Source: an uncultured Candidatus Melainabacteria bacterium (GTDB lineage: Bacteria; Cyanobacteriota; Vampirovibrionia; Gastranaerophilales; Gastranaerophilaceae). Taken from it: DNA of 64,000 nt. Under the pieces are notes generated by a model. That model saw nothing but the letters and a program-made list of their open reading frames with translations. It had not been told where the DNA came from and did not search any database. This document shows, in pieces, positions 1 through 64,000 of the stretch (the first letter of the stretch is position 1; each line of letters begins with the position of its first letter). The DNA is taken from positions 1-64,000 of the forward strand of contig CANOTP010000008.1 of NCBI GenBank assembly GCA_947570135.1, given 5' to 3'. The translations under genes and the position numbers were made by a program.

Positions 1-340
1 AGATGAGCACGCGTCGGCAAGACGATGAGTCTTGACGCAAGTGAGAACGGCGGCGTTTAATGCGAGGCGGGAAGGATGATGAGCAGAGCCGCGAGCGGTA
101 GCGAGAGATGAGCACGCGTCGGCAAGACGATGAGTCTTGACGCAAGTGAGAACGGCGGCGAGAGATGAGCAAGTCAAGCAGGAATGGAACATAATATGGC
201 GACGTAGGAGTGCATGGTGTAGCCCGAGCACATCATGAGCACTAAGGCAAGTGAGTCGTTGCAAAGGTAAGCGTAGGCGTTTAATGCGCAGTGCTGGAAA
301 TGTAAGCGGCTTAACAACATTTTTATTTCTATGCTAATAT
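1..340. repeat. GC-rich non-coding repeat region at window edge
   Basis: A perfect 55-bp direct repeat lies at 1-55 and 106-160 (105-bp period). Shorter echoes follow: ATGAGCA at 3, 79, 108, 165 and 235; GCAAGTGAG at 37, 142 and 247; GCGTTTAATGCG near 53 and 278. The stretch is far richer in G and C than the rest of the window. Each ATGAGC opens a 9-11 codon mini-frame that soon stops. On the minus strand a frame from an ATG at 192 stays open to the window edge, but its translation is only the repeat read twice (AAVLTCVKTHRLADACSS) and is not protein-like. Only two full units are visible and there are no spacers, so this is not a CRISPR array. Function unknown. Confidence 0.7.
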
Positions 341-346
341 TTATTT

Positions 347-976
347 ATGGAAGATATAGGAAAAGTCGTAAAATTATTACAGGATGCAAAACAGCCGCAA
401 AGTGAGTTTGTTAAGCTTATGGATTCGTTTAAGAATCCTTATTTGGTTTTAATTGCCTGCATTTTAAGTTTAAGAACGAATGACAGAACCACATATCCTG
501 CAACTTTAAGAATGCTTGAGCTTGCCAAAACCCCGCAAGAAATGATGGGGGTAAATGAGGAGGACTTAGCTAAGGCAATTTATCCTGTCGGGTTTTACAA
601 AAACAAAGCTGGTCAGATTATTGAATTATCAAGGCTTATTGTTGAAAAATATGACGGCAGGGTGCCTGATAGTATCGATGAACTTTGTAAATTTCGCGGG
701 GTTGGCAGAAAAACCGCGAATTTGGTTATGACTTTAGGTTTTGGGGTTCCTGCAATTTGTGTGGATGTTCACGTCCACCGTATTTTTAACCGTTTGGGAT
801 ATTTAAAGACCAAAAATCCTGAAGAAACCGAGTTTGCGTTAAGAGAAAATTTGCCTGTTGAATATTGGATTCCGATAAATTCTTTGCTTGTAACACACGG
901 GCAAAATGTTTGCAAACCGATAAAACCTCAATGTGACAAGTGTCCTGTTGCGAATTACTGTAAGAAAATAATATAA
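347..976 (+). CDS. nth: Endonuclease III (DNA glycosylase/AP lyase)
   Basis: This base-excision-repair enzyme removes oxidised pyrimidines and nicks the abasic site. The 209-aa length is normal. The helix-hairpin-helix GVGRKTANLV gives the catalytic lysine K122, and VDVHVHRIFNRLGY gives the catalytic aspartate D140. The C-terminal [4Fe-4S] ligands C189, C196, C199 and C205 have the standard C-x6-C-x2-C-x5-C spacing. The early LSLRTND segment is closer to the archaeal-type LSxRTxD than to the E. coli LSAQ form. It is the first gene after the GC-rich repeats and appears monocistronic; the next gene starts about 60 bp later. Confidence 0.93.
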   Translation: MEDIGKVVKLLQDAKQPQSEFVKLMDSFKNPYLVLIACILSLRTNDRTTYPATLRMLELAKTPQEMMGVNEEDLAKAIYPVGFYKNKAGQIIELSRLIVEKYDGRVPDSIDELCKFRGVGRKTANLVMTLGFGVPAICVDVHVHRIFNRLGYLKTKNPEETEFALRENLPVEYWIPINSLLVTHGQNVCKPIKPQCDKCPVANYCKKII

Positions 977-1019
977 CAAAATTGTAATAAATAGCATTTT
1001 GGTTGAGTTGTGTGTTAGC

Positions 1020-1035
1020 ATACCTTCGGAGGTAT
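1020..1035 (+). promoter_or_regulatory. Hairpin occluding the Shine-Dalgarno of the DUF2339 gene
   Basis: ATACCT-TCGG-AGGTAT can form a 6-bp stem with a tetraloop. Its 3' arm and loop contain the GGAGG ribosome binding site (1028-1032) of the gene starting at 1040. If it folds in the mRNA it would hide the site. No terminator-like T tract follows. It may be a translational control hairpin or chance. Confidence 0.4.
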
Positions 1036-1039
1036 GGTT

Positions 1040-3073
1040 ATGTCTTTAGTCTTAGCTTTGATATGTTTTATATGGCTTTTGGTTATTCAGCAAAGATTGG
1101 ATAAAATTTCTGTTAAGCTGGATTTGTTGTCTAAGAGCGGGAATGAAACTCAGATTAAAGTCGACCCTAAAGTTGAAATAACACAGGAAGAGCCTCCTGT
1201 TGAAGAAAAATATGTGGAAACGGTGACAGAACCTCTAAAGACGGAACCTGTATCTTCTGTTAAGTACCCGTTTGAGAAACAACCTCAAAAAAGTGATTTG
1301 CAGGGTGTGTTTTTAGGTAATATCTTTAATAAAATCGGTGCATTGGCAATTATTATTGCAATGATTATTTTGATAAAACTTGTATCTCCGTTTATTGTTA
1401 TTACCCCTTTGATGAAAGTAATTTTCGGCTTCGCGGTAGGCGGAGGAATGGCGCTTGGAGCTTTGTATATGCATCGCAAAGATGAGTTGAAAGGATATTC
1501 TGAGGTTTTATTGGGCACGGGGTTTGCGACTTTGTTTATTACGACATTTTGCGCGTATTCAATGTTTCATATCTTTAATTCGGTTGCAGCAATTACTCTT
1601 GGAGCGATTTTATTATTCGCAACATTTGTTATAGCTCAGCAGATGAAAACGGTTTCAATGCTTGTAATCGGATTAATTGGCGGATATTTAACTCCGTGTT
1701 TTTCGGGAGTTAAGTATGAAGTTGCTCTAGGGTATTTAATATTTTTAAATTTGGTGTCTTTAATATTTACTTTAAGAAATGAGCGTTTCAATTGGCTTAA
1801 CTGCGTAAATCTTCTTATTACTATGTTCGCGTTTTGCCCTTATGTGGTTGAACCTGCAAAACCGTTATTTCCGCTTACGTTATGGGGAATCTATATAATT
1901 TATGATTTGCTGCGTAACAAAAACAATAAGGTTGATACTGCGTTGACTTTTATAAATTATGTTGTGTTAACGTTGTTTTCGGTAATTTTATTTAGAAGTA
2001 TTCATAACTATATAGGATATTTGCTTTTAGGTACAGGTTTGGTTTATAGTGTATCGGCTTGTTATTCATACAAATTGCAAAATACTCTTTATAAAAACTA
2101 TGTTTACTTTATGTTGCTTAACCTTTGGTTAGGAGTATATTTCTTATTACCTGATGTTCTTTCCGTGTTTGTCTGGTCGTTGGCGGCTGTTATTTTGGCT
2201 GGAGCGATTAATTCAAAAGGTTTAAAATTCTTAAATCCTGCTTTTGTTTGGTATTTAGGTACGGCTGTTGCGGGAACTTTTCTGGCAAAATATGACGGAC
2301 AATTCTGCCTGTTTGCTAAATATATGCCTTTAGTTAATATGAGAACACTTGTATTTTCTTTTCCGATACTTGCAACTTTTATATCAGCTATGATGTTTGA
2401 AGAAGCTAAGGATGAAAAGTCTTTTAATTTATTGTTATTTAACGGAGTTTCTTTGATTTATCTGTATTTGGTCGGAGAGTTAAACTTTTTGAATTTAAAT
2501 AAAGGTATTTTATATTCAATGTTAGGTTTTATTTATGCTGTAAATTGCAGGTTATTATATAAATCTAACAATTGTATGTTGTTTAATGTTGTAAGTTGGG
2601 TAATTTACGGATTTTCTCTGTTAATATTACTCATTAGCGGAATTGATTATCATACACAAACGGGATATGTTCCAGTACTTAACTTAAAAGTTGCGGCTTA
2701 TGTTCTTTCAATTTATGCAACTTTAACTTTAGGTAAACATGATTTATTGAAATATTTGGCGGTGTTTTTAGGATTTTTGCTTGTGCAAGCTGAAAGTGTG
2801 GGGGCGGCTTATTTACACAGTAATATGAGTTATATTATTTCTCTTTCTTGGGTATTATATTCGGGTGCGGTTACCGTATGCGGAATTTTATCAGAGCGTC
2901 GTTATTTGATTAATTCAGGTATAGCCATAATTATATTAACAATATTCAGGATATTTATATTTGATTTGGCTAAAGTTGATGCGCTGTATAAGCTTATTGC
3001 ATTTTTGGCTTTAGGTATAATTTTGATGTATGTATCCTACCTTTATACAACCCATCAAAAGAAATTGAAGTAA
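1040..3073 (+). CDS. DUF2339 family polytopic membrane protein
   Basis: This is a 677-aa, very hydrophobic protein. It has one N-terminal membrane helix, a charged glutamate- and proline-rich linker (about residues 35-85), then a long run of membrane helices starting with the conserved GNIFNKIGALAIIIAMIILI block. The pattern (helix, linker, large membrane domain with GGYLTPCF) matches the DUF2339 family of predicted membrane proteins, whose function is unknown. An ATG at 1034 lies only 1 nt from the GGAGG box, so the ATG at 1040 (7-nt spacing) is the better start. No operon partner is seen; hndA begins about 120 bp downstream. Confidence 0.8.
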   Translation: MSLVLALICFIWLLVIQQRLDKISVKLDLLSKSGNETQIKVDPKVEITQEEPPVEEKYVETVTEPLKTEPVSSVKYPFEKQPQKSDLQGVFLGNIFNKIGALAIIIAMIILIKLVSPFIVITPLMKVIFGFAVGGGMALGALYMHRKDELKGYSEVLLGTGFATLFITTFCAYSMFHIFNSVAAITLGAILLFATFVIAQQMKTVSMLVIGLIGGYLTPCFSGVKYEVALGYLIFLNLVSLIFTLRNERFNWLNCVNLLITMFAFCPYVVEPAKPLFPLTLWGIYIIYDLLRNKNNKVDTALTFINYVVLTLFSVILFRSIHNYIGYLLLGTGLVYSVSACYSYKLQNTLYKNYVYFMLLNLWLGVYFLLPDVLSVFVWSLAAVILAGAINSKGLKFLNPAFVWYLGTAVAGTFLAKYDGQFCLFAKYMPLVNMRTLVFSFPILATFISAMMFEEAKDEKSFNLLLFNGVSLIYLYLVGELNFLNLNKGILYSMLGFIYAVNCRLLYKSNNCMLFNVVSWVIYGFSLLILLISGIDYHTQTGYVPVLNLKVAAYVLSIYATLTLGKHDLLKYLAVFLGFLLVQAESVGAAYLHSNMSYIISLSWVLYSGAVTVCGILSERRYLINSGIAIIILTIFRIFIFDLAKVDALYKLIAFLALGIILMYVSYLYTTHQKKLK

Positions 3074-3191
3074 TTTACTTGCTTTTTGGGTATAAATTGT
3101 GCTATTGTGTAATTATTAATTGCCATGTCTTTTAGTGTACAAACAAGGCAATTGCGGGTTAATACAATTGAATATTACAGGAGTTTGGTAA

Positions 3192-3686
3192 ATGAGTGTA
3201 AAAGAATCTCACAAAATCGACACTGCGAAGCTGGATTCTATTATTGAAGCGTGCGGCGCCAAAAAGTCCAACTTGATTGCGATTTTACAAAAAGTTCAGG
3301 AAGAGTACAGATACCTGCCTGAAGGTGCGTTAATTTACATTGGTACAAAAATGGAAGGACTTTCACCTGCTACGGTGTTTGGTGTTGCAACTTTTTATGC
3401 CCAATTTTCATTAGATCCGAAAGGTAAATATGAAATCAAGGTTTGTGATGGAACAGCATGTCACGTTAGAGGCTCAATGCCTGTGTTAAATGCCATAAAA
3501 GCTCATTTGAATCTTAACGACGGTCAAATGACAACTCCTGATGGGTTATTTTCTTTAGAAACCGTAAGTTGTCTTGGAGCCTGCGGGTTAGCTCCCGTGT
3601 GTGTTATAAATGATAAAGTTCATCCGCAGATGACATCTGACGCGATTAAAGTTATTTTAGATACTCTTTTGAATGGAGAAAGATAA
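3192..3686 (+). CDS. hndA: [FeFe] hydrogenase subunit A, NuoE-like [2Fe-2S] protein
   Basis: 164-aa thioredoxin-fold [2Fe-2S] protein of the NuoE/HndA family. The cluster ligands are C85, C90, C127 and C131 in CDGTAC and CLGAC. It is the small electron-transfer subunit of a cytoplasmic NAD(P)-linked hydrogenase. It is followed with 1-nt spacing by the NuoF-like subunit and then by the catalytic subunit, a typical HndA-C-D or HydC-B-A arrangement. A 7-bp inverted repeat (AATTGCC at 3118 and GGCAATT near 3147) lies in the roughly 120-bp leader. I could not recognise a convincing Rex operator there. Confidence 0.9.
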   Translation: MSVKESHKIDTAKLDSIIEACGAKKSNLIAILQKVQEEYRYLPEGALIYIGTKMEGLSPATVFGVATFYAQFSLDPKGKYEIKVCDGTACHVRGSMPVLNAIKAHLNLNDGQMTTPDGLFSLETVSCLGACGLAPVCVINDKVHPQMTSDAIKVILDTLLNGER

Positions 3687-3687
3687 T

Positions 3688-5550
3688 ATGGAAAATACAA
3701 CACTAAGTATTGATATTAAAAATGAACAGCTAAAGGCCCAGGAAGAAATCAAATCTCAGGGATTAAGAGTATTGGTTTGTGCAGGAACAGGTTGTGTTGC
3801 AAACGGTTCATTAGAAATTATTGAAAAGTTTAAAGAATTAGGAGCTGATGTTTCTGTTTTAACTGATTACGATAAAATGACCATTATCCCAACAGGGTGT
3901 CACGGTTTTTGCGAGCAAGGAGTTTTGGTTAGCATTCCAGATAAGCACGTAACTTATGTAAAAGTTAAGCTTGCGGATGTTGAGGAAATTTATGAAAGTC
4001 ATATTAAAAACAATAAACCTGTTGAAAGACTTTTGTATACCGACCCGAGAACCCATGAAAAAATTCATAAAAGTGAAGAAATTAATTTTTATGCTAAACA
4101 AACCCGTACGGCATTAGCTAATTGCGGTCATATTAACGCAGAATGTATTGATGAAGCAATTGCTGTTCGTGGTTATGAAGCTTTAGCAAATGTAATAGCT
4201 GAAAATAATCCTGACGCTGTTATTGAAACGATTGAAAAGTCAGGCTTAAGAGGTCGTGGCGGCGGCGGTTTCCCTACCGGTCGTAAATGGAGATTTACTG
4301 CTGCAAACAGAGGCGGAAAGTCTTATGTTGTTTGTAACGGTGATGAAGGCGACCCTGGTGCGTTTATGGACAGATCGGTTATGGAAGGTGACCCGCACAA
4401 ACTTTTAGAAGGTATTGCAATTGCGGCTTTTGCAATCGGTGCTGATGAAGCTTATATTTATGTAAGAGCAGAATATCCGCTTGCAATTAAACGTTTAAGA
4501 AAAGCTATAAAAGATGCCGAAGAACGTCATTATTTGGGTAAAAACATTCTGGGTTCCGATTTTAATCTGGAAATCCATATTAAAGAAGGCGCGGGAGCAT
4601 TTGTTTGCGGTGAAGAAACTGCGCTTATCGCATCAATAGAAGGAGAACGCGGTATGCCAAGACCAAAACCGCCTTTCCCTGCAAATAAAGGTTTGTTTGG
4701 AAGACCGACTCTTATCAATAACGTAGAAACTCTTGCTAATGTTCCCGTTATTATGCTGAAAGGTGCTGATTGGTTTGCATCAATGGGTACCGAAACTTCA
4801 AAAGGTACAAAAACTTTTGCGCTGACGGGTGAAGTAAATAATACGGGCTTAATTGAGGTTCCTATGGGAACAACACTTCGCGAGATTATCTTTGATATCG
4901 GTGGCGGAGTTCGTAACGGTAAGAAGTTTAAGGCCGTTCAAATCGGAGGACCGTCTGGCGGATGTTTGACAGAAGAACATCTTGATATTCCTATGGATTA
5001 CGATAACTTAATCAAGGCAGGCGCTATGGTTGGTTCAGGCGGACTTGTTGTAATGGCGGAAGATACTTGTATTGTTGAAGTTGCAAGATTTTTCATGAAT
5101 TTTACACAGCACGAAAGCTGCGGAAAATGTGTTCCTTGCCGTGAAGGTACAAAAAATATGCTCAAAATCTTGGAAAAGATTGTTGCAGGTAAAGGTGAAA
5201 TGAGCGATATTGATTTATTGGAAGATTTAGCTCAAGCAGTTAAAGACGGTTCGCTTTGCGGACTTGGAAAAACTGCTCCAAATCCTGTACTTTCAACTTT
5301 GAAATACTTCAAAGACGAATATATTGCTCACATTAAGGATAAAAAATGTCCTGCGGGTGTTTGTACTGCAATGAAAAAGATTGTTATTGACGAAAATCTT
5401 TGTAAAGGTTGTACAAAATGTGCAAGAACTTGTCCTGTCGGGGCAATTTCAGGTACCGTTAAACAGCCTCACCATATTGATCAATCTAAATGTATTAAAT
5501 GTGAAGCCTGCTTAACTAATTGTCCGTTTAAGGCAATCGTATTGGAATAA
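3688..5550 (+). CDS. hndC: [FeFe] hydrogenase flavoprotein subunit, NuoF-like
   Basis: 620-aa NAD(P)H- and FMN-binding subunit of the hydrogenase complex. Domains in order: an N-terminal thioredoxin-like [2Fe-2S] domain (C31, C36, C71, C75); the NuoF core with the glycine-rich GRGGGGFPTGRKW nucleotide-binding loop (about 189-201); an SLBB region; the NuoF [4Fe-4S] site (C478, C481, C484, C524); and a C-terminal 2x[4Fe-4S] ferredoxin domain (C572 to C612). An upstream ATG at 3673 overlaps hndA. The ATG at 3688, 8 nt after GGAGA and 1 nt after the hndA stop, is preferred. This architecture is that of flavin-containing trimeric hydrogenases, several of which bifurcate electrons between NADH and ferredoxin. 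Bifurcation here is an inference. Confidence 0.92.
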   Translation: MENTTLSIDIKNEQLKAQEEIKSQGLRVLVCAGTGCVANGSLEIIEKFKELGADVSVLTDYDKMTIIPTGCHGFCEQGVLVSIPDKHVTYVKVKLADVEEIYESHIKNNKPVERLLYTDPRTHEKIHKSEEINFYAKQTRTALANCGHINAECIDEAIAVRGYEALANVIAENNPDAVIETIEKSGLRGRGGGGFPTGRKWRFTAANRGGKSYVVCNGDEGDPGAFMDRSVMEGDPHKLLEGIAIAAFAIGADEAYIYVRAEYPLAIKRLRKAIKDAEERHYLGKNILGSDFNLEIHIKEGAGAFVCGEETALIASIEGERGMPRPKPPFPANKGLFGRPTLINNVETLANVPVIMLKGADWFASMGTETSKGTKTFALTGEVNNTGLIEVPMGTTLREIIFDIGGGVRNGKKFKAVQIGGPSGGCLTEEHLDIPMDYDNLIKAGAMVGSGGLVVMAEDTCIVEVARFFMNFTQHESCGKCVPCREGTKNMLKILEKIVAGKGEMSDIDLLEDLAQAVKDGSLCGLGKTAPNPVLSTLKYFKDEYIAHIKDKKCPAGVCTAMKKIVIDENLCKGCTKCARTCPVGAISGTVKQPHHIDQSKCIKCEACLTNCPFKAIVLE

Positions 5551-5573
5551 TCAAATAATAAGGAATTATAAAA

Positions 5574-7325
5574 ATGACAGATAAAAAGACTTTATTTATA
5601 GATGGCAAAGAGGTTGAATTTACTGATGAACCGAATTTGCTTGAAGTAATCAGAAAAGCAGGCATGAATGTTCCAACATTCTGTTACCGACCTGATTTAT
5701 CCTCTTTTGGGGCTTGCAGAATGTGTGTTGTAGAAGTTGAAGGTCGAGGGATTCAATCATCTTGTACGATGCCGCCAGAAAACGGTTTAAAAATTCATCT
5801 GAATACCGAAAAAACAAGACGTATCAGAAAAACAGTTTTGGAGTTGTTACTTGCTAACCACGACAGAAAATGCTTAACTTGTGAAAGAAACGGTAACTGT
5901 GAATTACAGCAATACGCTCAGGATTACGGTATCACAGATATAAGATTCCCTGATAAAGCGCTGGATGATTATCTTCCTGTTGACGATTCAAGCCCGTCAC
6001 TTGTTCGTGATCCAAATAAATGTATTCTTTGCGGAGCGTGTGTAAGAGCATGCTCAGAGTTTCAAGGGCATTCGGTTTTAGGGTTTGCCAATCGCGGATC
6101 AAAAACCCTTGTTCAACCAATGAACGGAAGACCTTTAGGTCAGGTCGATTGTGTAAACTGCGGTCAATGTGCTGCAGTTTGCCCGACGGGTGCTTTAAGT
6201 ATCAAAAACGAAACCGATAAGGTTTGGGCAGAAATTACCAATCCGAATAAAACTGTAGTTGTTCAAATGGCTCCTGCAACCCGTGTTGCTTTAGGTGAAA
6301 TGTTTGGACTTAGCGCGGGTGAAAACACAATCGGTTTGATGAACGCCGCATTAAGACGAATCGGATTTAATCTCATATTTGATACAAATTTCTCTGCTGA
6401 CTTAACTATTATGGAAGAAGCATCTGAGTTTCTTGAAAGATTAAAATCAGGTAAAAATTTACCGCTATTTACATCTTGCTGTCCTGCTTGGGTAAAATAT
6501 TTGGAAGATCAGCATCCTGATATGTTACATCATCTTTCAACATGCAAATCTCCGATGAGTATGCTATCACCTGTTTTGGTTGATTTGGTTCCGAAGTATT
6601 TCAATGTTGAGCGTGAAAATTTAGTAGTTGTTGCGATTATGCCTTGTACTGCTAAAAAGTATGAGTGCAAACGTCCTGAAATGTACAGAAACGGAAGACC
6701 TGATACTGATTACGTATTAACAACCCAGGAACTCGGTAAGATGATTAAAGCTGCGGGAATTGACTTTAAGTCTTTGCAACCTGAGGCAAATGATTCTCCG
6801 TTTGGAGAATACTCAGGCGCAGGTACAATTTTCGGCGCTTCAGGCGGTGTTGCTGAAGCTGCTGCTCGTACGGCGTATGAATTTGCTACGGGTGAACAAC
6901 TTAACGATGTTGATATTAAGCAAATGAGAGGAACTTCAAGCCGTTCAAAAACCATTGAACTTGATATAAAAGGTCAAAAGCTTGTAGTAAGAGTCGTTTC
7001 AACTCTTGTAGAAGCTGAAAAGGCTATCCGTGAAATTAAAGAAGGAAGAGCTGATTTTCAATTGCTGGAAGTTATGGCATGTCCGGGAGGATGTGTTAAC
7101 GGAGGCGGACAACCAAGAAGCTGTGATAACTCTCATACAAAAGAAGAACGTGCAGAAGGTCTTTACAAAGAAGATAACGAACTTCCTCTTCGTAAATCTC
7201 ACACAAATCCTTCAATCCAAAAACTTTATCAAGAGTATTTGGAACACCCGGGCTCTCATAAATCTCACGAGATTTTGCATACTGTCTATACCGATAGGTT
7301 TGCAGGTTCTTATAAAGATATTTAG
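5574..7325 (+). CDS. hndD: [FeFe] hydrogenase catalytic subunit
   Basis: 583-aa catalytic subunit that reduces protons to H2 or oxidises H2. It has an N-terminal [2Fe-2S] domain (C37, C48, C51, C64), a His-Cys [4Fe-4S] site (H96, C100, C103, C109) and two [4Fe-4S] clusters (C150-C160 and C193-C203). The H-cluster domain carries all three signatures: TSCCPAW (C302/C303), MPCTAKKYE (C358) and MACPGGCVNGGGQP (C503/C507). The C-terminal small-subunit domain is present. All catalytic ligands are intact, so the enzyme is predicted active. The HydE/F/G maturases needed for the H-cluster are not in this window. It ends at TAG, 6 nt before a strong terminator. Confidence 0.95.
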   Translation: MTDKKTLFIDGKEVEFTDEPNLLEVIRKAGMNVPTFCYRPDLSSFGACRMCVVEVEGRGIQSSCTMPPENGLKIHLNTEKTRRIRKTVLELLLANHDRKCLTCERNGNCELQQYAQDYGITDIRFPDKALDDYLPVDDSSPSLVRDPNKCILCGACVRACSEFQGHSVLGFANRGSKTLVQPMNGRPLGQVDCVNCGQCAAVCPTGALSIKNETDKVWAEITNPNKTVVVQMAPATRVALGEMFGLSAGENTIGLMNAALRRIGFNLIFDTNFSADLTIMEEASEFLERLKSGKNLPLFTSCCPAWVKYLEDQHPDMLHHLSTCKSPMSMLSPVLVDLVPKYFNVERENLVVVAIMPCTAKKYECKRPEMYRNGRPDTDYVLTTQELGKMIKAAGIDFKSLQPEANDSPFGEYSGAGTIFGASGGVAEAAARTAYEFATGEQLNDVDIKQMRGTSSRSKTIELDIKGQKLVVRVVSTLVEAEKAIREIKEGRADFQLLEVMACPGGCVNGGGQPRSCDNSHTKEERAEGLYKEDNELPLRKSHTNPSIQKLYQEYLEHPGSHKSHEILHTVYTDRFAGSYKDI

Positions 7326-7330
7326 CACTA

Positions 7331-7362
7331 AAAAATCCCTCTCATACCAGAGAGGGATTTTT
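7331..7362. terminator. Bidirectional terminator between hndD and the Skp gene
   Basis: A perfect 13-bp stem, AAAAATCCCTCTC / GAGAGGGATTTTT, with loop ATACCA and T tracts on both strands, lies between two convergent genes. Confidence 0.93.
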
Positions 7363-7377
7363 ATTATCTGATTAAAG

Positions 7378-7830
7378 TTATTTTACAACTTTTTTGATGT
7401 CTTCAGTTATGTCTTTTCCGCCGTATAAAACGATACCTTTACTTAACACAACATCATAGCCTTGAGCTTTTGCGTGTGATTCGATTTGCTGAGAAATAGA
7501 TGCGTCGATTGCCTTTAATTTTTCAGCGTAATCTTTGTCCATTTTATCTTTTTTAGCTTGAAGTTCTTTTGTGTATTTTTCATCTGCCGCTTTTTTCTTA
7601 TTAGCGTCTGTCATACTTGCGATATCTTTTCTTGCTTTTTCGATGAACTTCATAATTTCATCGGCTTTAGCCTGTTGTTCTTTTTTCAATGCTTGCACCT
7701 GAGCTGAGGCGTTAACAACTTGAGGTACATCAACAACTGCAACAGTCACTTCTGCAGCTTGAACGGTATTAAGTGTTAATGCGCCTAAAATTGCCAAAGT
7801 AAATGCAAATAAACCTAAATTTCTCTTCAT
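7378..7830 (-). CDS. OmpH/Skp-family periplasmic chaperone
   Basis: 150-aa secreted protein. It has a signal peptide (residues 1-25, ending VQAA) followed by VAVVDVPQVVNAS, the short beta strand that opens Skp. A long lysine-, alanine- and glutamate-rich helical region (about 45-115) forms the tentacle, and the protein ends in YDVVLSKGIVLYGGKDITEDI, the usual Skp closing strand. Skp trimers hold unfolded outer-membrane proteins in the periplasm, which fits the divergent TpsB-type barrel gene next door. The shared 280-bp intergenic region is AT-rich and presumably holds both promoters. Confidence 0.85.
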   Translation of the reverse strand: MKRNLGLFAFTLAILGALTLNTVQAAEVTVAVVDVPQVVNASAQVQALKKEQQAKADEIMKFIEKARKDIASMTDANKKKAADEKYTKELQAKKDKMDKDYAEKLKAIDASISQQIESHAKAQGYDVVLSKGIVLYGGKDITEDIKKVVK

Positions 7831-8110
7831 AATTATCTCTCCTTTTTAACAAAATCATATTAGCACAAAATCTTAAATTTTCCACTTAGTAATCCATTTG
7901 ATTTATTTTTTTTGTAATAACTTTACATGATTTTTGTAATCTTGTATAATGTGTTAGTAGGTAAAAAATATATACAGATTTAATTTTTGTAAAGATATGG
8001 TAACAAAAATTAAAAAAAGGTTTTTATTTAACTATAATCGTAACACAATATATACTAGAAAGATATATAAACAGATATACAATTACATAATATAGAAGGT
8101 GAATAATACA

Positions 8111-10168
8111 ATGAGAAAGATTAAGAAAAACAATCGATTGCTTGGAACTGTCCTATCAGTTTCTGCTCTTTGCGCATTGTCTGTTTCAGGGTTAGGTTCT
8201 TCTGCTTATGCCTTTGGTGAAGCTGCTGCCGTTGGTGGCGGTTTGAATAATATTGGCTCAGGATTTGCCCCGGGTCATGTTCCTGTTATGCACGAAGTCG
8301 GCGGTGCTGCAACTCATGACAGTGATATGATGCGTTATGATAAAAATCAACGTAGAAGTAAAGAAGACTATTATCAGTATGAACAAAGAAGATATTATGG
8401 TACAGGCGGTTCTCCCGTTACAAATTCCGCATCTTCCATTAATTCTATCCCTGATTATATGAAAGCTACCATTGATGAAGTCGGTTCAAAAGGGGTTTAT
8501 GTAAACTCTATTGAAGTTTCTCCGTCTGAAATTTTAACAAGAGATGAAATTAATAACGTAATCGGGCAATATGTCGGACGTAACGTGTTTATGTCTGATA
8601 TTCAGTCTGCAATCAATGCTTTAAATAATCTTTATGCAGAAAAAGGTTATGTAACGGCAAGAGCATATTTGCCGGAACAAACTGTTTCAAATGGAAATAT
8701 CAGAATTGAGCTTATTGAAAGCCGAATCGGTGCTGTTACCGTTGAAAATAATAAATACACAAGAGATAAATATATTTTAGACAGAATCCCTGAAAAATCA
8801 GGCGACTTATTTGATATCGTAAGTTTAGAACAAGATGTTCTTGATTTTAACAGATATCATGACGGTGTTAACCTTGCGGCTAACTTAAAGCCCGGAGAAC
8901 AACCTGGAACAACTGATATTGAGTTAACTGCCCAGGAAACTTTTCCATTCCACTTAATTGGTATGATGGATAATGCGGGTCGTAGAAGTACAGGTCAATT
9001 AAGAGGCGGTCCTGCTATCGTTGCTGACAGTTTGTTCCACAGACGAGACCAGATGTCTTTAGGTACATACTTCTCAAGCGGCGCAGTCAGCCCGTTCTTT
9101 GATTATAATATGCCTGTTAACAAAAAAGACGGTAAGGTAGGTTTCTCTTACTCTTCTACATTTGCAAGAGTTAAACACGGTCCTGAATACTTAACGGCAT
9201 TAGGATTAAGAAGTAATTCATATATCTACAGTTTATATTATGACCAACCGATTGTAAGAAAAAGAGGTCTTGAATTAAAGACTTTCGCATCATTAAATTA
9301 CAAACGCGCAAGAACTTGGTCTAAATACGATGATTTATGGGAAGCTATCAGCCCGACTGGAAGATCTCCGTTTGCTGATACCGACCAGGTTACAAGTATT
9401 GATGTAGGTTTGAATTTAAGAAAAGATACAAAGCATGGTATTTGGTACTTTAACCAAGGTGCGGCTATGGCAATCCCTATTTTTGACAGTGAATCAAGCT
9501 ACTTCAAAATGAGCGGCGGATTGTTAAGATTGCATGACTTCTCTCACGGCGTTATCGGTCAATTAAGAGGTAGTTATCAGGTTATTCCTAACAGCAAGCA
9601 TATTCCATACCTTGATCAATTCCAAACAGGTGGTTTGGCTACCGTAAGAGGATATTCTGAAGGTGTTATGATGGGTAAGAGCGGTTACTATTTCAGTGGT
9701 GAGTTGATGTTCCCGTTATTGCCAAGAACAAGAACAGGTAAAGACGGTGAAATTCACAGCTTTATCGGTCAATACATTAAAGGTGCATTATTTGCAGATA
9801 CCGCAGGTATTTTCCCTTATGTCGGCGAAGACTATTATCAAGGCAGTTATTTCTTAGCATCTATCGGTATGGGTGTCAGAGTTCAGCTACCTGGAGACTT
9901 GAGTGCTCGTTTATATTGGGGCTATCCTTTAGTTAACAATGCTTACGAACAGCACAGACACATGGGAAGATTCCACTTTGAATTGACTCTTGAACCTGAC
10001 TTTGACGGATTGTTAAGTAAACGTTCAACTAAGGCTCAGCCTGTACAACCTGCTCCACAACAGCCTCAGGCTCAACCTCAGCAACCGTTGGCTCCTTTGG
10101 GACCTAACAATTATGATGATATCAGACACTATGACTACTTGTTAGACGGTTCTGCAACATCTTTATAA
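8111..10168 (+). CDS. Two-partner secretion type outer-membrane transporter (TpsB/ShlB/FhaC family)
   Basis: 685-aa protein. A signal peptide (1 to about 34) and a variable linker are followed by a POTRA domain (about 126-205, with NNLYAEKGYVTARAYLP) and a 16-strand-type barrel containing the hallmark VRGY motif (about 512-515). Known family members export a large TpsA partner across the outer membrane; no TpsA is seen nearby. The ATG at 8111 is chosen over a GTG at 8099 because that GTG overlaps the AAGGTG ribosome binding site. Oddity: about 47 residues rich in Pro and Gln follow the barrel (from about 639), so the chain does not end in a barrel strand. A terminator follows. Confidence 0.87.
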   Translation: MRKIKKNNRLLGTVLSVSALCALSVSGLGSSAYAFGEAAAVGGGLNNIGSGFAPGHVPVMHEVGGAATHDSDMMRYDKNQRRSKEDYYQYEQRRYYGTGGSPVTNSASSINSIPDYMKATIDEVGSKGVYVNSIEVSPSEILTRDEINNVIGQYVGRNVFMSDIQSAINALNNLYAEKGYVTARAYLPEQTVSNGNIRIELIESRIGAVTVENNKYTRDKYILDRIPEKSGDLFDIVSLEQDVLDFNRYHDGVNLAANLKPGEQPGTTDIELTAQETFPFHLIGMMDNAGRRSTGQLRGGPAIVADSLFHRRDQMSLGTYFSSGAVSPFFDYNMPVNKKDGKVGFSYSSTFARVKHGPEYLTALGLRSNSYIYSLYYDQPIVRKRGLELKTFASLNYKRARTWSKYDDLWEAISPTGRSPFADTDQVTSIDVGLNLRKDTKHGIWYFNQGAAMAIPIFDSESSYFKMSGGLLRLHDFSHGVIGQLRGSYQVIPNSKHIPYLDQFQTGGLATVRGYSEGVMMGKSGYYFSGELMFPLLPRTRTGKDGEIHSFIGQYIKGALFADTAGIFPYVGEDYYQGSYFLASIGMGVRVQLPGDLSARLYWGYPLVNNAYEQHRHMGRFHFELTLEPDFDGLLSKRSTKAQPVQPAPQQPQAQPQQPLAPLGPNNYDDIRHYDYLLDGSATSL

Positions 10169-10193
10169 TTTGTTAATTATTTTTGATATATAA

Positions 10194-10227
10194 TATAAGC
10201 GGTGATGTTATGTCACCGCTTATTTAT
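10194..10227 (+). terminator. Terminator after the TpsB-like gene
   Basis: 11-bp stem ATAAGCGGTGA / TCACCGCTTAT with a 7-nt loop, followed by TTATTT. It lies just upstream of the bioD ribosome binding site. Confidence 0.85.
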
Positions 10228-10238
10228 TTGGAGGAAGT

Positions 10239-10928
10239 ATGACAAAATCAGTATTTGTCACGGCAACTGGGACTGATATCGGAAAGACTTATGTATCTGC
10301 CTTGTTGGTAAAGAAAATGAGAGATTTAGGGCTTAACTGCGGTTACTATAAACCTGCATTGTCAGGTGCAAGACGAGTTGACGACAGCTTAATCCCCGGG
10401 GACTGCGAGTTTGTTGTAAATATGGCAAATCTTAAAGTTAAGCCGTCAGATTGTGTTACTTATTGCTTTGAAGAAGCTGTATCACCCCATTTAGCGGCCT
10501 CAAGAACGGGAGAAAATATCGAGATTCCCGTTATTAAGCGTGAGTTTTCCAAAATCTTGGCGGATTATGATTATATGGTCGTAGAAGGCGCAGGAGGAAT
10601 TACATGTCCATTCAGGCTGGATGATGAAACAGTACTTCTTCCTGATGTCATAAAAGCATTAGATTTAGGTATAGTAATTGTAGCTGACGGCGGCTTAGGA
10701 ACTATTAATTCTGTGTTACTTACCGTTGAGTACGCGAAATCACGAGGTCTTATTATCCTCGGGATAATTTTAAATAATTTTGATAAAGATGATTTTATGC
10801 ATCAAGATAATAAGGTTCAGGTTGAAAGATTAACAGGCATAAAGGTTATTGCAACCGTCACAAAAGGTGATAAGGATTTAGATATTGAATCAGGTGAGTT
10901 GTTAAAGATATTCACCTCGGAGGTTTAA
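10239..10928 (+). CDS. bioD: Dethiobiotin synthetase
   Basis: 229-aa ATP-dependent carboxylase that closes the ureido ring of dethiobiotin from 7,8-diaminopelargonate and CO2. It has the P-loop GTDIGKT (11-17), the substrate lysine region YYKPALSG and the VVEGAGGI motif. GGAGG precedes the ATG. It sits 3 nt upstream of bioA, which makes its substrate, so the two form an operon for the middle of biotin synthesis. bioB and bioF are not in the window. Confidence 0.92.
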   Translation: MTKSVFVTATGTDIGKTYVSALLVKKMRDLGLNCGYYKPALSGARRVDDSLIPGDCEFVVNMANLKVKPSDCVTYCFEEAVSPHLAASRTGENIEIPVIKREFSKILADYDYMVVEGAGGITCPFRLDDETVLLPDVIKALDLGIVIVADGGLGTINSVLLTVEYAKSRGLIILGIILNNFDKDDFMHQDNKVQVERLTGIKVIATVTKGDKDLDIESGELLKIFTSEV

Positions 10929-10931
10929 GAT

Positions 10932-12284
10932 ATGAATTGGCAGGAAGAAGATTTAAAATACATTTGGCACCCGTGTTCGCAGATGAAGGATTATGAAACT
11001 CTATCGCCGATTGTGGTTGAGCGCGCTAAGGGTATTAACCTGTATGATATAGAAGGAAATTGTTATAAAGATATCGTGTCTTCGTGGTGGTGTAATCTTT
11101 TAGGGCACTGTAATCCTCGAATAAATGAAGCGATGAAAAAACAGTTAGATACATTAGAACATGTTATTTTTGCTAATTTTACGCATAAAACGGCAATTAC
11201 GTTATGCCAAAAATTAATGGAAGTTTTGCCGAAAGGCTTATGTAAGTTTAATTTTGCGGATAATGGCTCCGCATCAATTGAAATGGCTATGAAGATGAGT
11301 TTTCAATATCATCAGCAGGTAGGGAACGGTCAAAAGAAACGTTTTATGGCGCTGACTGATGCTTATCACGGGGAAACAATCGGCGCTTTGTCAGTTGGAG
11401 CTTGTGATTTGTACTCTGAGATTTATAAGCCTATTTTAATGGATGTAGTTAGAATTGAAGGTCCTGATTGTTTCAGATGTCCTTACGGAAAATGCCGTGA
11501 TAACTGTACTTGTGAGTGTTTTGAACGTGCCGAAAAAAGTTTTGAACAATTTGGCGATGAAACTTGTGCAATGCTTGTAGAACCGTTACTTCAAGGTTCT
11601 GCGGGGATGAAGGTTTATCCTGCTTTGTATTTGAAAAAACTACGCGAACTTTGCGATAAGTATAATGTTCACTTAATTGCCGATGAAATTGCAACGGGGT
11701 ACGGTAGAACAGGTAGAATGTTTGCCTTTGACCATGCGGGTGTTTCTCCTGATATTATGTGTTTGTCTAAAGGTTTAACGGGCGGTTATATGCCAATGTC
11801 TGTTTGTGTTACGACTCAGAATATTTATGATGCGTTTTATGATGATTACGGCAAGGGTAAAGCTTTTATGCACTCTCACACTTATGCAGGAAACCCTTTA
11901 GCCTGTTCTGCGGCGATTGAGGTATTAAATATCTTAAAAGATGAACAAATTATTCAAAAAGCTAATGAAAACGCTAAGTATTTTAATAAAATAATAAATG
12001 AGAAGTTTGCTAATCTTCCGTATGTCGGGGAAGTTCGTCATATCGGGCTTATCAACGCAATTGAAATAGTTAAAGATAAACAAACAAAAGAGGCTTACCC
12101 GTCAAATATGCGCTTAGGCTATCAGATTTACAAAAAAGCTCTGAAAAAAGGCGTTTTATTACGACCTTTGGGGGATGTGATTTATTTTAATCCGCCGCTT
12201 ATTATTCAGCCTGAGGATATGGATTTTGTAACGGATATCGCGCGAGAGTGTATGATTGATGTAATGACCGGGGTGAATTTTTAA
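10932..12284 (+). CDS. bioA: Adenosylmethionine-8-amino-7-oxononanoate aminotransferase
   Basis: 450-aa class III PLP aminotransferase that converts KAPA to 7,8-diaminopelargonate using S-adenosylmethionine. It shows IWHPCSQMKDY near the N terminus (the BioA substrate region), the DAYHGETIG block, the PLP-pocket aspartate in IADEIATGYGRTG (D251) and the PLP lysine K280 in SKGLTGG. Residues 180-196 hold six cysteines (C180, C183, C188, C192, C194, C196). Cysteine-containing inserts at this place occur in other BioA proteins; metal binding is possible but unproven. Cotranscribed with bioD. Confidence 0.93.
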   Translation: MNWQEEDLKYIWHPCSQMKDYETLSPIVVERAKGINLYDIEGNCYKDIVSSWWCNLLGHCNPRINEAMKKQLDTLEHVIFANFTHKTAITLCQKLMEVLPKGLCKFNFADNGSASIEMAMKMSFQYHQQVGNGQKKRFMALTDAYHGETIGALSVGACDLYSEIYKPILMDVVRIEGPDCFRCPYGKCRDNCTCECFERAEKSFEQFGDETCAMLVEPLLQGSAGMKVYPALYLKKLRELCDKYNVHLIADEIATGYGRTGRMFAFDHAGVSPDIMCLSKGLTGGYMPMSVCVTTQNIYDAFYDDYGKGKAFMHSHTYAGNPLACSAAIEVLNILKDEQIIQKANENAKYFNKIINEKFANLPYVGEVRHIGLINAIEIVKDKQTKEAYPSNMRLGYQIYKKALKKGVLLRPLGDVIYFNPPLIIQPEDMDFVTDIARECMIDVMTGVNF

Positions 12285-12297
12285 TATTTACCCCTGA

Positions 12298-13170
12298 TCA
12301 CTTTATAGGTTTGCCGAAAATAAGTCTGGCTCCGCCAAATTTTTGTTGAAGGGTCTTTTTAACTCCGACGATAATCTCATTTACGTTACAAACTACAAGC
12401 TGAACCGCGTCAATTAAAACACTTAATTTAGGTACTAAAACCGAAAATTCGGAGCTTGTTTTATTAAAGTTGCCTGAAATTGAGATGAAATCTTTTGATG
12501 AATATGCAAAGTTTGCGGTTACCTGTTCAAGGTTTTGAGCGCTGTTTCTGATAGTTTGTCTTGTTATCTCATCGTTAACCTTGTTTGATAAATCTTCAAG
12601 GTTTGCCATACTGTTTTTTAGGCTCGTGGTTGAGGCGTGAATATTTTCCCTGTTTTCGTCCAGAATGTTGTTAATTAAATCAAACATCTCTGTCAGTGAA
12701 TCCGTTGCTTTTGTGGCTGAACTTAGTAAGTTTTCACCTTTTTCCGATAAATCGTCAATGTGTGCCTGGTTAATATCTGAAATTCCGTTAAATGTAAATG
12801 AAGATTCGCCTTTAATTATATCGCCCGATTTAATATATTTAAGCATAGGGGCGCTCGGGTAGATTATATCTACGTATTTTGTGTCTTCATCATAGTTTTT
12901 AATCTTAACAGAAATGTTTTTTGGCAATTCCAGTCCTCGCTGATTCAGTCTTATATATAAATAAGTGGTCTTAAAGTCTTTTGATATCCTAAGTTTTGTG
13001 GTTGTACCGAGTTTGTAACCCTTATAGTAAACTCCCATTTTTGAAGGCATAGGATCCATTTTCTTAAATTCAGCCTTGATATATGTATGGTTGAGGTACA
13101 TATATATGGAAAATAAAAGAAATGTTATAAGTACTAATAATCCGAAACTCTTTATTGCTTGAAAAGTCAT
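12298..13170 (-). CDS. MCE/MlaD family lipid-transport protein
   Basis: 290-aa protein with one N-terminal membrane helix (about 8-26) and an MCE domain (about 40-125, containing VYYKGYKLGTTTKLRIS). A long helical, coiled-coil-like C-terminal region follows. MlaD-type proteins sit in the inner membrane facing the periplasm and bind phospholipid for transfer between membranes. The usual permease (MlaE) and ATPase (MlaF) partners are not adjacent, so it must work with genes elsewhere or alone. It lies downstream of folP (about 50-bp gap), convergent with bioA. Confidence 0.82.
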   Translation of the reverse strand: MTFQAIKSFGLLVLITFLLFSIYMYLNHTYIKAEFKKMDPMPSKMGVYYKGYKLGTTTKLRISKDFKTTYLYIRLNQRGLELPKNISVKIKNYDEDTKYVDIIYPSAPMLKYIKSGDIIKGESSFTFNGISDINQAHIDDLSEKGENLLSSATKATDSLTEMFDLINNILDENRENIHASTTSLKNSMANLEDLSNKVNDEITRQTIRNSAQNLEQVTANFAYSSKDFISISGNFNKTSSEFSVLVPKLSVLIDAVQLVVCNVNEIIVGVKKTLQQKFGGARLIFGKPIK

Positions 13171-13218
13171 AGGATTATTATTTGCTAATTTTTAAAATTT
13201 ATAAATTATTCTTCTGAG

Positions 13219-14358
13219 CTACCCTAATATGTTTTGTAATTTTTTGTGTAATTTGACGTTATGCACTCTTATGTAATCAATGTTGTCATTGATTAGAATA
13301 CTGTTTAATGAAAGTGTAAAAATGTCTTTTTCTTCGTTTGAAGCATCAGGCATTTCAAGCAGGGATTTCCTCGATAAACCTATTAAAACAGGGCATCCGA
13401 TTGTTTTTAATTCTTGGTGGCGTCTTAAAATCTCCATATTATGAGCTTTTGTCTTGCCAAATCCAATTCCGGGGTCAATTATAATGTTTTCTTTTTTTAT
13501 TCCTTTTGACAGAGCAAAATCAACTTTATTTTTAAGGTTTATGTAAATCTCATCCATAAGATTATCGTATTGTGGTGAATCCTGCATGTTTTCAGGGGTT
13601 CCTTGGGAGTGCTGAATAATGATTTTAACCTGCGGGTTGTTTGCAAGTACATTTACCATATCTGCATCATAATCAAACCCTGATACATCATTTATAATAT
13701 TCGCACCAAGTTTAATACATTCTTGCGCGACTTTTGCACTGCGTGTGTCAATACTTACGAGTATTTTGATGTTGTTAGATTTTATATATTCTAATATTGG
13801 AATCAGTTTTTCGAGTTGTTTTTCAGCGTGCACGGGTTCAGAATACGGTTTTGTCGATTCAGCTCCGATATCAATAATGTCTGCACCATCTTCTATAAGT
13901 CGGTTCAGTTGTTTTACGGCCTCATCAAACTCGTAATATTTACCCCCGTCAGAAAAAGAGTTTTCTGTGATGTTTAAGATTCCCATTATCTTTGTGCTGT
14001 GTGCGGTTTGAGGATTGCATTTTTCTGTTAATATTGCGCCAAGCTCTTTTAACCCGAACGGCTGGTGCTCTAATTTTTTTGCAATCTTAACAAGTTGGGA
14101 AATGCTTCCGCCCAAAATTACGCATGAGCTGTCAATTTTACCCGTGATAACTTCTCTGTGAGTTCCGCAATCCGCGCCGACACTGAGCGCTGTTTGTTTA
14201 ATGATATTTGCCTGTGCACAAGTTAGGTTAAAAATCTTAAAATTCTTATAAATGAATTTATTTTTGCCCTTATACGTGTAGCATTTATCAAAGCCGATAA
14301 ATTTCAGCTCTTGTTCAAGATCAGTATTATGTAATTCTTTCAATAAAAAATCGTGCAT
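13219..14358 (-). CDS. folP: Dihydropteroate synthase
   Basis: 379-aa enzyme joining p-aminobenzoate to the pterin pyrophosphate in folate synthesis. The TIM-barrel core starts near residue 125: IMGILNITENSFSDGG, DIIDIGAESTKP, SIDTRS, INDVSGF, PGIGFGKT and GLSRKS are all present. The roughly 120-aa N-terminal domain (ending QPFGLKELGAIL) occurs in a subset of bacterial and archaeal DHPS proteins. There is no clear ribosome binding site. The ATG lies at the base of the hairpin terminator of the upstream gene, so translation may be unusual or the true start may lie a few codons in. Confidence 0.9.
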   Translation of the reverse strand: MHDFLLKELHNTDLEQELKFIGFDKCYTYKGKNKFIYKNFKIFNLTCAQANIIKQTALSVGADCGTHREVITGKIDSSCVILGGSISQLVKIAKKLEHQPFGLKELGAILTEKCNPQTAHSTKIMGILNITENSFSDGGKYYEFDEAVKQLNRLIEDGADIIDIGAESTKPYSEPVHAEKQLEKLIPILEYIKSNNIKILVSIDTRSAKVAQECIKLGANIINDVSGFDYDADMVNVLANNPQVKIIIQHSQGTPENMQDSPQYDNLMDEIYINLKNKVDFALSKGIKKENIIIDPGIGFGKTKAHNMEILRRHQELKTIGCPVLIGLSRKSLLEMPDASNEEKDIFTLSLNSILINDNIDYIRVHNVKLHKKLQNILG

Positions 14359-14382
14359 AAACTTAGTTTAGCACGATTTTTT
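14345..14382 (-). terminator. Hairpin terminator overlapping the folP start
   Basis: Read on the minus strand, AAAAAATCGTGC pairs with GCACGATTTTTT (12 bp). The inner TAAAC / GTTTA (5 bp) extends the stem. The T tract is made of folP codons 3-4, and the G of the folP ATG is the first base of the 3' arm. It looks like the terminator of the 14405-15618 gene pair. Confidence 0.7.
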
Positions 14383-14404
14383 TTATTTAACAATTTTTTA
14401 TAAT

Positions 14405-14881
14405 TTATGCAGCTGTTCTTAATTTGTTAACTTTATCTTTCATATCTCCTGCTGCATTAACGTATGTTTTTGCAGCTTTGTTAACACCTGTTATAAGAAC
14501 GAAGAATGCTAAAGCACCTCCAAATACTGCTGCGGATTTTTTTACTATAGGGTTTTTAACGATTGCGCCGATAAATTTAGAGTTTTCTAATGCTTTGAAT
14601 CTTGCTAAAATATCTTTAGTAAAAATTTTTGTATTATTTTTGAACTTACCCCATAATGTTGTTGCTTTTTCAGCATTTTCTGTAACTTTTTCTGCCGCAT
14701 TAGTTACGTTTGACATCATTTGCTGTAAAGAAAGACCTTTTTTACCTGCCATTTTAGTAGCGGAAGTGGTTACACCTGCTGCGCCGCCTACTCCTGCTGC
14801 TACTTGTTCGGTTGTATTATTGTTTCTTTGTTGGGGGGTTGATGGATATGGTTGAGTCAGATGATTAAATTTTATAGGCAT
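14405..14881 (-). CDS. Hypothetical protein with one membrane helix
   Basis: 158-aa protein of unknown function. It has a polar Asn/Gln/Thr-rich N terminus (MPIKFNHLTQPYP), a helical alanine- and lysine-rich middle, one hydrophobic segment near residues 115-132 (AAVFGGALAFFVLITGV) and a basic helical tail. There is no signal peptide. Its ATG overlaps the stop of the upstream gene as TAATG, so the two are translationally coupled. Both are rich in Ala, Lys and Val and may act together. Restricted to this lineage as far as I can judge. Confidence 0.6.
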   Translation of the reverse strand: MPIKFNHLTQPYPSTPQQRNNNTTEQVAAGVGGAAGVTTSATKMAGKKGLSLQQMMSNVTNAAEKVTENAEKATTLWGKFKNNTKIFTKDILARFKALENSKFIGAIVKNPIVKKSAAVFGGALAFFVLITGVNKAAKTYVNAAGDMKDKVNKLRTAA

Positions 14882-15618
14882 TATTCATCCCCTCCTACTT
14901 CATCGTCATCGTCAATAATGTCATCATCATTTATGATGTTGTCTTCGGTATCATCAATATTTTCTTTTGGCGGGTTTGTTTTTCTTGCTGTATCGTATGA
15001 CGCTGCAACACCTGAGCCGACACCTAATGTCGTAGATACTCCGTTTGCAACTTTATCGTATGTTGCTCCAATATCAGTACCTTGAGTTTTACCTTTTACA
15101 AATCTTACGACTGATTTAACGGCATTTACTACGGCTTTTCCCGCTGCTACTATATATTTACCGAATTTTGTATTATCTAATTTTTCAACCAATTCCCCTG
15201 CTTTTTTAGCCAGGCTTGATTGTGAAAGCTTTTCAAATCCTTTAGCGATGTATCCGCTAACCTTTTTGAATCCGCCAGCCACACTTTTTGCAGCTTTAGA
15301 ATTTGCTGCTTTTACGGTTGACCCTTTAACAAATTTTGAGCCGACTTTTGCACCCCATAAAACTGCTAAACCTTCCCAAATACCGTCTGATATGATTTTA
15401 ATAAATCGCATACCTTTTTTTAATGTTTCAGGTGCTTTTTCGTTATTGATAATTTTTTCAGCTTTCTCAGATTGTTCTTCATAAAAAGCTTGTTTATTTC
15501 TGATAAATTCTTCAGTGATTTCACCTTCACCTTCGTCTATACCTTTAAAATGCAGAGGGCGTTGAGCCATTTTTGTGTTGTATTGTTTTGTTGTGAAATG
15601 TGGTTGGATTGTTAACAT
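14881..15618 (-). CDS. Hypothetical Lys/Ala-rich protein with N-terminal FKG motif
   Basis: 245-aa protein with no family I recognise. About 25 polar residues lead into PLHFKG, like the ISFKG of the glycogen-synthase-like protein at 59010. A helical region follows with repeated lysine/alanine/valine segments of the type AGKAVVNAVKSVVRFVKGK, and then an acidic tail (about 225-245) of Asp, Glu and Asn. The segment near 90-110 (GIWEGLAVLWGAKVG) is only weakly hydrophobic. It is first in a two-gene unit with the protein at 14405. The Gly/Ala/Lys composition suggests an amphipathic helical protein, possibly membrane-associated (inference). Confidence 0.6.
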   Translation of the reverse strand: MLTIQPHFTTKQYNTKMAQRPLHFKGIDEGEGEITEEFIRNKQAFYEEQSEKAEKIINNEKAPETLKKGMRFIKIISDGIWEGLAVLWGAKVGSKFVKGSTVKAANSKAAKSVAGGFKKVSGYIAKGFEKLSQSSLAKKAGELVEKLDNTKFGKYIVAAGKAVVNAVKSVVRFVKGKTQGTDIGATYDKVANGVSTTLGVGSGVAASYDTARKTNPPKENIDDTEDNIINDDDIIDDDDEVGGDE

Positions 15619-15743
15619 TGTAATTCCTCACTACCTATTAAATCTTTATTTACCCGCTATAAAAAACGAGAATTATTTTTTTTGCTACTACACTAAAAGC
15701 TTATTAATAATTTGTTACAATTTAACACTAACATTATTTCACA

Positions 15744-16676
15744 TTAATTCAAGTTTGTAAAGTGTTTTGAACCCTGAAATGAATTTCTGTTAAGGAATTC
15801 GCGGTCAATTTTATTAAGACAGTCAAGCTTAGCTCCAAGCCAACGGGGAGCTATTAAATTCTTCTTTAAACCGTTTCCTGCAAGCCTGTGAATAGTCGTT
15901 GTCTGCGGTAGAATTTCAAGAAAATCGCAGCATAAGTTTACATATTCTTCTTCACTCATAAAATCAATTTCGCCTGCTTCATAAAGTTTTGAAAGTTTAG
16001 TGTCTTTTAATGCACACAACATGTGGATTTTTATCCCGTCAACGTTAAGCTCTGCAAGTTTTTGCGCTGTTTGAAGTATTTCATCGCGGTTCTCCCAGAG
16101 TCCGAAAATTACATGCACGCAAACATTTATTCCTTTTTCTTTTGTCTTTTCATAAGCTCTTAAAAAACAATCAAAATCATGCCCGCGGTTAATTTTTAAT
16201 AATGTTTTATCGTGAACTGACTGTAATCCGTATTCAACCCATGTGTAGTAATCTTTTGCAATATCCGCTATTAAATCAAGTTTTTCCTCCTCTACACAAT
16301 CAGGTCTTGTCCCGATTGAAAGTCCGATAACATCAGGGTGAGTCAGGGCTGATTTATATATTTTTTCAAGTTCGTTTACTGCTTTATAAGTATTTGTATA
16401 GGCTTGAAAGTAAGACATGAATTTTTCTGCCTTGAATCTGTTGTGTAAGGTTTCTGCACCGATTTTAACCTGTTCTTCTATTGAAAGAAGATTAGAATGT
16501 GCTTGAGAAAAACTTCCACCCTCGTCACAAAAAATACAACCGCCCGTGGATATTGTTCCGTCCCTGTTTGGGCATGAAAAGCCTGCATCAAGTGTGATTT
16601 TATAGACTTTAGCGCCAAACTTGTTCTTTAAATATGCACTGAATTGGTTGTATCTTTTGTCTGTATTGTTAAACAT
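15744..16676 (-). CDS. Radical SAM protein, YhcC/TIGR01212 family
   Basis: 310-aa radical SAM enzyme. The cluster motif sits in FSCPNRDGTISTGGCIFC, with the wide cysteine spacing typical of the YhcC group (related to the Elp3 radical SAM domain) rather than plain CxxxCxxC. Also present are GTRPDCV, EYGLQSVHDKTLLKINRGHD and VHVIFGLW, all expected for this family. The biochemical role of YhcC proteins is not firmly known. It starts 2 nt after the stop of the small zinc-ribbon gene at 16679 and probably shares its transcript. Confidence 0.85.
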   Translation of the reverse strand: MFNNTDKRYNQFSAYLKNKFGAKVYKITLDAGFSCPNRDGTISTGGCIFCDEGGSFSQAHSNLLSIEEQVKIGAETLHNRFKAEKFMSYFQAYTNTYKAVNELEKIYKSALTHPDVIGLSIGTRPDCVEEEKLDLIADIAKDYYTWVEYGLQSVHDKTLLKINRGHDFDCFLRAYEKTKEKGINVCVHVIFGLWENRDEILQTAQKLAELNVDGIKIHMLCALKDTKLSKLYEAGEIDFMSEEEYVNLCCDFLEILPQTTTIHRLAGNGLKKNLIAPRWLGAKLDCLNKIDREFLNRNSFQGSKHFTNLN

Positions 16677-16678
16677 TA

Positions 16679-16855
16679 TTACTTTTGACTGTCATCCTCG
16701 TTGTTATCGTAAATCGGATAAACATAATGTTCTCCACAATTAGGGCAAACAACTTCCTGCTGTTTTCCGTTTTCTAATTGAGCAACTTCAAATAAACATT
16801 TACATCCTGATTGTACACATCTTACAGCCCAAGTCGGTCTGATTAATCTTGCCAT
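16679..16855 (-). CDS. Small zinc-ribbon-like protein (58 aa)
   Basis: A 58-aa frame begins MARLIRPTWAVRC and ends YDNNEDDSQK. It has a first cysteine group C13, C18, C20 and a second pair in CPNCGEHYVY, the layout of a small zinc ribbon. GAGGGT sits at a suitable distance upstream of the ATG. Its stop is 2 nt from the start of the radical SAM gene, so the two are likely cotranscribed. Tight placement, a good ribosome binding site and the cysteine pattern support a real gene although it is under 60 codons. Function unknown. Confidence 0.75.
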   Translation of the reverse strand: MARLIRPTWAVRCVQSGCKCLFEVAQLENGKQQEVVCPNCGEHYVYPIYDNNEDDSQK

Positions 16856-16930
16856 ATTTATACCCTCATTTCTTTTTCATCTACTACTTAATTTTAGCGT
16901 TTGTACAGCTATAAGTCAATGATTTATTTC

Positions 16931-18214
16931 TTATGAATACATTTCATCATCCCAGTATTCAAGTTCAAGTTTTCCGACAATAATGGTGTCGCCGTTTTGG
17001 ATTCCCAAACGCTTAAGTTCATCCATTATTCCCATACCCTTCATTATGTTTTGAAGTCTTATTACCTGCTCTGAACTTCTCGGGTCGGTAACTTGAGTAA
17101 TTCTGATAATTCTTCCGCCTGTTATCAGATATGTGTCTTTGTTAAGCTTTTGAATATCCCAATATCCGTCGTCATTGTTTGTAGCATCCAAATCTTCTTC
17201 AATCGTGACTTCGGATTCGGGTTTTTCTATCTCGTCAACTTTTTTCTCTAATTCAAGTTTAATTTTATCCAAATTTTCGCCTGTTACGGCTGAAATCAAA
17301 AATGGTTCAACTCCGATTTTTCTAAATTCTTCAACCAAATGCTCCTGAATCTCTTCAGGTATTGAGTCGATTTTATTGATAGCAACGACCTGATGAAGTT
17401 TTGAAAGCTTATCGGAATACTTTTCAAGTTCGGCGTTGATAATTTTAAAATTATTAATAGGATCGTGCTCTGTGCCGTCAACGATGTGTAATAAGAATCT
17501 GCAGCGTTCCACGTGGCGTAAAAAGTCGTGCCCTAAGCCGATTCCTTCCGATGCGCCTTCAATTAACCCCGGGATATCTGCGATAACATATCCGTCACCG
17601 TTTGATTTTCTTACAACCCCAAGGTTTGGTGTAATAGTTGTAAACGGATAATCCGCAATTTTTGGTTTAGCAGCCGAAACTCTGCTTATAAATGTTGATT
17701 TACCCGCATTTGGGAATCCCAACAAACCGACATCAGCCAGCAGTTTTAACTCTAATTGAAGCTCGCGTTCAATTCCCGGTTCTCCGGGTTCACAATATTG
17801 AGGTGCACGGTTTTGCGGGGTGCAAAAATGAATGTTTCCTCGTCCGCCGCGTCCGCCTTTTGCAACAAGTACGGTTTGTTCGTGCTGAGTTAAGTCTGCA
17901 ATAATGTTGCCGCTTTTTAAGTCCTTAACTATAGTTCCCGTCGGAACTTTTATGTATAAATCTTTAGCACTTTTACCGTGCATACTTTTCTTGAACCCGT
18001 TTTCACCGTTATCTGCTTTGAATATTGAACGGTAAGTAAAGTCAAGCAAGGTTGATAATCCTTCATCCGCGATAAGGTAAACACTTCCGCCTTTGCCACC
18101 GTCACCGCCTGCGGGTCCGCCTTTATCTACAAACTTTTCACGGCGCCAAGCGACAACTCCGTTGCCGCCTTTGCCTGAACTTATTTTTATCTTAGCCTTG
18201 TCTATAAATTGCAT
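16931..18214 (-). CDS. obg: Obg/CgtA GTPase
   Basis: 427-aa essential GTPase linked to late 50S ribosome assembly and stress control. It has the glycine-rich Obg fold (1 to about 158: GKGGNGVVAWRREKFVDKGG), the G domain with GFPNAGKST (G1), DIPGLIEGA (G3) and NKID (G4), and a C-terminal OCT domain (about 345-427) as in Firmicutes and cyanobacteria. All G motifs are intact. It is read alone, about 75 bp upstream of the small zinc-ribbon gene. Confidence 0.95.
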   Translation of the reverse strand: MQFIDKAKIKISSGKGGNGVVAWRREKFVDKGGPAGGDGGKGGSVYLIADEGLSTLLDFTYRSIFKADNGENGFKKSMHGKSAKDLYIKVPTGTIVKDLKSGNIIADLTQHEQTVLVAKGGRGGRGNIHFCTPQNRAPQYCEPGEPGIERELQLELKLLADVGLLGFPNAGKSTFISRVSAAKPKIADYPFTTITPNLGVVRKSNGDGYVIADIPGLIEGASEGIGLGHDFLRHVERCRFLLHIVDGTEHDPINNFKIINAELEKYSDKLSKLHQVVAINKIDSIPEEIQEHLVEEFRKIGVEPFLISAVTGENLDKIKLELEKKVDEIEKPESEVTIEEDLDATNNDDGYWDIQKLNKDTYLITGGRIIRITQVTDPRSSEQVIRLQNIMKGMGIMDELKRLGIQNGDTIIVGKLELEYWDDEMYS

Positions 18215-18272
18215 AGTATAAATCCTTTTAATCTGATAATACTATGAACAAGGGTAAATGCAAAATCTGTTT

Positions 18273-19361
18273 TTAAGTTTCGTTAGGTATCATTACTGAA
18301 AAACCGTTAGGAATATCTAATCTGCTAAAATCAGCATTCGGTTTTACTTTTCCGTCAGGTGTGAATACACTCGGGTTATTTTTTATCAAATCATTTTGGA
18401 ATACTGTTGCTCCCGGTTGCATAGATTTTAACCATTTTGCGAGATCTGCGGCTGTTTTGATTTTTCCGCTCGATAAACCTGCTGCAAGTAAATTCTGTCC
18501 TGTTTGGTTAACCTTGCCCCAGTTGAAAGGAACTTTGATTTTTCCTGTAGAGGTATTACCTGATGCTCCGCCGGCATTGCCAACTCTGCGTCCTATATCA
18601 ATACTTCCTGCGCCTTTGTCGCCTTGGTATTGGTTAAGACCGAAACTGCCGTCAGTATTCTTTTCAAGTCTGTAGACATCGCCCTTACCGTCTAAGGATT
18701 TGTATAAGGCTACTCCGTCTTTAGTTTCTTGATATTCATATCGATATCCTTTTACTGTAATAGTTTTAGGATATCCGTCATCTGATTTGTCACTGCTGAC
18801 TTTTGATTGTCCGTTAATATCTGTGCCACCGCCCGGTTTAACATCATCGTGAACTCTAATATTAGCTCCGTCGGTCAAATCTCCGGGACCTGCTGCTCCC
18901 CAACCGTCATCAGCTCCAGGGCTTGTAGGCGTTGTAGTTTCCGTCGGTGTTGTAGTTTCCGTCGGTGTTGTAGTTTCCGTCGGTGTTGTAGTTTCTGTAG
19001 GTGTCGTAGTTTCTGTAGGTGTTGTAGTTTCTGTAGGTGTTGTAGTTTCCGTAGGTGTCGTTGGAGTTGTTGGTGTTGTTGCATAAGCTTCGGATGTTTT
19101 ACCGCCACCGCCGAATATCTTGCCTAAGCAGTCAAACAATCCCTGGAATCCGCCTTGTTCTGTGAATCCTTGCATAAAGCCCCAGAATCCTCCCGGTCCG
19201 TTTTGGATTTCAATCTGAGTTGACTGCTGGAATGCAGGCATTTGATATTGTGGAAATATCGATTGATTATTGCAGTATTGCGGAACTCCTCTGTGTATAT
19301 TCACATTTCCGCGTCTTTGGTATTGTAAGTTAAAGGCTTGGCCCATTCCGTGAATGCCCAT
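18273..19361 (-). CDS. Hypothetical IQNGPxGFWG protein with (TPTETT)n linker
   Basis: 362-aa protein of unknown function. The N terminus is rich in Gln, Asn and Gly without a classical signal peptide. Around residues 50-85 comes IEIQNGPGGFWGFMQGFTEQ, shared with the protein at 19688, then a Gly-rich stretch. A threonine/proline linker of seven near-identical TPTETT units (about 104-145) is followed by a globular domain (from about 190: TITVKGYRYEYQETKDG, YRLEKNTDGSFGLNQY) and a C-terminal domain that looks helical. Thr/Pro linkers of this kind are typical of extracellular or surface proteins (inference). AGAGGAC precedes the ATG, and a 20-bp AT element shared with the paralogue lies 30 nt upstream. 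Confidence 0.65.
   Translation of the reverse strand: MGIHGMGQAFNLQYQRRGNVNIHRGVPQYCNNQSIFPQYQMPAFQQSTQIEIQNGPGGFWGFMQGFTEQGGFQGLFDCLGKIFGGGGKTSEAYATTPTTPTTPTETTTPTETTTPTETTTPTETTTPTETTTPTETTTPTETTTPTSPGADDGWGAAGPGDLTDGANIRVHDDVKPGGGTDINGQSKVSSDKSDDGYPKTITVKGYRYEYQETKDGVALYKSLDGKGDVYRLEKNTDGSFGLNQYQGDKGAGSIDIGRRVGNAGGASGNTSTGKIKVPFNWGKVNQTGQNLLAAGLSSGKIKTAADLAKWLKSMQPGATVFQNDLIKNNPSVFTPDGKVKPNADFSRLDIPNGFSVMIPNET
18928..19053 (-). repeat. Seven tandem 18-bp units encoding TPTETT
   Basis: Units of 18 bp (plus-strand consensus GGTGTTGTAGTTTCYGTM) run back to back and differ only at third positions. Because 18 is a multiple of 3, loss or gain of units changes linker length without shifting frame. 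This is a candidate length-variable coding minisatellite. Confidence 0.92.
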
Positions 19362-19390
19362 AATCTCGTCCTCTTATCTTTTTAGTGCTT

Positions 19391-19410
19391 CTTATATATA
19401 TAAAGTATAT
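19391..19410 (-). promoter_or_regulatory. AT element shared by the two IQNGP genes (copy 1)
   Basis: Plus-strand CTTATATATATAAAGTATAT, 30 nt upstream of the ATG at 19361. An identical 20-mer lies at 20157-20176 at a similar distance from the paralogue's ATG. It is probably a promoter or operator; on the minus strand it holds TATA-type -10 sequences. Confidence 0.55.
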
Positions 19411-19466
19411 AATTACGATATAATTGCCTGAATTAAAATTATTTGTAACATTTGTTTACAAAATAA

Positions 19467-19494
19467 AAAAGGAATAGAAAACTCTATTCCTTTT
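19467..19494 (-). terminator. Terminator after the split IQNGP gene
   Basis: 12-bp stem AAAAGGAATAGA / TCTATTCCTTTT with loop AAAC and flanking A/T tracts. It sits 10 nt past the TAA at 19505, not near the TAG at 19688. This supports the gene originally reaching 19505. Confidence 0.85.
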
Positions 19495-19504
19495 ATTATT
19501 ATTT

Positions 19505-19687
19505 TTAGACTGCAGTTTCGGTTTCTGAACTTGCTGTAGAAGCTGCACTTGCTTTGATTTTTGTATTACCTATTTTTTCTTGAACGGTTGCATAATCTTC
19601 TGCTTTAATGAATACAGGTTCTCCATCTTCAGTGTATTGCCCGTCAAGTTTAGCGGTAAAGGTTCCGTCGTAATTATCTACGATTTG
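19505..19687 (-). pseudogene. In-frame 60-codon continuation of the 19688 gene beyond its TAG
   Basis: Directly after the TAG at 19688-19690 the same frame stays open for 60 more codons: it begins QIVDNYDGTFTAKLDGQY and ends SSETETAV before TAA. The translation looks like real protein (hydrophilic, mixed composition), and it contains no ATG, GTG or TTG, so it cannot be made independently from a normal start. It is either the lost C terminus of a recently truncated gene or made by read-through of TAG. The terminator lies immediately beyond it. TAG serves as a normal stop elsewhere in the window (for example hndD), so wholesale recoding is unlikely. Confidence 0.7.
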
Positions 19688-20134
19688 CTATTTACCTCCG
19701 CCTAGTGTATTGAGGTTACTTAATAACGGATTTGTCTGAGTTGAACCTGTCAGACTTGAAGTTCCGCCAAGATTCAAGCCAGCGGTGTAGCTTGGCATTC
19801 TCATGTTATATCCGTTATTCATGCCCCAGTTTCCTATCATGTTATTCCAACCGTTACACATATTGTTCCAACCTGTACGGCATCGTCCGCTTAACCCGTC
19901 AAGAAATCCGAGTGCTCCGCCCCAGAATCCGCTAGGGCCGTTTTGGATATTTATGCTTGTTGTATTAGAACCGCCGAAAAATCCGCCCTGGTAAAAATTT
20001 CTGCCGCAAAAAACCGATGGTGCTCCACCTGTTGTTGTTTGTGTAAATTTTACTTTACTGCCCGGTGCAAGATTACCGATACCCATTCCGGGGAGCATTC
20101 CTCCGATACCAATATTGTTACTGTTAAAACACAT
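19688..20134 (-). CDS. Hypothetical IQNGPxGFWG protein (truncated by TAG)
   Basis: 148-aa Gly/Asn-rich protein without a recognisable signal peptide. It contains INIQNGPSGFWGGALGFL (about 61-78), matching the motif of the 18273 protein, followed by a Trp/Asn/Met-rich low-complexity part. It ends GGGK at a TAG, after which the same frame continues 60 codons to 19505 and a terminator, so the natural protein was probably about 209 aa. GAGGAC precedes the ATG, and the shared 20-bp AT element lies 23 nt upstream. Function unknown; a surface or assembly role is only a guess from composition. Confidence 0.6.
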   Translation of the reverse strand: MCFNSNNIGIGGMLPGMGIGNLAPGSKVKFTQTTTGGAPSVFCGRNFYQGGFFGGSNTTSINIQNGPSGFWGGALGFLDGLSGRCRTGWNNMCNGWNNMIGNWGMNNGYNMRMPSYTAGLNLGGTSSLTGSTQTNPLLSNLNTLGGGK

Positions 20135-20156
20135 GATAAGTCCTCGTATTTTTACT

Positions 20157-20176
20157 CTTATATATATAAAGTATAT
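20157..20176 (-). promoter_or_regulatory. AT element shared by the two IQNGP genes (copy 2)
   Basis: Exact copy of the 20-mer at 19391-19410, 23 nt upstream of the ATG at 20134. Confidence 0.55.
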
Positions 20177-20227
20177 ATGAAGTAAATAATTGATTTTTTT
20201 TAGAAAAATGTTAACAGAAATTTACAA

Positions 20228-20389
20228 TTAATCTTCGGGTATGTACATTGAATGCTTTTTTAACAATTCTCTGGTGTGTTCGTAACAGCAGCTGTTGCGG
20301 GTGATTTGTTGGTATTCTCTTACGATGCTTAATACATCTTCTACGCTTAATCTGATAATGCGTCTTTCGCTTTCAATAATTGTTGCCAT
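20228..20389 (-). CDS. Small hypothetical protein (53 aa)
   Basis: A 53-codon frame begins MATIIESERRIIRLSVEDVL and ends HSMYIPEDN-like in MYIPED. A strong AAGGAAGG ribosome binding site lies 7 nt before the ATG. It is charged and predicted helical with an internal CC pair. No family is recognised. It stands alone between the IQNGP gene and the 20521 gene. The ribosome binding site is the main evidence that it is real; an overlapping plus-strand frame has no such signal. Confidence 0.55.
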   Translation of the reverse strand: MATIIESERRIIRLSVEDVLSIVREYQQITRNSCCYEHTRELLKKHSMYIPED

Positions 20390-20481
20390 TGGTAAACCTT
20401 CCTTTCTTTCAGGAGTATCGGAATTAGAAAGGACTGTCTTTAATTTATCGTATTTAGGGTTTAAAAATCTTTGTTATTATT

Positions 20482-20514
20482 TGAAAAACGGGAGAGTTAT
20501 TGTAAACTCTCCCG
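20482..20514 (-). terminator. Terminator after the 20521 gene
   Basis: 10-bp GC-rich stem CGGGAGAGTT / AACTCTCCCG with a 6-nt loop, followed on the minus strand by TTTTT, 7 nt beyond the stop. Confidence 0.9.
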
Positions 20515-20520
20515 CCTCAG

Positions 20521-21186
20521 TTATGCTTTTTTGAAGCCCAATCCTAAGTTTCCTATTGTACTTACGGTATTTAATCCTGCATTGTACCAGTTTAGTGCAT
20601 TTTGGTTACTTGCCGTAAAATTTTGGTGGTTGTAATTATTTCCTGATTCGGAGTTACCCATAGCAGCTGACGCGTAGTTCAGGATATTGTTATTCATAAT
20701 TGAATTCAGGTTGCTTAACAGTGTAATATAGTTAATTCGGTTTGCCATTTCAGATGAATACAGTTCACTTTCTTTAGATAGCAGGTTATCGTTAAAATCG
20801 GCAACGGCTTGAGCTTTATTGTCGGTAATTTTACTTAAATTATCCATAAATATTGAGTTATCAAAGTTTCCAAAGCGTGATGCAATATCGTTTTTGAGAT
20901 TTGTTTCCATTGGAGTATAAATACTGTCAAGTTCTTGCAAACCTTTTCTTTTATAAGCGTTCATTTCTGAATTCCATTGTTGTTGTTTTTCATCAGAAAT
21001 TTCAAACAGGTTAGACAAAGAGGTCGATAAGCCTTTTTGAATAGTGTTATAAATCTCTTTTTCCGTATCTGACATATTATATGAGCTGGAAACTCCGTTT
21101 TTGTTTTTAGTGGTTGTTGCAACAGTATTTCCGTTCACGACAATGTTTCCTGTTGTGTATGCAGGATATTTTGATTTTTTTCCCAT
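20521..21186 (-). CDS. Hypothetical Asn/Ser-rich helical protein
   Basis: 221-aa protein with no signal peptide or membrane segment. It is Asn-, Ser- and Lys-rich. It begins MGKKSKYPAYTTGNIVVNG, continues with long helical regions (about 40-165) and ends in a Gly/Leu-rich tail (NLGLGFKKA). I recognise no family. The N-terminal VNGNTVATTTKNKNGV resembles short beta-strand caps of phage structural proteins, but this is too weak to name it. It has its own AAGGAAA ribosome binding site and terminator, and is divergent from uvrA across a 140-bp intergenic region. Confidence 0.6.
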   Translation of the reverse strand: MGKKSKYPAYTTGNIVVNGNTVATTTKNKNGVSSSYNMSDTEKEIYNTIQKGLSTSLSNLFEISDEKQQQWNSEMNAYKRKGLQELDSIYTPMETNLKNDIASRFGNFDNSIFMDNLSKITDNKAQAVADFNDNLLSKESELYSSEMANRINYITLLSNLNSIMNNNILNYASAAMGNSESGNNYNHQNFTASNQNALNWYNAGLNTVSTIGNLGLGFKKA

Positions 21187-21327
21187 AATTTTAATTTCCT
21201 TTCTACAAGGAAATATTTACTGGTCTTTATAGCTCGGAATACACACATTATAGCATATTTTAGCTGTATTGTAAAGGTTTTTTGTACTAAATTTGAAAAA
21301 TATTTATACTCGTATCATAATAATGGT

Positions 21328-24162
21328 ATGGCAGACATGATTAAAATAGTCGGAGCAAAAGAGCATAATTTAAAAAACGTTTCCCTGGAGATTCCTAAAA
21401 ATGAGTTAATTGTTTTTACGGGAGTATCGGGTTCGGGGAAAAGTTCGCTGGCTTTTGATACGATTTTTGCCGAAGGTCAAAGACGTTATATCGAAAGTTT
21501 GTCTACTTATGCAAGACAGTTTTTGGGGCAGCTTGATAAGCCTAATGTTGAATATATTGACGGTTTATCACCTGCAATTTCTATCGACCAGAAATCCAAA
21601 AGTAACAATCCCCGTTCAACTGTCGGTACTATAACGGAAATTTACGATTATTTAAGACTTTTATATGCAAGGGTCGGGACTCCATATTGTCCTGTTTGCG
21701 GGAAAAAGATTAAGCCTCAAACTTTAGATGAGATTGTTAATAAAATCTTAGCGCTTGGGGAAGGTATAAAGATTCAGATTTTAGCGCCGATTGTGCGCGG
21801 TAAAAAAGGCGAATACTCCTCAACTTTTGAAGAATTAAGACAAGAAGGCTTTGTCAGGGTTAAAGTTGATGGGGAGGTTTATAACCTTGATGAGGATGAA
21901 ATCGAACTTGCCAAGACAAAAAAACACGATATAAGTATTGTTGTTGACAGAATTGTCATAAAAGAATCCGCAACATCAAGGATTGCAGACAGTGTTCAGA
22001 TTGCGATGAAAAAGGCTGACGGAATCGTAATTGTTGATGTTGTCGGAGATAAAGAAATTGTTTTTAGCGAAAAACTGGCATGTCCTGATTGTAATATAAG
22101 TTTTGAAGAGTTAACCCCGAGAATTTTCTCATTTAACGCACCTTACGGGGCTTGCGAGAGATGTTCGGGATTGGGTGCGGACTTTATAGTTGATCCTGAT
22201 TTGGTTGTTCCAGATAAAACTAAATCATTAAATGACGGTGCAATATATGCTTGGGCAACGCGAAGCGCTACAACTTATTATCACGATTTATTGTCTTCTG
22301 TTTGCTCAGCTTACGGCATTGATATGGATAAGCCTTTTGGCGAGCTGACCGAAGAAGAAAGGAATATTATCCTTTACGGATCTAAAAATCCTATAAAAAT
22401 TAAGGTTAAACAATTCGGAACAGGTCGTTATCAGACAAATATTATGCCGTTTGTCGGGGTTATACCGTTTCTTGAAAAACGTTATAATGACGCATCAGGC
22501 GATTACTGGCGCGAAGAAATCGAAAAGTTTATGGTTGCAAAACCGTGTCCCGAATGTGGCGGTGCAAGATTAAAACCGTTTCCGCTTGCCGTTAAAATCA
22601 GAGATAAAAATATTTTTGAATTTACTCAAATGTCGATTGATGACGAGTTGCAATTTATCACAGATTTGTATCTTGATTTGACCGAATATCAAATGAAGAT
22701 TGCAAAACAAATTTTAGATGAAATTCGTGCTCGCTTGAAATTTTTAAGCGATGTCGGTTTGCATTATCTTAATCTTGCACGTATGGCAGGAACACTTTCA
22801 GGCGGTGAATCTCAGCGTATAAGGCTTGCTTCTCAAATAGGAAGCGGGTTAAGCGGGGTTTTGTATGTATTAGATGAGCCTTCAATCGGTTTGCACCAGC
22901 GCGATAATGATATGCTTATCAAAACGCTGTTTAAGCTTCGTAATCTTGGTAATACTCTAATTGTAGTTGAGCACGACGAAGATACAATAAGAAGTGCCGA
23001 TTATATCGTTGATATTGGGCCGAAAGCGGGTGAAGCGGGCGGAAAAATTATAGCAAAAGGTTCTGTTGATGATATTATCGCCGCAAAATCATCAATTACG
23101 GGTAAGTATTTGAGCGGAGAAAAGTTTATTCCTGTTCCCGATAAACTTCGCGAAGGCAACGGAAACTTTTTACAAATTAAAAATGCGCACTTAAATAACC
23201 TGAAAAATATAGATGTCGATATTCCGCTTGGAAAAATTGTAGTGTTAACGGGTGTTTCAGGCTCAGGTAAGTCAACACTGATGCAAGAGTTGATTTATGA
23301 ATATGCGGCACACAAACTTAGAAAAAATAAACCGAAACCGCAGGGTGTTGAAGAGATTCTCGGGTTTGAGAATATTGATAAAGTTATTGATATTGACCAA
23401 TCCCCAATCGGCAGAACTCCCCGTTCAAATCCTGCAACTTACACAGATGTGTTTACACCTATTCGAGATTTGTATGCAAAAACAAACGAATCAAAAGTTC
23501 GCGGTTACAAACCCGGAAGATTCAGTTTTAACGTTAAAGGCGGAAGATGTGAGGCTTGTAAAGGTGACGGGCTTGTTAAAATCGAGATGAACTTTTTATC
23601 GGATGTTTATGTGAAATGTGATATCTGTAAAGGCAGACGATACAACCGCGAAACTCTTGAGGTTAAATACAAAGGGAAAACTATTGCCGATGTTCTTGAT
23701 ATGAGTGTAAAAGAAGCGTTGGAATTTTTTGACAGTATTCCTGCGGTTAAAAATAAACTTCAAACCCTGAATGATGTAGGTTTAGATTATATGAAACTCG
23801 GTCAAAGTGCTACAACCTTATCTGGCGGAGAAGCTCAAAGAATTAAACTTGCCTCTGAACTTAATAAACGCTCCACGGGTAAAACTTTATACTTACTTGA
23901 TGAGCCGTCTGTAGGTTTACATTGGGCGGATTTGGATAAGCTTGCAAAAATTCTTCACGCGCTTGCCGATCAGGGTAATACTATACTTATGATTGAGCAT
24001 AATCTTGATTTAATTAAGATTGCCGATCATATTATTGATTTGGGCCCCGAAGGCGGTGTTGACGGCGGTTGTATAGTTGCTCAAGGTACTCCGAAAGAAG
24101 TTGCAAAATGTAAAGATTCTTATACGGGAAAATATTTGGCTAAGTACCTTAAAAAATCTTAA
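21328..24162 (+). CDS. uvrA: UvrABC excinuclease subunit A
   Basis: 944-aa damage-recognition ATPase of nucleotide excision repair, of usual length. It has two ABC modules: Walker A GVSGSGKSSLAFDT and GVSGSGKSTLM, and signature sequences LSGGESQRI and LSGGEAQRI. The zinc-binding CPVCGKK region, the CPDC/CERC segment and the C-terminal CEACKGDG...CDICKGRRY zinc module are all intact. It is transcribed alone, divergent from the 20521 gene. Confidence 0.97.
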   Translation: MADMIKIVGAKEHNLKNVSLEIPKNELIVFTGVSGSGKSSLAFDTIFAEGQRRYIESLSTYARQFLGQLDKPNVEYIDGLSPAISIDQKSKSNNPRSTVGTITEIYDYLRLLYARVGTPYCPVCGKKIKPQTLDEIVNKILALGEGIKIQILAPIVRGKKGEYSSTFEELRQEGFVRVKVDGEVYNLDEDEIELAKTKKHDISIVVDRIVIKESATSRIADSVQIAMKKADGIVIVDVVGDKEIVFSEKLACPDCNISFEELTPRIFSFNAPYGACERCSGLGADFIVDPDLVVPDKTKSLNDGAIYAWATRSATTYYHDLLSSVCSAYGIDMDKPFGELTEEERNIILYGSKNPIKIKVKQFGTGRYQTNIMPFVGVIPFLEKRYNDASGDYWREEIEKFMVAKPCPECGGARLKPFPLAVKIRDKNIFEFTQMSIDDELQFITDLYLDLTEYQMKIAKQILDEIRARLKFLSDVGLHYLNLARMAGTLSGGESQRIRLASQIGSGLSGVLYVLDEPSIGLHQRDNDMLIKTLFKLRNLGNTLIVVEHDEDTIRSADYIVDIGPKAGEAGGKIIAKGSVDDIIAAKSSITGKYLSGEKFIPVPDKLREGNGNFLQIKNAHLNNLKNIDVDIPLGKIVVLTGVSGSGKSTLMQELIYEYAAHKLRKNKPKPQGVEEILGFENIDKVIDIDQSPIGRTPRSNPATYTDVFTPIRDLYAKTNESKVRGYKPGRFSFNVKGGRCEACKGDGLVKIEMNFLSDVYVKCDICKGRRYNRETLEVKYKGKTIADVLDMSVKEALEFFDSIPAVKNKLQTLNDVGLDYMKLGQSATTLSGGEAQRIKLASELNKRSTGKTLYLLDEPSVGLHWADLDKLAKILHALADQGNTILMIEHNLDLIKIADHIIDLGPEGGVDGGCIVAQGTPKEVAKCKDSYTGKYLAKYLKKS

Positions 24163-24175
24163 TTTTACTGATATA

Positions 24176-24204
24176 TTGTCTTTTTTTGAAAAGTTTGTTA
24201 TTAT
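24176..24204 (+). promoter_or_regulatory. Sigma70-type promoter for the 24229/24849 gene pair
   Basis: TTGTCT (24176) and TATTAT (24199) are separated by 17 bp, 25 nt upstream of the ATG at 24229. Confidence 0.5.
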
Positions 24205-24228
24205 GTTTTTGATAAAAGGAAAACTGTT

Positions 24229-24831
24229 ATGAGGCAAAAAAAATTTTATTTTGTTTTTTTAATAGTATTATCAGGTATGTTTCTAAAAACATACGCTCAA
24301 ACAATAGAGGTTAAGTCTTTGAGTAATTTCACAACGGCAGAGCCTCCAAAGTCAATCTCGGTTAAGCTTGTGGAACCGCTGGAGTTGAAAGATTCACCGA
24401 TTCTGGATGCAGGAATAGTATTAAACGGTAATCTGGTTGATGTAGTCAGTCCGAAAAGACTTAAACGGGATGCGGGGTTTTCTTTTAAACCTGTAACATA
24501 TACGGATTTGAACGGAAATACTTATAATCTGGATTCGAACATTACAGCTAAATATACAAAACCTGTTAATAAAGGCAATTTGGCAAAAAATGCCGCATTA
24601 GGTGTCGGAAACTACTTTGTTAAAGGCCTTTCAATGGGAGTTGCAGCAGTCGAAGGCGCTGCAAAAAATGAAGAAGGTAACAGATTGAAATCATCTGTTG
24701 TTTCGCTTTATGACTCAAGCCCGCTTTCTTATGCAGAAAAAGGTGAAGATTTGTATATTACAACCGAGCAAAACTTTTTTATGAAATTTTCGAATGCTGA
24801 TAAAAAATTGAAGAAAAATAAAGATAATTAA
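24229..24831 (+). CDS. Hypothetical secreted protein (paralogue of 24849)
   Basis: 200-aa protein with a signal peptide (1 to about 23, ending TYAQ). The mature part begins TIEVKSLSNFTTAEPPKSISVKL and includes GIVLNGNLVDVV and FSFKPVTY. These align with the next gene's TVQVTALDDF, PPQSLRVQM, GFQVTGKVV and FVFVPVSY. A Gly/Ala segment (about 118-145) is specific to this copy. It is a predicted periplasmic or outer-surface protein of beta character. I recognise no family. Confidence 0.65.
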   Translation: MRQKKFYFVFLIVLSGMFLKTYAQTIEVKSLSNFTTAEPPKSISVKLVEPLELKDSPILDAGIVLNGNLVDVVSPKRLKRDAGFSFKPVTYTDLNGNTYNLDSNITAKYTKPVNKGNLAKNAALGVGNYFVKGLSMGVAAVEGAAKNEEGNRLKSSVVSLYDSSPLSYAEKGEDLYITTEQNFFMKFSNADKKLKKNKDN

Positions 24832-24848
24832 AAAGGAGTAATATAATT

Positions 24849-25262
24849 ATGAAGAAATTATTTATGGCATTTGCGGCATTAGTACTATCAGTTTCTTTAA
24901 TGCAGGGCGTAGAGGCTAAAACAGTTCAGGTTACAGCATTGGATGATTTTAATTCAATGAATCCTCCTCAATCGCTTCGTGTTCAAATGAATGCTAACAC
25001 AAGACTTGATTATGACTTAATGTTATTTCAGGGATTTCAGGTTACGGGTAAAGTTGTTGCCCAAAACGGCGGTTTTGTGTTTGTTCCTGTAAGTTATGTT
25101 AACTATCAGGAAGAAAGTCTTCCTATTGAAAAACAGTATCCTGCAACATTTAAGGGAAACAACGGTTTAATCAGACAAAATCAACCGTTCTTCTTAGTGT
25201 TCCCTGATAACGGACCTGATACGTTTCAATACTATGTTCCAAGTGTAAGTGACATGAACTAA
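24849..25262 (+). CDS. Hypothetical secreted protein (paralogue of 24229)
   Basis: 137-aa protein with a signal peptide (1 to about 23, ending GVEA). It shares the strand pattern of the preceding protein: a TVQVTALDDF opening, PPQSLRVQM, a GxxVxGKVV strand and FVFVPVSYVNY. AAGGAG precedes the ATG 17 nt after the upstream stop, so the pair forms an operon that looks like a tandem duplication. Function unknown; exported. Confidence 0.65.
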   Translation: MKKLFMAFAALVLSVSLMQGVEAKTVQVTALDDFNSMNPPQSLRVQMNANTRLDYDLMLFQGFQVTGKVVAQNGGFVFVPVSYVNYQEESLPIEKQYPATFKGNNGLIRQNQPFFLVFPDNGPDTFQYYVPSVSDMN

Positions 25263-25272
25263 TAAATTTTAT

Positions 25273-25305
25273 AAGGCCCCTCTCGGATCTTTGAGGGGGC
25301 TTTAT
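25273..25305 (+). terminator. Terminator after the secreted pair
   Basis: Imperfect stem AAGGCCCCTC / GAGGGGGCTT with a 10-nt loop and a T-rich tail (TTTATTT). The next pseudopilin frame opens inside its 3' arm. Confidence 0.75.
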
Positions 25306-26041
25306 TTGCTTAGCGAGCACCGCTTTTACCCTGGCAGAAGTTTTAATTACCCTCGGAATAATCGGGGTTGTTGCAGCGATAACAATTCCTTCCTTGATTA
25401 ACAATTTCCGAGAAAAAGTTACGATTGCAAAAGTTAAAGAAACATATTCTATTTTTGCTCAGGCTGAAAAGCGTTGGCAGGAAGAGTTTGATTGTGTGGC
25501 TGATGTAGAGGCTTGCATTTCGGGTTGCAGAGCCCACTCTGCTTGTAATCTGAAAGAATTTGTTAAATATATAAAAGTCGCTGATGTTATTTATAAAGGT
25601 GACGGGACTGACAGAAATAAGAAAAAATGGCTTTCCGATAATCCTGCAACAGCGCTTGACGGAACCTCGGGGCAATCATATTGGGGGGTAAGTAAAAAAG
25701 ATAATTTATATTCTGTACAAATGCTTTTGCCAAACGGAGTTTCAGCCGTCTTAATGCTTGATACTTTTGTGAAAAATCTTCCGATATTTATTGATATTAA
25801 TAATTCGGCGGGTCCAAATCGTATCGGAGCGGATGTTTTTCCTTTAGCATTAGGAGCATTCAAAAACGACAGGTATAAAGGTATAAATCCGTATTATGGC
25901 GAAGACGGTTCAGGCGGCTCTGATAAAGGGTTGTGCTCAACCCGTAACGGTAAAATCTGTTCTCCTGATGACGGACATTCCCCGACAGCTTATATCTTAA
26001 AACATAACAAAGTTTTTGATTTGAAAAAACTCGGGTATTAA
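25304..26041 (+). CDS. Pseudopilin-like protein with unresolved start
   Basis: The frame carries the complete type III signal and hydrophobic helix (LASTAFTLAEVLITLG), followed by a soluble domain with the IDINNSAGPNRIGADVF motif shared by the other pseudopilins here. Upstream in frame there is no ATG, GTG or TTG before a TGA at 25292; the first TTG is at 25394, after the pilin helix. The coordinate uses an ATT 4-5 nt after GAGGGGG, which would be a rare start. The residue before the predicted cleavage site is Ala instead of Gly. Either the leader has been lost by rearrangement into the upstream terminator, or a rare start is used. Confidence 0.55.
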   Translation: MCLASTAFTLAEVLITLGIIGVVAAITIPSLINNFREKVTIAKVKETYSIFAQAEKRWQEEFDCVADVEACISGCRAHSACNLKEFVKYIKVADVIYKGDGTDRNKKKWLSDNPATALDGTSGQSYWGVSKKDNLYSVQMLLPNGVSAVLMLDTFVKNLPIFIDINNSAGPNRIGADVFPLALGAFKNDRYKGINPYYGEDGSGGSDKGLCSTRNGKICSPDDGHSPTAYILKHNKVFDLKKLGY

Positions 26042-26042
26042 T

Positions 26043-26657
26043 TTATATATTATACGTAAATTGCAGAAAGTTTCCCATAAGGTTTTCGTTCCAGACCTGA
26101 ATATCTTCGGGTACATCAAGAACTGTCGGTGTGAAGTTCCAAATATATTTAATATTTGATTTTACGATATAATCGGCAGTTTCTTGAGCGTATTGCCCGG
26201 GAACAGTTAATATTGCGATTTCAACCCCGTGTTCTTTTGTAAATTTCGGCAAATCTTTTATATCAAGAATTTTTTTATTGTTTATTTCTCCGCCGATTTT
26301 TGATTTGTCGTTATCAAACATACTAATGATATTCAATCCGTAGCTTGTAAAATTGTCGTATTTTGCGAGCGCCATTCCTAAGTTTCCCGCCCCTATTATG
26401 TATGCTTTTTTTGTTTTTGCAAAGCCTAAATTTGTTTCAATAGATTTTTTTAATTCTTTTACGATATATCCGACGCGTGATTTGCCTGAATTATTAAGCA
26501 AATTGATGTCTTTTCTCACTTGCGAATCGTCTATTTTTAAAAGTGTTGCGATTTGTTTACTTGAAATATATTCGTTACCCTTACTTATAAAATCCTGCAA
26601 AATACAGTGATACAGGGTTAGACGGTTTATAACTTTTTCTGAAATCTTTTTATCCAT
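26043..26657 (-). CDS. rex: Redox-sensing transcriptional repressor Rex
   Basis: About 204-aa NADH/NAD+-sensing repressor. It has an N-terminal winged helix (ISSKQIATLLKIDDSQVRKDI) and a Rossmann domain with the GAGNLGMALA loop. The C-terminal domain-swap helix end (NFTPTVLDVPEDIQVWNENL) is complete. An ATG at 26672 also exists, but MDKKISEKVI matches the family start better. Rex usually represses fermentative and hydrogen-metabolism genes, so the hydrogenase operon at 3192 is a plausible target (inference). Divergent from the thioesterase operon. Confidence 0.92.
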   Translation of the reverse strand: MDKKISEKVINRLTLYHCILQDFISKGNEYISSKQIATLLKIDDSQVRKDINLLNNSGKSRVGYIVKELKKSIETNLGFAKTKKAYIIGAGNLGMALAKYDNFTSYGLNIISMFDNDKSKIGGEINNKKILDIKDLPKFTKEHGVEIAILTVPGQYAQETADYIVKSNIKYIWNFTPTVLDVPEDIQVWNENLMGNFLQFTYNI

Positions 26658-26703
26658 AAAATAATTATACATGAAAATTTATTATTAATGGTATAATCGA
26701 CTT

Positions 26704-27129
26704 ATGATGAAACATATATTTGAACAAAAAGTATTTTATTCAGACACTGATGCTTACGGTGTTGTTTGGCACGGGTCATATTTAAGATGGCTTGAAATGG
26801 GCAGAGTAGGACTTTTCGAAATGATGGGGCATAAAATCAATGATTTGATTGACCAAGATATTACGCTTCCTGTTGTTAACCTTAACGTAAAGTATAAATC
26901 TTCTGCAAGATTGGAAGATGAAATGATTATTGAAACGGAAATATCTGAATTTAAAGGTTTTTCTGTAACGTTTAAACAATCAATTAAATCTAAAGAAACA
27001 GGTAAGACTTTTATTGAAGCGGATGTTGTTGTGGTTGCAATATCAAATGGAGGTAAGCTTTACCGCAGAATGCCCGAAGTTCTTGCAAATTCATTTAACG
27101 AGGTTTTAAAATGCCCGGCACTCGTTTAA
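26704..27129 (+). CDS. Acyl-CoA thioesterase, YbgC/4HBT hotdog family
   Basis: 141-aa hotdog-fold protein with the FYSDTDAYGVVWHGSYLRWLE motif at its start; the Asp of TDAYGVVWH is the catalytic residue of 4HBT/YbgC enzymes. It hydrolyses acyl-CoA thioesters; the substrate here is unknown. Its 3' end overlaps the pseudouridine synthase gene by 19 nt, making the first gene of a three-gene unit with coaE. Confidence 0.85.
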   Translation: MMKHIFEQKVFYSDTDAYGVVWHGSYLRWLEMGRVGLFEMMGHKINDLIDQDITLPVVNLNVKYKSSARLEDEMIIETEISEFKGFSVTFKQSIKSKETGKTFIEADVVVVAISNGGKLYRRMPEVLANSFNEVLKCPALV

Positions 27130-27848
27130 ATAAATATATAGCCTCTTCAGGACTTTGTTCAAGACGTAAGGCTGATGAACTTATTGAATCGGGCGCTGTT
27201 ATGGTTAACGGTAAAAAAGTAACGGAACTCGGGTTTTCTGTTGGTCGCAAAGATAAAGTCTTTGTTAACGGCAAAATGATTCATCCCGTTAAGCACGAAT
27301 ATTACAGATTTTATAAACCCGCAGGTTACATAACAACTGCAGAAGATGAAAAAGGAAGAAAGACAATTTATGATTTGCTGCCTGAAAATCTGCATAATCT
27401 TAAACCTGTCGGACGTTTGGATAAAGATTCTACAGGACTTTTGATTTTAACAAACGACGGGGATTTGATAAACGCGCTTACTCATCCGTCAGTTAAGGTT
27501 CCGAAATTTTACAGAGTATCTATTAACGGTAAAATTACCCAAAACGATATTGATGCTATGTATAAAGGTATTGAAATCGAAGAAGGCAAAAAGGCTTACG
27601 CTGAAGTTGATGTGCTGGAAGTCGATAACAATCATACCGTTATGGAAATTGTTTTATATCAAGGGTTAAACAGACAGATTCGTAAGATGTTTGAGCACCT
27701 TGGTTATGAAGTCTTAACCCTGAAACGAACTCGTCATGCAACGTTAGACTTAACAGGACTAAAGCGCGGTGAATTTAAGCCCATAAAACCCGGTCAAATT
27801 AAAGATTTAAAAAACTTTTTAAACAGGATATCTCAAAAAAATGCTTAA
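27111..27848 (+). CDS. Pseudouridine synthase, RsuA/RluB family
   Basis: 245-aa RNA pseudouridine synthase. It has an N-terminal S4 RNA-binding domain (LNKYIASSGLCSRRKADELI) and a catalytic domain with the signature PVGRLDKDSTGLLILTNDG containing the catalytic Asp, plus the closing NRQIRKMFEHLG. The family modifies 16S (RsuA) or 23S (RluB) rRNA; the sequence alone does not decide which, although the length is closer to RluB/RsuA than RluF. Overlaps both neighbours. Confidence 0.9.
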   Translation: MPGTRLNKYIASSGLCSRRKADELIESGAVMVNGKKVTELGFSVGRKDKVFVNGKMIHPVKHEYYRFYKPAGYITTAEDEKGRKTIYDLLPENLHNLKPVGRLDKDSTGLLILTNDGDLINALTHPSVKVPKFYRVSINGKITQNDIDAMYKGIEIEEGKKAYAEVDVLEVDNNHTVMEIVLYQGLNRQIRKMFEHLGYEVLTLKRTRHATLDLTGLKRGEFKPIKPGQIKDLKNFLNRISQKNA

Positions 27849-28410
27849 AGTCGCACTTGTCGGGAATATTGCAAGCGGAAAATCAGCAGTAGAAGCTGTC
27901 TTAAAAAAACTCGGCTGCGAAGTTCTGGATACCGACAAGGTATGCCACGGTTTGCTTGTTAAATTGCCAGAGGTTAATGAGGCGTTCAATTCTTATGATG
28001 TTTTTGAAAACGGTGAAATTTCCCGCGAAAAACTCGGAAAGCTTGTTTTTAATAATCATGATTTGCGCAAAAAACTTGAAGATATACTTTATCCGACTCT
28101 TCGGATAAAAATAGAAGAGTTTTTTGAAAATTCGGACAGAGATGTTGCTTTTGTGGCGATTCCGCTTTTGTTTGAAGCTGAGATGACTGATTTGTTTGAT
28201 AAAATCATGTTTATCTATACAAATGACGATATCCGACTTGAGCGTCTGATGAAACGCAATAATTACACAAAAGAATATGCAAAACTCAGAATGGATTTAC
28301 AAATTCCGCAAGACGAAAAGGTTAAAAAATCAGATATTGTAATATACAATAACGATTCTCTTGATGCTTTGGAAAAAGTCGTCACGCTCGTACTTGAACA
28401 AATCCGCTGA
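27841..28410 (+). CDS. coaE: Dephospho-CoA kinase
   Basis: 189-aa P-loop kinase for the last step of coenzyme A synthesis. It has the Walker A variant GNIASGKSAV, DTDKVCHGLL, VAIPLLFEAEM and the LID-type MKRNNYTKEYA. It overlaps the pseudouridine synthase by 8 nt and, at its 3' end, the convergent CHAP gene by 29 nt. The overlapping C-terminal helix (DALEKVVTLVLEQIR) still looks natural. Confidence 0.93.
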   Translation: MLKVALVGNIASGKSAVEAVLKKLGCEVLDTDKVCHGLLVKLPEVNEAFNSYDVFENGEISREKLGKLVFNNHDLRKKLEDILYPTLRIKIEEFFENSDRDVAFVAIPLLFEAEMTDLFDKIMFIYTNDDIRLERLMKRNNYTKEYAKLRMDLQIPQDEKVKKSDIVIYNNDSLDALEKVVTLVLEQIR

Positions 28411-29209
28411 GTTTAGGATCATTTGCCTGATAATGGTGGGTTTTAACTCTATCATCACGGTTTCCTTCAATTGAATCAAACGAGCCGTCTGCGTAGACTT
28501 TTGTTACAAATCCCGTGTGAGATGCTCCGTTTTCGCGCAGAATTATTATATCACCTTTTTTAACGTTTTCCGTTATTGTTTGAACCTTGTTTGATTTGTT
28601 TGCAACAGATAAATACGTACCATGTCTGATTCCCCATTGTTTTATGTTTTCGACACGCAAATGTGGCATATCAGGTTCAATCCTTAAGTCTGATGTTGGA
28701 GGTGTTAAACCTTTATTTCTGTAACTTTCATTTATAACGTATTTGATAAAATCCGCGCACCATTCTCCGCTTTTTGAAATCATTTGAGAAGAACCGTCAG
28801 CTTCGTTAAATCCCATATATTTATAAGCTGTGTTCACAAAATCTTTTCTCAAATCCCGAGAAACAGGTTTTTGAACTTTTGGCTGAACTTTTGGTTTCGT
28901 TTTAGGCTTTTCTACCGATTTTATTTTTTCGGGGTGGTCGGTTTTTCTTGTGTTTTCGGTTCTTGCTGTTGTAATATGTCCGCCGCCACCCCCGTATGCC
29001 GAATAAAGTGCACGGTTCATTCTTCTTGTGAAAATGTTCCCCGAACTTGGCGCAGTAGGAAAATAATTTCCTACTCCGAAATTTATAAACGGCATCTGCA
29101 GTGGCAGTATAGGCATTGGCGCATAATTGCAGGCAAAAAATCCGTTATAGCCAATCATTGGTGGTGTGTATGAACAACACATTACGTTTGTACTAAAAAT
29201 GTTTACCAT
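28382..29209 (-). CDS. CHAP-domain peptidoglycan amidase/endopeptidase-like protein
   Basis: 275-aa protein whose C-terminal part (about 120-275) is a CHAP cysteine peptidase domain: the catalytic Cys is in SGEWCADF, the His in ASHTGFVTKV, then SIEGN. The first 60 residues are Met/Pro/Asn/Phe-rich with no classical signal peptide, like the N termini of the two IQNGP proteins; a Lys/Pro linker follows (about 85-118). It probably cleaves peptidoglycan, but how it reaches the wall is unclear. An AGGGAAT ribosome binding site and an AT element (TATATTTATATAAAG region near 29231) precede it. The 3' end overlaps coaE by 29 nt. Confidence 0.8.
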   Translation of the reverse strand: MVNIFSTNVMCCSYTPPMIGYNGFFACNYAPMPILPLQMPFINFGVGNYFPTAPSSGNIFTRRMNRALYSAYGGGGGHITTARTENTRKTDHPEKIKSVEKPKTKPKVQPKVQKPVSRDLRKDFVNTAYKYMGFNEADGSSQMISKSGEWCADFIKYVINESYRNKGLTPPTSDLRIEPDMPHLRVENIKQWGIRHGTYLSVANKSNKVQTITENVKKGDIIILRENGASHTGFVTKVYADGSFDSIEGNRDDRVKTHHYQANDPKLSGFVQVRA

Positions 29210-29284
29210 ATTCCCTGTCTAATTTCCCCTATATTTATATAAAGAAATTTTCATGGAAAAAATTGCGTTAATTGTTAACGAATA

Positions 29285-31108
29285 TTAATTTAGTACCGCT
29301 TGTTCCTGATTTTTAAACTGCATTTCATAAAGGTGTTTGTAGTTACCGTTTGGAATATTTATAAGTTCATCATGTGTTCCAAGTTCTACAAGTTCACCTT
29401 CATTGATTACGGCAATCCTGTCAGCATTACTTATTGTAGACAGTCTGTGCGCGATAACAAACACGGTTTTATTCTGCATCAGATTATCCAAAGCCTTTTG
29501 AACAATAGCTTCCGATTCATTATCCAATGCTGATGTTGCTTCATCTAAGATTACAATCGGAGCGTTTTTAATCATCGCGCGCGCAATTGCAACCCTTTGT
29601 CTTTGTCCGCCCGATAATGATGCGCCGCGCTCTCCTACATATGTATCAATTCCTTCTTCCAGTGTTGATAAAAATTCATCAAGATGTGCCATTTTTATAA
29701 CATTTTGAAGTTCATCATCAGTTGCTTCAGGTTTCCCCATTAAGATGTTTTCTCTGATTGAACCTGAGAATAAGAAGTTATCCTGGAATACGAATGAAAT
29801 ATTATCTCGTAATGAACTTATGTCAAAGTTTTTAATATCTGTTCCGTCAAATTTTATAGCTCCTGATTTTATATCATAAAATCTTGGAATAAGGTTAACA
29901 ATAGTACTTTTCCCGCCGCCTGAATTTCCGACAAGTGCTATTGTTTCACCCTTATCAACATGCAAACTTAAATTTTTCAAAACCGGTACGTTATTTTCAT
30001 ATTCAAAATTAACGTTTTCAAAATCAATCGCGGTATTTAATCCTGTCATTGGTTCAGGGTTATGGCAATTTTTAATATGAGGAACAAGGTCAAACAGTTC
30101 AAACACCCTTCCCAAGGCTACAAATGTTGTTTGAAGGTCTGTTAAAGTTCTGCCTAAGTCTTTTACAGGCTTGTAAAGTAATAATAGTGAGGTTACAAAA
30201 GATGCAAAACTTCCTGCTGTCATTTCTCCGTTTATAATTAAATGGTTTCCGTAGAACATTACAAGCGCAATCCCGATTGAACAAATAAAATACATAATAG
30301 GCGACATCCAACCAACACGCTTAGTTAAAGATATTGTCAGTGCAAATTGAGTATTTATTTGGTTTTCGAATTTCTTGTTTTGTTGGTGTTGCAGGTTGTA
30401 AGCCGTCATAATCTTGTTACCCGCAAAGGTTTCGTTAAAGTTTGTCGTCATATCACCGCCGACAACCATTGTGGCATTAGATACTTTTTTTATCCTTTTT
30501 CTGATAAGGGTAACGGGAGTAATAGCGATCGCCATAATTCCGACTCCGATTATCGCAAGTTTCCAAGAATTGTACAACAATACCGTTACAAGCCCAACAA
30601 TCCCGAATATCGTCATTATAAAGCTTTTAATTGTATTGATAATATTTTTAGATGCTGTTTCAGGGTCTGTTAAAAACCTTGTTAAAACCAAGCCCGAAGA
30701 ATTAATATCGTAGAATTTTGAGTCAAGGGAGGTTAGTTTTCTGAATAATTCGACTTTTAAAGAGTTTGAAATTTTGTTCCCCGTCCAGTCTGTTAAATAA
30801 TTATTAGTATACTTTAAAAGACCTTGAACAACGGCAAATAAAACAATTCCAAACGGAATAATTGTTGCCAAAAGGCTTTGTTCAATTGTAAAATTACCGA
30901 TTGTCCAATCTTTTCCGTTAATGACACAATCCATATATGGTTTTAGGGCATAAGCGACGACAGCATCTAAAAGTCCTAACGGTATTGCAATAATCATGTT
31001 TAATATTATTCGCGGCAGGTGCGGTTTTAAAAACGGGGTAATTTTACCGACCAAATATCCGTATCTGAAGGCGTCTTTAGACAAAGTGTCTTTTAATTTA
31101 TATTCCAT
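29285..31108 (-). CDS. ABC exporter, MsbA-like (fused membrane and ATPase domains)
   Basis: 607-aa half-transporter. A six-helix type IV ABC membrane domain (about 25-330) is followed by an ATPase domain with GNSGGGKSTIV, the signature LSGGQRQRVAIARA, Walker B VILDEATSAL and the H-loop IAHRLST. MsbA-type proteins flip lipid A or other lipids across the inner membrane; the exact substrate cannot be told from sequence. It is upstream of the CHAP gene and follows the hydrolase gene in the same direction. Confidence 0.88.
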   Translation of the reverse strand: MEYKLKDTLSKDAFRYGYLVGKITPFLKPHLPRIILNMIIAIPLGLLDAVVAYALKPYMDCVINGKDWTIGNFTIEQSLLATIIPFGIVLFAVVQGLLKYTNNYLTDWTGNKISNSLKVELFRKLTSLDSKFYDINSSGLVLTRFLTDPETASKNIINTIKSFIMTIFGIVGLVTVLLYNSWKLAIIGVGIMAIAITPVTLIRKRIKKVSNATMVVGGDMTTNFNETFAGNKIMTAYNLQHQQNKKFENQINTQFALTISLTKRVGWMSPIMYFICSIGIALVMFYGNHLIINGEMTAGSFASFVTSLLLLYKPVKDLGRTLTDLQTTFVALGRVFELFDLVPHIKNCHNPEPMTGLNTAIDFENVNFEYENNVPVLKNLSLHVDKGETIALVGNSGGGKSTIVNLIPRFYDIKSGAIKFDGTDIKNFDISSLRDNISFVFQDNFLFSGSIRENILMGKPEATDDELQNVIKMAHLDEFLSTLEEGIDTYVGERGASLSGGQRQRVAIARAMIKNAPIVILDEATSALDNESEAIVQKALDNLMQNKTVFVIAHRLSTISNADRIAVINEGELVELGTHDELINIPNGNYKHLYEMQFKNQEQAVLN

Positions 31109-31174
31109 AAGCTCATCCCTAATTCTAAAATCTACAATAATAATTATTACATAAATGTTGTTGATTTACAACTT

Positions 31175-32083
31175 TTACACATGCTTATTGATGATTTCGT
31201 CTAATATTACTGAAATTTTTTCAATTTTTGCTTTATCAACTTTATGTCCGCCGTTTGGGAATACCCGAAAATCTTTTAAAATTCCTGCATTTCTGGCTGT
31301 TCTTGCCAGTAATCTTGCATTCTCAATTGTTGTAACTGAATCATTCTTTGATTGGAGTAAATAAGTTGAAGCTTGTACTTTCCCGATTTTATTTGCCGTA
31401 CTGAATCTCAGACTGTTAAGCCATTCCAATGGTTTTAACCATTTTGTTATTTTTCTTACATATTTCGGTATCCCCGCTCCGAGTCGAGGGTTTTCAAGAA
31501 ATCTTTCACCAAGATTATGTAAATTATAAATCGGACAAATCAAAATGAGTGATTTAAGATTTGGATGTTTTGATGCGAAATTTGTGGCCAAGGCACCTCC
31601 CATGCTGTGACCCATCATAATTATATTCTCGGGGTTAATATTTTTCTTTTTTGTGAGGTATTCATAAGCTTTTTCGATATCTTTTCTTAATCTGTCTTCG
31701 CTCAAAAAAGCTCTTGGGTTTGTTCCGTAACCTCTAAATTCTAACGCAAAAACTCCCATGTCTTTATTGATAATTGTATTGTATAACCTTTGATAATCAC
31801 TTATGTTCTGTGCCATTCCGTGTAGAAATACAACATAAGTTTTTGATTTGGAAGGATTAATATCCCAGGCTGAAATTTTTGTGTGTTTACCGTTAGGAAT
31901 TTCGATAAAATTAATTTTTCCTTCAAGCTCGGGTATAATTTTTTGAAGTTTTGTTTGGGATAATCTTGCAGATCTTTTGAGATATCGGTTTCCGTAATAT
32001 GATATAGGATTAAGTGCATTGAGCGATTTTAATCTGCTCCCAAAGTTTGGCTGTTGTATAAATTGTCTTTCTTCTACTCGCAT
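31175..32083 (-). CDS. Alpha/beta hydrolase with N-terminal PNFG motif
   Basis: 302-aa serine hydrolase. It shows the oxyanion region FLHGMAQN, the nucleophile elbow GHSMGGALA, the acid near SKNDSVTT and the histidine in FPNGGHKVD. The first residues MRVEERQFIQQPNFGSRL match the short PxFG N-terminal motif seen on the 52924 and 53318 proteins. The substrate is unknown; the family resembles monoacylglycerol-lipase-like enzymes. It sits upstream of the ABC exporter in the same orientation. Confidence 0.82.
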   Translation of the reverse strand: MRVEERQFIQQPNFGSRLKSLNALNPISYYGNRYLKRSARLSQTKLQKIIPELEGKINFIEIPNGKHTKISAWDINPSKSKTYVVFLHGMAQNISDYQRLYNTIINKDMGVFALEFRGYGTNPRAFLSEDRLRKDIEKAYEYLTKKKNINPENIIMMGHSMGGALATNFASKHPNLKSLILICPIYNLHNLGERFLENPRLGAGIPKYVRKITKWLKPLEWLNSLRFSTANKIGKVQASTYLLQSKNDSVTTIENARLLARTARNAGILKDFRVFPNGGHKVDKAKIEKISVILDEIINKHV

Positions 32084-32123
32084 ATCAATTATAAAAACCG
32101 TAAATTTTTTTTTTGCTACCTGC

Positions 32124-32152
32124 TTGACATTTTGTAATGCTTATTATAAATT
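32124..32152 (+). promoter_or_regulatory. Promoter of tRNA-Leu
   Basis: Consensus TTGACA at 32124 and TAAATT at 32147 with 17-bp spacing, 16 nt before the tRNA. Confidence 0.8.
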
Positions 32153-32167
32153 AATCTTACTGCACGA

Positions 32168-32246
32168 GGGCGTGTGGTGGAATGGTAGACACGCTAGTCT
32201 TAGGAACTAGTGCGAAAGCATGGGAGTTCGAGTCTCTTCACGCCCA
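32168..32246 (+). tRNA. tRNA-Leu (anticodon UAG)
   Basis: Class II tRNA. The acceptor GGGCGTG pairs with CACGCCC. The anticodon stem-loop CTAGT-CTTAGGA-ACTAG gives anticodon UAG (reads CUA/CUN). The long variable arm TGCGAAAGCA and the T loop GTTCGAGTC are present; discriminator A. CCA is not encoded. The restriction-modification genes lie directly downstream. Confidence 0.96.
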
Positions 32247-32288
32247 AACTAAAAAGAAGATAGGTAAAACCTATCTTCTTTTTAGTTT
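32246..32288 (+). terminator. Terminator of tRNA-Leu
   Basis: A perfect 20-bp stem (32246-32265 with 32269-32288) with a 3-nt loop, A-rich on the 5' side and T-rich on the 3' side. It begins at the tRNA discriminator base. The 110 bp beyond it show no feature. Confidence 0.9.
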
Positions 32289-32397
32289 GAAATTTATTAA
32301 ATGAAAATTTATAATTTGGAATTAAGTACAAATTCGTAATGTTTTTATCTGCCAGCAATGTATGGAGATTCCTACAGGCAATATTGTTTTTGCAGTC

Positions 32398-33246
32398 TTA
32401 TTTTGCTTTCCAAGTATTATTAAACCATTGACGTTGATGTAACCAGAATTCTGCAGCTTCAATTGCATGTTCTTTGAAATTCGCTAATTCTAAATTTGTT
32501 GAATAAATTCTATCGTGAGTATATTTTTCTGAAAATACATACATACCATGCCAGCCATTCATTATATGTTCCGAGGTCCCACCATTAACCATAGAAATAA
32601 ATTTTGGTAATCTTAAGAAATCTCCGTCTAATACTATGACAGTACTCCAGAAGAAAGATTGCATCGCGGAAATTGAAGGTTCTCTATCTCTTGTAACTCT
32701 ATCTCTAATACTTGTTTTACTCTGAATACATCCATAACAAAATTTTTGACCATTGTTGTTTATAATTGCATACAAATCAAAAACACTAGCTTTAATTTGT
32801 TCTTTAAGCCAACTTATATCTCTAGGTTCATTATTTAATTCGTGAGTTTTAATTAAATTGTTTAAATCTTTCTGTAGTATAATTTCAATGTTATAATTAT
32901 TTAACGCATTATTTCCTAATACTTTCACCATTTCTTCAAATGCGTGTCCGCTAGATTTTTTCCAACTTTGATCCGCGCTAATAACTTTAGCAATTGTTTC
33001 AGAATTGTCTATTCCGCTTTTCCTGTGAATATGTATTTCATATATTACTTTCCATATAGATGCTGTTTCAATGTTACTAAATTTATTCATTGCAGATATA
33101 ATAGTGTTTTTAATAGCTGCTTTTTGAGCTGCAATTTCTATACTATTTTGTTTTGATGTACATTTTTCTAAGGTAAGTTTCTTGCATTGAGTAATGTAAG
33201 TATTTTCGTATATTTTATAGCAGTAATCTTTTAAATCTTGAATCAT
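32398..33246 (-). CDS. Type II restriction endonuclease (PD-(D/E)XK, BsaWI/CCGG-family-like)
   Basis: 282-aa protein. Candidate catalytic elements are E104 in SSGHAFEE, D157 in VFDLYAI and K177 in CIQSKTSIRDR, the order expected for PD-(D/E)XK nucleases. The KTSIRDR segment recalls the recognition element of CCGG-cutting enzymes such as BsaWI, but the target is not proven. It overlaps the stop-start (ATGA) of the cytosine methyltransferase immediately upstream, the normal layout of a type II system with methylase first. Both genes are even more AT-rich than their neighbours, suggesting acquisition by transfer. Confidence 0.72.
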   Translation of the reverse strand: MIQDLKDYCYKIYENTYITQCKKLTLEKCTSKQNSIEIAAQKAAIKNTIISAMNKFSNIETASIWKVIYEIHIHRKSGIDNSETIAKVISADQSWKKSSGHAFEEMVKVLGNNALNNYNIEIILQKDLNNLIKTHELNNEPRDISWLKEQIKASVFDLYAIINNNGQKFCYGCIQSKTSIRDRVTRDREPSISAMQSFFWSTVIVLDGDFLRLPKFISMVNGGTSEHIMNGWHGMYVFSEKYTHDRIYSTNLELANFKEHAIEAAEFWLHQRQWFNNTWKAK

Positions 33247-34430
33247 AAAATTTGCTCCATCATTTTTATTATTTCATTGCCCCAAGCATAAGCTAGTAAT
33301 GGAGGAACAGCATCCCCAATTTGTTCGTATTTATCTTGAATTTCTCGATTAAGGTGAGGTATTAGATATGGACCTCCACAAAAATCATAAGAATCAGGGA
33401 ATGATTGTAATCTTGCGCATTCTCTAACTGTTAGTGCTCTATTATATTTTGGATGTACAAATTCATCTAAGCAATGACTTGTAACTGTTGGAGAAGGCTC
33501 ATTATATTTTAATCTATAATTTCTTTTGATAAACATTTTTTTTGGTAATATTTTATGTTTTTGTAAATTTTCTAATTCTTCACCTTTATATCTGTCAAAT
33601 AAGTTTTTTAAACTTTCACCTTGTTTTAATAATGAAAACCTTTTGATTGTATATTCTCTATGATTCATTGGCATGTGATATGTAAGTTGTTTGTTTTCTT
33701 CTCGATTCCAAAATTTATCATTTTTAAGTAATTTTGTGTATACAGAATCTTTTTTTAAGTACTTTTTTGCTTCTTTTTTTGAATTTGGAATAACGTTTGG
33801 TAAATCTTTTATAGCATCTTCAACTGTTACTGCAATATTTGTAGTAGGTGTTGGCGAGGATAATTTTAAGTTTTTGATTCTTGTTGCCAATATGAAAAAT
33901 CTATTTCTCTTTTGAGGTACTCCAAACTGGGATGAATCTAAAATAATTTCTATGTAATTGGAGTAGCCTGCTTGAACTAATTCTTTTTTTATTAAATTTA
34001 CTATCAAGTTATTGTTCTTTTTTGCAACAGTTTTTGTTGTAATTGCAGGAACATTTTCAAATAAAATAAATTTTGCGTTGGTTAGTTTTGCGATTCTTAA
34101 ACCTTCCCTGAATAAAAATTGTCTGTCATCATAAAATGAACGAGAAGTATTTCCCGCAGTTGAAAATGTTTCGCAGGGCATGCCAGATGTTACAATATCA
34201 ACGCCTTCAGTAGGAATAAAATGTAATATTTGTTCATCTGTAACCTTTCTTATGTCAGAATGAATAACTTGAACTTCTGGATGATTTTTTTTATACGTAT
34301 CAACACAACTTTTTATGTATTCAATTGCAAGAATTGTTTTTATTCCAGCGGCATGAAAACCCGTACAAATACCTCCTGGACCGCTAAAACAGTCAATATG
34401 CGTGATGTTACGATTTTTATGCATTTCCAT
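33243..34430 (-). CDS. C5-cytosine DNA methyltransferase
   Basis: 395-aa methyltransferase that protects DNA from the adjacent nuclease. Motif I is DCFSGPGGICTGF (13-25), motif IV GMPCETFS with catalytic C86 (Glu where Gln is more usual), motif VI ENV (125-127), motif VIII QFGVPQKRNRFFILA, a target recognition region in the middle, motif IX RECARLQSFPD and motif X GDAVPP. It is intact and probably active. It starts about 65 bp from the divergent TolC gene. Confidence 0.92.
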   Translation of the reverse strand: MEMHKNRNITHIDCFSGPGGICTGFHAAGIKTILAIEYIKSCVDTYKKNHPEVQVIHSDIRKVTDEQILHFIPTEGVDIVTSGMPCETFSTAGNTSRSFYDDRQFLFREGLRIAKLTNAKFILFENVPAITTKTVAKKNNNLIVNLIKKELVQAGYSNYIEIILDSSQFGVPQKRNRFFILATRIKNLKLSSPTPTTNIAVTVEDAIKDLPNVIPNSKKEAKKYLKKDSVYTKLLKNDKFWNREENKQLTYHMPMNHREYTIKRFSLLKQGESLKNLFDRYKGEELENLQKHKILPKKMFIKRNYRLKYNEPSPTVTSHCLDEFVHPKYNRALTVRECARLQSFPDSYDFCGGPYLIPHLNREIQDKYEQIGDAVPPLLAYAWGNEIIKMMEQIL

Positions 34431-34496
34431 TTTTGTATAATATTATAAATAATATTTTTTTACAAATGTGTAAATTTTATGTTAAAATTTTTATGT

Positions 34497-35762
34497 ATGA
34501 AAAGACTAGTAATAATAATTACCCTGATATTTTTATGTGTTAATCCTGTTTGCGCGACTGTAGTGAACGTTAATTTGGATGAGATGATTAAAATCGGGTT
34601 AGAACGAAATAATGATATTAAAATTAAGCAATTAGAACTTCAGGCGGCAGAAAAGGATATTAAGATTGCAAACAGGCTTCAAAATCCGCAGATTCAATCA
34701 AATGTTGTCATGGGAAATGTTGCGTTAGGTAACTGTTCTCAGGCGGGTGTTGTTTTACCTGTTGAGGTTTTAAAGCGCGGAGTTCGTAAAAAGTCCGCTA
34801 TGGAAGCTTATTCCATAAAAGAAACCGAGTTAAAACAGTTTGTTCATAATTTTAAACTTCAAATTATGAAGGCATATTTTGATGTTTTATACGCGAAATC
34901 CGTATATAAAATTCAACGTGACAGGCTTAATCTTTTCAGTCAATTGGTTCAAATCACAACAGACAGACCCGTAAACTCGGTTTCTTATGAGATTGATAAT
35001 TTAAAAGCTGATATTCAGTATGCAACCCAAAAGATAGAGGTTAATCGTGCCCATTCCGAGTTATTGGCAAAACAATTTGAGCTTAATAAACTTTTGAATA
35101 TCGGGGATGACAGTGTAATGTATGATACTGTTGAGGCTTCATTATTCGGGGATTGGGCTTTTTTAAATATAAAATTGCCAGAATATAAAGAGATAGAAAA
35201 AATTGCGCTTCAATACAGTTACATGATTAAGATAACAGAAGGCAATGTTAAAAAAGCTGATTTGGATTTAACTTTGACAAAAAGAAATCGTGTTCCTGAT
35301 ATTAGTTTAGCGGGGGGATATGCTTGGCAGGCTCACCCGAATACAGATGTTAATTATGGCGGAGCTTTTGTCGGTATGGGAATGGATTTTCCGATTTTAT
35401 ATAACTTTACTCCCGATATTGAAAAAGCTAAGCTATTTTTGATGAAAAATAAAGCCAATAAGCAGGTTTATGAATATCAATTGAAGTATGCGTTGAAAAA
35501 AGATTATAATATTTTCAAATATTCTGCTGAAAATATGGAGTATTCAAAGCAAATTCTTGAGGATTCGAAAAAAATCGTAAAACTTTCAACCGATAACTAT
35601 ATCACAGGTAAAAACACTTATTCCGTTCTGGTTATCAATGAAAGCGCGCACCAAGATGTTTTGGCAATTTATTTGGCTGCAATGTCAAGACATTTTTACT
35701 CTTATCTTGAATTAATGCAAGATATCGGGCATGATATTTTATTGCAGAATGAAGTATTGTAA
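34497..35762 (+). CDS. TolC-family outer-membrane channel protein
   Basis: About 421-aa exported protein. The ATG at 34497 gives a clean signal peptide (MKRLVIIITLIFLCVNPVCA); an ATG 18 nt upstream only adds MLKFLC. The mature part has the two repeated alpha-helical OEP blocks of TolC/efflux outer-membrane factors (NDIKIKQLELQAAEKDIKIA and the second half from about 260). No inner-membrane pump or adaptor is adjacent. The substrate is unknown; a heavy-metal or drug efflux role is usual for the family. Confidence 0.83.
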   Translation: MKRLVIIITLIFLCVNPVCATVVNVNLDEMIKIGLERNNDIKIKQLELQAAEKDIKIANRLQNPQIQSNVVMGNVALGNCSQAGVVLPVEVLKRGVRKKSAMEAYSIKETELKQFVHNFKLQIMKAYFDVLYAKSVYKIQRDRLNLFSQLVQITTDRPVNSVSYEIDNLKADIQYATQKIEVNRAHSELLAKQFELNKLLNIGDDSVMYDTVEASLFGDWAFLNIKLPEYKEIEKIALQYSYMIKITEGNVKKADLDLTLTKRNRVPDISLAGGYAWQAHPNTDVNYGGAFVGMGMDFPILYNFTPDIEKAKLFLMKNKANKQVYEYQLKYALKKDYNIFKYSAENMEYSKQILEDSKKIVKLSTDNYITGKNTYSVLVINESAHQDVLAIYLAAMSRHFYSYLELMQDIGHDILLQNEVL

Positions 35763-35807
35763 AACTTATCAAAATTTGTTATCCTTAAGAAAAAAAGGAG
35801 AGTATGT

Positions 35808-36509
35808 TTGGATAGAGTTAATGCAATATCATCACTAGATTCTGTCAGGATACATCAGGTTCTTGCTTCCGCAAGTCTAACAGACGGTCAGAAGGTTGAA
35901 TTTATTAAGAAAAATTCTTCTCAGATAAAAAGTGTTTTAGAATCGGAAATTACAAAAGATGAATTTAAAATGCTAATGGAATATCGTCCGTTGATTCGTT
36001 TTCGTCCGTTAAAAAATTCGTTTACCAAACAGGGCGATGTTGAACTTTTAGCACAAGCTCTAAATATTAACAAGAAAGATGTAAGAAAGTATATTAATTC
36101 AATAATCGGTTCTAATTTTGAAATTCATAACCGTCAGGAAAAGGATAATATTGAGAGTTCTAAAACTTATGTCTACAGGCATGGTACTAAAGAGCAGGTT
36201 GTAGCATATTTAGAGTATGAGTTATCTGATGTTAAAAATGTTTTGCAATGTCTATATAAAACGTTGGATGAAAACACGGGAGGTTTTGCGGGTTATTTTA
36301 ACCGTCCTATACATCGAATGGATAACAGGACAATGAGAAAGATTTATAACGTAGTTGATAAATCGCTTACAAAAGCAGCAAACGAAGGTCGTATAACCTC
36401 AAAACAGCAGCAGGATGCTGCCGAGTGGGCGCTTGTACGAATTTATCAAATTCAAAATAATTCAAGGTTTATTAGAGCTTGTGATGCTTATCGGGAAATA
36501 ACCGATTGA
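35808..36509 (+). CDS. Hypothetical cytoplasmic protein, TTG start
   Basis: 233-aa soluble protein with no signal peptide or membrane helix; mixed charged helices; no family recognised. A strong AGGAG (35796-35800) lies 7 nt before a TTG at 35808. The only nearby ATG (35804) is out of frame and hits a stop at once, so TTG is the start. The segment DVELLAQALNINKKDVRKYI (about 77-97) resembles a helix-turn-helix, which would allow nucleic-acid binding, but this is weak. It stands alone between TolC and the symporter. Confidence 0.65.
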   Translation: MDRVNAISSLDSVRIHQVLASASLTDGQKVEFIKKNSSQIKSVLESEITKDEFKMLMEYRPLIRFRPLKNSFTKQGDVELLAQALNINKKDVRKYINSIIGSNFEIHNRQEKDNIESSKTYVYRHGTKEQVVAYLEYELSDVKNVLQCLYKTLDENTGGFAGYFNRPIHRMDNRTMRKIYNVVDKSLTKAANEGRITSKQQQDAAEWALVRIYQIQNNSRFIRACDAYREITD

Positions 36510-36589
36510 TATTTTTTGAAAATAGGTGTATAATAAGCAGGTCAACTGACGAGTAGTATAGTAAGAGAAAGAGTTAGAGGATAAACAAA

Positions 36590-37912
36590 ATGAAATTACA
36601 CATGCAGATTCTTATCGCTTTAGGGCTTGGTATCAAGCGAAATTGGCATATTTTCTTTGGAATTATAGCAGGTATATTTGTAGGTATTTTCCTTCATTCG
36701 CATCCGAATGTTTTGGTAGATAATGTTTTAACATTTATCGGGCAGGTATTTATAAGACTTATTCAAATGGTTGTTATACCGCTTGTTGTGTCTGCTATTA
36801 TAATCGGGATTACAAGTGTCGGCGATAATAAACAGCTTGGTAAGTTTGGCTCAAAAATGATTTTATACTACGGGATTTTAACAACTGTTGCCGTTACTAT
36901 CGGTACAACTTTAGCTTTACTTGTAAAGCCCGGTACAGGGGCGGCTCATTATATTGCTGCTAATATCGCATCCGATGTTCAAGCTTCTGTTGCAACCGCA
37001 ATGCAGGAACAGCAGGGAAATATTTTAAATTTATTCTTAAGTTTTATTCCTAATAACCCGTTTGCTGCAATTTCAGCAGGAAATATGGTTCCTATAATCC
37101 TGTTTATTGTTCTTTTTGCGCTTGCACTTGCTAAAGTCGGTGATGTTAACAGACCAATTGTGTCATTTTTTGAATCAGTCTTTGCCGCTACAATGAAGAT
37201 AACCGATTGGATTATGCTGTTTGCGGCTCCTGGTGTATTTGCGCTGACGGCGAGTGCTGTTTCAAGCTTCGGCGGCGGAATCTTTGCGGCAATTTCTAAA
37301 TACTTACTTGTATTATTAGTCGGTTTTGCTCTGCAAATGTTTATTGTTTACCCGTTATTTTTAAGATGTTTTTCAAAAGTATCTGCTGTAATGTTATTCT
37401 CAGCAATTGCAGAAGCTATGATGGTTGCTTTTGGTACTGCAAGTTCATCTGCTACTTTACCTTTAACTATTGCATGTTGTGAAAAAAGAGGTATTTCTCA
37501 TAAAATTTCAAGTTTTGTATTGCCGCTTGGTGCAACATTAAACTTTGACGGAACCGCTTTATTGCAAACAGTTGCTGTTATATTCTTAGCTCAAGCTTAC
37601 GGTGTTCCGCTGACTCCGTTCCTGATTGTTCAAATTGCAATTTTGGCAATTGTAGCATCAAGTACTTGTGCGGGGATCCCGGGCGGCGGTTTGATTACTA
37701 TCGCGTTAATTCTTAACGGTATGGGACTAAGTCCAGAACAGTTGGTTGCAGGTTTTGCGTTCTTATTTACTATCGAAAGAATTACGGATATGTTCAGAAC
37801 AACTTTAAATGTAATGTCAGATACAGTAGTTGCTGCAACTATTGCTGATAATGAAAATGAAATCAATTATGATTTATTAAACAATCCTCAATCTTATGAA
37901 GATATAGCGTAA
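36590..37912 (+). CDS. Dicarboxylate/amino acid:cation symporter (DAACS, GltP/SLC1 family)
   Basis: 440-aa inner-membrane transporter. It shows the family hallmarks: a serine-rich hairpin loop FGTASSSATLPLTIACCE, the NFDGTAL motif (in GATLNFDGTALLQT) and the second hairpin SSTCAGIPGGGL. It moves glutamate, aspartate or C4-dicarboxylates with Na+ or H+. It is monocistronic, with a terminator right after the stop. Confidence 0.93.
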   Translation: MKLHMQILIALGLGIKRNWHIFFGIIAGIFVGIFLHSHPNVLVDNVLTFIGQVFIRLIQMVVIPLVVSAIIIGITSVGDNKQLGKFGSKMILYYGILTTVAVTIGTTLALLVKPGTGAAHYIAANIASDVQASVATAMQEQQGNILNLFLSFIPNNPFAAISAGNMVPIILFIVLFALALAKVGDVNRPIVSFFESVFAATMKITDWIMLFAAPGVFALTASAVSSFGGGIFAAISKYLLVLLVGFALQMFIVYPLFLRCFSKVSAVMLFSAIAEAMMVAFGTASSSATLPLTIACCEKRGISHKISSFVLPLGATLNFDGTALLQTVAVIFLAQAYGVPLTPFLIVQIAILAIVASSTCAGIPGGGLITIALILNGMGLSPEQLVAGFAFLFTIERITDMFRTTLNVMSDTVVAATIADNENEINYDLLNNPQSYEDIA

Positions 37913-37939
37913 GCTTATAAGAATGATCTATATAGCCTT

Positions 37940-37968
37940 AAAAAACGCTCTACATTCGGGCGTTTTTT
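37940..37968 (+). terminator. Terminator after the symporter
   Basis: Stem AAAAAACGCTC / GGGCGTTTTTT with loop TACATTC and a run of T; 27 nt past the stop. Confidence 0.88.
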
Positions 37969-37985
37969 TATGTTAAAATTTAATT

Positions 37986-38882
37986 ATGGATAATATAACT
38001 GATAAAACGGCATCTGCCTTGTTGGGTAAAAAAGTAAGCGGGAGCGATAAGTATGACCCGTCACTTCTTGTTGCGGTACCTCGTTTTGAGAATCGTGAAA
38101 GATACGGAATTGATAATAAAAACTTACCTTTTGGAGGTTTTGATGTTTGGCACGCTTACGAGTTTTCAGTAATGACCGAAAATTCACTTCCCGTGACGCG
38201 TGTTATGAAACTTAAATATAATTGTGACAGCAATTTTATTGTTGAATCTAAATCCTTAAAGCTTTATTTGAATTCTTTTAATATGTCACGATTCGGCAAA
38301 AATATAAAAGAATGTCTCTCCATTTGTAAAACTTTTATTGAAAAAGATTTGAGTGAGAAACTTCAGACAAAAGTTGAAGTGAATTTCTTAGAATATGAAT
38401 CTCGGCGGGTTGATATATTTTCCGAGTTTAAAAATGTTATGGATTTTGTTGATGAATCCGAACTTAGAATTACGCAATTTAAAGAATCTCCTGAACTTTT
38501 ATCTGTTACTGAAGGGGAACCCAAAGAGCATTATCTGATGTTCGATTCTCTGCGTTCAAATTGCAGGGTTACTCATCAACCTGATTTCGGGGATGTATTT
38601 ATTTATTATAAATCTTCAAAAGTAATTGAGTGTGCGTCATTGGTAAAATATTTGGTGTCGTTTCGCTCGGAATATCATTTCCACGAGGAATGCTGCGAGA
38701 TGATTTATAAACGTTTATATGACTTGTTAGATGAGGATGATGAATTATTTGTCTGCGCGCTTTATACTCGCCGTGGTGGGATAGATATCTGCCCTGCTCG
38801 TTGGAGTGATGGGGTAAATATTGAGGATGTCGAACCTTTACTTGATTTGACTGCTTTTGCAAGAAATGGAATCAAACAATAG
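37986..38882 (+). CDS. queF: NADPH-dependent 7-cyano-7-deazaguanine reductase
   Basis: 298-aa bimodular (long, E. coli-type) QueF, which reduces preQ0 to preQ1 in queuosine synthesis. It has ESKSLKLYLNSFN in the N half, then SLRSNCRVTHQPDFGDVFI with the catalytic cysteine, YLVSFRSEYHFHEECCE, and the closing YTRRGGIDICPAR. No other queuosine gene is next to it. Convergent with a pseudopilin gene with a 1-nt gap. Confidence 0.93.
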   Translation: MDNITDKTASALLGKKVSGSDKYDPSLLVAVPRFENRERYGIDNKNLPFGGFDVWHAYEFSVMTENSLPVTRVMKLKYNCDSNFIVESKSLKLYLNSFNMSRFGKNIKECLSICKTFIEKDLSEKLQTKVEVNFLEYESRRVDIFSEFKNVMDFVDESELRITQFKESPELLSVTEGEPKEHYLMFDSLRSNCRVTHQPDFGDVFIYYKSSKVIECASLVKYLVSFRSEYHFHEECCEMIYKRLYDLLDEDDELFVCALYTRRGGIDICPARWSDGVNIEDVEPLLDLTAFARNGIKQ

Positions 38883-38883
38883 T

Positions 38884-39549
38884 TTATTTGATTTTAAGCG
38901 CTGATTTAAAGTAATCCGAATTGTTTTTTGCCTCAACCGCACATCCCAGTCCGCTTGCCCAACCTTTTACTTTCGAATTACAATAATAATTCCCTGAATA
39001 ATTTGTTTTTTGAGCACCCATTGGAACAACTTCGTTATCGGTCATCTGAAAGGCAAACAAATCTATACCTGCTCTATTTGGTGGATTAATATAACCGTTT
39101 AAATCTATAAAGAAGATTACACGTTGATTTGAGCTGGTGGGATTTTCTATAAATAACTGACTTCCGTCAGCCAGAATAAATTGACCGTCATCAAAGTTTT
39201 CCCAAGGTATTTTTGCTGTATTTGGAAGGTTATTATAAAGATTTTTATCTTTACTCAGACAAAGTTTAGAGTTTGAACCATTTCCTTCACAGGATACTGC
39301 ATTATTCATATATGGTTTTATTACTTGCCGAAACATTCCTCCTGAGTATGAAGAGCCGTCAATTGCCACATCATTGGCTTCCATTTGTTTAAATATTTGC
39401 TGTAGAGTTGAATAACTTTTTAAAAATTGTGTTCGGTATCTTTTAGCTTTATATGTTGTAATCAGATTCGGAACAGTAATTGCTGCAACCACCCCGATAA
39501 TCCCCAGAGTTATTAAAACCTCCGCTAATGTAAAACCGAATTTTTTCAT
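38884..39549 (-). CDS. Type IV pseudopilin-like protein (standard leader)
   Basis: 221-aa protein with the short leader MKKFG then FTLAEVLITLGIIGVVAA: cleavage is predicted between G5 and F6, with Glu at +5. This is the standard prepilin peptidase signal. The soluble domain carries FIDLNGYINPPNRAGIDLF, matching the other three pseudopilins in the window. It is exported and presumably forms or caps a pilus or type II secretion-like filament. No assembly ATPase, platform or secretin gene is near, so this is one of several dispersed single pilin genes. Confidence 0.88.
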   Translation of the reverse strand: MKKFGFTLAEVLITLGIIGVVAAITVPNLITTYKAKRYRTQFLKSYSTLQQIFKQMEANDVAIDGSSYSGGMFRQVIKPYMNNAVSCEGNGSNSKLCLSKDKNLYNNLPNTAKIPWENFDDGQFILADGSQLFIENPTSSNQRVIFFIDLNGYINPPNRAGIDLFAFQMTDNEVVPMGAQKTNYSGNYYCNSKVKGWASGLGCAVEAKNNSDYFKSALKIK

Positions 39550-39638
39550 ATCCTAATCTCCATGTTTATAATATAATATTATATAAATTATAATATATCA
39601 TAATTTATTAATCAATATATGATTGATAACATTATGAT

Positions 39639-39863
39639 ATGAAGGATGAAGAATTTCTTAAAGAATTTGGATTAAGGTTAAAGTTTTATCGAATCAAGCA
39701 GGATTATACTCAGGCTCAGCTTGGTGAAGCTGTCGGGATATCCGAACACAGAATAAGCCAAATTGAGAACGGAAAATGTAATTTAACGCTCAAAACCGTT
39801 AATAAGCTCGCAGGAGCGTTAGGGGTCCTGTCAGTAAAGTTTTTTAATTTTGAAGATGTATAA
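39639..39863 (+). CDS. XRE-family helix-turn-helix regulator
   Basis: 74-aa DNA-binding protein consisting of just a HTH_3 domain (RLKFYRIKQDYTQAQLGEAV, then GISEHRISQIENGKCN). There is no sensor domain. Its stop TAA shares its last A with the ATG of the yraN gene, so the two are coupled. It could regulate its own operon or the divergent pseudopilin gene (38884), with which it shares a 90-bp AT-rich region. Confidence 0.85.
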   Translation: MKDEEFLKEFGLRLKFYRIKQDYTQAQLGEAVGISEHRISQIENGKCNLTLKTVNKLAGALGVLSVKFFNFEDV

Positions 39864-40210
39864 TGAGTAATCGTGATTTTGGAAATAAAGGTGAAGATTT
39901 AGCTTGTGAGTACCTAAAAAAGAACGGGTATGAAATATTGGAGCGGAATAAACATTTTTCCAGATATTGCGAAATAGATATTATAGCAAAGGTTAAAAAT
40001 AAAGTTGTATTTGTTGAGGTTAAAACAAGACGTACAAATTCTTGCGGTTCCCCGCTGGAGGCTGTTACAAGATCTAAATATAACAACATAAAAACGGGTG
40101 TTTTGTGTTATTTACAGGAAAACAAAGTAAAAAATTATCAAATTGACGTAATTGGGATTACACTTGAACCTGTTTTGGATATTCAACATTTGAGAAATAT
40201 TTCATTTTAA
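39863..40210 (+). CDS. YraN/UPF0102 family nuclease-like protein
   Basis: 115-aa PD-(D/E)XK-fold protein: FGNKGEDLACEYLKKNGYEI, then EIDIIAKVKNKVVFVEVKTR carrying the candidate active-site Asp, Glu and Lys. UPF0102 proteins are widespread, often near rRNA- and DNA-processing genes; the function is not settled. Translationally coupled to the XRE regulator. Confidence 0.85.
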   Translation: MSNRDFGNKGEDLACEYLKKNGYEILERNKHFSRYCEIDIIAKVKNKVVFVEVKTRRTNSCGSPLEAVTRSKYNNIKTGVLCYLQENKVKNYQIDVIGITLEPVLDIQHLRNISF

Positions 40211-40253
40211 GGAATTTTTATAGTAAAATATTTTCTACAGGGAGGAAATATTT

Positions 40254-43080
<2,827 letters not shown>

Positions 43081-43101
43081 TGGTATAAGGAAAATATAAT
43101 T

Positions 43102-43569
43102 ATGAAAATATTACAGATAGACGGGATAAAAGGTTTAGTTACTGCAGTATTTATGGGAATCTGTCTTTTTGCAGGATTTGTATTATTCCCCGGAATGGTT
43201 GCAATGCATTTTTGGAATAGATATTTGGTGAATTTATATATGTTTCCGCAGCTTAGTATGTTTCAGGGCGTTCTATTGTGGGGAATTGTTGCCGTTTCCT
43301 ATTGCATATTATCTAAAAGCGGGCTTGCGGTATCATTTAAAAGTACTCCCGAGTTGAGTGAAGAAGAACTTGAATCTATTATCAAATCTGCTAAAATATC
43401 TTCAAAAATGAGAATAATGAATAAAATTATGTCTAATGCTGATAAGGTAGAAATCAGCAAGAATAAAAAAGAAGAGAAAGAAACTTCTTATGTTTCATCG
43501 CCAATATCATTAAATAAAGCGGATACTGTCGAGAAAATCGAAGACGAAAAGGTTTCTAATATAAAATAA
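43102..43569 (+). CDS. Hypothetical protein with two membrane helices
   Basis: 155-aa protein with two hydrophobic segments (about 10-33 and 55-73) joined by a short loop. A charged cytoplasmic tail of about 75 residues follows, rich in Lys, Glu and Ser and predicted helical. No family is recognised. It lies 21 nt after ligA and 17 nt before the SIMPL gene, so it is probably in the same transcript. Confidence 0.65.
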   Translation: MKILQIDGIKGLVTAVFMGICLFAGFVLFPGMVAMHFWNRYLVNLYMFPQLSMFQGVLLWGIVAVSYCILSKSGLAVSFKSTPELSEEELESIIKSAKISSKMRIMNKIMSNADKVEISKNKKEEKETSYVSSPISLNKADTVEKIEDEKVSNIK

Positions 43570-43586
43570 CAGATATGGAGGTTATT

Positions 43587-44354
43587 ATGAAAAAGATTAT
43601 TGCAGGTTCAATGCTTGCAGCTATGCTTGTATCTACACCGTTTATGTTTTCACAAGTGAATGCAATAAGTGCGGATAAAGATTCTGACAGAGGCTGGATT
43701 TCAGTATCTTATACGGCAGAAAAAGAGGTTACGCCTGACACTGTAGAGATTTCTATTGCCGTTAAAACGGATGATAAACGTTCTATGCAGGAGGCTGTCA
43801 GAAAAAATAAAGAAATTTCCGATAAGGTTTATGCTTACGTAAAAACTTTTATTAACCCTGAAAATAAAGATTACGTAAAAACTTCTAACTTCTCGGCTTA
43901 TCCCGAATATCAATACAACAGCGGGAAAAGATATCTTGATAAGTATTCCGTGTCTAATAATATTATCGTACACACAAAATACGTAGATAAAATTTCGACT
44001 CTTATTGATAAGTCTTTAGGTTTAGGTGCTACAAATGTAGATAGTTTAAATTTCAGCTTGTCAGAAAAAGATAAAGAGTGCGCAGAACTGTTAAAAACCG
44101 CCGCAACAAATGCAAGAAAAAGAGCCGATCTCGTAGCAGCAGCTTCAGGTTCTGTTGTTACTGGCATTAGAAATATTGACACATCTTGTTCGGTTAACCG
44201 TGCAGGAAATTATAATTTTGCAAGAAATACTTTGATGATGGCTAAATCTGCAGGGGCAATGGAGGATGCAGTAGAGCCCGAATCTTCTCCGAATATTGAA
44301 GCAGGTGTAATAAGAGTTTACTCAAACGTTAATGCAAGTTATTATTTAAAATAA
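43587..44354 (+). CDS. SIMPL-domain (DUF541) periplasmic protein
   Basis: 255-aa exported protein. The signal peptide (1 to about 23, ending QVNA) is followed by the SIMPL/DUF541 domain: SVSYTAEKEVTPDTVEISIAV, the tyrosine-rich middle, and NARKRADLVAAASG near the end. GGAGG sits 5 nt before the ATG at 43587, so the ATG at 43575 is not used. DUF541 proteins (for example E. coli YggE) are linked to oxidative-stress tolerance; the mechanism is unclear. A second, more diverged member lies at 62096. Confidence 0.85.
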   Translation: MKKIIAGSMLAAMLVSTPFMFSQVNAISADKDSDRGWISVSYTAEKEVTPDTVEISIAVKTDDKRSMQEAVRKNKEISDKVYAYVKTFINPENKDYVKTSNFSAYPEYQYNSGKRYLDKYSVSNNIIVHTKYVDKISTLIDKSLGLGATNVDSLNFSLSEKDKECAELLKTAATNARKRADLVAAASGSVVTGIRNIDTSCSVNRAGNYNFARNTLMMAKSAGAMEDAVEPESSPNIEAGVIRVYSNVNASYYLK

Positions 44355-44368
44355 TAAATAAGTTCAAT

Positions 44369-44400
44369 AAAAATCCCTCTTAATTTTAAGAGGGATTTTT
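44369..44400. terminator. Bidirectional terminator between convergent genes
   Basis: 14-bp perfect stem AAAAATCCCTCTTA / TAAGAGGGATTTTT with loop ATTT. The core AAAAATCCCTCT is the same as in the terminator at 7331. Confidence 0.93.
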
Positions 44401-44405
44401 TATTA

Positions 44406-44645
44406 TTAAAGTTTTCTTTTTCCGTTGTTAAGCCAAGGAGCTGATTCTAAGTCGTTAATATTATATTTTAACAAATAATCGCTTCCGTCTTGTGTGTACA
44501 CCTTGTCGGTTGATTTTACGTTACTGACGGGTTTTGTGGCTTGAGTCTTTTTAGCAGGTTTCTTGTTGTATGTGTCTTGTGCCGCACTTGCTATAATCTG
44601 AGTTTGAAACAGTAATAAAGCCATTACAATTACAAATTTTTTCAT
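44406..44645 (-). CDS. Small secreted hypothetical protein
   Basis: 79-aa protein with a signal peptide (1 to about 22, MKKFVIVMALLLFQTQIIASA), then a Lys/Thr/Pro-rich segment and a C-terminal part ending in ESAPWLNNGKRKL. Unknown function. It is 27 nt downstream of apt in the same orientation. Confidence 0.65.
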   Translation of the reverse strand: MKKFVIVMALLLFQTQIIASAAQDTYNKKPAKKTQATKPVSNVKSTDKVYTQDGSDYLLKYNINDLESAPWLNNGKRKL

Positions 44646-44672
44646 TATTTTATCTCCTGATTAGTATATATA

Positions 44673-45206
44673 CTAGTATTGTAACATAGATATTATTTTT
44701 CCGCAATTCTCTAATTTAGCTCGTCCGTTTAAGTCTTCAAGCTCTATTAAGAAAGCTGCACCGACTAAGTTGCCGCCTGCTTTTTTGACAAGTGAGCAAG
44801 CTGCTTTAGCAGTTCCGCCTGTTGCAAGTAAATCATCAACAACAAGAACGTTAGCTCCTTCTTCGATTGCATCTGCGTGAATCTCGATTGAATCTGAACC
44901 GTATTCCAAGTCGTAAGATTCTTTAATCGTATCAGCAGGAAGTTTGTTAGGTTTTCTGATAGGAATAAACCCGCAGTTTAATTTGTAAGCCATAGGCATT
45001 CCGAAGATGAACCCGCGGGATTCAATACCTGCGATGTAGTCTATTTTGTATTCTTTGTAAGCATCGCAAAGGTAATCTACCATAGCGCGCATTGTATCTG
45101 CATCTTTAATCCCTGTTGTTATATCTCGGAAGATTATACCTTTTTTCGGAAAGTCAGGTACAGCTCTGATTTTATCTTTTACGTCTTCAATTGTTAATGT
45201 TGTCAT
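44673..45206 (-). CDS. apt: Adenine phosphoribosyltransferase
   Basis: 177-aa purine-salvage enzyme joining adenine to PRPP to form AMP. It has the PRPP loop VLVVDDLLATGGTA and the FRDIT and GIESRGFIFG motifs. Complete. It follows the glycosyltransferase by 11 nt in the same direction. Confidence 0.95.
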   Translation of the reverse strand: MTTLTIEDVKDKIRAVPDFPKKGIIFRDITTGIKDADTMRAMVDYLCDAYKEYKIDYIAGIESRGFIFGMPMAYKLNCGFIPIRKPNKLPADTIKESYDLEYGSDSIEIHADAIEEGANVLVVDDLLATGGTAKAACSLVKKAGGNLVGAAFLIELEDLNGRAKLENCGKIISMLQY

Positions 45207-45217
45207 TTATATTTCTC

Positions 45218-46588
45218 CTATTTTGCTATTAGTAATTTCTTTAATTCTTCTTTTGCTTTTCTAATCTTTTCTTTGGCTTTTTGAATGGCATGTTCATGTT
45301 GAACAAGTCCGTGAGCTGTTTTACCCCAGTTCATGTCTTTTTTCATGAAAAGAATTTTTGTTCCTATAAACAGAACCAACGGGAACCAGATTACAAGCAG
45401 GTAGACTGATGTGTAGACCGCTTGAATAAATGCGTCCGACCTTGGAAGATTGTCGTAACGTCTTAAGCTGTAACGACATGCCATAAAAAATCCGAACCCG
45501 ATAATGCAGCCCATAATCCCTGATGACATTAAAATATGCGGATTTGCGTCTTTTAAAAGGATTTTCATAACAAGAATGCCGATTTCTATAATAAACCATG
45601 CAGGCATGATAAATTGGGAAATGTATGCAATCATATCAAGTCTTGCACGCATGGACATTTTTTTCGAGGTAAGAATGTCCCAGAAATACTCAAGATATCT
45701 TCTGATAGTTCCTTCAAGCCACCTTCTGCGTTGTTTGTATAAAGGTGCTATATACATAATTCCTTCTTCATAAACAGCAGTATCGGGACAAAATCTTACG
45801 TCCCAGCCTTTTATATGAAGTCTTGTTGACATATCAAGGTCATCTGTAATTGTATAATTGTTCCAGCCGCCAATGTCATCAAGTGCTGTTCTTTTTATAA
45901 GTTCACCGTTACCGCGCAGTTCAACAGCTCCTTTTATTGAGTTTCTGCCGACCTGAAAGTGGGTATCCATTGTCATTTCGTTGTTTTGACAGCGGGTTAA
46001 AAGGTTGATATCTTTATTTCTTACGATTTTTCTTGCCTGAACGGCTCCGACATCTTTAGGAGCAAGTTCATATACAAGGTTTGTTAAAAAGTCGGGCTCC
46101 ATTGTAGCATCAGCATCAAATACAAGTATCGCTTCACCTTTTGCAAATGCCAAAGCGTCGTTTAATACTGCGGATTTCCCGGGGAAAGCCTCTTTCGGGC
46201 GAATGAAGGCTATAACTTTATTTGGAAACTCTCTTTCCAAATCTTCTAAAACAGATGCCGTGTTATCTGTACTTCTGTCATCAATTGCGATAACCTCAAA
46301 GTTCGGATAATCCAGATTTAAGACTGTTCTGATTGTGTTTGCAATAACTGATTCTTCGTTATGTGCAGGTATCATAATACTTACAAAGGGTTTAAAGTTT
46401 TCGTTTTTAACCTGCGGAGATTTACGGTTTTTGTGCTGTTTAATTTTGTATGCAATGTTTGTAAACAATGCATAAGTTGCCATTAATGATACTAATATAG
46501 CTAAACCCCAAACCGTATAACTTTGGAATATATAAATAAATGCAGTTAATCCCAAAACTATTAAGAATAATAATATTCTCTCTTTCAT
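45218..46588 (-). CDS. Membrane glycosyltransferase family 2 (PgaC/IcaA-like)
   Basis: About 456-aa processive-type glycosyltransferase. It has two N-terminal membrane helices, a GT-A domain with VSIMIPAHNEE, AIDDRSTDNT, the metal-binding VFDADATME, ITDDLDM and the QRRRWLEG motif typical of processive beta-glycan synthases, then three C-terminal helices. Likely product: an N-acetylglucosamine- or glucose-based exopolysaccharide (inference). A GTG at 46594 is possible, but the ATG at 46588 fits AGG better. Confidence 0.85.
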   Translation of the reverse strand: MKERILLFLIVLGLTAFIYIFQSYTVWGLAILVSLMATYALFTNIAYKIKQHKNRKSPQVKNENFKPFVSIMIPAHNEESVIANTIRTVLNLDYPNFEVIAIDDRSTDNTASVLEDLEREFPNKVIAFIRPKEAFPGKSAVLNDALAFAKGEAILVFDADATMEPDFLTNLVYELAPKDVGAVQARKIVRNKDINLLTRCQNNEMTMDTHFQVGRNSIKGAVELRGNGELIKRTALDDIGGWNNYTITDDLDMSTRLHIKGWDVRFCPDTAVYEEGIMYIAPLYKQRRRWLEGTIRRYLEYFWDILTSKKMSMRARLDMIAYISQFIMPAWFIIEIGILVMKILLKDANPHILMSSGIMGCIIGFGFFMACRYSLRRYDNLPRSDAFIQAVYTSVYLLVIWFPLVLFIGTKILFMKKDMNWGKTAHGLVQHEHAIQKAKEKIRKAKEELKKLLIAK

Positions 46589-46766
46589 ATTCACCTAATC
46601 TTTTTCCTGACTATTCCAATAATATTTTAGCAGAAAAAACCTAAAAACACTTATTTATTAAGCATATTGATACAATTATTATTTTGTTTTCCTGGATATA
46701 TACCCGTAAAATCTCAATCGTTAAGATGTTTTTTCTGTTAATAAGTGTTAAAATTCTTTAAGGCTG

Positions 46767-46794
46767 TTGCATTCGGAGAAATTTTTTATATAAT
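46767..46794 (+). promoter_or_regulatory. Sigma70 promoter of the HU gene
   Basis: TTGCAT (46767) and a perfect TATAAT (46789) with 16-bp spacing; start codon 33 nt downstream. Confidence 0.82.
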
Positions 46795-46826
46795 AAGAGA
46801 GTACACAAATAAGAAGGAGTTTTATT

Positions 46827-47105
46827 ATGAACAAAGAAGAATTAGTACAAGAAATTTCTAAAAAAGCTAACGTTACACAAAAAGAAGCAGCTGAAGTTTT
46901 ATCTTCATTAGTTGATACAATTCAAAAAACAGTTGCAAAAGGTAAAAAAGTTACTTTAGTAGGATTTGGTACTTTTGAACCTCGTAAGAGAGCTGCAAGA
47001 ACAGGCAGAAACCCTCAAACAGGTAAAGAATTAAAAATCCCTGCTAAAACAGTTCCTGCTTTCTCAGCCGGTAAAAAATTCAAAACGGTTGTTAACGGAA
47101 AATAG
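46827..47105 (+). CDS. HU-family DNA-binding protein
   Basis: 92-aa histone-like protein that bends DNA non-specifically and compacts the nucleoid. It has the arm motif GFGTFEPRKRAARTGRNPQTG and the N-terminal helical dimer core NKEELVQEISKKANVTQKEA. Good AAGGAG site, strong promoter and strong terminator; expected to be abundantly expressed. Confidence 0.96.
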   Translation: MNKEELVQEISKKANVTQKEAAEVLSSLVDTIQKTVAKGKKVTLVGFGTFEPRKRAARTGRNPQTGKELKIPAKTVPAFSAGKKFKTVVNGK

Positions 47106-47130
47106 TTTTTAATTTATATAAAACAATTTT

Positions 47131-47162
47131 GAACCTCGATAGATTTATCGAGGTTCTTTTTT
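47131..47162 (+). terminator. Terminator of the HU gene
   Basis: 10-bp stem GAACCTCGAT / ATCGAGGTTC with loop AGATTT, followed by six T. Confidence 0.95.
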
Positions 47163-47229
47163 GAGGGTAAATATATTGCCTCGCTGTTTTTTGTGGTATA
47201 GTGGATAAAGGATATGAGGAAATAAAATA

Positions 47230-47847
47230 ATGTTGGATAGTATTTTAGCAGGGTTAATAGGCTGGATAGAAAGCGTTATTACAGCAATGGGTCCGTCAGG
47301 GATTGCTCTTTTAATGGCAATTGAGTCATGTAATATTCCATTACCGAGTGAAGCGGTTTTGCCGTTTGCGGGGTATTTGGTATCCAAGGGTGAAATGGGG
47401 TTTCATGCCGCAGCTTTTGCAGGGGCAATCGGTTGTGTAATCGGTTCAATTCCGTCTTATTACTTGGGGTATTTTGGCGGAAGAAAATTCTTTGAAAAGT
47501 ACGGAAAATATGTACTTGTTTCAAAAAAAGACTTGGATGATGCAGACAAATGGGTTGAAAAATACGGTGATTGGGCATTTTTTATTTGCAGAATGCTCCC
47601 TGTGATAAGAACTTTTATTTCGCTTCCTGCAGGGATTTTAAAAGCAAGAAAGAGAACTTTTTTTACTTTAACGTTTTTGGGCTCGCTTGTTTGGAGTTAC
47701 CTGCTTGTTTATGTCGGGGTGAAGTTAGGCGAACATCTTGATAACTTAAAAGCTGTTTGGCACAAGTTTGATATAGTTATAATTTTGGCATGTTTAATTT
47801 TAGGCGGAATTTATATATACAAACATGTTAAACATTTGAAAGATTAA
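47230..47847 (+). CDS. DedA-family membrane protein
   Basis: 205-aa polytopic inner-membrane protein (VTT/DedA family). It shows ESCNIPLPSEAVLPFAGYL, the buried-acid motif near the start, GCVIGSIPSYYLGYFGGR, and FICRMLPVIRTFISLPAGI, the conserved F/R/P segment. DedA proteins have been linked to lipid scrambling and undecaprenyl-phosphate recycling. Monocistronic. Confidence 0.9.
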   Translation: MLDSILAGLIGWIESVITAMGPSGIALLMAIESCNIPLPSEAVLPFAGYLVSKGEMGFHAAAFAGAIGCVIGSIPSYYLGYFGGRKFFEKYGKYVLVSKKDLDDADKWVEKYGDWAFFICRMLPVIRTFISLPAGILKARKRTFFTLTFLGSLVWSYLLVYVGVKLGEHLDNLKAVWHKFDIVIILACLILGGIYIYKHVKHLKD

Positions 47848-47906
47848 AAGAGAAAAGGGGTAAATATAATGTGCCTCTAAATTTGAAAGATAAAGGAGAT
47901 AAAAGA

Positions 47907-48625
47907 ATGAAAAAGCAGACTACAGTTAGAATTTCGGGGGGGGTAACTTTTATAGCTCCTTAGGATTTACTTTGGCTGAGCTATTAATCACACTAGGGAT
48001 TATCGGGGTAGTTGCGGCGATGACTATACCCGGGCTGAGGACAAAAATTCGAAAATCTCAGGTTCAAACAGGGGTTAAAGCTGCATATAGTATTTTTTCT
48101 CAGGCAACTAAATTATCAATAAATGAAAATGGCGGTATTTCAGGTTGGGACATTGAGAATGAAGCAGAGTTTTCGGATAAGTATATGGTTCCTTATTTAA
48201 CAAGTGTAACAAAGTTAAAAAACAGGTATACAATGCATACCTTGTATGATGCTGATAATAATGGGAATTCTTTTTTATTTTGGCAGCCTCCGTTTTATCA
48301 ATTACAAAACGGCATGATTTTTACTTGTCACAGGGGGAATGGTTCAGGCATAAAGAATATGATGTTAATCGTTGATATAAACGGTCAAAAAGGTCCAAAT
48401 ACTTTAGGCACTGACGGTTTTGTCTTTGGTTTTAGTAAAGATAAAGATACTTTACTTCCCGGGGGAGCAAGTTGCACAAAAGAAGAAATAATGACAGGTA
48501 AGGGTTGCAGTACTTATGAAGGTTGTTTTAAAGGTGCCGGTTGGAAAGCTTATCAGGGAATGCATTGCGCAGGGTTACTCCAGAAAAATAACTGGGTAAT
48601 ACCTAAAGATTATCCGTTAAAATAG
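47907..48625 (+). CDS. Type IV pseudopilin, out of frame at a G8 tract
   Basis: AAGGAGA precedes the ATG at 47907. The ATG frame reads MKKQTTVRISGGVTFIAP and stops at TAG (47961). The pilin frame, offset by -1, reads GNFYSSLGFTLAELLITLG and continues to 48625. It has the GF cleavage site, Glu at +5 and the DINGQKGPNTLGTDGF motif. The junction is a run of eight G (47936-47943). Nine G, or a -1 slip on GGG GGG, joins the two frames without any other change. The same structure recurs at 55246. As sequenced it would make only an 18-residue peptide unless frameshifting occurs. Confidence 0.8.
47936..47943 (+). repeat. G8 homopolymer at the leader-pilin frame junction (locus 1)
   Basis: The context TCGGGGGGGGTAACTTTT is identical to that at 55273. 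Eight consecutive G is exceptional in this AT-rich sequence. Nine would put the pilin in frame; seven would create a TAA at once. Confidence 0.92.
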
Positions 48626-48665
48626 ACGGGAATACATCCCGATTTGAGCAAAACCTGCAAGAATC

Positions 48666-49928
48666 TTAGTTGTTAACTTTTTTAGCAATAACCAATGCAT
48701 TTGATAGAGCGATGCCTCCGTTTTGTTGCGGTCTGTTTACTATTTGACCGTTAACGTACATTACGGTTGAGCCGCCGCCGTCAAGATTAATAGCGTTTGT
48801 ACATCCCAGTTCTTTCATCAGGTTTGCAAGCTCAACAAGTGTCAAACCGATAGAACTGCCCTCTCTTCCGTCTGCTGCGACTAAGATAAGGTCATTGTCT
48901 TTTGTGTACCCTATAGCCGTCCTCGGGTTTCGTCCCCCTATAGATTGAAGCTTTTGGGCAGTCATATCGATAAATATTTGATAATCCTTAACTAAGTAAG
49001 GTCCTCCGCTTATTATGTGTTTAACATTTTCCCATTTTGGGTTTGTGTTAATCCGAATATCAACTTCTTCGGCTCCGAAAAGTTTACCCAGTTTTGATTT
49101 CGGCCCGACAAGGACGTAACCGTTTTCGGGAATGGAAAGGGGATTGGCGGACGCAGCCGTAATTTTGTTTCCGACTATTTGAAGTTGGACACCATACTGA
49201 GGTGAGGCAGGAGCGTATGTTCCCCAATCCCGAGTATATGCTAAAATATATGAGGATAACATTCTTGGCTGGTTTATGTTGTCAATTTTTATTGTTTGGT
49301 TGTTGCCAGTAATTTTCGCATCAAGCTGAACACGCCCGACATCATAACCGTTTTCAAAGATGCCTAATGCAACTCTATCGTAAATCGGACCCGTGTAGAT
49401 TTTTTTATCTATCATAAGTGTTCCTAAAGGGACGCCTGTTTGCGGTTTGAAAAATCCACCGTTAATTGCGGCTATTGCATTTGTGCGTTGCGCGATATTT
49501 CTTAACGTTCTTTTATGCGGTAAAGTTTGAGATGCGGTTGCGGGTTTTACCTCGTAATCTGTTGCGACTTTTTGATTTACTTCAACGATATTAATTCTTA
49601 CGGGACGTCCGTTGTAGTATTTAACCGTTTTGATATGCTTAACCCCGTCAGCTACAGCATTAACCTTTAAACCTTTGTATTTTTCGGCTATTCTTTCTTC
49701 AAATTTTTCTTTTTTAACGGTCGGGTTAAGTTCTTCAATTATATAGCTTCCTGTTTGTTTAAGGCTTTGTGTTGTAATCGCTGAATTTGCGATTAAATCG
49801 TTAGCCAAAATAGGAGGCTGAAACAGGGTATTTGTAAGGAAAAACACTGTGAAAAGCGAAAATGTGAGAACATATTCGCATGTCCTTAGCGGAATAATAA
49901 ATTGTTTGCGCTCGATTAGTGTATCCAT
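48666..49928 (-). CDS. Phosphodiester glycosidase family (NAGPA/DUF2233) exported protein
   Basis: 420-aa protein with an N-terminal membrane anchor or signal (about 14-36, TCEYVLTFSLFTVFFLTN). The C-terminal domain (about 150-420) carries AAINGGFFKPQTGVPLG, the GGRNPRTAIGYT motif, LVAADGREGSSIGLTL and NLDGGGSTVMYV, all hallmarks of the NAGPA-like fold. Bacterial members are implicated in exopolysaccharide or cell-wall glycan processing (for example B. subtilis YoeB-independent NAGPA proteins); the substrate here is unknown. It has a long structured 5' leader. Confidence 0.87.
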   Translation of the reverse strand: MDTLIERKQFIIPLRTCEYVLTFSLFTVFFLTNTLFQPPILANDLIANSAITTQSLKQTGSYIIEELNPTVKKEKFEERIAEKYKGLKVNAVADGVKHIKTVKYYNGRPVRINIVEVNQKVATDYEVKPATASQTLPHKRTLRNIAQRTNAIAAINGGFFKPQTGVPLGTLMIDKKIYTGPIYDRVALGIFENGYDVGRVQLDAKITGNNQTIKIDNINQPRMLSSYILAYTRDWGTYAPASPQYGVQLQIVGNKITAASANPLSIPENGYVLVGPKSKLGKLFGAEEVDIRINTNPKWENVKHIISGGPYLVKDYQIFIDMTAQKLQSIGGRNPRTAIGYTKDNDLILVAADGREGSSIGLTLVELANLMKELGCTNAINLDGGGSTVMYVNGQIVNRPQQNGGIALSNALVIAKKVNN

Positions 49929-50037
49929 AGCATCACCTGTAGTGTTGGGTAACTCGGATACCTTTTTGATTTTAGAGTGGTGTGGGGAATAACACTCGTC
50001 AGAAGCCTATGAGGGCAAATAGGGTGTTCCTACTATT
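49929..50037 (-). promoter_or_regulatory. Structured 5' leader of the NAGPA-like gene, candidate cis-regulatory RNA
   Basis: About 100 nt of untranslated leader, GC-richer than other intergenic DNA. On the minus strand it holds CCTAT-N8-ATAGG, GAGTG-N13-CACTC and GGTA-N7-TACC hairpins. A single GTGTT (in GAGTGTT) can pair with AACAC upstream (GGAACACCC) or with AACACT just before the AGGTGA ribosome binding site, giving two exclusive folds. It matches no riboswitch class I know. Confidence 0.4.
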
Positions 50038-50066
50038 AGTGTAACATATTTTTACAAATACTTCAA
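50038..50066 (-). promoter_or_regulatory. Promoter of the NAGPA-like gene
   Basis: On the minus strand, TTGAAG and TACACT with 17-bp spacing, placing transcription start near 50030. Confidence 0.55.
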
Positions 50067-50110
50067 TCCTTTTAGCAGTAAGGGTTTTACAAAACTAAAT
50101 AGTGGCAAAG

Positions 50111-50317
50111 TTACACTATTTCGGAATTGTATTGTTGATGATATATGTAAATTTTTTCTTTTAATTCTTCTGCCGCTTTTGCAACAATTGTTGCCAGAGT
50201 TGGTATATCATGAGGTTTTAGGTTTCCTTCATCGTTAATAATTAATTCTTCTAAAATTCTTTACAAAGATTCTAACTCGGCGCTTTTTATTGCTATTATA
50301 CTTAATTCGTTATTCAT
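50111..50317 (-). pseudogene. Small gene (69 codons) interrupted by an in-frame TAA
   Basis: GGAG lies 7 nt before an ATG. The frame reads MNNELSIIAIKSAELESL, then TAA (50261-50263), then continues 49 codons in the same frame (RILEELIINDEGNLKPHD... ending YNSEIV) to a second TAA. The join ESL-stop-RILEEL looks like one helical protein in which a single base has changed (for example TTA to TAA). There is no start codon after the stop that would rescue the second part. No family is recognised. Confidence 0.6.
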
Positions 50318-50486
50318 TTAATGCTCCATTATTTATTGCCAAATTTATAATAATGGATTTTGTTTAATAATTGAAGTTATAAATCTGCGTATTAGCTACG
50401 CAGTTTAACCCGACGAAGGAAAAGTAAAAGTGTTAACCTTACAATTGGAGCTGCTGTTAGTAGCATAGTACCCCGTCCGGCGAGGA
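50318..50486. other. Intergenic region with a short hairpin
   Basis: No open frame of note. A 7-bp stem CTGCGTA / TACGCAG lies at 50385-50403, and a GC-richer segment (50440-50486) adjoins the helicase stop. That segment may form a weak stem but lacks a T tract. Nothing else can be assigned. Confidence 0.4.
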
Positions 50487-52775
50487 CTAGTCTACGTCGA
50501 CAGGTGCGCGTAAGATTTTTTCGACTGCTTCGCGAGCAGTAAAGACAAGCGCTTCAGGCACATTATCAATTACGGTAAGCTGGCGAAGAACATCAACTAC
50601 ACGCTTAAACGCTCTTACAATATCGCCTTCACCCATTTCAACCTGTCCTGCAACAGTTTCCCACTCGGCGCCTTCGACCCAGAGTTCAATAAGCGATGAA
50701 AAATAAGGGTTAATATTTAACGGCGCGTCTATCTCGTGGCGGGTTTGGGCTTTATAAAGCTTTTTCTTGATATTTCTGATTTGATTGAGAGTTTTTCTCA
50801 CAGGCTCAGAAAACGGAATGTACGGAATTTCTATCCTTAACTCCTCAGTCGTAATCGCGCAAATTACCCCTGCAAGCTGTGACGGTGTAAGGTTTTCCAA
50901 CACCCCTGAGAAAATTATTTCGGCAAGGAAAAGTTCGTTTTCAGAGCGCAGTTGTGAAGTTGTTTTACCTCGTTCTGTCGGGTAATCGTTTTTTAAATAT
51001 CCGTATTCTTCAAGTACCGCACGGTGAGCTAAAAACTTGTTCCAGTAAATGTCTTTTTGGCGTTCGATTTCGCGTTCAAGTTTTTGTTTTTTAGATTCAA
51101 TTCGTTTAATTACTTCGATATTTTTTGCGTGTTTTTTGTAGTGTTTGCACATATCGCAGGCAAAACTTTGGAGTTTCTTTAAGTCAGCCTTGTTACGTTC
51201 TCCAAATTCAATAACCTCAGGCGATAGAGGTCTGCGCTTTGCTTTTTCCTGACGGAGAATTTTTTTATAAGTTTGTCGGTTTTGAACGTATAAAAATCTC
51301 AGTTTATCATATTCAAACAGTTTTTCATCAGAAAGTTTGCTCGGGCAGACAAAATTTCGCTCGGAGATTTCAAAGTCATACTCTTCAAGCTGAGCAAGAA
51401 TCGGTTTAAGTCTGAAGTCAGATGAGTAGTACCCGAAACTTTTCAGTATAAGCTCTTTTGACTCATCAAGTGTAAATCTTTGAAGCAGGTTCAAAACCAT
51501 TGAATAGCTCGGTGAAAAACGGCTTTCTAAAGGATTTGAACTGCTTAAGACAAGTTCGGCAACTTCATCGGGTGTTTGGAAAGATGTTCCTACAATTGTT
51601 ACATACCCGACTTCATCCATTCCGCGGCGTCCCGCACGACCTGACATTTGAAGAAACTCATTTGCCGTCAGCATTCTATGCCCTGAGTCTGTTCGTTTGC
51701 TTGTTGAACTTATGACGGTTGAGCGGGCAGGCATATTTATACCTGCTGCAAGTGTTTCTGTTGCAAAAACAACCTTAATAAGCCCTTGTTGGAAAAGTTT
51801 TTCTACAAGATTTTTCCAGGCAGGCAACAACCCTGCATGGTGAGATGCTACACCCTGAATTAAATATTCAATGTGCTTGTTTCCGTAAAGATGCGGATTT
51901 TCTGCTATAAATTCATCTATAAACTCTTTTATCCTGATTTGCTCGGCTTTTGTGTTTAAGCCTAACCCTGAACATTTTTCCATTTGCTCATCACATTTTT
52001 TACGGGAAAACGTGAAATAAATCGCAGGAAGCATGTCATTATCCGCAAGGTTTCTTATTATTTGTTTTACATAAGTTTTTTTGCGCTTATCTTTTCCTTT
52101 TGCCCACATTGGTTTTTCCGGGCGGATTTTTTTGTTAAGCTTTCCGTCAGGTGTTAATAGTGGCAAAAGTTTATAAGGTTGTGAACTGTCAAAGTAATGA
52201 AACCTTAAAGGAACAGGACGAAAATCCGTATTAACAAGCTTTGTTTTTGAGTGAACTGTGTTTATCCAGTTTGTAAGTTCATCACAGTTTGCAACGGTTG
52301 CAGAAAGCGCAATTATTTGAATATTTGTCGGGCAGTAAATTATACTTTCTTCCCAAACAGTGCCGCGCTGTTCATCGTTCATATAGTGAACTTCGTCTAA
52401 TACAACGTAACGAACATCTTTTAAGTTATCTGCAACAGCTCCAAAGTTTGTACCGTACAGCATATTTCGAAAAACTTCAGTTGTCATTATTACAATTTGC
52501 GCGCTTCTATTTATCGAGGTATCGCCTGTTAAAAGTCCAACTTTATCTTGACCGTATTTTTCTGAAAAATCGTAGAATTTCTGGTTAGAAAGCGCTTTAA
52601 GAGGGGTTGTATAAAAAATTCTAACACCCTGTTCAAGTGCTTGGTGTATTGCATGTTGTGCAATAACAGTTTTACCGGCTCCGGTTGGAGCGCAAACAAC
52701 AACGCTTTCTCCGTTATTTATTACCTCACAGGCTTCTTTTTGAAAATCGTCCAACTCAAATGGAAATTCGAACAT
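50487..52775 (-). CDS. Ski2-like DExH-box RNA helicase
   Basis: About 762-aa superfamily 2 helicase. It has motif I APTGAGKT, Ia TTPLKALSNQK, motif II LDEVHY (DEVH), motif III ALSATVAN, motif V FATETLAAGINMPA and motif VI QMSGRAGRRG, then a C-terminal DSHCT-like helical domain. Ski2/Mtr4-type helicases unwind RNA for exosome-like decay; related proteins exist in cyanobacteria and plastids (ISE2). The ATG at 52775, 7 nt after AAGGGA, is preferred over an ATG 51 nt upstream that has no ribosome binding site. Confidence 0.9.
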   Translation of the reverse strand: MFEFPFELDDFQKEACEVINNGESVVVCAPTGAGKTVIAQHAIHQALEQGVRIFYTTPLKALSNQKFYDFSEKYGQDKVGLLTGDTSINRSAQIVIMTTEVFRNMLYGTNFGAVADNLKDVRYVVLDEVHYMNDEQRGTVWEESIIYCPTNIQIIALSATVANCDELTNWINTVHSKTKLVNTDFRPVPLRFHYFDSSQPYKLLPLLTPDGKLNKKIRPEKPMWAKGKDKRKKTYVKQIIRNLADNDMLPAIYFTFSRKKCDEQMEKCSGLGLNTKAEQIRIKEFIDEFIAENPHLYGNKHIEYLIQGVASHHAGLLPAWKNLVEKLFQQGLIKVVFATETLAAGINMPARSTVISSTSKRTDSGHRMLTANEFLQMSGRAGRRGMDEVGYVTIVGTSFQTPDEVAELVLSSSNPLESRFSPSYSMVLNLLQRFTLDESKELILKSFGYYSSDFRLKPILAQLEEYDFEISERNFVCPSKLSDEKLFEYDKLRFLYVQNRQTYKKILRQEKAKRRPLSPEVIEFGERNKADLKKLQSFACDMCKHYKKHAKNIEVIKRIESKKQKLEREIERQKDIYWNKFLAHRAVLEEYGYLKNDYPTERGKTTSQLRSENELFLAEIIFSGVLENLTPSQLAGVICAITTEELRIEIPYIPFSEPVRKTLNQIRNIKKKLYKAQTRHEIDAPLNINPYFSSLIELWVEGAEWETVAGQVEMGEGDIVRAFKRVVDVLRQLTVIDNVPEALVFTAREAVEKILRAPVDVD

Positions 52776-52923
52776 GTATTTATCCCTTAAAATGCTATTC
52801 CTATAATTATTATAACATATTTTCAAAATAATATGTATTTTTGTTACAATTTATATGAAATCAGGCAAGAAAAGATATTTATGGTTATTAGAATGTTTAA
52901 CTAAACAAAGAAAGGTATGATAG

Positions 52924-53307
52924 ATGAAAGTAGATTTTAATTCACAAGCCCAAAAATCAAATCCGCAGTTTGGACGTATTGATATAGGTTCTGCCGAGTC
53001 AACTTTAAGAAAAGTTTTAAAACCAAAAGAATGGCAGGAGTTTTCAAAGCTTATTGAAGAACAAAAATCAAATCCTGTTGGGATAAACTTATTTGGGCAC
53101 AACAATTCTAATAAATTATCAGCAAATGTTTTTACTGAGGATGTATGTATGCCTAATTCTTTTTGTAAATCTTATAGTCAGAGATTTTTAGAATCACAAT
53201 TAAAATTTATAAAAAGATGCTGTAAATATGCAAATGAGTTTCGCGATAAAATAGAAACTATGAAAAGTGTTAATGTAGATGAAATAATAAGTAATGCAAA
53301 AAAATAA
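52924..53307 (+). CDS. Hypothetical protein with N-terminal NSQ...PQFG motif
   Basis: 127-aa protein. The opening MKVDFNSQAQKSNPQFG closely matches MQVSLNSQNNVRPQFG of the next gene. After that motif the two differ, though both are helical with a WxEFxKL-type segment (EWQEFSKLIEE here, DWVEFDKLVTR there). It has several cysteines (including a CC pair) and no signal peptide or membrane segment. GAAAGG precedes the ATG. No family recognised. Confidence 0.65.
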   Translation: MKVDFNSQAQKSNPQFGRIDIGSAESTLRKVLKPKEWQEFSKLIEEQKSNPVGINLFGHNNSNKLSANVFTEDVCMPNSFCKSYSQRFLESQLKFIKRCCKYANEFRDKIETMKSVNVDEIISNAKK

Positions 53308-53317
53308 AGGAGTAAAT

Positions 53318-53791
53318 ATGCAAGTAAGTTTAAATTCACAAAACAATGTTCGTCCGCAATTTGGTATGGCAGTTAAAGCTACACCTGAAGGAATGGAAAT
53401 ATTAGGTAAAAATTTCAAAAAAATTGCAGATTGGGTAGAATTTGACAAATTAGTTACCCGCGAAGCAAATAATTCTGTAGCAGATGTATTAGTTAGTGCC
53501 GACGGTAAAAAGGTTGTTGCTCAAGTAGGTCCTCACAGATTTGAAGAAGGTTTCTTTGGCGGGTCGATGAAGGCTATCAGAAAAGCTGTAGCTAAAGCAG
53601 AAGACTTAAGAACAAGACATGACGCAGTAGCAATAGAAGCTGATGCGGATTATGCAGCTAATATCAGAAACAGAATCCAAGTTTTACCTTCTCAAAAAGC
53701 ATCTGCAGCTGAAAGTGCAGCAGATGATGTTGTTGAATTTCTCGGCGATACTCCGATAAATAGAGGCACTGTTATTGATATTAGTGAATAA
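53318..53791 (+). CDS. Hypothetical protein with N-terminal NSQ...PQFG motif
   Basis: 157-aa paralogue of the preceding protein at its N terminus (NSQ..x..PQFG) and in the WVEFDKLV segment. It then has VLVSADGKKVVAQVGPHRF and an alanine-rich helical part. AAAGGAG 5 nt before the ATG at 53318 sets the start; an in-frame codon at 53294 overlaps the upstream gene and has no site. The two genes are 10 nt apart and end at a shared terminator, so they form an operon. Confidence 0.65.
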   Translation: MQVSLNSQNNVRPQFGMAVKATPEGMEILGKNFKKIADWVEFDKLVTREANNSVADVLVSADGKKVVAQVGPHRFEEGFFGGSMKAIRKAVAKAEDLRTRHDAVAIEADADYAANIRNRIQVLPSQKASAAESAADDVVEFLGDTPINRGTVIDISE

Positions 53792-53802
53792 CTTTAGATA
53801 AA

Positions 53803-53840
53803 TAAAAAAAAGACTCCGAAAATCTCGGAGTCTTTTTTTA
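53803..53840. terminator. Terminator between the PQFG pair and serS
   Basis: 9-bp stem AGACTCCGA / TCGGAGTCT extended by A and T tracts on both sides. It works for both convergent genes. Confidence 0.92.
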
Positions 53841-53852
53841 TTCTGTTTATTA

Positions 53853-55118
53853 TTATATTTTATCAAATCCTGTGTATTTTCTAAGTACTTCAGGGATAAT
53901 AATTGTTCCGTCTTCTTGTTGGAAGTTTTCGACAATTGCGGCAAAAGTTCTGCCAACAGCAAGTCCGGAACCGTTAATTGTATGGATAAATCTTGTTTTA
54001 CCCGTAGCTTTTTCTTTGTAACGTATGTTTGCACGTCTTGCTTGGTAGTCGCCAAAGTTTGAACAGCTTGAAATTTCTTTATATGTTCCGTAAGACGGCA
54101 TCCAAACTTCCAAATCCCAGCATTTATTAGCTGAAAATCCAATATCAGCAGTACATAAAGCAACTTTTCTATAAGGAAGTCCTAATAGTTGTAACATTCT
54201 TTCACCGTCTGCTGTAAGTTTTGCGTGTTCTTCAGCTGAAGTTTCAGGGGTTGTGTATTTAACCATTTCAACTTTATTGAATTGGTGAACTCTGATAAGA
54301 CCTCTTGTGTCTTTACCTGCTGAACCTGCTTCACGTCTGAAGCATGGAGTGTAAGCCGTCATATATTTAGGTAATTCGTCTTCTGATAAGATTTCGCCTG
54401 AATAAATATTTGTAACGGGAACTTCTGCTGTCGGAATCAGGTATAAATCTTCATCAACACATTTGTACATATCTTCTTTGAACTTAGGAAGCTGTCCTGT
54501 ACCTGTCATTGTAGCTGCGTTTGCCATAAACGGAGGAAGAATTTCTTCATAACCTTCGTTTTCAGTGTGTTGATCTAAGAAGAAGTTAATAATAGCTCTT
54601 TCAAGTTTTGCACCTTTGCCTCTGTATAGAGTGAATCTTGATTGAGAAAGTTTAACTCCGCGTTCAAAATCAACAAGATTTTTTTCTTCGCATAAATCCC
54701 AGTGAGCTTTAGCTTCAAAATTAAATTTTGTAGGTTCTCCCCAAGTTGAAACAACAACGTTATCATCTTCTGATGTACCGATTGGAGTTGTTTCGTCAGG
54801 AGTATTTGGTGTATGTAATAAAACATCTCTTTGTTTTGCATCAAGTTCGTTTTGTTTTTCTTCTAATTCTTTTATTTCATCACCGAGTTGACGAACTTCT
54901 TCTTGAATAGCGTCAGTGTTTTCACCGTTTTTCTTCATAAGTCCGATTTTTTGAGATTCAGATTTTCTTTTTGCTCTTAATTCGTCAGCTTGAGTTTGAA
55001 TTTTTCTTCTTTCTTCGTCTATTTTTATAACTTCATCTATTGATAATTCAGGGTTTCTTCTTTTTAAAAGTTCGTTAATCTTTTTCGGATTTTCTCTAAT
55101 AAGTTTAATATCAAGCAT
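53853..55118 (-). CDS. serS: Seryl-tRNA synthetase
   Basis: 421-aa class II synthetase. It has the N-terminal coiled-coil tRNA-binding arm (about 30-105), motif 2 [22 protein letters not shown] and motif 3 [16 protein letters not shown]. Complete and of usual length. Divergent from the G8-tract pseudopilin at 55246. Confidence 0.96.
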
Positions 55119-55245
55119 TTTTGCCTCTTTCTTTTTTACTAAACAGCATATTCATTTTAGTTTAAATATATTTTATAATCAAGTTATGTTGAGTTGCAAA
55201 AGATTGGGCAATATGATAGTATAGAAGAAAAGAGGAGAGAAAAAG

Positions 55246-55976
55246 ATGAAAAATCAAGCTATGATTAGAAAATCGGGGGGGGTAACTTTTCTCGCTCCTT
55301 AGGATTTACGTTAGCAGAGGTATTAATTACCCTTGGGATAATCGGGGTTGTTGCGGCGCTTACAATTCCGTCATTAATGACAAAAATTAACAATATTAAG
55401 CTTAAATCTCAGTTTAAGGAAGCTTATTCTATTTTATCCCAAGTTGTGAAAAGCTATAATGCAGACGAAGAACAGGGAGAAGTTTTTACTCCAAATACTG
55501 TTATTAGCAGAAATTTTTATAAATCATTTTTAAAATATTTCAGTAGTGTAACAGATTGTGGTTATTATGATACAACTGATTCTCCGTTTTGTTTGAATGG
55601 CACGGAAGATAGTAATTATAAAAATTTTGCGAAAAATACTAAATTTATATCAACATTGAGATTAAATGACGGTCAGTTTTATTTGAAAAACGGTATGCTG
55701 TTTATGTTTGATAATAATTCTGCAAATCCGTTTGTTTCGGTTGATATTAATGGTAAAGGTAACAAGCCGAATGTTTGGGGATATGATGTATTTACTTTTG
55801 AATTAAAGTCTTCCGAAAAAGAAGGCGGGTTCGAACTTGTACCAATGGGTGCTCCGGGAACTGTTTTTTCTAATAAAGCTAAATACTGTTCGCTTGACAG
55901 TTCGGATACTTCAAACGGTATTGCTTGTGCTTATTATGCATTACAAAACGAGGAGTATTTTAAAAATTTACCTTAA
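55246..55976 (+). CDS. Type IV pseudopilin, out of frame at a G8 tract
   Basis: GAGGAGAG precedes the ATG at 55246. The ATG frame reads MKNQAMIRKSGGVTFLAP and stops at TAG (55300). The pilin frame, -1 relative, reads GNFSRSLGFTLAEVLITLG and runs to 55976, with DINGKGNKPNVWGYDVF in the soluble domain. The leader matches that of the 47907 gene (MK-Q---R-SGG), and the junction is again eight G (55275-55282). One additional G, or -1 slippage, would give a normal about 242-aa prepilin. The start of the pilin frame alone has no ribosome binding site. Confidence 0.8.
55275..55282 (+). repeat. G8 homopolymer at the leader-pilin frame junction (locus 2)
   Basis: Same TCGGGGGGGGTAACTTTT context and same tract length as at 47936, in an independent gene about 7.3 kb away. 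Confidence 0.92.
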
Positions 55977-56049
55977 TTGCCCGATAGCAGGTTAATAATT
56001 TGCAATAATTCATAAATAATGTATAATATTATTGCTAAAGGGAGATGTG

Positions 56050-56364
56050 ATGTTTAAAAAATTGGTAAAACAATTAAGAGAAGATAAAGTTGTCAATTCG
56101 GACAACAGGGTTTCTTCGCCTATTGAGTCGTTAAAAAATCAGGCGAAAATTAACTTCTTAAAAAACTTATCAAAGCATGCCCTTAATATGTACGAAAGAA
56201 AAACAGATATAAACAATTTTACGCGTTTGGCGTTGTCTGATCCTGAAAATACATCTCATAATCAAATTGTAGATGAATTATTTGACGGAAAAAATCCTTT
56301 AAGCGACGAGGCTTTATTTGACCTGTCTGAAAATAAACGATTCCTTGACGATTTGGGTCTGTAA
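56050..56364 (+). CDS. Hypothetical small soluble protein
   Basis: 104-aa charged, helical protein (MFKKLVKQLREDKVVNSDNR at the start). No signal peptide, no membrane segment, no family recognised. The ATG at 56050 follows GGGAGA at good spacing; a TTG further upstream (56032) is inside or before that site. It lies 85 bp before clpC and may share its transcript, which would suggest a link with stress or proteolysis (weak inference). Confidence 0.6.
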   Translation: MFKKLVKQLREDKVVNSDNRVSSPIESLKNQAKINFLKNLSKHALNMYERKTDINNFTRLALSDPENTSHNQIVDELFDGKNPLSDEALFDLSENKRFLDDLGL

Positions 56365-56449
56365 ATCTTATTTGAGCCTTTATTTCTCCCCTTGAAACTT
56401 TTTCATGTTCGGTGTATAATTTTTTCATAAGAAGAGATAGGAGTAAAAA

Positions 56450-58957
56450 ATGTTCGAACGTTTTACAGAAAAAGCAATAAAAGTTATTATGCTTGCTCAG
56501 GAAGAAGCTCGAAGACTCGGTCATAACTTTGTTGGTACAGAACAGGTTTTGTTGGGTTTAATCGGTGAAGGTACCGGTGTTGCAGCTAAAACTCTTAAAT
56601 CAATGGGGGTTAACCTCAAGGATGCAAGAACCGAAGTTGAAAAGATTATCGGCAGAGGTTCTGGTTTTGTGGCTGTCGAAATTCCGTTTACACCGAGAGC
56701 TAAAAGAGTTTTGGAACTTTCTTGGGACGAAGCAAGACAATTAGGTCATAATTATATCGGCACAGAACACCTTTTATTAGGTTTGATTCGTGAAGGCGAA
56801 GGTGTTGCTGCTCGTGTTCTTGAAAATCTTGGTGTTGATTTGAATAAGGTTAGAAGTAATGTTGTTAAGATGCTTGGTGAATCTAAACCTACATCTTCTA
56901 CAGGTTCTTCAAGCTCATCTTCTTCAAGTTCATCATCAAGTTCTGGCGGAAAAACAAAAACCCCGAGTCTGGACGAATTTGGCAGAGATTTAACTCTTGC
57001 TGCTCAAGAACTTCGTTTAGACCCTGTTGTCGGCAGAGAAAAAGAAATTGAGCGTGTTATTCAAATTCTTGCAAGACGTACTAAAAACAACCCTGTACTT
57101 TTAGGTGAACCGGGTGTTGGTAAAACTGCGGTAGCAGAAGGACTTGCGCTTAGAATTGTTAATGCCGAAGTTCCCGATATCTTAGACGGTAAAAAAGTTA
57201 TCCAGCTTGATATGGGACTTTTGGTTGCAGGTACTAAGTACCGCGGTGAGTTTGAAGAACGTCTTAAAAAGATTATGGACGAAATTCGTCAGGCAGGAAA
57301 TGTTATCCTTGTAATTGATGAAATGCATACACTAATCGGCGCGGGTGCTGCCGAAGGTGCGATTGACGCGGCTAACATCCTAAAACCTGCACTGTCTCGA
57401 GGTGAAATCCAAGTAATCGGTGCGACAACTTCTGATGAATACAGAAAATATATCGAAAAAGATTCAGCTTTAGAAAGACGTTTCCAACCTGTTATGATTG
57501 ATGAACCGTCTGTTGATGAATCTATCGAAATTATTAAAGGTTTAAAACCTAAATACGAAGAACACCACAGATTAATTATCTCTGATGATGCTATCGTTGC
57601 GGCTGTTAAATTATCAAGTAAGTATGTAAACGATAGATTCTTACCTGATAAAGCAATTGACGTAATTGATGAGGCAAGTTCAAAAGTAAGATTGAAGGTT
57701 TCTAACCTTTGTCCGGAAGCTAAAGATTTAGAAAAACAATTAAAATCTTTAATAAAAGAAAAAGAAGAAGCAATTCGTAATCAGGAATTTGAGACAGCCT
57801 CTCAACTTCGCGATGATGAAGCTGATTTGAGAGATCAAATCAGAGAAGTTGCCGCAAAATGGCGTGATGAACATGAAGCTAACAAGCCGACTGTTACTGC
57901 TGAAAACGTAGCAGAAGTTATCGCTATGATGACAGGTGTTCCTGTAACTAAACTTACAGAAGGCGAATCTGAAAGACTTTTAAGACTTGAAGATACCCTT
58001 CACCAGCGTGTAATCGGACAGCATGATGCAATTGTTGCGATTTCAAAGGCAATCAGACGTGCTCGTGTAGGTTTAAAAGCTCCGAACAGACCAATCGGAA
58101 GTTTCATCTTCTGTGGTCCTACGGGGGTTGGTAAAACCGAGCTTGCTAAGGCTTTAGCTGAAGCAATGTTTGGATCAGAAGATAATATGCTTCGTGTTGA
58201 TATGTCAGAATTTATGGAAAAACATTCAACAGCAAAGCTTATTGGTTCACCTCCGGGGTATGTCGGTTATGATGACGGCGGTCATTTATCAGAACTTGTA
58301 AGAAAGAAACCTTACTCTGTTGTGTTATTTGACGAAATCGAAAAAGCTCACCCTGATGTATTTAACATCATGCTTCAAATCCTTGATGACGGTCGTTTGA
58401 CTGATTCTAAAGGAAGACATATAAGCTTTAAAAATACCGTAATCATCATGACATCAAACGTTGGTGCAAGTATGATTCAAAATACTTCAAAATTAGGTTT
58501 CTCAACAGCAGAAGATGAATCTAAAGACAAGTACGAAAAACTTAAAGATACAGTTTCAGAAGAGATGAAAAAGGCATTCAGACCTGAGTTCTTGAACCGT
58601 ATTGATGAAACAATCGTATTTGCTCATCTTTCTAAAGAAGAAATCAGACAAATTGTTGACTTGATGTTGAAAGACTTGTTCAAACGTCTTGCCGAAAAAG
58701 AACTTAATGTTGAAGTAACTGATGAGGTTAAGGATCACTTGGCTGAAAACGGTTACTCCGAAGCCTACGGTGCTCGTCCGTTAAGACGCTTGATTCAACG
58801 TAAAATGGAAGACAGCTTGGCAGAAGAAATTCTTTCAGGTAAGTATGGTTCCGGTGATACAATAAAAGTAACACTTGTTGACGGTAAAATTTCTTTTGAA
58901 AAAGCTGCAAAGCGTAGATCAAGAAAGGCTGTCGAAGAAGTTTCAACAGTAGAATAA
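56450..58957 (+). CDS. clpC: ATP-dependent Clp protease ATP-binding subunit ClpC
   Basis: 835-aa AAA+ unfoldase. It has an N-terminal double Clp repeat ([20 protein letters not shown]), a poly-serine linker of 13 consecutive Ser (about 155-168), AAA1 ([13 protein letters not shown]), a UVR-type middle domain (about 425-465), AAA2 ([13 protein letters not shown]) and the ClpP-binding IGF-like loop region. The N-domain plus UVR domain identifies ClpC rather than ClpA or ClpB. ClpP is not adjacent. The long Ser tract is unusual for the linker. Confidence 0.95.
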
Positions 58958-58970
58958 ATATAAGTAAAAT

Positions 58971-59008
58971 AAAAAGGCGGCGGTGAAATTTTCACCGCCG
59001 CCTTTTTT
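58971..59008. terminator. Terminator between clpC and the glycogen-synthase-like gene
   Basis: Very stable GC-rich stem AAAAAGGCGGCGGTGAA / TTCACCGCCGCCTTTTT with a 3-nt loop, used by both convergent genes. Confidence 0.95.
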
Positions 59009-59009
59009 A

Positions 59010-61874
59010 TTATGATAATCTTTCTAAAACTTCAGGTTTTAAAACTTTTAAATCAACAAGAAGCTTAACGTATTTTTCCATTGCGCCCCCGGGGTTCAGC
59101 CAGCTATGGTCGGCAGCGTAAGAATTTCTGAGGACTTTATTAAATTCTTCTTTATTTCTAAATAAATTAAATGCTCTGTCAAGTGCGTTAGCAAATTCCC
59201 ATCGGTTATGTTGAAGAGCGTCCAAATAGTTATCAAACTTAGGTCTGAAGTTTGCAAATATAGCATTAATTCCGTCTGTCAGTCCGTCAGTTAAGCCACC
59301 GACTTTGTTAACAATCGGGATAGCGCCGCTAAATGCTGCAATTTCTTTATGAACAAGTCCGCAAGGTTCAAACCAGCTTGACATAATTGTAAAGTCAGAC
59401 ATAAGTTTACAACCGTCGTATCTTCCCGGCTCTGAGAACACTCTTGCAAATACTATTCTGGCTGCGGCTTTTTGTCCGTATTTTTGAGCAATTCTTCGTT
59501 TTACGTCAAGTAATTGTCCTATATGTACCTGATCTCCGACACCTTGAGCGTAAAATACAGGTAAATCCCCTTCGCCGTGGTGTCTTTCAATAAATTCCTC
59601 GGTTGCCTGAGCGAATATATCCAAACCTTTTTGGTCTACAATTCTGCCTGCGGTTGAAAATACAGTCGTGTCTTTTTTAACGCCTTCAAGGTTGGTCATA
59701 TCGGCAAGTTCAATGTTTAGAGGATTTCCCTGATTGTTTCTTGCCATATTGATTTCTTCTATTACCTTATTCAGGTAAATTTCTTTGTTATGGTTATGGA
59801 TATCAATGATATCTTCACCTTCTTTTGGAATTCGTAAAGAATCCTTTTTAAGCCCGACAGCCTCTTCAATTTTAGAGGCGATTTCTTTTGTAAGCGTATT
59901 GTTAACTCTGTCACACCCGTTTGTTATTGGTCGGTATCCCATATTTTCGGTTGGAACCAAATTCGGATTAACATCATTTTGACGTGCAATATATTTTAAG
60001 TGTTCAATATCACCGTATTCATGGTATCTTGCACGCATTCTGAATATATCGTGATTTGCTCCGCCAAATCCGCTGTGTGAAGCCATTTCATGCCCGTAAC
60101 CTTCGGAAACAGGTATGATAACATCAGAATACGCTGCTGCCATTGTTTGCGGGTTGAGGTTATTTCCGTGGAAAAGTCCGTTTAGAGAATCTCCGTTTAA
60201 ACTTACATTTTTCGGCATCCAGGCGTTTCTTGTAATCATTGCGGCATGTTCACCAAACATTATATTAAGCAGTTTTGGCTGAGAATGACAAACATTGCCT
60301 GCTAATCCTGCATTGTGCATAATAGTTAAAACTGGAGTTTGGTACATTGTATCTGCAATTTCAGGATTTAAACCGAAAAATCTTTTTGCTGTAGTTAAAA
60401 GTTTCATCATTGCGCTTATTCCGCCGGTTTGCCAATCGTTACCTATAATAAGGTCGGCTCTTAACGGTACTGTGGAATTTTCTGCATTTCTTAAAAGGTG
60501 TTCATAGAAAAATTTGTCGAAATATGCAAATCTTTCGGTTTCACCTGCCTCATGGGTTAAATTATTATATATGTTTTTTGCGTTTCCATCGACAACCGGG
60601 CCGTCCATTCTGAATTTATCGGATTTATAAAATACCGCGTCGTATTTTATTGTTGCTTTTGGCGATGTAATTCCCTGCAACGGATCGTATTTAATTTTTA
60701 GGCGTCCGAAAGTTAATTCAAACGGTTCTCTTTTTTCAATTGCTGCGCTTACTTGTTCTGCGATACCTTTTTCAAGCCAATTGTTTAAAAGTTTTAAGTC
60801 AACAACCTGTTCTAAATCACGAGCCATATAAAGTTCTACGGTTTCATTTGTTTTACCTTTATCCGTGTATACAGGAACAGACATTGTATCAATTCTTTCA
60901 AGTCTTGCAATCGGTTTGTTCGGAGCTTTTGAGCTGATATAGTTAAATGTTCCGTCTGCTTGTCTTACTATTGAATAATAAACATTATCTTCAACTTGTC
61001 CTAAATAAAGCGGGGTATCCACAACTAAGCGTACATGCTGCTTCCCGTTTGTTATAGCACCTAAATTTGCAAGAACTTCTCTTGGTACGACAGACATTCC
61101 GCCTGTACTTGTAAAGTTTTTATATTCGGACGTAGGAATCCTTACCATAACTTCGTCTTTAGGAATAATTCCCGAGCGGTCAACAATTCCGAATATTCGC
61201 TTAACTGATTCTTTTCTAAGACTTGTTTCTAATTCTCCCGTATGCTTACCGTAACCGTTTAAGACAGATGCCAGATTAAGATGCATTCCGTTAACTTCGA
61301 CAGGAGAAAGATGTATTTCTTGTAAACCTACAGCTTTAGCCGGTTGAACTGCAGATTGCAGTCCAGACACAACTTCTTCTCTTAAACCTGCAATTTGACC
61401 GTCCTGCCATTTCCCCAAGTCTTTTATTTGTCGATCTTTATCTTCTAATCCTCTGCTGATTTGACCTGCTAAACCTTCGGTTGATTCTTGTATTTTCTTT
61501 TCTAAGTCTGTCGCCAATTCGGATACGGAATCTTGGATTTTTTTATCAATACCGCTTAAATCAGGTGCTGATTTATGTATGTTTTCCTGAAGTTTAGACA
61601 GTTCAGAAGACGTCTTTTCTAAATTTTTTGCTAATTTTGATACAATTTTATTCAATTTACCGTTTTTAACCGCAAATGCTGTTGTAACACCGAGTGATGT
61701 TAAAGCTATTGCCGAACTTACATAAGTAATTGTTTTGTTATTATTTCTGTTTTCAGAAGGGCTGACACTTAAAGCTGCAGTATTAGTGACTGTCGAAGGT
61801 TTCTTTTCGTTAAAGTTCTTTATTAAATTTGTGTTGCTATCTCCCTTAAAGCTTATTTTAGTTACCTTACTCAT
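59010..61874 (-). CDS. Glycogen/starch synthase-like GT5 protein with N-terminal membrane and coiled-coil extension
   Basis: 954-aa protein. The C-terminal about 700 residues are a GT5 glycogen-synthase-type glucosyltransferase: IGNDWQTGG, VSEGYGHEMAS, STAGRIVDQKGLDIF and SSWFEPCGLVHKEIAAFSG. The N terminus adds an ISFKG motif (7-11), one membrane helix (about 49-69) and a helical coiled coil (about 72-180). The usual KTGGLAD substrate loop is replaced by STGGMSVV (about 256-263), with Ser for the key Lys. Normal GlgA is about 480 aa and soluble. It may be a membrane-tethered glucan synthase or have changed donor specificity. GAAAGGGG precedes the ATG. Confidence 0.8.
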   Translation of the reverse strand: MSKVTKISFKGDSNTNLIKNFNEKKPSTVTNTAALSVSPSENRNNNKTITYVSSAIALTSLGVTTAFAVKNGKLNKIVSKLAKNLEKTSSELSKLQENIHKSAPDLSGIDKKIQDSVSELATDLEKKIQESTEGLAGQISRGLEDKDRQIKDLGKWQDGQIAGLREEVVSGLQSAVQPAKAVGLQEIHLSPVEVNGMHLNLASVLNGYGKHTGELETSLRKESVKRIFGIVDRSGIIPKDEVMVRIPTSEYKNFTSTGGMSVVPREVLANLGAITNGKQHVRLVVDTPLYLGQVEDNVYYSIVRQADGTFNYISSKAPNKPIARLERIDTMSVPVYTDKGKTNETVELYMARDLEQVVDLKLLNNWLEKGIAEQVSAAIEKREPFELTFGRLKIKYDPLQGITSPKATIKYDAVFYKSDKFRMDGPVVDGNAKNIYNNLTHEAGETERFAYFDKFFYEHLLRNAENSTVPLRADLIIGNDWQTGGISAMMKLLTTAKRFFGLNPEIADTMYQTPVLTIMHNAGLAGNVCHSQPKLLNIMFGEHAAMITRNAWMPKNVSLNGDSLNGLFHGNNLNPQTMAAAYSDVIIPVSEGYGHEMASHSGFGGANHDIFRMRARYHEYGDIEHLKYIARQNDVNPNLVPTENMGYRPITNGCDRVNNTLTKEIASKIEEAVGLKKDSLRIPKEGEDIIDIHNHNKEIYLNKVIEEINMARNNQGNPLNIELADMTNLEGVKKDTTVFSTAGRIVDQKGLDIFAQATEEFIERHHGEGDLPVFYAQGVGDQVHIGQLLDVKRRIAQKYGQKAAARIVFARVFSEPGRYDGCKLMSDFTIMSSWFEPCGLVHKEIAAFSGAIPIVNKVGGLTDGLTDGINAIFANFRPKFDNYLDALQHNRWEFANALDRAFNLFRNKEEFNKVLRNSYAADHSWLNPGGAMEKYVKLLVDLKVLKPEVLERLS

Positions 61875-62095
61875 AAGCGAGACCCCTTTCGTTTATATAT
61901 AAACTCTGAATATATTTTTTTTTGCTGTTTTGCACTGTAATATTTAAATTATTGTTACAAATACAAACTAACCTCATGCAGATAAGATTATTTTATTATA
62001 CTCTGAACTGTTTGTAAAGTGATAAACTATCTTATTGTTATTGAAATTTTTTTGTTTTGTATAATAATATTTTTATAATAAGAAGGAGTATTGTC

Positions 62096-62824
62096 ATGTT
62101 AGAAAGAATTGAAAAATTACAAATTGCAATTTTAGGATTATTATTAGCTTCTGGGCTTATTGTTGCTGTTAAATCCGGAGTTTCTCAATTTGCGAAAAAT
62201 TCTGTATCCGTTACGGGTTCTGCTTATGAGATTGTTGAATCCGATTCGGGTAATATTGATTTAAATCTTAGTGTACGCAGACCTACGAAAACTTTAGCTT
62301 ACCAAACTGCTAAAGCTCAAGTTCCTGTTGTTTTGGAGTATTTAAAATCAAAAGGTTTTGATACCGAAAAAGATGTTAATGTGAAATCTGTTTCGGGTTA
62401 TGAAACTTACAGATACACACCAAGCGGTGTAAATACTAATGAAATTGCTTACTATAATCTTTCTCAATCAATTACCGTTAAATCCGATGATGTTAATAAA
62501 ATTAAAGAAACAGCTTTGGATATTACTTCTTTAATGGATAAGGGTATTGATATCGAAGCAAGAAATATCAGTTATTCATATTCAGGCTTGTCTGATTTGA
62601 AAATAAAACTGTTAAATAAAGCTACTAATGATGCAAAGCAAAGAGCCACTGCAATGCTAAAATCGACTCATAACTCTGTCGGCAAAATTGAATCTGTCAG
62701 AATGGGTGTATTTCAGATTACTCCTGTGGATTCAACCGATGTTTCCGATATGGGTATAAATGATACATCTACTATTGAAAAGAAAATTACAGCGGTATCA
62801 AATGTAACATTTAGGATTAAATAA
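62096..62824 (+). CDS. SIMPL-domain (DUF541) membrane-anchored protein
   Basis: 242-aa second DUF541 member. It has an uncleaved-looking N-terminal helix (ILGLLLASGLIVAVKSG) and then the SIMPL domain (SVTGSAYEIVESDSGNIDLN, TNDAKQRATAMLKST near the end). AAGGAG 7 nt before the ATG at 62096 sets the start. Only loosely similar to the protein at 43587. Monocistronic, with a terminator. Confidence 0.85.
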   Translation: MLERIEKLQIAILGLLLASGLIVAVKSGVSQFAKNSVSVTGSAYEIVESDSGNIDLNLSVRRPTKTLAYQTAKAQVPVVLEYLKSKGFDTEKDVNVKSVSGYETYRYTPSGVNTNEIAYYNLSQSITVKSDDVNKIKETALDITSLMDKGIDIEARNISYSYSGLSDLKIKLLNKATNDAKQRATAMLKSTHNSVGKIESVRMGVFQITPVDSTDVSDMGINDTSTIEKKITAVSNVTFRIK

Positions 62825-62912
62825 TATAAAAGATTTTGAGATAAAATAGCAAAACATCTGAATATCCGATTTTATTATATATTGAAATAATATAGATTAA
62901 ATTTCTTTTATT

Positions 62913-62946
62913 AAGCGGCAGCGAAACTTGTTTCGCCGTCGCTTTT
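62913..62946 (+). terminator. Terminator of the second SIMPL gene
   Basis: Stem AAGCGGCAGCGAAA / TTTCGCCGTCGCTT with one A-C mismatch and loop CTTG, followed by TTTT. Confidence 0.85.
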
Positions 62947-62962
62947 ATATTAAAATGTAATT

Positions 62963-63595
62963 ATGACAAGACTTATTGGTATTTCTGATATTCACGGCGA
63001 ATATGATAAATTATGTGCCGTTTTGGATAAGATTATCCCGCAAAAAGACGATACGATTGTTTTTATGGGGGATTATATTGACAGGGGCAGAAAATCCCGT
63101 CAGGTTGTTGATAAAATTCTTGATATGCAGGAAGTTTGTAACTGTGTTTATTTAATCGGCTCGCATGAATACGCGCTTTTACATGCTTCAATCGATGATT
63201 ATTACAATTATTTGTTTTGGAATTACGGCGGTGATGCGACTGCCGAAAGCTATGGTTCTTTTGATAATATTTTTAAAGTTCATGGCGACTTTTTTAACTC
63301 ACTAAAACCGTATTATTTAACTGATGATTATTTATTTATCCATGCGGGGATCAGAGTCGGTGTTCCCCTTGAAAACCAAGATTTAACAGATATGGTGTAT
63401 ATCCGAAGTGAATTTTATAACCGAAAACATGGTTTAAAACAAAAGATTATATTTGGTCATACCGAATTTGAAACTCCTCAGATTCATGATGATAAAATCT
63501 GCATAGATACGGGTTGTGGAAAATATAAAGATGCCCCGTTAACAGCCATTATTATCGAAAATGGTGTGGAATCTTTTATTTCATCCAATGAGTAA
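62963..63595 (+). CDS. PPP-family metallophosphoesterase
   Basis: 210-aa phosphoprotein-phosphatase-type metallophosphoesterase. It has SDIHG (D9, H11), GDYIDRG (D37, D40, R41), IHAGIR and FGHTEF. The third motif reads GSHE (S67-H68-E69) where the family almost always has GNHE; that Asn is a metal ligand. Activity or metal choice may therefore be altered. Bacterial relatives act on phosphoproteins, diadenosine tetraphosphate or related nucleotides; the substrate is unknown. Confidence 0.83.
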   Translation: MTRLIGISDIHGEYDKLCAVLDKIIPQKDDTIVFMGDYIDRGRKSRQVVDKILDMQEVCNCVYLIGSHEYALLHASIDDYYNYLFWNYGGDATAESYGSFDNIFKVHGDFFNSLKPYYLTDDYLFIHAGIRVGVPLENQDLTDMVYIRSEFYNRKHGLKQKIIFGHTEFETPQIHDDKICIDTGCGKYKDAPLTAIIIENGVESFISSNE

Positions 63596-63803
63596 TTTTG
63601 TAAATCTTATTAATGATTTAGTCTGAAATCTCCGTATAATACTTTAAGTGCCCCAGCGAATGCTCGACTTGAAGAAATTCAAATTTTTATAAGGTATTAA
63701 ACTCATATAAAGTATATCTTTAGTGGCGGTTTGTTAGTAATATATGTATTGCTATGTTTTTTGCAGTGTCAAACAGGCAAGTGGACAACAGAGCAAAAAT
63801 TGG
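63596..63803. other. AT-rich intergenic region, no gene seen
   Basis: No convincing frame or RNA. It contains ATATAAAGTATAT at about 63705-63717, nearly the same as part of the 20-mer shared by the IQNGP genes. A 20-codon minus-strand frame (MSLIPYKNLNFF...) follows that element but is too short and lacks a ribosome binding site. Confidence 0.5.
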
Positions 63804-63831
63804 CAAAAATAAAAAGGGTCTGAAACCCTTT
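63804..63831 (-). terminator. Terminator of tRNA-Lys
   Basis: On the minus strand, AAAGGGT-TTCAG-ACCCTTT followed by TTATTTTT, 13 nt past the tRNA. Confidence 0.9.
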
Positions 63832-63844
63832 ACTCATAAAAAAT

Positions 63845-63917
63845 TGCGCTTGGCGCGATTCGAACGCGCGACCTATCCCTTAAAAGGGGAGTGCTCTACC
63901 TGCTGAGCTACAAGCGC
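63845..63917 (-). tRNA. tRNA-Lys (anticodon UUU)
   Basis: The acceptor GCGCTTG pairs with CAAGCGC, discriminator A. D arm GCTC-AGCAGGTA-GAGC; anticodon loop CTTTTAA with anticodon UUU; T arm GCGCG-TTCGAAT-CGCGC. One C-U mismatch closes the anticodon stem (27-43). CCA is not encoded. Confidence 0.95.
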
Positions 63918-63965
63918 TTATGTCTATTTATATTTCCTAGCTATCGGATTCCTCCGCGTAAGTTC

Positions 63966-63994
63966 ATTTTAGCAAGAACATTTTTTATTGTCAA
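63966..63994 (-). promoter_or_regulatory. Promoter of tRNA-Lys
   Basis: On the minus strand, consensus TTGACA and TAAAAT with exactly 17-bp spacing, about 50 bp before the tRNA. Confidence 0.88.
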
Positions 63995-64000
63995 CAACTT

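Follow-up and report, generated by a model that had tools for sequence, protein, structure and literature searches.

Off-phase poly-G tracts in the leaders of dispersed type IV pilin-like genes of uncultured Melainabacteria: candidate slipped-strand switches

Two pilin-like genes with the same frame break

The window is a 64,000-nucleotide stretch (positions 1 to 64,000, forward strand) of contig CANOTP010000008.1 from an uncultured Candidatus Melainabacteria bacterium (assembly GCA_947570135.1), and contains two genes of the same design, locus 2 and, 7.3 kb upstream, locus 1 (Table 1). At locus 2 the ATG at 55246 opens a short leader ORF that crosses a tract in the context TCG + G8, then TAACTTTT; the zero frame reads TCG GGG GGG GTA ACT TTT and is closed by the TAG at 55300-55302. 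One nucleotide back, the joined frame (GGT AAC TTT TCT CGC TCC TTA GGA TTT ACG) continues without a stop for 231 codons up to the TAA at 55974-55976 and encodes GNFSRSLGFTLAEVLITLGIIGVVAALTIP...; one additional G (or a -1 shift) is required to connect it to the start codon. The joined peptide across the tract is predicted to be ...SGGGNFSR at locus 2 and ...ISGGGNFYSSLGF at locus 1. Direct reading confirms the frame break that the first-pass annotation had claimed for locus 2, along with the G8 design shared with locus 1. An AGGAGA-type motif lies shortly 5' of the start in nearly all copies of the family described below.

Table 1. Coordinates of the two tract-led loci and of the ORF adjoining locus 1
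Feature	Position in the window	Strand	Basis
Locus 1 zero-frame leader ORF, MKKQTTVRISGGVTFIAP, TAG 47961-47963	47907..47963	+	direct reading
Locus 1 G8 tract	47936..47943	+	direct reading
Locus 1 pilin part, joined frame, 227 aa	47942..48625	+	translation, profile matches
420-aa ORF, IAAINGGFFKPQTGVPLGTLM	48666-49928	-	
Locus 2 Shine-Dalgarno-like GGAGAG	55234..55239	+	sequence
Locus 2 zero-frame leader ORF, MKNQAMIRKSGGVTFLAP, 18 codons + TAG	55246..55302	+	direct reading
Locus 2 G8 tract, candidate switch/slip site	55275..55282	+	direct reading
Locus 2 pilin part, joined (GGT AAC) frame, 231 aa	55281..55976	+	translation, profile matches

The products carry a type IV pilin-type N-terminus, with a basic leader, G/A before FTLAE and a conserved hydrophobic helix; the prepilin motif of locus 2 is LG/FTLAE (LG/FTLAEVLITLGIIGVVAA). 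The locus 2 pilin matches the Pfam model N_methyl (PF07963) at 21.9 bits (cut-off 21.2) and TIGR02532, the NCBI prepilin-type N-terminal model, at 19.4 (cut-off 16.3); that of locus 1 matches PF20318 (DUF6613) at 29.1 bits (cut-off 24.3) and TIGR02532 at 19.6 (cut-off 16.3), while falling slightly below the cut-off for N_methyl. The leader junction and first helix of the two pilins are nearly identical; overall they share 40% identity and therefore do not represent a recent copy, which bears out the first-pass reading. The window contains exactly two G8 runs, those of loci 1 and 2, where 0.31 are expected and 3 of 100 shuffles reach two. Immediately downstream of locus 1 and convergent with it is a 420-aa ORF, which may be of the phosphodiester glycosidase type (NAGPA-like).

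Assembly ATPases of the PilB/PilT type (PF00437) were found in all seven of the genomes searched. The genome of the window has about 115 prepilin-like genes alongside these ATPases, and no match to the Peptidase_A24 prepilin peptidase (PF01478) was found in it; the same model gave a match in 12 of the 14 genomes that served as controls. A pilus function of the products is presumed.

A dispersed family in the genome and across the genus

The genome of the window (G000; 1.9 Mb in 16 contigs) contains 21 occurrences of the leader motif TCG(n)TAACTTT in a first search, and more when variants are allowed. A first-helix pilin profile gives 119 matches in G000 and 119 in the sister genome G288, and only 7-22 in each of three other congeners in the same search; subtraction of four short partial matches leaves about 115 pilins in G000. 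At least 32 of these are preceded by poly-G, nearly always G8, a tract pilin being defined by a run of at least six G within 400 nt upstream. Altogether 43 tracts were compiled in G000; a detected pilin follows closely behind 32 of them, and three of the other 11 are contig-end copies of the same leader. Across the whole genome, most runs of seven or more G are located in pilin leaders, and chance is therefore excluded; the tracts are far above chance length and concentrated in one gene class. The first-pass idea of a common mechanism behind the two loci, as opposed to separate accidents, holds; its scale was underestimated, the two being part of at least 32 in the genome and of well over 100 genus-wide. 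The pilin family is expanded in G000 and G288, as single genes scattered among unrelated neighbours.

For comparison, 111 copies to which a start codon could be assigned were gathered from eight congeneric species, with one genome per species; start codons were assigned through a Shine-Dalgarno rule, and the copies of G293, G310 and G100 were collected via their G run by a pattern that misses those with C at the last position. Seven other species of the genus each carry their own version of the leader, which is species-specific and homogeneous, with a tract length that differs by species from G8 to G11. The leader is 28 nt + G9 in G288 (the assembly of record CASLVD010000006.1, an uncultured Candidatus Melainabacteria bacterium) and in G197, 29 nt + G8 in G310, 30-31 nt + G9-10 in G100, 30 nt + G9-10 in G007, and 30 nt + G11 followed by CACCGTTAAAGCTCTCC in G293; the seventh species is G301. 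From the record of G288 the genus belongs to the melainabacteria, presumably to the order Gastranaerophilales. Among paralogs the number of G (n) is 6/7/8/9 in G000, 8/9/10/11 in G288, mostly 10/11/12 in G293, 7/8/9 in G310 and 9/10 in G100. The length from start codon to tract end is conserved (37, 40 or 41) though n varies; leader and tract compensate for one another, as in 28+9 and 29+8 (37) or 29+12, 30+11 and 31+10 (41). This length is the same in 60-81% of paralog pairs, whose leaders differ on average at 5-8 of about 29 positions.

The tract-led genes are biased in orientation. In G000, 31 of 32 tract pilins are on the contig + strand, vs 33 of 83 tract-less pilins (33:50; Fisher p = 3.5e-9); GC skew is positive in 18 of 18 sampled 20-kb stretches, so that + is the G-rich and presumably the leading strand, an orientation shared by all contigs. 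The contigs of G293 (C60-C65) run in either orientation, and there the sign of the local GC skew is matched by 28 of 31 tract leaders (p = 5e-6), including across a change of skew sign within one contig. Such a bias would fit either a leader that spreads via single-stranded DNA at the replication fork or selection on tract orientation. Inspection by eye revealed no conserved gene-end or upstream motif beyond the Shine-Dalgarno sequence, and viral contigs, scanned by pattern and at the protein level, returned neither the leader nor a relative; the idea of a virus-carried element was dropped on account of these blank scans.

Two kinds of in-frame insertion are seen in the family. Palindromic repeats resembling the Rickettsia/Wolbachia palindromic elements (GTCATTCTGAACTTGATTCAGAATCT..., GATTCCGTGTCAAGCACGGAATGACA) lie between leader and pilin helix and add 20-91 stop-free codons to the pre-sequence that is presumably cleaved off (L011, L029, L030, L062, L064 and L067; L118 and L145 in G288; L238-L254 in G310). 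A second insert of about 54 bp (GGTGCTACGCACGTAACTTTGCTACC...) duplicates GFTLAE, for example as GFTLTEGATQVTLLPTVARF and then GFTLAE (L534, L536, L552, L083; G288 L132, L091).

Off-phase tracts and open joined frames

The out-of-frame state is a property of the whole family: 106 of the 111 copies are out of frame, and the five in frame (4.5%) occur as one or two per genome where there are any. Random phase would place one third in frame (p = 2e-13, an optimistic value because the copies are related). Restoring the frame takes one additional G in 68 copies, one fewer in 38 and no change in five; in G293 it is 32 of 42 copies that need one fewer G, and the other 10 the reverse. The in-frame length is 9 G in G000 and 10 in G288. 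The first-pass annotation had raised a systematic sequencing error, and had named as its own refutation the case in which all homologues are in frame and only this assembly has eight G. Homopolymers are error-prone and all the assemblies are fragmented, which would favour miscalled tracts that are truly in frame; this explanation is nonetheless scarcely credible, as the off-phase copies span eight species that require different lengths, the seven others being out of frame at lengths of their own. Some tracts are broken by another base and are still of off-phase length (GGGCGGGG, at L539, and GGGAGGGG in G000; G8AGG, at L221, in G293), and in-frame copies with n=9 and n=10 are called in the same assemblies. 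Sequencing error was rejected as a general cause on these grounds.

The joined frame is stop-free from the tract to FTLAE in 111 of 111 copies, while one alternative frame stops in all 111 and the remaining frame in 103; the wrong frames mostly terminate within about 0-8 codons of the tract. Openness extends to 36 copies with 20-91 additional codons between tract and pilin, all of them open, for which the chance probability is about 1e-49 by mononucleotide shuffles. With an almost immediate stop in either wrong frame and a single G sufficing to restore the protein, the arrangement has the anatomy of a switch: a homopolymer within a coding region, ON at one length modulo 3 and followed by early stops otherwise, as in contingency loci.

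The pilin of locus 2 is about 69% identical to its orthologue in G293, and both are out of frame; dN is 0.24 and dS about 2.8 (saturated), giving a dN/dS of about 0.09. Purifying selection acts on locus 2. From the open joined frames and from this ratio, obtained on two orthologues that are both off, we conclude that genes downstream of the break are in use, and the first-pass proposal of selection on the joined protein is supported. The orthologue in G007 has an ordinary in-frame leader (MKKEYSN/GFTLAE); locus 2 and its orthologues in G293 and G007 adjoin different genes, so that synteny offers no homologous site at which an insertion could be traced. This ordinary leader, the species-specific homogeneity of the tract leaders and a minority of related leaders that are decayed (L083, L090, L535, L541, L550, L264) would be in keeping with a selfish or passively copied poly-G cassette that silences pilins where it lands, leaving the downstream genes to die. 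Such a reading is strongly disfavoured and has a low probability, given the absence of any stop ahead of the pilin helix in the 111 joined frames, the long open pilin ORFs behind the tracts of G000 and the dN/dS of the locus 2 pair.

Slipped-strand switching, recoding and known systems

The tract pilins are probably contingency loci governed by slipped-strand mispairing at poly-G, mostly OFF and one G away from ON. Locus 2 would then be one of a set of dispersed type IV pilin-like genes with a poly-G switch in the prepilin leader; with the right tract length, translation from the ATG would read through leader, tract and pilin, and with a wrong length modulo 3 it would end within the few codons stated above. 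Slipped-strand mispairing during replication would change the tract length, so that adding or dropping a single G could switch each pilin reversibly; most copies lie one G away from ON, with at most a few loci per genome ON in the consensus. Such a mostly OFF state would fit cells that use only a few of their pilins at once, or selection in the gut against ON cells, which would usually be a minority. We infer that tract length changes in the DNA within one species and controls expression. Contigs of G000 end or begin exactly at G8/G9 forks: C1 ends with n=8 and C3 with n=9 ahead of 55 nt of common downstream sequence, and the end of C2 (n=9) overlaps the start of C15, which suggests that G8 and G9 forms of one leader are both present in the reads. 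Contrary to a fast switch, n is more uniform than expected and ON copies make up 4.5% rather than 33%. The first-pass expectation that the spread of n would separate phase variation from programmed slippage met with a mixed outcome, n being narrow within species except for a few copies that are in frame or in the other frame. Every complete genome searched within the genus carries MutS1, which would slow DNA slippage and may keep G8 fairly stable; loss of mismatch repair was ruled out as a cause.

The scarcity of ON copies is also what recoding would predict, in which the tract length in the DNA stays out of frame, a fraction of the pilin arises when RNA polymerase or ribosome slips on the G run, and the off-phase is a standing low-expression setting. 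In the TAAC-type species the zero frame holds a slippery X XXY YYZ, G GGG GGG GTA, at which re-pairing after a -1 shift would be perfect; the length from start to tract end is kept while n varies, and the zero frame stops soon after the tract ahead of a gene under purifying selection. The direction needed is inconstant, most copies needing +1 G and those of G293 mostly the opposite, and a fixed-direction -1 frameshift was rejected for this reason. Folding of six leaders is no better than that of shuffles (z -1.45 to +1.34), which speaks against recoding and removed an RNA hairpin or sequestration of the Shine-Dalgarno sequence as the driver. In bacteria, transcriptional slippage is known chiefly from runs of A or T (PMC3711429, PMC1088944), a further point against recoding. 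Recoding is a tentative alternative to slipped-strand switching. A somewhat more doubtful version holds that a slip-site leader cassette spreads via leading-strand pilin genes and keeps the whole family purposely out of frame, where transcriptional or translational slippage would give each cell traces of many pilins and in-frame DNA forms would be counter-selected; if true, the off-phase would amount to a family-wide poly-G recoding system without a fixed shift direction.

The leader peptide might itself be functional in the zero frame, as an attenuator or an SD:anti-SD switch, with the pilin started by reinitiation. Complements of the Shine-Dalgarno sequence do occur downstream of the tract in several species (GGAGAG/CTCTCC in nearly all G293 copies); several G000 copies are without one, the folding result offers no help, and the window loci and the G293 consensus, read in the joined frame, have no ATG, GTG or TTG ahead of FTLAE, which makes this mechanism very improbable.

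If slipped-strand switching is correct, the family would be among the largest single-family contingency systems known to us, with about 115 pilins and at least 32 led by poly-G, and would provide a concrete route for an uncultured gut commensal to vary its surface. Standard gene calling will split or truncate such pilins in these genomes.

Switching of pilC in Neisseria is said to have been described by Jonsson et al. in 1991. There an intragenic poly-G (G9-20) switches a type IV pilus component ON and OFF (PMC5953494). The likeness lies in this ON/OFF control; pilC concerns one or two pilus-associated proteins and no pilin bank, and the neisserial pilin itself is varied by recombination from pilS, unlike here. 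The poly-G genes of Campylobacter are mostly involved in glycan or surface modification and belong to diverse families; they are not known to form one family under a common leader. Their number, with many intragenic poly-G genes per genome (PMC6321876), is a feature in common. Programmed frameshifting genes such as dnaX and IS elements (PMC3711429) share the conserved out-of-frame layout, slip site and early zero-frame stop; unlike in those, the direction of the shift varies in the present family, and folding of six leaders showed no stimulatory RNA element. The nearest precedent is the sortase-dependent pilus switch of Bifidobacterium (bbr_0113, bbr_1889). In B. breve a G10/G11 tract near the start of two pilus genes puts them out of frame, off by one, in the reference genome, the joined ORF is required for pili, and passage through the mouse gut enriches for in-frame tracts (PMC9187656); both systems belong to gut commensals. 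Bifidobacterium has one or two such loci per genome and sortase pili, whereas the melainabacterial genome has 32 or more dispersed type IV-type pilins that carry the tract within the prepilin leader, under a leader that is homogeneous in each species.
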